From NCBI GenBank assembly GCA_000827205.1, contig KN832559.1:1822136-1857251 (forward strand): DNA of 35,116 nucleotides, in the 5' to 3' direction. Position 1 is the stretch's first letter; every line of letters begins with the position of its first letter. The notes beneath the pieces were generated by a model that saw only the letters and a program-made list of their open reading frames with translations, did not search any database and was not told the origin of the DNA. This document shows positions 1 through 35,116 of the stretch, piece after piece. A program made the translations under genes and the position numbers. Source of the DNA: Plicaturopsis crispa FD-325 SS-3 (Eukaryota > Basidiomycota > Agaricomycetes > Amylocorticiales > Amylocorticiaceae).

Positions 1-170
1 ATCCTATTCCTCGTCGTATTCACCGTCGTCATCCGCATCATCGTATCCGCCAGTCGTAACCCTTATCATCGTATCCGCCAGTCGTCATTCGTATCATCGT
101 ATCCGCCGTCGTCATCGCCTTCATCGTATCCGCCAGCCGTCATTCGTACCAGAGAACACGTCTCTGCAGA
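1..170. repeat. degenerate tandem repeat (CATCGTATCCGCC type)
   Basis: The words CATCGTATCCGCC and CAGTCGTCATTCGTA recur about four times with slightly varied spacing. The window opens inside the array, so its left limit is unknown. The strict periodicity and lack of a supported frame argue against coding. Confidence 0.6.
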
Positions 171-539
171 TCCCTACCGATTCCACAGATTATAAGCAGT
201 ATCCGATATACTCGCTTCCGTTGATCCGTAGCCGATATCGCCGCCGTTAACCGAATTCCGTTCATATCTGTCCGATACAGATAATCGCAGCCGTCTTCGC
301 CGTTTTCCGTCGATTCCCGAGTTATAGTCCGCAATCCGTGCAGACTCCGACACACCCGTACCTATCCATAATCTCTCCACATTCAAGGAATACACTCCGA
401 TCTATACTTCCCTTGGTCACAACCCCGAACACAGGACAAGGCTCGAACAACGTTACTTCCAGCCAAGTTCTGGTGAACTAAGTTTCACAACCGACAGCGC
501 GCTCACAACGACCAAGCCCACGGTCTCCGCGCCCACATC
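171..539. other. no gene seen; low-complexity continuation
   Basis: The stretch is rich in CCGATA/CCGTCG words that look like decayed forms of the preceding repeat. Two short antisense frames exist but carry no recognisable motif. Confidence 0.5.
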
Positions 540-1440
540 AGTGTCCGCGTCCGCGTCCCCATGTTCGCTGCGTGTACGTCGACCCCATCCGCAAACACTA
601 TATGAATACCACTCTACGCCCTCCGCGCACTCCCACGCCACATGCTCGCCCACCCTCTGCGTGCACCCCCATGCCCTCTGGGCACCCCCACGCAGGCATT
701 CACGCCCACACCGTCCACGCACGCTCACACAGTCTGCGCTCGCCCTGGCGTGCGTGCCTACGCTGTCCGCACATCCCCAAGTCGTCCGCGCACCCCGACG
801 CCTTCAGCGCCCACCCATGTTGTTTGCATGCGACCCAGGTGTGTGCACCCATGCTGCGCACATGCTCACGCCGTCCGCGCAAACCCACACCGTGCACACC
901 CATGCCATCCGCCATCTGTGCGCCCTCACACCGTCCACGCTCGCCCACGCTGTCCGCGCACCGCCACGCGCCGTTCCCGCACCCCACACCGTTTGAGCCC
1001 ACCCAGGGCGTGCCCACGCTGCGTGCATGCCCACACTGCTTGCGCACCCCCACACCGTTTGCGCACCCCCACACCGTCCGCGTGCACACTCCCATGCCAC
1101 GCCCATCCCCTCCGCGCACACCCAATGTGCGCCCTTTGCACATGCCCCCACACCTCCGCGTGTACGTTCACGTTGCACGCGCACGCACTCCGTCCGCGCG
1201 CACGTCCACATCCTCCGCGCACGCAAATGCACTCCCGGCAGCTACCCTCGCCCTCGCCTGCTCACGCCCACGCCCACGCCTACGCCCTTACCCTCCGCAG
1301 TCACGTCTGCGCGCTCACGCACGTGCCCACGTCCTCCTCGCTCATCCCTATGCTCTCGCCTGCCCCGCTCACTTTTGCGCCCCCGATGCTCGTATCCACG
1401 CCCTCGCCATACCCACACCTTCGTCGCGTGTCCCCAATGC
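540..1440. repeat. C-rich minisatellite-like array (CCCAC-CCGTCCGCGCAC type)
   Basis: About 0.9 kb of irregular 15-25 bp units built from CCCACACCGTCCGCGCACC and CACGCCCATGC words. Frames of up to about 310 codons are open in several registers and on both strands only because stop codons are rare in this composition, so I call none of them genes. A G-rich array at 8100-9066 is built from the complementary words, so the two look like one repeat family in opposite orientation. A T-rich run follows the array at about 1440-1500. Confidence 0.65.
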
Positions 1441-2215
1441 TTTTTTCTTTCAAATAATTTTTTTTTGCGTGTATTTAGTACAAAATAAATTACTTTTCTA
1501 TTTCATACTGTAGGAGGAAACACCAAAGAGCAAAGTCAGTGAAAAAATGCGAAATAATAATGCGAGGCCTCACGAAGGTTTGGGGAAGCATACAAAATAG
1601 CCGACTCCTCCTATGGGGTTTCCAAATATGGACGCGACAATGTTGTGAGGCATGATTGAGTGGCCAAAACACTAGAGAAGCAGCTGAAAGTGGAGAAATT
1701 AGTGGATGCTACTAATTCCAAACTTTTTCAAGCATCCGAGGCTGCAAAGGGATGTGCCAGGTGGGGGATTCACTAGGATTGCCCAAGTGGCTGAAGTGGC
1801 TGAAGCGACACTGCAATTTCCGCATTGTAATGTTTCAGGCTATGATTGTAGAGCTGTACATTGTAATGTGATGTGCCTCTACTATGTTACTACATTACAA
1901 TGTAGGTACAAGGACTGGTGCAGTGCACTCGCCCGCAACACAGGATTTGTACTGCACGTGCCTTCGTGTGTTGCAGCAGGAAATCGCGTCCGTGCCCCTG
2001 GCTCCTCAACCCGGTGAGTTGTCTCTCCCCCTCGGCCTTTGTGCTACTCAGCCTTCATGCCACTCCGTCTTGGCTTGCCCTACCTCCGTACCTCCGTACC
2101 TTGGTGTACCTCTCCTTCTCCTCCTGCCTGCCTCTCCTCCTCCCTCCTTTGTTGAGCCTCTCATGTACCTTGCTTGGCACCTCCTCTTTAACTTGCTCCT
2201 CCGTGCTCCGCTTGT
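1441..2215. other. no gene seen; A/T-rich spacer then CT-rich leader
   Basis: A T-rich stretch (1440-1500) and an unremarkable spacer are followed at about 1815-1905 by several copies of ACATTGTAATGT and its complement. From about 1930 the sequence is pyrimidine-rich with scattered GT and AG signals. This may be the 5' leader of the retroelement that follows, but nothing coding can be supported. Confidence 0.4.
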
Positions 2216-3909
2216 TTGCTCACACGTCGTCCTTCAGGCGCTTGGATTGCGATCAAAGACGTCGATGTCACTCCTCGCCTGGGCAGCATGGGGCCGCCTA
2301 GCGCGTTCCTGCAAGGACGCGCCTCGTCGCGAGCGCAGATTCCGGCGCCCCTCGAAGCTCCCTTTGCGCTTCAGCCTTGTGCGCGCACGTTTGATGGTAA
2401 GTCCCTGCCCCGTCCGCCACACCTTTCCTCATTTCCCACCGTAGCCCCCAAGGTTGCCTTTCCCCCTGTTCTCCCTGGGCCTCTTCTTGCCTCTCGAGCA
2501 TCCACCTTTGGTTCTCTTTGCTCAAATTCTGTTTCCTCCCTCAGACCTCTACTTTTCTCCCCCCCTGGCCGTGTTCCTTCCGCGGCCGTCTGCAATTCCT
2601 CTTTTGTTCGGGATTCACATAGCACCTCTTCTCACCCTACTACCATTTGTTCTTTCACCGCACCTGCGTCTCCTGCCCCGTTTGTTTCCCCACCCCCCAT
2701 CGGACCTCCGGCGAGCCCGTGCCTCCTCCCGTGCCTGCCGCAACCTTACCTACCGTCCCTTCCATGTATTCTGTGATGTTTAACCTTCACTTCTCTCGTT
2801 GATAGTGTCTCCTTTCCTTGTGGTCCTCTCTACCGCTTCTTGTATAGACAGCTAGTATTACCTTAATTCTAATACACGTTCCTTGCAGACCTTTGGCAGC
2901 CTGCTGCACCCCGCTGTGCTGACGTCAACTTCGACGACCACTTTGCAGAGCCCACTACGTTCGCGGTGATAGACCCAAATGAGCTGATAGACCCTCCCGT
3001 CGCCGTCGCCAAGATGAAGGCAGGGTGGCTCGAGCATATCTCGCTGAGCTGCCTCACCAATGAAGCATGCCGCCTTCCCCCTAAGTCCTCCATTGGCCGC
3101 GGGATCCTTCAGGCTGGGGTCAACAACTCTATCATCAAGGTGACATCTGCCCCTCTCGACGCTTCCCGCGAGCACCTCCTCAACTCCGAGGAATACACGC
3201 AGGCTACAGCTCGGCTCGTTCGGATGTGCAAGAAGTACCTCCCCATGAAACATCGCATGCGCGTTGCAGACGAGTTTCGTCGGCTCTTCAACTGGATTAT
3301 GAGCCAGACTGACTTCCATGACCTGATTAGGGTCTACCTTTACTACAACCAGACCATCCACATGTACGCCGTCCAAAACCCGCATACCATCCGAGTTTGC
3401 GACATCCAGACCGATTTCGTGGCTAGTCTCATGCGGAAGGCCAACCGCGGTATTATGGCACGGACGCATACGATCAAGGGTTACCCGATCAACCCGGTCC
3501 TCCCGCTTCCAATTCCTTCGAATTGACTGTCCGTGGCGCTGAACGCCGCCAGTCCGTACCTGCGTACCCCAGCCCTTCCTTTGGAGGTGCCACGGCGCCT
3601 GGAAGAGTGTTGCCTACTGCCTGCGGTGCCTTTGCCTCGCGTTCTAAAGCCCCTCGCATCGTCAAAGGCTTCATTTGCGCCAAATCCGACCATAGCTCCC
3701 GTGCCTGTCCCTCTTGCGCCAGACCTTTGTACCTCATCGGCCACCGCGATGGTTACTTCTACCTTCCCGGGAGGGCTGAAAACGAGCGGCCTTGCTTCGG
3801 GTTCAACCTCGGGGGGTGCAGCAATTCCGTGTGCTCCCACGTTCACTCCTGCTCGCTATGTGGGCTTGGTGACCACGGCGCTCAGGGATGCCAAATTACC
3901 AGAGTTTGA
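2216..3909 (+). pseudogene. gag-like region of the DIRS element with zinc-knuckle cluster
   Basis: The 2966-3526 part is a soluble alpha-rich region of the kind found ahead of RT in basidiomycete DIRS-like elements. At 3670-3900 lies a cluster of Cys and His residues spaced like retroelement zinc knuckles, expected to bind the element's RNA. Likely introns interrupt the region upstream (about 2395-2890). It is part of a broken element and is not called as a functional gene. Confidence 0.6.
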
Positions 3910-6539
3910 ATGGATCGTCACCCCCCTCCGCTGGCCGGCTTGGGAGGACGAACTTGTCAAGGCTGGGTGCCTTAAGGAGTTCTTGGACATTCCCACTGGC
4001 ATACGGACTGGTTTCCGTCTGGGCGCCTCATTTCCTATCCTCAAAACATACACTCCACCTAATCACCAATCTGCAACCTCGCATCCCGACACCGTCTACA
4101 CCTATATCACGGCCAAAACGGCTGCCCTTCGCTACACTGGTCCCCTGACCCAGGCCCAATGTGAATTTCTTCTCGGTCCCTTCCGCTCCAACCCTCTCGG
4201 TATCATTCTCAAGAACGGCCTCACTATCAAGTACCGTCTCGTACAAGACTCCTCCTTCCCGCGTAACAACTTATCAGGAAAAAGCCTGAGAACTATAGTG
4301 AGCTATAGCCATTTTTTTGCAACTATAGTAGACTTTTCTAGCTATATAGATGTCATAGCAAAAATAGCTTTACTAGAATGGTGCCTACTATATAGTTGCA
4401 CTTTTTTGGCCTTAAACATCTATAGCTTGTTATAGTTGGCCTATAGCTGTTATAGTTAGGCCTAATTTCACTGATTTTAGGCGCTGGTTACTGGAACTAT
4501 AGCAACTATGACAGATATTTGAAGAACGCTAAAAAACAAATGCATTCAAACTAACTAAATACACGCCAAAATGATTTCTAACTACAACGACTGGGTATGT
4601 TGGTTCACCAGTCACCTCAAGCATCTCTAGTAACAAGCTCAGTCCACTAGAGAATGCAGTTAATGATGCTGAGAAAAGAGATAGAAAATTTTTGCCCACC
4701 TGCAGTTGTCGCTTGTTGCGTCTTCTGACCTTGTGGAGATCTGTGTGTGCACTAGCCTGGCAGCAGCATATGAAGTTATCCAGCTACAGGAACTATGTCA
4801 AGGAATGCACCCAGTCACAAGAGGTGCTGTACGTACCTGCTCAAAAGCCAACCCACAGTTGGAAGGCCCTTTCTAGATGGGCGCCTTGAGCACAAACTTG
4901 TTTGCAAGTGGCTCACAGCTGCACATACATGCAGTAGGTACATGGACACCAATGAGCATGTTGATGATATATCAGTAAAGAAAATAGAGATAAAAACACT
5001 GAGACGTACTTCAAGTAGACATTCTGTTTCTCCCTTGCTTGTCGCCCCCAACTCCAAAGCAAATAGAATATCTGAAGCTCAGAAACATGCCTGTTTAGTA
5101 TAGTGTGTAAGGCGTTGAAAAGAGGCAAAAAAAGCTTACAGAATGGTGCTACAGCAGTCTGTGTGACGGTCAAGAGCAAGGAGTGTTGCCAGCAAAGCAT
5201 TGTGGCTGTGCAGTGCAGGGCGCTGCACTGATTCCCACGCTCAGAGCTTTTGCGTCAAATCTCTAAGTCTTTATCTCAGTCCTCTGTAACTCTTGACTCC
5301 TTGTCTCTTGCAGCCTTGCTTGTCTCTGTATTTAACATATTGTGAGGTTAGTCTGGGATTAGTGAGAAAACATGCTGTGGGAATGGGCTTCAGGTGAGTA
5401 CACTTTAGCTTGGTAATCCCCTTCCAGACGACTCTAACTCAATTACATTTCATGCTTAGTGCAAACATAGTTTCACATTAGCGCACAATTGTGTTGCAGA
5501 CCTCAGGCTGGGCTTTAGGTATGCATATTTGTGATTGCTCCTCACCAATCTCTGCATTGCTTACTTTGACACAGATTCTTCATAGGCAGTGTGTATAGCA
5601 GGCGCCATGGTGCGCTCATCCCTTCACACCTAACGTGTTCATGCTAATAAACCTATAACAGAGCCCGCATAATCAAGGCTGTTGTGATGATGTGCCTGCC
5701 AACATGCATCATTCTTTTGCCCCTTACTGTTGCCCCCCAAGTTTGTGGTTCCTTCTGGTGGCTATTACAACTATAGCAGCTATAGTAGTCATAGTAGAAA
5801 CTGTCCATTTTTAGTACGATCATGTACTTTTTTTTCTTACAACTATGCTAGCTATTATAGCTATTATAGTAGCAATATTATACATAGAAGCTATTGAGAA
5901 TTAGCTAAATCTATATAGCAAAAGTGATTTTCCTGATGGGCCAATCCTCTCATCACATCCGTTAACTCTGGCATCTTCGTCGACGACTTCACCTGTTCCT
6001 GGAGCACATTCTTCATGTGCGTTCAAATGATCACTGATGCCCCACCAGGGACACAGGCAGCAGTCTTCAACGTCGACTCTGCCTTCCGCTGTATCCTGAT
6101 AGCGCCAGAGGACCAGCGTTACTGCGTGGTATTCTGGGACGGAAAATTCTGGATTGACCACAATGCGAACTTTGGTACTCGCAGCTCCAGCGGCATCTTT
6201 GGGCGCGTCGCCAACGGTATCATTCGCATCTTTGGCTTCCACGGGTGGTTGCACATCCTCAAGTGGGTCGACAATTTTGTGTTCTTTTGGTTTCCTTCTC
6301 ATTCTCTCCCTGACGGACGCTTCGCCTACTCGCAGCACACTTCCAAGATCTTCTCCATTGCCGACAACCTCAGATGGCCGTGGTTGGCTGGAAAACACAC
6401 GCCTTTCGCGAATTCGTTTGTCTACATCGGTTTCCTCTGGAACATTGCCAACCGCACAGTGTGTATCCCCGAGTGGAAGAAGTCAAAGTTCTTGCTCAAG
6501 CTCGCGCCCTGGATTGCCGGTTACAAGTTCACCAGAACA
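3910..6539 (+). pseudogene. reverse transcriptase pieces of the DIRS element, split by insertion A
   Basis: Two stretches (about 3910-4273 and 5937-6539) read like fungal DIRS reverse transcriptase. The first holds the N-terminal fingers region. The second holds the palm region, with a VDDF-like motif, a conserved NVDSAFR segment and a WVDN box in the place of the catalytic YxDD-type box. Element A lies between them. This is a fossil part of the larger element. Confidence 0.7.
4274..5936. mobile_element. element A: 1.66 kb non-autonomous element with TC...CTGA ends (Helitron-like?)
   Basis: The left end begins TCAGGAAAAAGCCTGAG and the right end finishes GTGATTTTCCTGA. The flanking bases are A on the left and T on the right, with no visible target duplication. 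The first 225 bp or so are packed with CTATAG/ACTATAG words and match the right end of element B in inverted orientation. An internal stretch near 5210-5260 also matches B near 12445-12491 in inverted orientation. No transposase, Rep or helicase frame is present. A 5'-TC, 3'-CTRR and A|T insertion are Helitron hallmarks, but the ends are also inverted repeats, as in TIR transposons or Helitron2/Helentron types. Confidence 0.7.
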
Positions 6540-6849
6540 TCAGGAAAATCACTTTTGCTATATAGAAGAACAATATTTTGATGTGAAATTATAGATAAGA
6601 TGTTACTATCATAGCTACTATAGCTGCAACATATTTTCTTAATCAAGTCATTGAACTTTCTGAATTAGAATTGTGATTTCATTGTTTCTATCATAGCTGT
6701 GATAGCTGTAATCACACATTATAGTTCATAAGCCAAAAAAATCAGAGTTATCACATAAGGGCATTATCACACTATTATAATGGACTACTTAGGTGTGCTA
6801 CGTGCTGAGATGGAGCCTGCACAATAAGGGTGGTGGTCCCGTGGATGAG

Positions 6850-7720
6850 TGCAGGTCTCATCTCGTTGTTGTCATCTCGCGTGCACGGCTTACAGCGTGC
6901 GCGAGACGGCCTTTGCCAGTGGGTCTAGAGTACGCGTGTGGGCTTGTGTGTCGTGAGCAAGCGAGCGCGCGCCCGTCAAAAATTTTGCGGGTGGGTGTCG
7001 GTGTCGAGGGTGGGCAGGCAGGCACGCGTGTTTCTGGTGCGCGGGGTGTCGCTATGACGGCGGCGGGGACTGGCACGCGCGCTACGGATGTGCACGCGGA
7101 TGCACGCATTGTCAAGGTGCGGGCGGGAATGGGCGTCGCCGTGGGCAAGCAGTCCTTCGGTGGCGGGGTAGGGTGTCGCGCCCAGCTGTCGACGATGGTC
7201 CTGTGGAACGGGAATGTTAGCTGTGTCATGTCAAAGAAGGAAGGACTGAAAAGAGTGGGGGAGCGCCGTGTTCCGCCGTCCAGGGGCGGACGTTCGTACT
7301 GATGTCGCAGCCCCGAGGGGAAGAGGAGAAAGAAGAATAAAAAAAACGAGGCACGTACCTGCGTAGCGCAGTAGTCTGCTCGAGCGCCCTTGCACCCGCT
7401 GCTGTGCCCCCCAGACCTCTCAGTTCCTCCAAGTGCGCGCGCGAGACGGCGGGCCTGTGGTGGTGTGCTGCGGCTGCGGGTAGGAAGGCGGCAGCGGCGG
7501 CGGTGAGTGGAGTGACGACGACGAGAGCCGGCTGGCTTCTTGTCTCGTCGTCGTCGTCCCGCGTACACGGGCTTGCAGCGCACGCGAGACGGCGGGCCCG
7601 TGGTGGGTGCAGATGGTGAAGGAAGGCGGTGGCGGGGGTAGGGGGAAAGCGACGACGGCAGGGGGAAAGCGACGATCTTGCGTGCACGAGCTCACGGGGC
7701 GCGCGAGACGGCGGGACCGT
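6850..7720. repeat. palindrome-rich GAGACG array, left part
   Basis: Copies of a unit holding GTCTCGCG...CGCGAGAC (an interrupted palindrome) followed by GGCGGGCCCGTGGTGG occur at about 6868-6915, 7440, 7540-7605 and 7680-7720, with G-rich spacer between. The array ends at 7720, where the foldback element starts, and resumes at 11522. Long frames here are composition-driven and not called. Confidence 0.7.
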
Positions 7721-8095
7721 CACCTGATGGTGTAGTGTTATTATATAAAACACTGGCATGATCCCACATTGCTAATGCACTATTCTCCGAGTCATGCCGG
7801 ATCCACTGTTTAATGCATTACAGCTCTGCCCAGGTTTCTCCTGCCATTTCCCGGCTTCTCGGCTTGCCCTCGGACTTTGAAACTTTCTCAGCTACCCGCC
7901 TTGCCGCCGTCGTCGTCGCGCACGGACCTACTGGCAGCTGCTGCCACACGTTAAGATCACGTGACCTCGTTTCGCGGGCGCGCAAAATCACATTTGCTTG
8001 CTCGAAAAATCATGAAAAAATCATAAAATAAATTATGTAGTACAGGGGGGGTGGGCACAGGCACTCTACCTAATATAACATTTGTGCTACTGGAT
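7721..8095 (+). repeat. left arm of the 3.8 kb foldback element
   Basis: It shares recognisable blocks with 11100-11521 on the other strand: GGCATGATCC, GCTAATGCACTATT, AATGCATTACAGC, TCGGACTTTGAAA, CACGTGACC and a terminal A/T-rich block. By eye the arms are roughly 65-75% identical, so the element is not recent or its arms have diverged. Confidence 0.7.
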
Positions 8096-8099
8096 ACTA

Positions 8100-9066
8100 A
8101 TTGGTCCTGGGGATGGAAAGGATGGCGGGGATGGGGACAGCGCGTGCGGTGATGGTGCACATGGGGACGGGCATGGGATTGACATGGATGGAGGCGAGGG
8201 CAACTGGATGTGCACGATGCGCACGCGAACGGGGATGGTGTGCGCAGCGTAGATTGCATGCATGGAGGAGGCGCGTGAGGACGGCGCGCGCGGTGATGAT
8301 GGGCATGGGGCCGGACGTGCGTGGATGGCTTGTGCGTGGGCGGGGTCGGCTTGAAAACGCGCATGCGGGGGTGGAGCGCACGGGCGTGCGCGCGGACGAT
8401 AATGGCGTGGGCGTGGGCGGTTTGCGCGTGGGCGAGGGCGGCTTGCGCACAGAACGTGCATACGGGGGTGGTGCACATGGGCGTGTGCGCGGACGGTAAC
8501 GGTGTGGGCGTGGGTGGACAGAACGCGCATGCGGGGAGGGTGGGCATGGGGCCGTGCGCACGAGCGTGCGGCACGGGGACGGTGATGGCGTGAACTGCTT
8601 ATGCGTGGGCGGGGTTAGCCTGCGCGGAAAACACGCGTGCGGGGAGGGTGGGCATGGGGCAGGGTGTGCGTGGACGGTGGCCACGCCGTCTCCCTACCCA
8701 CGTTCCCCTGCTCACGCCCGCGCCGTTCCCCTGCACATGCCCGTGCCGTTCCCGCGCCCACGCCCGCGTCGTCTCCCTGCTCATGCCCGCGTCGTCTCCC
8801 TGCCCATGCCCACGTCGTCTCCCTGCACAGCCCGCGTCGTCTCCGCACGGGCGTGCGGCATGGGGACGGTGACTAGTGGGCGGCTTGCGCAGAGTGCGCG
8901 AGTGCGGCGATGCGGGTGTACATGCGGGGAAGGTGCACGGGTGTGCGTGCGGACGGTAACGGTGTGGGTGCAGACGTGTGCGGCTTGCGTGGAGGTGATG
9001 TTGGCTTGCGCAAGAACGCATGTGGGGACGGGGGGCGGGTGTATGGAGGTGGAGGTGTCGACATGG
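8100..9066. repeat. G-rich minisatellite-like array inside the foldback element
   Basis: Irregular units of GCGTGGGCG, GCGGACGGTAACGGTGTGGG and GGCTTGCGCA words run to about 8680. From about 8690 to 8850 a C-rich patch has CCGCGTCGTCTCCCTGC repeats, after which G-rich units return. The words are complementary to the 540-1440 array. Open frames occur on both strands and are not supported as genes. Confidence 0.6.
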
Positions 9067-10258
9067 GTGACGTGGCCTGCGTTATCGTCGTTAGCCAATA
9101 AACCAATAAACTAGCGGTCAAAAAAGAAAAAAAACTTACAAAAGGGTGGGCGATGGACAGAAAGACACCTCCGCGCGAAGGTGCGGGGGTGGGACGTTGT
9201 CGCAGCGTGCAGAGACGCGGACGACGAGGGCGACAACGACGAGGAGAAAGCGAACAACGACGACGCGAGAGTTTGAGAAATTCAAACTCCGCCCGGATTC
9301 GCCAGCTGGCTCTCGGCGACGACAAACACCTTTACTCAAGCTTCAGTCGACGGATTTATGATCTGTAAAATGTGAATAGGCGTCGTACATACATGCAGAT
9401 AGTGTATATAAAATCCTGAATCTTTTCGAGGTCTGGAAGTGCACAGGGAGAGGAGAACATACCGAAAAGTCGCGAACCACCAAGTTTCATACGGTCATTT
9501 CGCGAATAGCACTTGACCCCCTCATTATTTCGCTCCAAAAAAAATATATTCGAGTTCAGAGGGTACGAAAACACACCCTATGATTTTACAGTGAAGACTC
9601 GACGGATGTGTTCATCCCAGGAGCTGTCATAGACTCTCCAAGCACTAGAATCGAGCATTTCCGCGACGCGGAATTGCTCAGTTCTGGTGCGCTCAGAGGC
9701 CATTACGGCTCCTGACATAGGCACATCCGCTGAATCTTTACTGTAAAATCATAGGGGACGTATTTCCACTCCCTGAACTCGAATATAATTTTTTTGAAGC
9801 GAAATAACAAGGGGGTCTAATGCTATTCGCGAAACGACCGTATGCAACTCGGTGGTTCGCGACTTTTTGGTATGTTCTCATCTCCCTGTCTACTTCCAGC
9901 CCTTGGAAAAATTCAGGATTTTATATACGCTATCTACATGTACATAAGACGCCTAAATACATTTTTCAGCTCATGAATACATCGATTGAGGCTTGAGGAA
10001 AGGCGTTTGCCGTCGTCGAGAGCCAGCGCGGCGATTTCCGGCGGAGTTTGAAATTCTCAAACTTTCGCGTCGTTGTCGTTTGCCCTTTCCTCATCGTCGT
10101 CACCCACGTCGCCAGCGTCCCTGCACGCTGCGACGACGGTCCACTCCCCGCACTTTTTGCGGGGAGCGTCCGTACTCGTTTTTCCACATATTGTAAGTTC
10201 CTTTTCTTTTTTCAACCGTTGATACATGCGCTAACGAGTATTTTGTAGGCCACGTCAT
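9067..10258. repeat. 1.2 kb near-spacerless palindrome
   Basis: The sequence reads back on itself from GTGACGTGGCC at 9067 to GGCCACGTCA ending near 10258, around a centre at 9666 within TTCCGCGACGCGGAA. Matching landmarks in the two arms include CGCAGCGTGCA, GTTTGAGAAATTCAAACTCC, TCGCGAACCACC and TGTAAAATCATAGG. The arms are about 590-600 bp and perhaps 75-80% identical by eye, with no unpaired loop beyond the centre. It contains no supported coding frame. It may be an independent insertion, or the core of the surrounding foldback element. Confidence 0.8.
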
Positions 10259-11099
10259 AACCTCGTGCCCACCGCAGCTATCACCGCCATCCGCCATTCG
10301 CCTCACGCAACCCGCTGGCTGCCCCAGCGCGTAGCACCCGCTCACTCCGCGCCTCGTCACTCCCATCACAACGCACAAACCCCCCCTCGCGCTACGCCCC
10401 CCCCGCTGCCTTCAGTGCCCCACCGCGCTGCTACATTCACCACGCGCAGCACGCACTCGCCCTATCCCCTGCCGCTCCCATGCCCCGCCGCTCCTATCGG
10501 CACCCTACCACACTGCCCCCTTTACAAACCAATGCACGCAAGCCGATATCGCGGCCCAAGCGCAGCAGCAGGATACGCAAGGGCGGAGGCGCGCGCGGTA
10601 CCAGGCCGTCGTAGCCTACGCTCGAGGCTAGCACAGCAGACGCGTAGGATGGGAACGCGAAGCGGGCGCAAGACGGCAGCTCGCGTTCCAGCAGCAGCGA
10701 CGCCGGGCCATCACGGTGCACTCGGGGAGGCCCCCTGCGGCCATCTCGCTCGGCGCCGTCGCACTCCCCGCCCCTTCCACGTCTCCTCCCCCCGCCTACA
10801 CACCGTCCCCTCGTGCGATCAACGGAAACGGCGCCGTCAGCGACCCAGCGCGCAGACACGGTGGGCAGGAGGTATAGAGGGTACCACCACATGACAGGTA
10901 CCCCAGACGAGCACGGCGGCGGCGGCGCGAGACGGCGCGACGAGGGCAAGGAACGGCGCACGACGAGACAAGCAGGGCGTTATGCCTGTTCGTTCGTCGC
11001 TGTCGTGCTATTCCTCGTGGGCGTCGCCACACCGCCAGCCCGCTCTCAATACCTACGCCGTCATTGTCGTTGGGCCCCCGTGCGCGAGCAGATTGTTTC
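10259..11099. other. C-rich spacer in the foldback element; no gene supported
   Basis: A 209-codon frame (10265-10894) and an antisense frame are open, but both are dominated by A, R, P and H from GC-rich composition and show no domain. The position mirrors the G-rich array at 8100-9066 across the palindrome centre, but I could not align the two convincingly. Confidence 0.45.
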
Positions 11100-11521
11100 C
11101 TTAGCTTAGAACAAATATATATACATTTGGTACCATGCCCCATCATCCCCTCCATACACCCTATACAAGTAAGTAGAAAAAATCGAAAAAAAATCGAGAA
11201 AAATCTATTGAAATATCTGAGCGCACTGTCGCGCAAGGTGTCGAGCAGGTCACGTGAGCGACGAGGGTGTCGCCGACCACCGAGGGGCCTGGAGAGGGCC
11301 CGTGCGCACTGCCGGAAGTGTCGAGAGCAATTTGAGGGCCCGAAGGATGGAGTTGCGACATTTTCAAAGTCCGACGGCAATCCGAGCAGCCGGAAAGCGG
11401 CAGAAGAATATTTGGCAGTGCTGTAATGCATAAAACCTCGGATTGGCATGACCCGGGAAATAGTGCATTAGCACTGTCGGATCATGCAAGGTTTTAATGC
11501 ATTAATACTACAGCATCAGCT
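11100..11521 (-). repeat. right arm of the 3.8 kb foldback element
   Basis: This is the inverted partner of 7721-8095. Reading the complement from 11521 gives AGCTGATGCTGTAGT, GCATGATCC, GCTAATGCACTATT, GCATTACAGC, the TCGGACTTTGAAA block, CACGTGACC and an A/T-rich stretch, in the same order as the left arm. Confidence 0.7.
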
Positions 11522-12170
11522 GGGACCGTGGTGGTTTGCTGAGGATGGAGGATGGCGGAAGGCGGTGGCGTAGGGTGGAGTGACGACGACGAGACGCCTG
11601 CTGGCGTCTCGTGTCGTCGTCGCCGTCTCGCGTGCACCGGCTCAGAGTGCGCGAGACGGTGGGCCCGCGGTGCTGTGCTGAGGGTGCAGGAAGGCGGGGT
11701 CAGCGGGGAAAGCAGCAACAACGAGACGCCAAGAGGCGTCTCGTTTCGTCGTCGCCGTCTCGCGNNNNNNNNNNAGCGACGAAGAGACGCCTGCTGGCGT
11801 CTCGTTTCATTGTCGTCGTCTTGCGTGCACGAGCTCACGGGGCGCGCGAGACGGCGGGACCGTGGTGGTTTGCTGAGGATGGAGGATGGCGGAAGGCGGC
11901 GGCGTAGGGTGGAGTGACGACGACGAGACGCCGGCTGGCGTCTCGTTGCGTCGTCGTCGTCTCACGTGCACAGGCTTGCAGCGCGCGCGAGACGGCAGGC
12001 CTGTATTGGTGCTGAGGGTAACGAGGAGGGCGGCAGAGGGAAGCGACGACGAGACGCCTACTGGCGTCTCGTTTCGTCGTCGCCGTCTCGCGTGCACGGG
12101 CTCGCAGCGCGCGAGACGGCGGGCCCGTGTTGGTCTGCCGAGGGTGGCGATCTGGGCGGATCCGCGCAGG
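11522..12170. repeat. palindrome-rich GAGACG array, right part
   Basis: About five units of roughly 130-170 bp carry two palindromes each. One is GAGACGCC(n4)GGCGTCTC with GACGACGAC flanks; the other is GTCTCGCG(n~15)CGCGAGAC. Each is followed by GGCGGGnCCGTGGTGG and a G/A-rich spacer. Clear palindrome cores lie near 11600, 11725, 11790, 11930 and 12058. Each unit could form stable hairpins. The 10-N gap at 11765-11774 lies inside the array. Confidence 0.75.
11765..11774. other. assembly gap (10 N) inside the palindromic array
   Basis: Ten Ns interrupt a GTCTCGCG palindrome half. The flanks are both array units, so repeat units were probably lost or collapsed here and the true array length is unknown. 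Confidence 0.95.
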
Positions 12171-13499
12171 GAGCCACCGTGTGTCTTTGCGTGTGGTGGG
12201 GTGTGCTTGTCGTGCACGGTGAACGACGTGCTATAGGCTGTGTATAGAGAGTAAGTATCAAATGTGCACAATAAAGATGGTAAGTAGACGTACCTGAGCC
12301 CTGCCCACCACATCATCGCCCACTAATCCATGCTGCCCATCTATTCAAACCCGCAGTGTGTCTTGTTGTGCGCACAGGTCGCTGAGGCCGATCAACGTTT
12401 AACGTTTAACTCTGCACGATCGAGCAATTTGGACTTAACACTTTCGACGCAAAAGTTCCGAGCGTGGGAACAAGTGCAGCGCGCTGCACTCGTTCTCACG
12501 CATCAATTTTCTTGTCGTCGTCTCTTGCTCTGAACAGTCAACACAGCTGTACCATATCACCGTAAGCTCTCATTTTACTGACACGAATCATTATAGCAGG
12601 TGTCGACGACAAGATAAAATCACAGAGAAAGGTGAGAAGTTCAATTTCTATGAACTACTAATGTTGGACGCTTTTTCAACAGCTCATTTGGCCAATAAAT
12701 TTTGCTGCCAGCGCGAGCACTCACCAGTCCCCTCACCAGGTTTTGGTCAGCCCTACCCAGTGTGCGCGGTGTACCGCCTTGCTCACACCGACTAGGCTGC
12801 GGGTGCAGCAAGTTCCGCAGGGCATGCCCAGTGCGTGCCCCGCATCTTGCCTCTATTTGACCAAGTTGACAGGTCCCGCGCGTGGACTAGAAGCAGGGTA
12901 TAGCACAGGTTAGTGGTGGCAACGGCCCACAGTAAGGAGCGCTATAGACGGTGCCAGGTAAGTTTTATATCTCCTTCTTGTACCTTCTTCCTTTGACGTC
13001 TGGAAGACATTTTTAGGTTACGTCACTGTCGCATCAGCCTATGGCTGTGCTATTGCAAGCCAGCACACGCACCCGTCCAGCACATGCCGGCCCCGAGCAC
13101 AAACACCACATCGCATTTGACGCCCGCATCCGGACAACAAAGTGTACACCATCATTGGGATGGCTCGCTAGTCGATGCATCTTAGCGCACCGCTGCGTCA
13201 ACATACGTGCACGCCGAGAGAGTGTGCCTGCTGCAATGCTTCTATCTTGAGGTGAGCCTTCAGCTGAGCAGGAGCACAGTTCCACCTCTTCCTTTGCTTA
13301 CCCTAATCTGGTCCCTTACATTCTGTAGATAATGAGCTGGAATTGTGCAATAATAAGTGGTTAGATGGTAGTAAAGGGCTGGGATGTAAGGAGGACGTCT
13401 GGATGTATTCTGGATCTCGGGCTATAGAGTAGTTATCTTGTTGTATTCACCTGTCTTGAATATAAACGATTTTGAATCTCCTTTCAATGTCTGTTATAG
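12171..13499. other. interior of element B, no gene seen
   Basis: Mixed-composition DNA with a short AACGTTT duplication near 12400 and a 46-bp stretch (12445-12491) matching element A in inverted orientation. No frame has recognisable protein features. The end of element B with its CTATAG words begins at about 13500. Confidence 0.5.
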
Positions 13500-13954
13500 T
13501 TCCCAATAATTGGCGCTCAAAATCACTCAAATTAGGCCTATCTATTACAGCTATAGGCCAACTATAACAAGCTATAGATGTATAAGCCCCAAAAAGTGCA
13601 ACTATATAGTAGGTACTACTCTAGGAAAGCTATTCTAGCTATGACATCTATATAGCTGGAAAAGTCTACTATAGTTGTAAAAAAATGGCTATAGCTCACT
13701 ATAGCTCTCAGGCTTTTTCCTGATGAAAGGAATGCGAGTCAGTGGTAAGTTCCCTGAACCACTGCTGCCTAGCCATTCCCTCTGGACAATTTTGTATGCC
13801 GTCGCTCTACCGCCTTTCCGCTAGCTTCCACTCAGATACTCCGCCCTTCGTGCGCCACTCCATTTCTGCCTCCGCCCTGGACGACATTGCTTGATGGAGG
13901 CACAAACTCCAAAGGGCCTTCTGTGGCCGTACTCTCTCGACGCCCCCTCCTGTA

Positions 13955-14200
13955 TTGCACCACCAGATTTTTGTCGACACATCTACGTCCTGGGGCATTG
14001 GCCTCGTCGTCAACGGCCGCTGGTTCGCATGGCGACTCAAGCCTGGTTGGAAAACCGACGGCCGCGACATCGGTTGGGCGGAGATGGTCGCTATTGAACT
14101 CGCAACACGTTATCTCGTTGGTGCCGGCTACAAGAGCACGCACTTCCTCGTCCGCTCTGACAATCAAGGCGTCATTGGGGCGCTCGAGGGTGGCTGTTCA
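13955..14200 (+). pseudogene. RNase H piece of the DIRS element
   Basis: The stretch downstream of insertion B contains a D...E...D arrangement (FVDTSTSWGIG, WAEMVAIELA, RSDNQGVIGA) typical of the RNase H domain that follows RT in DIRS elements. It would degrade the RNA strand of the RNA/DNA hybrid. It belongs to the same broken element. Confidence 0.7.
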
Positions 14201-14633
14201 CGAAACTCTCAACAAAACAGCTCTCTCCAGCGCACAGTCTCCCTTTTCTCTTTTGTGAATCTTTTCCTCTCTGTCAAATATGTCTTGACCGAGCTTGACC
14301 CTGCCAATGGGCCCTTTTGCGGTCTTTTCCTCCGACAAGTCTTCATTTGAAACCATCCTTCACTGTCCCCAAATTTTTATCTACTTTCATAGCTACGTAC
14401 ACTCCCGGAAATTAGCTACTGCTCGTATTTTACCACCGATTGTTGAATGTTTAGATTGCGACCAAAATTTGTTTGTCAGCCTCCCTATCCAAAGACTTTC
14501 ATCGTGACCGTCTTTTCACACACCCTTACCTCCTAGCATGTCGTCGACCGTGCAAAGTACTCATTTCGAAACAGTGATGCCCACGCGCGTGCTCAAACAC
14601 ACTTAGTCTGTAATAGAGAGTTCTTGGGCTGCT

Positions 14634-14969
14634 TTGACGTTGAGCAAGCACAAGTCCGGACTAACCTCCTTTCACCGCTGGTGCGACTCGTACGCAGTAC
14701 CACCCACCCGTCGCCTCCCCGCCGCCGAACCTCTACTGTGTGCCTTTGCAGCCTCGTTTGCGGGAAAACAACAATGCACCTCTGTCCAGAACGCTTTGTT
14801 GGCAGTGCGTGCGTGGCACATCACGCGCAATCAACCGTGGCACGGCGGTCTGCACTTAGCGTACACGCTCCGTAGGGTCGACAACCTCGCACCGCCCCAT
14901 GAACCCGCCAGGTTGCCCGTCTCGGCGAGAATGACAGCCCTTGCTGTGAGATTTTTACAAATACTGTAG
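14634..14969 (+). pseudogene. tyrosine recombinase N-terminal part of the DIRS element
   Basis: The reading resembles the SAM-like N-terminal DNA-binding domain of fungal tyrosine recombinases: a helical region followed by a W-HGG-L...L..V.NLAPP segment. The catalytic C-terminal domain with the R-H-R-Y residues is not seen downstream, where repetitive DNA begins. This is the feature that points to DIRS rather than to Ty3 or Copia. Confidence 0.6.
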
Positions 14970-14999
14970 CTAGATGTTGGTTGGATTGATGCAAAGGAA

Positions 15000-15310
15000 C
15001 GCGATCAGGGCCAAAGCCCCTATTCACTTCGGGAACACTGTGAGCGGCAGCCTTTGGACCTGGAAAAAAATTTCAAACTCCCTTCCCAAAAAAGCGCAAC
15101 AGCCCCTATATCTCTCTCGGACATTTTGCCTGGCCCCGGGCCTTTCCTCGGGCTGCTCGGGCATCTCTGTGTGGGTTATTGGCCCCTATAAACCTTTTAA
15201 CTTTGCGCGCGCTCCTCGGGCTGGCCACGGAGATACCTTTGTGGCTACATTAGCCCCTAAACACTATCATTTTCTTTTTAGCGCTCGTTTGGGCACGCCT
15301 CAGGCATCCC
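15000..15310. repeat. diverged ~75-bp tandem repeat (GCCCCTATA)
   Basis: A/G-GCCCCTATA-like words recur near 15015, 15103, 15181 and 15253, accompanied by CTCGGGCTG and A/T-rich blocks, giving three to four diverged units of about 75 bp. A frame across it (14974-15480) has no recognisable domain. Confidence 0.4.
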
Positions 15311-15519
15311 CCGGACCTTGTATGGACTCGGACCTTGCATGCGCATGCACGGCCGTACTTCATGAATATTTTGTTCATTTTTTGCGATTTTTTTCGATTT
15401 TGTCTTTTGCTTGTTTTCTCTTATTGCTAAAGAGGGCCACTGCTGTGCATGGCAAGAAACGAGTCCTTAGTTTTAGGTGATTCAAGACATTTGCAATGTA
15501 TTATCTGTTTTTGTCCTTG

Positions 15520-15830
15520 CTGCATTTCCAAGCTATTTGCGGTCTATGCTATCTGCGTCTTGACTCTATGCACACCCTAAAGTATCCGTACTTTATAATG
15601 TCAGTGCTTCATCCTCTATCTGTGTTTTTAACCTATCCACAATCTTGAGGTATCCACATTTTTGAGCTATTCGCACTCTACGATATCCGCATTTTTACCC
15701 TATCCATGTTTTTCGGCAATCCACACTCAACGGTATCCGCCCTCTACGGTATCCATGTTTTTACCCTATATGGTATTCGCATTGTTCAGCTATCCACACT
15801 TTACGGTATCCGCATTTTCAAGCTACTGTA
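15520..15830. repeat. minisatellite of TATCCGCATTTTT / TATCCACACTTTACGG units
   Basis: About a dozen short units of 18-24 bp containing TATCC(G/A)CA(T/C)TTT follow one another with variable fill such as CTACGG and CAAGC. There is no coding evidence. The array lies directly upstream of the Ulp1-DDE gene's 5' region. Confidence 0.6.
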
Positions 15831-15981
15831 GTAAATCGACCAACTCTTTACCCAATGTGACGCGTGACCACAGTCGAAGAGATGAGCATCTCTTCGGACA
15901 TGTATGGGACATGGGACAAAGCCAACATCTCTTCATTTCACCAAAACTTTGATTTCATAGCCTGCCGCATTGGCAGATCTG

Positions 15982-15992
15982 TATTATATATA
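15982..15992 (+). promoter_or_regulatory. possible TATA element of the Ulp1-DDE gene
   Basis: TATTATATATA lies about 90 bp before the first good ATG (16081) in otherwise mixed sequence. Distance and composition fit a fungal core promoter, but no other signal supports it. Confidence 0.3.
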
Positions 15993-16080
15993 CTGGCATC
16001 TGAGACATTGGTGCGACAACATTCGATAAATGATTAAAAATGAGGATAGCGTACCATGAGTGTCCCCCGCCTACCTTAGC

Positions 16081-19000
16081 ATGGCTGCAATCCCGCTCGA
16101 TGTCCGTCTCGCCCTTCTCCCAAGCCCAGAACTATCCGTGACCCAATTTCTCGCATTCCCTTTGCCTAATATCTCCCCAAACTCCGTCTCTGAGCACACC
16201 AACATCGCCGAATTTCTATCCGAGGATGCTGCCGGTGTCCTTACCACCACCACGTTCCTACAGAAGTTCCCTATCCCAGGGAGGACTATCTTGAAGTCAG
16301 TGCAACGCTATCTTGCTGACCTTGATCGCGGAATACAGAAGCCTTCACGGTCAATCCTATATTCGCATCTGTCGCGCAGCGACGTTAGTACATCCAGATT
16401 GCCGCTATGGGTGCTCACGTACTGGGTAGAGGTTTTCATCCTGCGCAGTCATGTTCGAGATCCATGGAAGAAGGCCGAAGAGTGGCTCCGCACACAGCGG
16501 ACCCGATTTCGCTCCGAATCGAAGAGGCAGGTCTGCGACGAGGCCAGTGTTGCGTTGCGACTGCTGCCATGGGCTGGCTACGTCCATGGATTCAGCGACA
16601 AACTTGAACCCACATACAAACTTGCGACATACCTTTCTACTCAATGGCTATCGAGTGCTCACATTGATCAGCAATTTGACCTCCTGCGACGAGATCTAGC
16701 TCGTGTCGCAGCCGATGCGAAATGCGAGGTTATGGACACGAGCTTCTTCACGAAGCTGCGCCAGATCTACCGCGAGCGGACGAGGAATCCCTATAACGCG
16801 GAGCTGTCCGGTGCTCGACGCTTCTGGGTCATTGGTCAAGAACTGGCCGACGGTGTTCGAACCAAGGTCTGCGGCGAGGGAAACATCAACAACGACCACT
16901 GGATCGGATACGTTGTGCAGATTGATATGGCCCAGTCCCTGTTTCTGTATGGCGACTCTCTCGGGAAGGATGCACTCGCAGAAGTCAGTGCTGTATTTCA
17001 CTGGTGGATAACGACACACGTGAAATACCGTGAATATCGTACAGCTAGGCTTCCTATCGGCACTCAGATAGATGGCCACTCGTGCGGGATACTAGCAGGG
17101 AACGCAGTTGAGCACAATGTGATGCCAGGGACGGTGGGACTCATCGAAGGAAAGGATGCCGACGAGGCTCGGATAGCGATCTTCATCCGCGTGTTGGAAC
17201 ATGATCTTGAGTCTGTACGTCTTCATCCTGCTTGACCGTATCTATCACTATGTTAACGTTGCTTTACCAGCGTATGGATGTTGATGTACCAGATGGCGCC
17301 CACGATTTCGTATACAATATTCGACCCGCCGGGGAAGGTTTTGTCTTTGTCCCTCTCCTAGTCGCACATGAAATACCTATCACGACTTCCACTGCTTCCG
17401 AGCTGAATCAACCATCTCCGCAATCCACGCCACCAGCTGAGAATGACGACGTACCCAGCGAAAGCAACCCATCTGCGTTGCCCGTATCTCAGCCTCCAAT
17501 CGACAAGCACAGCGACCCCGCCGCTCCACCTCCTCTAACAGCACCTATCGCCGAGCGAGCACCAAAACGAAAAACACCTCCACTCGAACCAGTCACAGCC
17601 GAATCCCCGAAGACGGACCCCAGTCCACGTCCTACCAAGCAAAGGGAACTAGGCTCTTGGTTCCGCAAACTATCCCCCAAAGAAGTCCTCGCGCAGAAAG
17701 CTCGAGAACAGGAGTGGTTTAACGAGCACAAGGAGGAGCTGCAGAGACGAGAGAGGATCAAGGTCAGAGAGCAAGAAGAGAAGAAGAAGAATGCCGAGCG
17801 TGACAGGAAGAGAAATCAGCGCGCTCGAGAGAAGGCCAGAGATATCATGAATGGAAGGCGCGATGCAGATGGCAAACCCGTACCAAAAGCCAAGGTCAGT
17901 TGAGCGACACACCAACTTGCTTTTCTTGTTCTGACTCGCCGCAATTAGGTCCCACAGCTTGCGGATGTTGCCTCTTCATCCGCTTCCAGTGTTGCGGAGG
18001 ATTCCAGACCCCAACACGAGCTAAAAGAAGATATCAGACAGTCAAATGACACGCAAGTGGGACGCCCGCGAACGACTACATACCAAGCCGCGAAACTTAC
18101 AAACTGGATGAATCCGTTCCTGTGGAAGAAGATTGTGGCGGCAACAAAGCGCGTAGAGTACACGATGAGCCCTGCAGAAATTGTGAAAGAGGTGCGGAAG
18201 CTCGATAGAGAAAACTTCGAGAAATTGGCTCCGCAGACTGTAGGCGCCTGGATCGATCGCACCGGGAAGCAGCCAGCATGGAGTGCCAAGACGCTAGAGC
18301 GCGTGAAGCAGGGGAACAAGCCAGGGGGATTGACGACACGCGTTGGGGTTCTGGTAAGTGCTCGCATGTTGCTTGGTTTGACTGCTGAGCAAATGATTAA
18401 CGTGTCTACGTCCAGGTTAAATATCCTGTTGCATCGAAGACGATATTGACGCACCTGCAAAGCCTGCGTGCAGCATCCGTGCCCTTGACCGTAGCAACCA
18501 TACGCGGAATCATGATTGCGCAGCTTCAACATCTTGCTCCTCGAATCTTTGAAGACCGTTCGCCCGACGGCACCCAGTTCCGCTGTAGCGAGTCATTTGT
18601 ACGGAAGTTCCTGCACCGTTCTGTAGGATGGTCGATACGGCGCTCAACACGTGCCGGCCAGAAAGTCCCGGCGAACGTCGACGAGGTGTTGGGTGACGCG
18701 TTTCTTCGGATTGCGTACAGCATCAAGGACCGCGACGTTCCAAGCCCTTTGATCATCAACGGGGATCAGAGTCAGCTTGAGTACGCACAGGGCAGCAATA
18801 TAACATACGCACCCACCGGTTCCAAGCAGGTTGCGACTCTGGGCTGCGAGGACAAGCGCGCAATCACAATGTTCCTCAACGTCTCGAACGACGGCACACT
18901 GCTTCCTATTCAGACGATTTACAAAGGCGCCTTGACAAACTCACTGCCATCACCCGACTCCCCTTCCTACAGCGAAACTCTCGAAGCTGGCTTCCTTTAC

Positions 19001-19850
19001 GAGTTTTCAAAAACGAAGACGTACTGGTCAACTCAGGAAACAATGCGAAACTTCGTCGACAAGATCCTTGTGCCGTACATCAGGGCACAGATAACAAAGC
19101 TAGGATTACCCGAGGATCAGTACGCGATCTGGATCATCGACTGCTGGTCAGTCCACCGCTCGAAAGAATTTTTGGACTGGATGTCGAACTCGCACCCAAG
19201 AATCATCGTCATCTTTGTACCCGGAGGATGCACTGGGCTGTTTCAGCCTTGCGACGTCGGGATCCAACTTCCCGCCAAGCATTCACTTCGAAGGTCCGCT
19301 CACGAGGATACCGTCGACGAAGTTCTGCGTCAACTTGAGAGAGGGACACCTCCGAACGAGATCAAAATTGACACGAGGATTAAGATCCTGCGCAACCGGA
19401 CCCCAAACTGGCTGAAGAAGGCACACACGGCCGTCAACAAGCCTGAGATAATACTCAAGGTCAGTCCCGTTTAGCCTCTTCTGAGGGCAGATCAAAGTCG
19501 ATTGACTCGTTATGTCGGCGCGGTATACAGGCTTGGTCTGGCTGCAAAGCTGGTAATTTCAATCTTTCGTACGAAAGTCTTACAAGCCGAGAGGCGCGCA
19601 ACATTTTGAGCGACCTTCCCGCAACGCGCCCAGTTTTTTTCGCAGAACTCACGCGCCAGAGCCGTCACCGTGAGGCTCCGCTTCTTGCCGAGGAAGAGGC
19701 TGCCGAGGAAGATTGCTGCTCAACGTGGGACGACACAGCCAAAGACGAGGATACAGAAGTGCCACTAGACGTGCTTCTCAAGCGCATCCACAACCCCGAC
19801 GCCCCCGATTCCAGCAAGTACGCGATAAACAACAAAGGGCGCGTGGTGCA
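16081..19850 (+). CDS. Ulp1-type cysteine protease fused to a DDE (IS630/Tc1/pogo-like) transposase; 3' end interrupted
   Basis: I read five exons: 16081-17214, 17271-17894, 17949-18353, 18416-19459 and 19531-19850. All four introns (56, 54, 62 and 71 nt) are GT-AG and phase 0. Residues 1-378 hold an Ulp1/C48 peptidase fold with H273 (NDHW), D292 (YGDSLG), Q329 and C335 (DGHSCG), the full catalytic set for cleaving SUMO-like modifiers. Residues 379-590 are Pro/Ser-rich and then a charged coiled coil. Residues 600-830 look like helix-turn-helix DNA-binding regions. The DDE nuclease has D838 (NGDQS), D963 (IIDCWSVH) and D1001 (QPCDVGIQ), spaced DD37D. The end is lost because a foreign element begins at 19851; translation would run on about 99 codons to 20148. 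The domain calls are firm; exon edges were read by eye. A single gene is inferred from the consistent phase. Confidence 0.8.
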
Positions 19851-20138
19851 TCAGGAAAATCACTTTGTCTATATAGACAAACTTGAGACGAGATCAGCTA
19901 TAATAGCTACTTTGGGTGATTTTGTTGCTATAATAGCTATAAGAGCTACTATAGCTACTGTAAGAAAAAGCGCCCAGAACTCAAAAGTAAAGCAAGTTAC
20001 TATAATAGCTCCCATAGCTGCCATAGTTTGCATAGTTTGCATAGATGTAAAATCACAGTATAGACCGTCCAGGAGTCCAAGATACATATATTACCATACA
20101 AAATATATTCCTAATCACTTCAGTCACCCCTTTTATAC
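19851..20138. mobile_element. third terminus of the A/B element family, interrupting the Ulp1-DDE gene
   Basis: TCAGGAAAATCACTTTGTCTATATAGAC begins at 19851 after an A and matches the left end of element B and the right end of A. Many GCTATAATAGCTA words follow, as in the other copies. No matching CCTGA end was found nearby, so the element is truncated, diverged, or ends outside the window. The right limit given is arbitrary. Confidence 0.65.
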
Positions 20139-20185
20139 CATCTATTAGCTTGAACAATATAATATAATAACTGGTCTAATAGATG
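20139..20185. repeat. short hairpin, CATCTATTAG ... CTAATAGATG
   Basis: Perfect 10-bp arms (20139-20148 and 20176-20185) flank a 27-bp A/T-rich loop. It could be the end structure of a small element or of the truncated family member before it. A T run follows. Confidence 0.45.
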
Positions 20186-20196
20186 TTTTTTCCCAG

Positions 20197-20270
20197 TGGT
20201 CCTGGTGGTCCTGGGCCTGTGTCTGGTGGTCCTGGGCCTGTTCTTGGTGGTCCTGGGCCTGTGGGCCCAA
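20197..20270. repeat. ~21-24 bp tandem repeat GGTGGTCCTGGGCCTGT
   Basis: Three to four units of GGTGGTCCTGGGCCTG with variable TGTCT/TTCTT fill. It is followed by more GGGCC-rich sequence up to about 20380. No supported gene uses it. Confidence 0.7.
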
Positions 20271-20557
20271 TCGTTCCCAGGCCCTTCATCTGGGCCTATT
20301 ATACTGGCCCTTACTAGGTGGTCCCCCCACCTATTGTCTTGGCGTTGCTGGTACTGGCCCACAGGCCCAAGGGGTGCCAGGAGTCCCCTTTTCTACTATA
20401 TTTCGTATTATATTCCGCACCTCGCGGAAAATGTCTACCACACTCCCTAGGCACCTTTTTGGTATATAAATGAAGCTGTTGCACCTATGCTTCCCAAGTG
20501 AGAGATGTTTTGTACAATTATCCTAGATTTACTTTTGCAGCAATTGTGCGCTTTGTA

Positions 20558-20710
20558 CCTCTCATCTGTAGCGTAGTCAAGTTGTGCCACTGAACTGAAA
20601 CACTGGCAGCGATCACACACTGGTTGCCTCTCATTTGCAGCGTAGTAAAGCTGCACCACCAAACTGCACACTAGCATACATTGGTGTCACATTGAAGTTG
20701 TACCACTGAG
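20558..20710. repeat. 69-bp direct duplication (CCTCTCATyTGyAGCGTAGT)
   Basis: CCTCTCATCTGTAGCGTAGT at 20558 recurs as CCTCTCATTTGCAGCGTAGT at 20627, each followed by an AAGyTGygCCAC stretch. A weaker third relic (GAAGTTGTACCACTGA) lies near 20693. It sits just outside the 21-bp array that may border the KDZ element. Confidence 0.6.
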
Positions 20711-20854
20711 CCATGGCATCTATTCTCCCCTCGATCAGTTACTATTCGTATCAAATCTATTGCCATAGCCCAAGCTGAAAGGTTCAAACAACAGAAAAAA
20801 TTTACTCATGCTAGCATATAGGTTTCCCTGCGATGGTATGTAGGAGGTTCTGAG

Positions 20855-21255
20855 CTATATGTGGGATTCCCAAAGTTACATGTGGGAGGCCCACAATGAT
20901 GTACTGGGAAGCCCACAGTAGTAACCCGGAGGCCCACAGTCATGTACTGGGAGGCCCAAAGAAGCGCACGGGAGGCCCATAGTGACAACCCGCAGGCCCA
21001 CAGTCATGTTCTGGGAGGCCCAAAGAAGCGCACGGGAGGCCCACAGTGATAACAGGGAGGCCCACAGTGATAACCGGGAGGCCCACAGTCATGCACTGGG
21101 AAGCCCAAAGACGCGCGCAAGAGGCCCAAAGATACCCGTGGGAGGCCCACGGTGATCACTAGGAGGCCCACAGTAGTAACTGGGAGGCCCACAGTAGTAA
21201 CTGGGAGGCCCACAGTAGTAACTGGGAGGCCCACGGTGATGTGGGAGGCCCACAT
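20855..21255 (-). repeat. 21-bp tandem array, GGGAGGCCCACAGTAGTAACT, left side of the KDZ block
   Basis: About 19 units. Three consecutive ones (about 21175-21237) are identical, and two higher-order blocks carry CCCAAAGAAGCGCACGGG. Read on the minus strand the core is TACTGTGGGCCTCCC, which is close to the TACTGTGGGCnnCCC core of the array at 34890-35116 on the plus strand. Arrays of this kind lie near the ends of several CACTA- and KDZ-type transposons. Confidence 0.8.
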
Positions 21256-21375
21256 AATATCCTAGGATTCTCCCCATTTTCCATCCAATCTGACTTTGGT
21301 TGACACCTTTTGAATGAGTTACCATTCACAACATATACTGTATGATGTATATTACAGGAGAAAAATTGTTGTCCA

Positions 21376-24300
21376 TCACACAAGTCTCTTCCTTTTGCGA
21401 GGCGAACTTCCTTTCACTGGTGAAGAAGATAAGTCGTCAAGGGAGTTCAAACCACTCTGTCCAGTTGCTGTTTGCAAATCCTCCCTGTAAGCATCCACAA
21501 GGGCACTTTCCTCCGCCACTTCAATAAGCTCAGTTTCATCGTCGTTGTCTTCATCCTCCTCTAGCTCACCAAAACCAATATAATCTCCATCATCTTCATC
21601 ATCGGCCTCGTCGTAACTTGCAGTGTTTTCTAACACGGCTGTATCGATCAGGTCTTGTGGAGATGGGCCCCAAGACTCGGGCATCGGGTATTTTGGCGTG
21701 ATGCCACCCACCGCTTTCTGCCAAGTGACACAAAGTCTTCGCAGGTATTCCTCATGAAGGCCCAGCTGATACAACATATTTTCATCGTTGTCATCTTTTT
21801 CTGTAAATTACAATAGTGAGCACAAGGAAATATGGACAACACAGAACATACCAGCATCAGTTTCCGCTTCCTTTAGAACATTCCACTCCTCAATCATCCA
21901 CTCCTGCAATGTACAACGCTCCTTACCAAGACGATCCTCCTCTTCAATGCAACGGTCTAACTCTAGACGTGCCCTTATACCCTCGCGTACATCGTCGTCC
22001 CCCAGCCAAAGAGGAATGTCCGCAACAACACCTTCTTCATCACTCAGACCAACATCCTGCCAGATATCATCATCGACATCCAGCTTGAACAGTCCGTCTC
22101 GTGCGATGGGGGTAGGCGGGACCGCCCCTGGCAAAGCCTTGCGCCGCTTGATGAGTGAAGCAAGTTCTTGGCATAATTTATTGTAGGATTTCGCAAGGGC
22201 CACAATGCCTGGCTCTCGCCTCTTCACACTCGAGGCCGCATGAGTTTTCAAATTTTTCTCTGTGCGTAAATGATCAGAATTGAAGTCATATTATGGATCA
22301 AGACTCATACCGTTCACTGTATGCCTGTATGCCCGCTCGAGACGCTCTAATTCAAATTTCCGCTGTCGAAGACGGTCACGAATCCTCTTCTTCAATGCTC
22401 GTGCGTTCATCCGTACGCGGACGTACTCGTTCGTCGCCAGCAGCCGCAGGTTGGAACGCTCCGTTGCACCCAGGGCACTGATTCTGCTCCGTATGTTGGC
22501 AGAGACTTCCGCCATCTTGTTTCGGACGATGGATAACTGATCCGCAACGTCACCAACATCTACATCCACATCATACTCCCCCATCAACTGAGCCTCTAGT
22601 GCACTCTCCGCTTCCCTGTATTCCGCCTCCGATTTTTGCAAGGCAATTATCTTTTCTACCGCCAATTTCCCCTTGTTTTTCGACCGTCCTACATATGTGT
22701 TAGATCAAATCATTATCATATGCTCTTCACTCACTAGGTGCTGGCCGTGTCTGCTCCGCCACCTGCGCTGCCCATTCTCGACGCAGTGTTTCCTCATCTA
22801 TCTGTACCTTCTCAAGCCTTCGTTTGGCGTCATCTTTTTTTTTCTGACAATGCAGCCATCGGCGAGATAACCAACCCCCTAATCCGTAGAGGGACTTGTC
22901 ATCCAGGTGCTTCACCTGAGTGTCAAGGACATACAAGCGTCGATGATACTGATCATTAGATCAGTAGACGATTCATATGCCAGAGACGATTTCCACTCAC
23001 CCCAGATACACGCAACATCGGTATAAGCTTCTTTATTGCGCTCCAGAAACGCTCACATCCCTCGCCGTCCGTGAGTCCAAACCCGACACATTTGCGCGGG
23101 TGATATATGACTTGACACGCCCACTGGTGTCCGTAGGCATGAAAAACTGAAATTGCGAATGTGATACGGTGGCGAACGTCCTTCAAGAAGTCCCACTTGA
23201 CGCAGCTTCGGTGAAGCTGGCAGCCGATGTCGTAGAGGATTCCTGCAGTCATTGTAGGCGGTAGGTGGTTGAACAAGCGATTGACGAGTGCCAGAGCGTA
23301 GTACTGCCGCTCCCCAGCGGTGGTCATGTTGATCAACCATAAGACCCTATCGTGGCGGCACAAAAGCCCCATTAAACCAGTGTCGCCAAAAAACTGTGTC
23401 GATGCGGCCTCTCTCTTCTCGTCGGCCGCTCCGAAGGAGTCCCCGCACTCGTTCAGAACGGAGTTAGGCACGCGTAAATCACCCTCGTAACCGTCCTCGT
23501 CCCCATCCCCACTAATGGGCTCCCGACCCTTTGGTTTTGTCGCACCCCGCCGTTCCTCGACGAAGTCCCGCATGGCGTTCACGTCACTTTCGGGCATGAA
23601 CACGGACTCCGGATGTGTACGAGCAGGATCTCGACGGCCGTCTTTGTTCTTTCGTCGCTTCTGTGTAAAACACGCATCTAGGCACACAATAACGTCCGCG
23701 CTGTCCTTTACATTGAGTTCCGACTCGCTAAGAGATGAAAGAATCACTCACACTACCCCAGGATCGTGACACACCCTACCGCCAAAACACAGCGGGCAAC
23801 GTTGACGCAGGTACTCACTAGGCCGATCTAGCAATGGCCCACCGTCACCTTCCCCGGGATCTCCATTCGAATCTCCATCGGTGGCTGCTTCGCCGTAGCC
23901 ATCGTCAGCGTCCTGGTCGTCCTGGCCGTGATCATCATCCTTGGCGCCCTCCTTGTCGCTATCGTCCTTGGCGTCCTCGTTGTCGCCATCGTCCTGGTCG
24001 TTCGCTACCCCCTCAGTACCATCGCTATCCTCCCCCGAGCTCACTCTTTCAAGGACGGGCTCATCAAGACCTAGCCCCACTATCTCGCTCGCTATGGCCG
24101 CGTCTTCATCGTCGACTTCCTCTACTGTCGTTCGTCCATTAGCCCTACCGCCATCCAACGCTGTAACCGGAAGACCCCTCTCAGCTATCATCCCCGTACG
24201 TGTCTCCTCCAAGTACGAGGTCACACATCCTTTGGTCGCATTCACTAAGGAACCGTACCAGAGCAGCGCATTACCGAAGCGTCTACGGATTGAATTCTAT

Positions 24301-25165
24301 AACTTGCCGTCAGCAGAAAATTCCTTGCAGCCGCGATAACGCACCCTTGTGTCCAGCTTGTACCCCCGTCCGTCCAAGAAGCTCTCCAAAGCGTCGCACC
24401 AAGCTGTGGTGTTGGGAGGCATCCTCACGAATAGCGCGGTGACGAATTCCAGCACACGCACATCAACTGCTAAGGACGGTGCGCGTGGAGCACAAGGGAA
24501 CATCCCCTGGTTCAGCAATTGAAGTGCTGCAGAATGGCATTCACATGTAGTGATGTCGATTTTCTCGATGTCTAAGGAATTCGTGTCAGCAATGACAGAT
24601 CGACGAAGTCTCTGTGCTGCTTACTTTCGAAATGCACACACATGACACTCAGTGTTTTTCGCCGCACACTCCCGTCGCAGGCGCACTTCACTATCGGTGC
24701 CTCAGGGATGGCGCGGAGGTTGGCACTCACGCGTAACAACCTCAGATAAGGCTCCACCAATGCCGGTATTATTTCGCCGCCCCAAGTCTGCCATTGTCGT
24801 ACTTTCTTGTCACCGTCCGACTTCCGGCTCTCGACCCCACTCACTTCGCCGAACATCTCCCCTGCCCGGCCAGCATCATCGTCCCCGCTCGCTAAGGCCG
24901 CAAACGGATCGTCGTCGTCAGGGCCGCTTGCGTCTCGTCCAGCCGGTAAGCGGGTTGTCTGGGTGAACACTCGCCCCTGCAGAAAGATCAGGCCCCTTGC
25001 TGGTCCTCGCCCACGCAGGGGACCAGTGCCGTACGTCCGACGCTTCACAGGAGATGCTTCCTCGATGGGCACGGGACGGTAGGGAGATGAGGACTGAGGC
25101 AGTGGTGAAGATGTTGCATCGGTCGCTCGGGCACGACGATTGCCTTTGGGCTTTCGGAATGACAT
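21376..25165 (-). CDS. KDZ transposase with CxC1-like cysteine cluster
   Basis: Eight exons: 25165-24625, 24571-24345, 24296-23754, 23705-23001, 22948-22735, 22688-22311, 22259-21852 and 21800-21376. Seven GT-AG introns of 46-53 nt give an unbroken 1146-aa protein. An N-terminal basic, Pro/Ser-rich part is followed by a cysteine cluster (C161, C163, C176, C190, C192, C207) of the CxC1 type. Next comes the RNase H-like core with candidate catalytic residues D447 (VCLDACF), D596 (LYDIGCQLH) and E652 (DGEGCERFW), plus the FHAYGHQW and YHPRKCVGFG blocks of the family. The C-terminal third is charged and partly coiled-coil, with an acidic tail ending in a basic KRKRLV-like patch. It should cut and join DNA of its own element in the nucleus. 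No defect was seen. A splice acceptor with TACTAATC lies just before the ATG, so an upstream exon exists. Confidence 0.9.
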
Positions 25166-25472
25166 CCTGGAGATCGATGATTAGTATATGGATTCGATTG
25201 CACTGCAAGACACACCTATTAACTTTGCATACACGTTGCTTCCTCGCGCAAAGAGTTCCCTTATTCTCACGTGCGCACAGCGCGAAAAGCAAAAGACAAT
25301 ATATTGTGCGTCGAATACAGGATAACAAGAAGGCGGCGACGAGATGACGATTAGTGGCACGAAAAGACATATTCCCCTCACCAGACACGACACATGCGAA
25401 GGCTCGCAAGAAAACCACGCGGATACGCATTTGTACTGCTGCAATAGAAGTAGAGTAATTTGATGGAAACGC
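25166..25472 (-). other. spacer between the 719-aa gene and the KDZ gene, with splice signals
   Basis: Minus-strand signals include a GTAAGC donor at 25476, CAG acceptors near 25436-25439, a GTGAGG donor at 25381 and TACTAATC...CTCCAG ending at 25167. They define a possible 57-nt exon (25438-25382) that could be a 5'-UTR exon of the transposase or a bridge between the two genes. No other feature is visible. Confidence 0.4.
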
Positions 25473-27734
25473 TTACTCTTCACGATGCGGAATACGATGG
25501 GGGACGACCGGAGGGCGCGCATACCAGTTGTAGAACGTCTGGCAGTAAAACTTGCTTACTGTCAGTTCGAGTCCTTGATATATCTGCGGGTGATCGAGGG
25601 CTGGGTCGTCCGGGTGCAGGGTGTAGTTTGTGATCAGGCCTGGGGCGTCGGTCCAGCTCACCATGAGCTTTCGGATTGCCTCCAACGCCCGAGCACGATC
25701 GCAGTACTCTTCCGCAGCCAGGCCAGCATTCTTCGTAGGCATCCTACCCACCAGGAAGTTGCCTCCGAAGACGTCGGCGACCATACCCTCACGCTCATCA
25801 GCGTCCTTCTCCCACTCGGCGGGGCACACGAGGCGGTCCAGTGCACGGAGTTCAAAACGGAAGCTGTGCTCGAAAGCATCCCACACAACTTCGCGCATGG
25901 CGGCCTGCGTCCTCGGGGAATCGACATCGTGCGTCATGATCTCTACCTCCTGCCAGTACACTGTGTTGGGGGGCTGGTCCATATTGACGCCGAAAAGGTT
26001 GAGCGTCTGCTGGCGGCAGCGAGCGGTGAAGGTGTCGGGGACGTCCATCTGGTTGTGTTTTGCGCCGAGAAATTCCCTCCACATCTGCGGGCTCCCGGTG
26101 ATCTCATCCCCACGGTCGCGCGTCGAAACTCTTGCCATCCACGCTTGGCGACTGGCAAGCCAGTTCAACATGAACAGTCCGGTGTTTCTCGTCGTCGCGA
26201 ACATCGCAGGCTCGGGGAAATGGTACCCGTTGTACTGGGGACGGTTTGGTTCTAGACGTTCAGGCCTTCGGTCGACAGTGCTCAACCCCTCCACCCACGC
26301 CGGAATGGGAGGCGGAATGATGGCACTGTCGGGGTCTACCCACTTGTCGCGCGGGACATTCGCCTTTGTCGATGGCGCGGATGGATCTGGGCACTCTGTC
26401 AGCCAAACGTGTAGTAGGCAAAGAGGAGACATAAACCTCACAAGGTTCCACTCGTCTGCCTTTTCCCTTCTTGCTGCGGTGAGAACGACTTTCTGTCATC
26501 GACGCCGACGCTGCCGACGCCGACGCCGACACTGCCGACGCTGCCGACGCCGACGACGAAGCCTCGCCACTCAACGAGCCTAGAACCGTGGGCATCTTCA
26601 CCGCCTTCATCACCCTTTCATGGATGACTTTGTTTCTCTCTGCCGACGTTAAGTAAGGGTCGAGAGGAGCCGTCACGTCGCGGAAAGTCCGCTCATCGTA
26701 TAACCCTTCGACTGTGGGCGCCTCAGGGAGATCGGCGAGGGCGCGGGAGGTGTGCAGTCCAACGAAAATGTGCCGCCGGGAGAACAGGTGCATGTTGTCT
26801 CCACCTAAGCCTTCATAGAATATCGGTGAGGGGAAGACACTGCCTGACCCATCTTTCATCAAATCCTTGATGATCCAACTGGGCACGCTGCCCATCCGCG
26901 TTACCTTGCGCACATTTGGGCGGTATCTCGACGTCATCGCCGCGGAGAAGTCGAACCTGGAACGCACGAACCACACCGGGATCCCTGTCGCGACGAGGAA
27001 CTGGACAACCTCTGGATCATCCGTCCATGCTCCGATAGCAGAAGGAATCACGGGAGCTGGGTCATTGCTAGCGACCATGAGATGCTGGTAGTGGCGGAGG
27101 AATTTGAGGTGAGCATGGACGTCCAGTGCGCAGCGAGACAGGTATGCGTAGTCGTTAATGAGGTCGCGACCAGTATACGGGTTGAATTTGAGGCGCGATA
27201 GGGTCTGCTTCATGTTTGTCAGGGCGCCTGCCAGTACGTAGTCGCGCGGATGTGTCGCCTCGTAGTTAGCGACTCCTTCCGAAAGCTCCTTCACCAAAGG
27301 CTCCACCTTGCCTACCCACTCCTCACACAAGTTCCCCACGTCCTTGAACGCTGAGCCATGGCACACGACAAACTGATTGCGGCCAGGCGTAAGCCACAAG
27401 GGAGTCGCACGGTGATCGCAATTGGGGGGCATCCGTGGAATGAGCCCGCTGTGTGGATATTTCATGGAGAATTTCTGCGGCAGCAGGGTAAAGTCCTGCG
27501 GACCAAAGCGTCCGTCGGCGCGCTGTATTAATCTTGACCGTCCCAGGGTCAGATACGGTATGTAATCCACGTTTGGGGAGGTGATGACCATGTCGCCTTC
27601 CAGGGCGAGACACATGCCATCGAACCATCGCATCGTTGCTACGCCTTGAACATCAGACATGGTCAACTTTTCGGTGTAGAATGATACTCACAGTCGCCCT
27701 CCCGCGTATAAACCTCGTCGATTTTGTCCCCCAT
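25473..27734 (-). CDS. unrecognised 719-aa basidiomycete protein of the KDZ cassette
   Basis: I read three exons (27734-27692, 27644-26442, 26386-25473) with 47- and 55-nt introns. The start at 27734 is chosen because its short exon splices in frame and lies 30 nt after the acceptor of a putative leader intron. Residues 15-370 form a folded region with GIPVWFVR (about 235-242), PSWIIKDLMKDG and FYEGLGGDNMHLFSRRHIFV. A low-complexity Ser/Ala stretch (about 373-395) and a basic RSHRSKKGKGRR patch follow. A second folded, Trp-rich region fills the C-terminus. The pattern recalls, from memory, hypothetical proteins common in mushroom genomes; I assign no function. The gene lies upstream of and in line with the transposase. 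The stop coincides with a GTAAGC donor, so the real C-terminus may differ. Confidence 0.65.
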
Positions 27735-27763
27735 CGCGCGCGGCCACTAAATTCGCAGACAAT

Positions 27764-27963
27764 CTAAACGGTACGAGGTCAGTCAGCACGTTGAGCGAAG
27801 GCGAAACCACGCGAAGGCCGTACGCGCTGCGACTGACACGCAGTCAAGTCGCATGCTGGCTGGGAAGAACTCAAAGTTACTTCCCCGGACGCGACTCGCA
27901 GTCAGCATCCGTTGTCAGCTGCATGTACGCGCCCACGCATGTGTATCGCGGAAAACGACTCAC
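27764..27963 (-). repeat. 200-nt inverted-repeat arm / putative 5'-UTR intron of the 719-aa gene
   Basis: On the minus strand it starts GTGAGTCG and ends TACCGTTTAG, with a CTGAC branch-like word about 20 nt before the AG. It matches 30044-30243 in inverted orientation with about 14 differences in 200 and no gaps (hand count). Similarity stops at both splice sites. It contains a dyad around 27873 (GGGAAG...AACTCAAAGTT...CTTCCC) and GACT...AGTC palindromes. Confidence 0.8.
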
Positions 27964-28225
27964 AGCAAGTTCCGAGCCCTCAGTGCACAGCGACGCGCTT
28001 TTCCAGATGCGTGCGCGGTATTGTGCCGGCAAAGAATTCGTGACGAGGGGGGATCTGCACAGGGACGTCAGCATACAGCATACCGTGTCAATGTAAGTAC
28101 GGGACTCACCAACAGAGAAGACCACCAACACACAATACACTCCTCGATATCCAGACCAACAGAAAGCTAATGCCTAGATACCGAGCAGTCAGTACAAGCA
28201 TAGTGGCAGGAGCACGAATGTGAAA

Positions 28226-28320
28226 GCTGCGACTGACTCGGAGTCAAGTCGCATGCTAGCTGGGAAGAACTCGAAGTTACTTCCCTGGGCGCGACTCGGA
28301 GTCTGCGCCCATCACTAGCT
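28226..28320 (+). repeat. partial third copy of the 200-nt repeat
   Basis: Aligns with about 27826-27920 in the same orientation: CTGCGACTGAC, CAAGTCGCATGCT, GCTGGGAAGAACTC and AAGTTACTTCCC. It has two GACTCGGAGTC palindromes (28235, 28293). It lacks the splice ends of the full copies. Confidence 0.75.
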
Positions 28321-29379
28321 GCTCAAGTGGGGAGAGAAGAAGGTAGAAAGGAAACACTCACGAGGATAGAAAGTGAAGACGAGACGCAATGCGGACTGCC
28401 CAGTGAGACGATGATGGTAAGAATGGGAAGGCAAGTTTGCGCGACGCGGAATTCCTGCCCCAAGTGCATTCCGATGTCCGACCCGAAAGTGGCACAAAGA
28501 CCATACCGACTCTCTGCGTCGTCAGGAAGGACCTTAGTTGGTGTAAAAAATATATATATAAGTGTCTTGAATCACCCGAGAGGACCTAAGGAAAAATGCA
28601 GATTTTTTTCGTCCAATTTGAAGTCGCCAGAAGCCATATTCACGACATAACAGGTGCTAGGGGGTGTAATCAAGCACTGTACGGTGTCTACAGGTCTTGC
28701 AAGGTAGTCTACATGTCTGTAAAAAATACAATAGGGCCTGAAGGACCTATCGTGACCTCTGTATATCATACACCTACAGCCGTAAGGATGTGCCCACTGT
28801 TGACGATGCACATACTCGTTCGACGCAGTTTCAGACCGACGCGGATTCAAGTTCTGAGCTCAACTCGTACAGTGTATTGGTGACCCCCCTTCGTCAAAAT
28901 TACATGCTACCACCGGAAATAAAGGGACCTGTATCTATATGCTCCATTGTACTGCACGCTATTTTTTTGAGAGTGAAATTTGACGTGTAGAGCAGTGGAA
29001 TCCACGAATATCATCATATATGCACCAGACCAGCGGAGAATCTTAATAAATCTTTTCTTACACAATCCCATTCCACTGAAAAAAATCGAGAATTCTGCAA
29101 TGAGTACCAACAGTACATATCATCATCATCGTAAATTTTCCGATTTTTTCTACGCTTTTTGAAGGAGCGAGGTCCACGAATAGAACGACCTTGGTCGCCA
29201 GCCACAGCACTCGGCAATTGCCGGCAGCGCCGCTCGCTGCTTCATCCAACGCAACTCACAGCTTCATTTCCTTCATCGCCTGCTATACTCTTGTTCTGGC
29301 CACTTCATCCCCTTCCGCCATGCTCTCTTGATCCAGTCGACCGCGAATTCCTCACAGGACGAATCCCACCAGCGACGCT
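28321..29379. other. intergenic, no gene seen
   Basis: Unique-looking sequence of moderate GC between the divergent genes, with an A/T run at about 28547-28562. Several frames of 60-107 codons exist without recognisable features. It presumably holds promoters of the divergent pair, but no element could be assigned. Confidence 0.5.
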
Positions 29380-29447
29380 GACTTCGAGTCGCGTTGATGA
29401 GCTGACTTCGAGTCGCTCATCGGTCCTCTGCCACCAGACTTCGAGTC
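29380..29447. promoter_or_regulatory. three GACTTCGAGTC palindromic sites
   Basis: GACTTCGAGTC occurs exactly at 29380, 29404 and 29437. The GACT/AGTC arms are palindromic. Related sites lie at 27893, 28235, 28293, 30104 and 30883. Clustering upstream of the plus-strand accessory gene suggests a protein-binding site, for a host regulator or an element protein; this is inferred only from recurrence. Confidence 0.5.
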
Positions 29448-29669
29448 GGTGGTAGGCAATTTCACCGAGAAACCACGCACGCACCGGCAAACCACGACCC
29501 GCTCACCGCCGTCTCTGTCCACGTACGACAGATTCATTATTGTAGGAGGGTACTATGCGGTGCGTTTCCTGTCTTTACCGTGTCCTAATATTTCTGACTT
29601 CTCATATAGCGGCACGCCGAATCAATGTCGGTCCACGCTCGCGACGCGAGGAGGGGAATGCACTTACGC

Positions 29670-29735
29670 GGGGGCTTGGCTAACGCCTGGTCGGGGGAAC
29701 TTGTTCCTCAGCAAGTTCAAATCTTGCAGCCCCCA
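29670..29735 (+). tRNA. tRNA-like relic, 66 nt, non-canonical
   Basis: GGGGGCT (29670-29676) pairs perfectly with AGCCCCC (29728-29734), followed by A. A perfect T-arm GCAAG-TTCAAAT-CTTGC (29711-29727) sits directly before the 3' acceptor strand. A TGGCTAACGCCTGG stretch resembles an A box. The D and anticodon arms do not fold normally, and the length is about 7 nt short. It may be a degenerate tRNA, a tRNA-derived SINE head, or chance. Confidence 0.3.
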
Positions 29736-30043
29736 CTTTCATTTGCCGTTCTCCCACTCGTACCGAGGTTCCATCCGCGACTTAGGCCTAAGGACTTGAT
29801 GACCAGTGAGTCGGTATCTTTGCGTTCGACCCGATCTTGGCGCGCTAATTTACATTTACTGAAGCCCGGTTCTTGCGAGGAAAAAGGCGTCTATCGAGAG
29901 GGAATGGCCACCGTCGGTGCTCGCTTCCCTGCAACCGAACAGGGCCAGGTGAGTACTTAAACCGTTGGCTTTACCGCATTTGCATTCCCTCAGCATCTTT
30001 TACACAGACGCACCCGCTACGCTATATTCTACTACCACATCTG

Positions 30044-30243
30044 GTGAGTTCTTCTCCGCGATACGCACGTTTGGGCGCGTACGTGCAGCTGACAACGGAT
30101 GCTGACTGCGAGTCGCGTCCGGGGAAGTAACTTTGAGTTCTTCCCAGCCAGCATGCGACTTGACTGCGTGTCAGTCGCAGCGCGTACGGCCGTTGCGTGG
30201 TTTCGCATTCGCTCAACGTGCTGACTGACTTTGTACCGTTCAG
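30044..30243 (+). repeat. 200-nt inverted-repeat arm / putative 5'-UTR intron of the 1365-aa gene
   Basis: Starts GTGAGTTC, ends TACCGTTCAG, and lies 7 nt before the ATG at 30251. It is the inverted partner of 27764-27963, of identical length. A CTGACTGAC branch-like stretch precedes the acceptor. Confidence 0.8.
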
Positions 30244-30250
30244 ATTCGCA

Positions 30251-33200
30251 ATGCCTAAAACCTACAAGTCAAAACAGAACAAATCAAAAGCGTCGAAGAC
30301 GTACGCGGGGCGACCGTCGCCAGGAGATCCTCCCTTGTCGCCTGTTGCTCCCCCGCCCCCAGCTCGTCGCGCTCGGGCCCCGGTCGACGAGCCTCCTACG
30401 TCGCCTGCTCTGCCCCCGGCCCCCACCCGTCGTACTCGCGCTGCGGCTGCGGCTGCGGCAGCGGCAGCAGCAGCAGAGGCGGAAGCACCAGGGGCCGCCT
30501 CAAGAAACGGAGGACCTGGTGCCGCAAATGCCCCTCGTCCGCGTCACGAACAAGGTGGCGTGGTCAAGATGGGCCAGGGTGGTCAGAGGCATGCGCGCTC
30601 TGCTGCGCGCAAAACCGCTCGGCAGAAAGCAGCGGAGGAGAACGAGGAGGAGGAGGAGGAGGAGGAGGAGCCGAAGGTCGTCAAAGGTGATGGGAAGATT
30701 GGAGCGTCGTATGGACAAAAAAGCGGTCAGATGTTTGTTTCTGTCCCGGTATGTGCACATTCTTCACGATCGCGAGTCAAACTAACGGCCTGGGCGCTAT
30801 AGCCCAGCTCATACCCCACTGCTTCTGTGAGGCGCGGTGTTGAGGAGAGCATAAGCAGCCGCGCCGCGGGTCAACCGCGAGTGACTTCAAGTCCCGACCC
30901 AGTCGTGTCCCGTGCGCCGCTCACTGGTAGCCATCCAACTTCGAGTCAGGGCGCCAATGCCCTCAGCGAGGCCGACATTCGTTACCAACGGTTGATTGAC
31001 CGGGTGTCCAGGGAGTTGGCCGAGAGCGCGAGAAATGCGCCTTCCTCTGACCCTGCCTACGCCGATGACGCTGGGTACTCAGCGTCGCAGCGCGGTGGCG
31101 GCGCCACGGATCAAGATGAGGCGCACGGCGGAGGCGACACTACCGACGCCGACGAAGCCACCGACGAAGATCAAGCCACCGACAAAAACAACGGCGACGC
31201 CGACGCCGAAGACGCCACCGACGAAGATCAAGCCACCGACAAAAACAACGCCGACGCCGACGCCGACGACGCTACCGACGAAGATCAAGCCACCGACAAA
31301 AACAACGGCAACGCCGACGCCGAAGACGCCACCGACGAAGATCAAGCCACCGACAAAAACAACGGCGACGCCGACGCCGACGACGCTACCGACGAAGATC
31401 AAGCCACCGACAAAAACAACAAACACGGCGGGGGGGACGCCGACGACGAAGAAGCCACCGACGAAGATCAAGCCACCGACAAAAACAACAAACACGGCGG
31501 GGGGGACGCCGACGACGAAGAAGCCACCGACAAAAACAACGAGCAAGGCGGGGGGGAAGCCGACGATGAAGACGCCTCCGACGAGGATGGACCCACTGAC
31601 AAAATCAAGGCCAGCGGACGCCGCCCGCGTACCTCACGCACGATCCGGACGAAGACCGGCTCTCACCGCGACCGTGGAATGGCTGTCGAGAGCACCCCTT
31701 CGGGCAGCGACTACGAGGAAGACGCCGCCAAGCGCGAGAGGGTCGATGCAAAGAAAAGGAAGAGGGGAGACGATGTTTGGCGCACCGACGAGGAGGATGC
31801 GGAGGACGAGCGCGCATTCGAGGCGGAGGTCGAGGGCAGTATGCAAGGGAAGAGTCGGACGGGTAGGAAAGTCGGACAGAAAGTTTCGTCAAAGGTTGCA
31901 GCACCCGCCAGCCCTCCTGCGACCCTAGCTGGTCCAGCCTCGGTGGCTCCCGCATCTGACGAAGAGGAAGACGGCGACGATTTCCCGGATGTCGAGGGCG
32001 ACGACGATGACGAAGATTGGGAGAGGACCTCCGGACCATTTTCGAAGGCAGCGAAAGACGCCTGCATCGAGCTCGGTCGCCAATTCAATGCGAACGCCAA
32101 GGCCATCGCCCGCCAGTACGGGAAACGCAAGAGCGAGGTGCTCAAGCACGCAGGTGTCACCTTGCAGGCTACGCGGGGCACCAATGCCGCGTGCAAGTAT
32201 ACAATGTATCACGCACACCACTATCCTAAGGCCCCCGGCGGTGGGAAGGCGGCCCTGAAGGCGTACATGAGGGAGGTACGGGCTGCGTACCATGCCTTAG
32301 TGGACGGGAAGTCCAGCGAAGAGCGCGCAGAGGCACTGAAGCCAATTCTGAAGTGGTGCGAGGAGCACGAGAAGGGGAACTCGGGGCCCTCAGGAAAAAG
32401 CGCCAGCGCCCTGATGCAAGAGGCTGGTAGTCAATTCGATGACCTTGTGAGTTTCTTTGTTTTACCGCTGTCGGGGAACATGACTTAACACCTGTGTAGT
32501 CCCGTACCTACGACACGCACGGAGTAGTCGTTATGGGTGTCATTGTTTCAACATCAGAGGACGATGACGCTACGCGCATGAGCAGGATATTCGGTACCGA
32601 CGAAGCTATGCTGGACTTCGTCGAGGCCAACGAGTTCAACGTGCGGGTCTTTCTCAAGTGGCTCACAAACTGCATAGTGTACGTAGGGTTTTTCTTTGGC
32701 TGTGAGGCGCGACTAACATGATTCTGTAGGTGCCACAAGTACAGTGCAAATGGCGTGAATTTGCCTCTGATACCTGGGATGAAGGTCGATTCCGAGATAA
32801 AGGGGAAAGACAAGGCAGGTGTCAAGTCTAGCGAGGGAAAGGAGGGGCGGAAGCGGGACGCGATGCGGAAGGACGTGACGGACGAGATGCTCGCTCAACT
32901 TCGTGAGTTGAGTTGCTTGCCTACATTACGGTGTGGTGACTAATCATAAACAGGGGAGTTCATTCCGGACATTGCAGCGGTGCCGTGGGTCAAATGGCTC
33001 AATGTTGCGCGGCGGCACAAGCTGCAGATCGAGAATTGGCCCGCTGGGCTCAACGCCCCGGGGCCCGAGTTCAGATTCAAGCGTCTGGCGTCCGGTGACC
33101 TCGTCAAGCTCTTGGAAGGGGATGAAGACCAGGGCCGTGTTCGGATCGTTCGGTGGAAACCTAGTACGCCAACCTCAACAAGGAAATGATCAATTGTATG

Positions 33201-33385
33201 ACTGACCTTGCATTAGGTGACTTAGCACTGCCGGAAAGCTCACCGGAATTCGCCTCGGTGGGGCTGGTCATAGACGTCGCGGGAAATAAGCTGAAGCGGG
33301 TCATGGACAGCAAGGCATTTCTGAAGGAGCGGAGCGAGAAGAAAGGGAAGGGGAAAACCATCGAAATCGTCGACGAGGACGAGGA

Positions 33386-33417
<32 letters not shown>

Positions 33418-34610
33418 TTGCACCCGAGCCCACTCGGCCTGTCATCCCCCTACCACGACGCCACGCCTCCGTCAACCGCGAGGACAATCCTCCGCCTCTC
33501 AAGCGGAAGCGGGTCGATGACGACACTTCCACAGCGTCAAAGCGGACCCGCGCACATGTCGACCAGGGAGTAACTTCTACGCGCCTGGGTGCGCCTCCAG
33601 GAACCGGCGGTCAGCGCTCCGGGGCTGGGGGCAGATCTACCGTTTTGCCTCGGTCTCCATCGCGCGGTGTGCCTCGAGGGGACTTGGGGGCACCCCCGCG
33701 GTCCCGCGACGGTCGCGCGAGTATACAGGCGGCTCATGCCGGACGTAACCACACCAGCGGGCCTAACATGCGCACAAACTCAGTCGCTGATTCTGCAATC
33801 GGCTTGCGCGGAGAAGCACCCGCTGGATTCCGCGGCGGATCCGACCGTGGGCAAAGGTCGGGAGAACTCATGGGTCCTGCGGTGCGCGGGAACCGTGAGG
33901 AGAACGACGTCGATGTTGACGCCCCCGACTTTTCCGACGCGCAAACGCGCCGCCGCTCCAAGCCCAAGGCCCCAAGGTTCGATTACGAAGGCTTCGTGGC
34001 TTCGTTCCAGCGGGACGACACCCCGCCGCGTGCCTCGCGCCCGACATACCAGAGGCCCCCTAGCGTGGGGCCAGTAGATTGTGATGCGGACTTGCCCTTT
34101 GGACCCTACCAGATGCGTTCCGACGAAGGGTTCATAGACTGGCAGGGTAACTACTACGTGCCCGGAACTATGGCCGATCGCATCGAGCCTGCCGAACGTT
34201 TGCAGGGCCAGCGTAGTGGAACGACTCGACAAGCTCGAAGCGACGGTACGTCCTTTCGTCGCGTGCAGGCGACATCGCAAGGAACCCGTTCCTACGCGCA
34301 GGTGGCGCGGCAGCCGACTGCAGGACCGTCAAGGCAGCCGATTGCGGGACCGTCGAGGCAACCAACTGCGGGACCGTCGAGGCAACCAACTGCGGGACCA
34401 TCTCGGCAGCCAATGGCAGGGCCGTCGAGGCAGCAGGGGTCATCGAGGCAAAGCGGCGCGAGGCTGCAGCCCGTCAACGAGTACTCTAGCTCGCGATACC
34501 GCCCAGGACCGCCTATCGAGGAAGAGGTGGATGATGACATGGGCCTGGGGGAAGATAACATCCCCCGGATGATGGGTTACAACGCGTACAGTGAGTATGG
34601 GTCTGACTGA
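30251..34610 (+). CDS. large KDZ-cassette accessory protein, 1365 aa, function unknown
   Basis: Six exons: 30251-30748, 30803-32446, 32500-32678, 32730-32902, 32954-33163 and 33217-34610. Five GT-AG introns of 51-54 nt give one frame. Residues 1-166 are basic, Pro/Ala-rich with an alanine run and an E-rich stretch. Residues 285-423 are an acidic repeat. About 577-901 form a folded region (ELGRQFNANAKAIARQYGK, PWVKWLNVARRHKLQIENW, LNAPGPEFRFKRLASGDL). The remainder is low-complexity, with an acidic DED run, Arg/Gly/Ser-rich parts and an RQPTAGPS repeat near the end. The layout suggests a nuclear, chromatin- or DNA-associated protein, but no known domain was recognised. From memory, similar large proteins occur beside transposons in mushrooms. 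It is divergent from the 719-aa gene and shares its leader sequence. A GTGAGT near 34591 could extend it. Confidence 0.7.
31157..31573 (+). repeat. 57/69-bp coding minisatellite (ATDEDQATDKNN)
   Basis: Four 57-bp units starting at 31157, 31214, 31271 and 31328 are followed by two 69-bp units that add KHGGGDADDEE, then a shortened unit. All keep frame and encode Asp/Glu/Asn-rich peptide. Unit length changes by multiples of three, which implies selection for the frame or recent expansion. The opposite strand is also open but reads as a V/G/F-only peptide and is not a gene. Confidence 0.9.
34310..34440 (+). repeat. 24-bp coding repeat (RQPTAGPS)
   Basis: About five units of (C/A)GGCAGCC(G/A)ACTGC(A/G)GGACCGTC encode RQPTAGPS with minor changes near the C-terminus of the 1365-aa protein. 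Frame is kept throughout. Confidence 0.85.
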
Positions 34611-34889
34611 TCCATCATATCATCTCGTTGCGGGGCTTTTGTCTGTTGACGGTTGCTCAAGTGTGCTGCGGACGTTGGGGGCCGTTTTTTTGTTACAACT
34701 ATACTTTTGTCATCGTTTCTACTTGGGGGCTCAATCTTTATGAATATATGCGCCATCTTCCTCCCCATGCTCTTTGAATGCGCTATACCAGTGCTGCTTG
34801 TCTCATCTTTGCTATCCTCTACATTTTTCACTCAGGAGTTCGGTGGATTGTCCACGAACGTTTTAGAGGGAGGTTACCGTGATGTAGTG
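34611..34889. other. 3' flank of the accessory gene, no gene seen
   Basis: A T-rich stretch with a TTTATGAATATATG word at 34737-34750 could hold the poly(A) signal of the upstream gene. No coding feature is visible before the terminal array begins. Confidence 0.4.
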
Positions 34890-35116
34890 CACGGCCTTGT
34901 ACTAACTTTGGGCGGCCCTCCAGAGACCTGTGGGCGGCCCTGTGCCTACTATGGGCTGCCCACTTATACTGTGGGCTACCCTCGCGATGTGCGTGGGCTG
35001 CCCTTTGCGTACCGTGGGCGGCCCTCTACAGTGTTGTGGGCGGCCCTTCGTGGTTCTGTGGGCGGCCCTGTGCCTACTATGGGCTGCCCACTTATACTGT
35101 GGGCTACCCTCGCGAT
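34890..35116 (+). repeat. 21-22 bp tandem array, TACTGTGGGCGGCCC, right side of the KDZ block
   Basis: About ten units of TnCTGTGGGC(G/T)GCCCTnnn. A higher-order block, CTGTGGGCGGCCCTGTGCC through CTACCCTCGCGAT, occurs twice about 127 bp apart and runs to the last base, so the array continues outside the window. Its core matches the minus strand of the array at 20855-21255. Confidence 0.8.

Follow-up and report, generated by a model that had tools for sequence, protein, structure and literature searches.

The window, a stretch of 35,116 nt from Plicaturopsis crispa FD-325 SS-3 (contig KN832559.1, positions 1,822,136 to 1,857,251), carries a cassette of two divergent genes, gene1 and gene2, together with an exon encoding the domain that identifies KDZ transposons (Table 1). 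Gene1 occurs at eight loci in the genome, the five intact ones of which were aligned, and gene2 has relatives on contigs C22, C24, C27, C36, C37 and C42. No Pfam family exceeds its cut-off in gene1 and no Pfam domain is found in gene2; comparison of both with PDB sequence profiles gives no match better than E 0.06 and no recognisable RNA-binding domain, and single-sequence AlphaFold models (mean pLDDT 36 and 47) are unusable. Viral relatives of gene1 were also sought, and the 18 viral stretches fitting its peptide patterns include none. The acidic repeats of gene2 are encoded by tandem copies of a 57-nt unit and its relatives (window 31140-31600, plus strand). Farther off, an open reading frame for a DDE_1 superfamily endonuclease (18446-19474, plus strand; PF03184, E 1.2e-10) probably belongs to another transposon.

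Each gene is preceded by predicted leader introns, of which the two adjoining the start codons form inverted arms. The arms measure exactly 200 nt each, differ at 14 positions with zero gaps and are limited by GTGAGT and TACCGTTYAG, as the initial annotation had described. Similarity ends at the GT, in line with its claim of intron-limited homology, but continues for 3 nt (ATT) past the AG, giving an inverted repeat (27761-27963 and 30044-30246) of 203 nt at 93% identity; an AT follows the AG also in C38 gene1, C36a gene1 and C27 gene2. Identity reaches 0.84 in the 5' part of the intron, 1.00 in the core and 0.90 in the 3' part, and falls near background in the 40-nt exon flanks (0.47 and 0.48, against 0.46 and 0.40 when shuffled). 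The distance from AG to ATG is 7 nt at the plus-strand gene, as claimed, and 29 rather than 30 nt at the minus-strand gene. The partial copy reported between the arms spans 28226-28322, within a further predicted leader intron (28361-28174, minus strand). The arms thus resemble leader introns with intron-limited homology, and a second such pair is present at the C42 locus.

Table 1. Features of the window and of related stretches. Positions refer to the window unless another stretch (L number) is named.
Feature	Position	Strand	Details
KDZ transposase exon	22956..23747	-	PF18758, E 8.5e-62, 209 bits against a cut-off of 26.6
gene1 of the cassette	26260..27734	-	start codon 27734, followed closely by one small intron; 3' limit provisional
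Predicted leader intron of gene1 adjoining the ATG (arm 1)	27764..27963	-	GTGAGT..CTGAC..TTTAG, 200 nt
Triple bulged-hairpin array in arm 1	27827..27911	-	84.9 bits (model R1)
Short predicted leader intron without array	28055..28109	-	GTGAGT..CTGAC..GCAG, read by eye
Predicted first leader intron of gene1, array-bearing	28174..28361	-	donor and acceptor at expected distances
Triple bulged-hairpin array, the partial copy between the arms	28227..28311	-	89.4 bits
Triple bulged-hairpin array, likely exonic, before the first recognisable gene2 leader intron	29372..29455	+	72.9 bits
tRNA-like sequence, window copy	29670-29734	+
tRNA-like sequence, second copy	L004 117-52	-
tRNA-like sequence, third copy	L064 about 1318-1253	-
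Predicted leader intron of gene2, 7 nt 5' of the ATG (arm 2)	30044..30243	+	GTGAGT..CTGAC..TTCAG
Triple bulged-hairpin array in arm 2	30096..30180	+	84.9 bits
gene2 of the cassette	30251..32488	+	acidic repeats, conserved C-terminal domain
Conserved non-coding stretch	L065 3360-3630	+	sequence comparison
Conserved non-coding stretch	gene2 leaders of L059, L060 and L063	-	sequence comparison

The conserved content of the arms, absent from the initial annotation, is an RNA core of ~85 nt predicted, with good support, to fold into three bulged hairpins in a row. In each hairpin, an outer stem leads, past 1-2 bases left unpaired on the 5' side, into a 4-bp inner stem closed by a 3-nt loop; the segment enclosed by the outer stem and the unpaired bases reads GACT-NNG-AGTC or a variant of it. 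The whole arm 1 intron folds as a single unit with the array at its tip (z -3.82). The array at 29372..29455 folds with a z of -3.57 and shows no donor or acceptor at the expected distances.

A covariance model built from 26 arrays and run on 12 stretches totalling 74.8 kb recovers 34 arrays at E <= 1e-6 with scores of 57-97 bits. A looser run adds one partial sense match (L060, E 6e-4) and seven antisense matches, and the antisense strand scores at most 17.3 bits in either run. The arrays lie at nine loci (C6, which is the window, C22, C24, C27, C36a, C36b, C37, C38 and C42), with 1-7 per locus. They include 31 distinct sequences and are not independent witnesses, as arrays within a locus are duplicates and those of C36a and C27 are near-identical. 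A leader of gene1 lacking a gene1 match is present at C27 and a gene2-side array lacking a gene2 match at C38, where the covariance model detects no second gene2-side array in stretch L058. At C17, where gene1 of the cassette is truncated, neither the pattern nor the covariance model finds an array. Genome-wide, the KDZ domain model gives 43 matches, mostly at places with no array nearby; at C21, which holds a close transposase, no array is among the pattern matches. The array pattern is absent from the viral contigs searched. Rfam returns 0 matches in the window at gathering score, and a permissive search of five sibling loci yields one sub-threshold match (isrG, E 0.68), taken as chance. The sole match of a permissive Rfam search of 27600-30400, to snoR66 between the divergent leaders (28583-28655, minus strand; 23.6 bits against a gathering score of 43, E 0.088), is probably chance as well.

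The arrays are tied to the genes by strand and to splice signals by distance. Two exact double-motif patterns give 15 and 9 matches across the whole genome, their reversed controls giving 0, and all 24 matches lie at cassette loci in the same orientation as the gene that follows. Of 34 arrays, 28 have a donor 44-72 nt upstream of their first inner motif, 25 have a branch point and acceptor downstream, and 23 have both; the corresponding rates for positions drawn at random from these loci are 5.1%, 7.4% and 1.2%, and the antisense control gives 2, 0 and 0 of 33 arrays, one being too near a stretch end for use. Eleven arrays lack one or both signals by this distance rule; among them are three (C6, C38 and C27) that precede the first recognisable gene2 intron, some with a donor or acceptor outside the rule, and the degenerate L059 copy. 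Predicted array introns end 2-7 nt before the gene2 ATG at all six loci where this distance was readable, C6, C22, C27 (7 nt), C36b, C37 and C42, and 30 nt before the gene1 ATG at C38.

Base pairing within the arrays is maintained through sequence change. When 26 arrays (24 of them distinct, with C36b left out) are aligned by plain MAFFT, 91.2% of cells pair, against 79.4% in shuffles and 36-42% with slid partners, and doubly changed cells number 97 against 36.8 in shuffles. Both sides have changed in 16 of 32 pairs (12.0 in shuffles); the count of further pair types gives a weak signal, 34 against 31.3, a level reached in 45 of 500 shuffles. An alignment of all 34 arrays gives 93.7% pairing cells and 24 of 32 doubly changed pairs, but this alignment follows the structure by construction, and the model itself derives from 26 of its rows; the 26-array count is therefore the fairer one. 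The conserved secondary structure with compensatory change expected of a structured cis-regulatory RNA is present, and the three hairpins have outer stems that vary, both among themselves and from locus to locus, yet stay complementary.

This pattern bears on two readings at the DNA level. Duplex sites for a transposase or transcription factor, happening to sit in leader introns and driving both genes, would fit the palindromic inner 11-mer, the arrays on both sides of the divergent promoter region and the KDZ transposase encoded alongside. We consider them quite improbable, since a duplex site needs no complementarity between outer stems that share no sequence among the three hairpins, the strand of each array is tied to its gene, and the covariance model detects no other array in the 35-kb window, in which the ends of the element are not mapped. 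Single-stranded DNA hairpins or cruciforms serving transposition or recombination of the element would keep the complementarity, would suit arrays homogenised within elements, and find room in a wobble-based strand test giving 23 G-U against 14 A-C cells (35 against 15 with the poorly aligned pair 68-81 kept); they leave unexplained the sense orientation before both genes and the splice signals at set distances, and are very improbable. Stem complementarity without stem conservation, together with placement, weakens both DNA-level readings.

The hairpin tips share a code that changes by locus. A C-U-N-N-G-A-G heptamer caps 89 of 102 hairpins, with 12 of the 13 exceptions differing at one base, mostly A to U, and the last being a degenerate hairpin (L059 2302-2381). 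At C37 and C42, every one of the 29 intact hairpins has C-G as its second inner pair; at the other loci this pair is A-U in 70 of 72 hairpins and an A-G mismatch in the remaining two, which belong to the C36a and C27 copies. Searches for two further inner-pair types give 0 matches each. The bulge of hairpins 1 and 2 comprises two bases at C22, C24 and C36b (22/22) and one base elsewhere (46/46). In the middle of the loop, 36 of the 39 hairpins of C6, C38, C36a and C27 have C and all 38 intact hairpins of C24, C37 and C42 have T, while C22 and C36b are mixed. C37 and C42, the loci of the GCCT type, are not sisters in either tree, some nodes of which are poorly supported; either the inner pair switched by more than one simple event or the trees err at this point.

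By sequence comparison, the arrays are homogenised within an element. With the C27/C36a pairs left out, identity is 0.833 between arrays of opposite genes of one element, 0.834 within an element generally and 0.67-0.68 between elements, and the nearest neighbour comes from the same element for 28 of 34 arrays. Homogenisation alone could spread a change, but leaves unexplained the joint change of hairpins 1, 2 and 3, whose stems differ. That hairpins with unrelated outer stems have changed in coordination points to a reader common to them.

A closing stem around the array has an energy of -14.6 with its own flanks against -12.2 with swapped flanks, a value reached in 0 of 5000 permutations (0.005 in an unanchored version of the test); with one array per element, 12% of draws of this excess lie at or above zero, leaving a closing stem across loci suggestive but not secure. 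Hairpins acting purely as architecture, shortening the leader introns and bringing donor and branch point together with no specific ligand, would draw on this excess, were it secure, and on the folding of arm 1 as one unit with the array at its tip. We regard architecture alone as unlikely: it needs no selection for the heptamer and no locus-wide coordinated changes of inner pair and bulge, and it does not account for the likely exonic arrays.

The initial annotation had favoured introner-like elements, introns that multiply as introns, and the wider genome does not bear this out. A search with one arm across 33.2 Mb (49 contigs) gives seven matches, of which only the two arms are full length; the other five, including the partial copy between the arms, cover ~80 nt and share a core, whose copies are found in leaders of KDZ-cassette loci, and no double-motif match lies outside such loci. 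Homology past the splice edges, named in advance as counting against introners, is seen at C36b, where 8 of 15 intron pairs pass at least one edge through duplication of a ~296-nt unit of exon plus intron. On contig C36, such units, each an exon with an array intron, stand in tandem (L065 about 2385-3180 and 250-880) and are also found inverted on the gene1 side (94% over 481 nt). The alternative first offered, a duplicated leader co-regulating the two genes, comes closer than introners; the conserved object, however, is a folded RNA core.

Among 29 within-element pairs formed by 23 introns (C24_g1b and ten other arrays without both splice sites being dropped), two match over the full span between donor and acceptor while their exons stay at background, namely the window arms and C42 g2a/g2c (L061 2105-2285 and 3244-3424); in three pairs involving the last C36b intron, the likeness starts at the donor and extends inwards. 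Both window positions are old, as sibling loci also have introns at the positions before the two ATGs, which points to replacement rather than gain. The likeliest history of the arms is that, within the element, a copy of one intron overwrote the other and the exchange was resolved at the splice sites. Gene conversion starting in the shared core and resolving at splice-site microhomology would produce such a replacement; reverse splicing may be another route.

In its accessible text, an introner survey keeps families of at least four introns, excludes similarity lying inside introns or extending beyond them, and reports that some families show target site duplications or terminal inverted repeats (PMC9860276). 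The arm introns resemble those families in that their likeness extends to both splice boundaries or nearly so (0 nt beyond the GT, 3 beyond the AG). Unlike the families as described there, each locus has two such introns, short of four arising outside a longer duplication, and the wider family shares only an internal core. Homology from splice site to splice site at two loci, or from the donor inwards at C36b, is what introners would offer to explain; given the few full-length matches, the few pairs limited at both ends, the overrun at C36b and the recurring intron positions, we hold them to be highly improbable.

Other conserved sequences accompany the gene2 leaders. A tRNA-like sequence of 65-66 nt occurs in the gene2-side leaders of C6, C38 and C27, with a 7-bp acceptor-like stem, a T-arm bearing a 7-nt loop and a shortened D arm; mean column identity over the three copies is 84% and the fold z is -2.66. 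ARAGORN reports no tRNA in the window, L004, L006 or L007. A non-coding stretch of ~270-300 nt with T-arm-like ends takes the place of the tRNA-like sequence in the gene2 leaders of C36b, C37, C22 and C24, which account for all 4 of its genome matches.

Because the arrays fold, lie on the sense strand, are mostly carried by introns and have changed together, we propose that an element-matched protein reads them on unspliced RNA. The reading we prefer, with a probability of roughly 60%, is that hairpin arrays in the pre-mRNA leaders of KDZ-type transposons are read by such a protein, which would control splicing or output of both genes. Structure and placement of the arrays are well supported, whereas the reader and its effect are what we infer from them. 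A protein made by the element, or matched to it, would bind the hairpins, either in the message before splicing or on the intron once excised, and adjust splicing, export or output of both genes in a feedback, three sites per array and 1-7 arrays per locus providing avidity. Gene1 and gene2 are candidate readers only because the element carries them. More tentatively, and in our estimate rather doubtful, the reader could be encoded by the element itself and act on the nascent leader RNA of both genes, its specificity having switched between element lineages in step with all the hairpins of an element (A-U to C-G, a one-base bulge to a two-base one); it would thereby tether itself to its own locus or message and prevent cross-talk among siblings.

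If the preferred reading holds, structured pre-mRNA is a means of self-regulation for a class of fungal DNA transposons, which use an element-specific hairpin code testable by a single base-pair swap. Sibling elements with different codes in one nucleus would then allow RNA-protein specificity to be watched while it evolves, and the intron-limited replacements provide an instance in which to study how a whole intron comes to be copied from one site to another.

The iron-responsive element and the phage coat-protein operators are short protein-binding hairpins with an unpaired 5'-side base and a conserved loop. The arrays differ from these in loop and inner stem, and their hairpins always come in threes. 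Searches of a largely open-access literature on KDZ transposons, hairpins and introns turned up no description of such arrays. As in Kyakuja-type KDZ transposons, the cassette encodes a KDZ transposase (PMC12730594), while the accessible text of that account (Kojima 2025, PMC12730594) uses neither 'hairpin' nor 'subterminal'. For the P element, the available text describes a host protein acting on a short exonic silencer upstream of the third intron (PMC7776569). There, as is here only proposed, the output of a DNA transposon is set by RNA-binding proteins at intron removal; unlike the P element as described in that text, the cassette carries folded triple hairpins inside the leader introns of two genes (PMC7776569).
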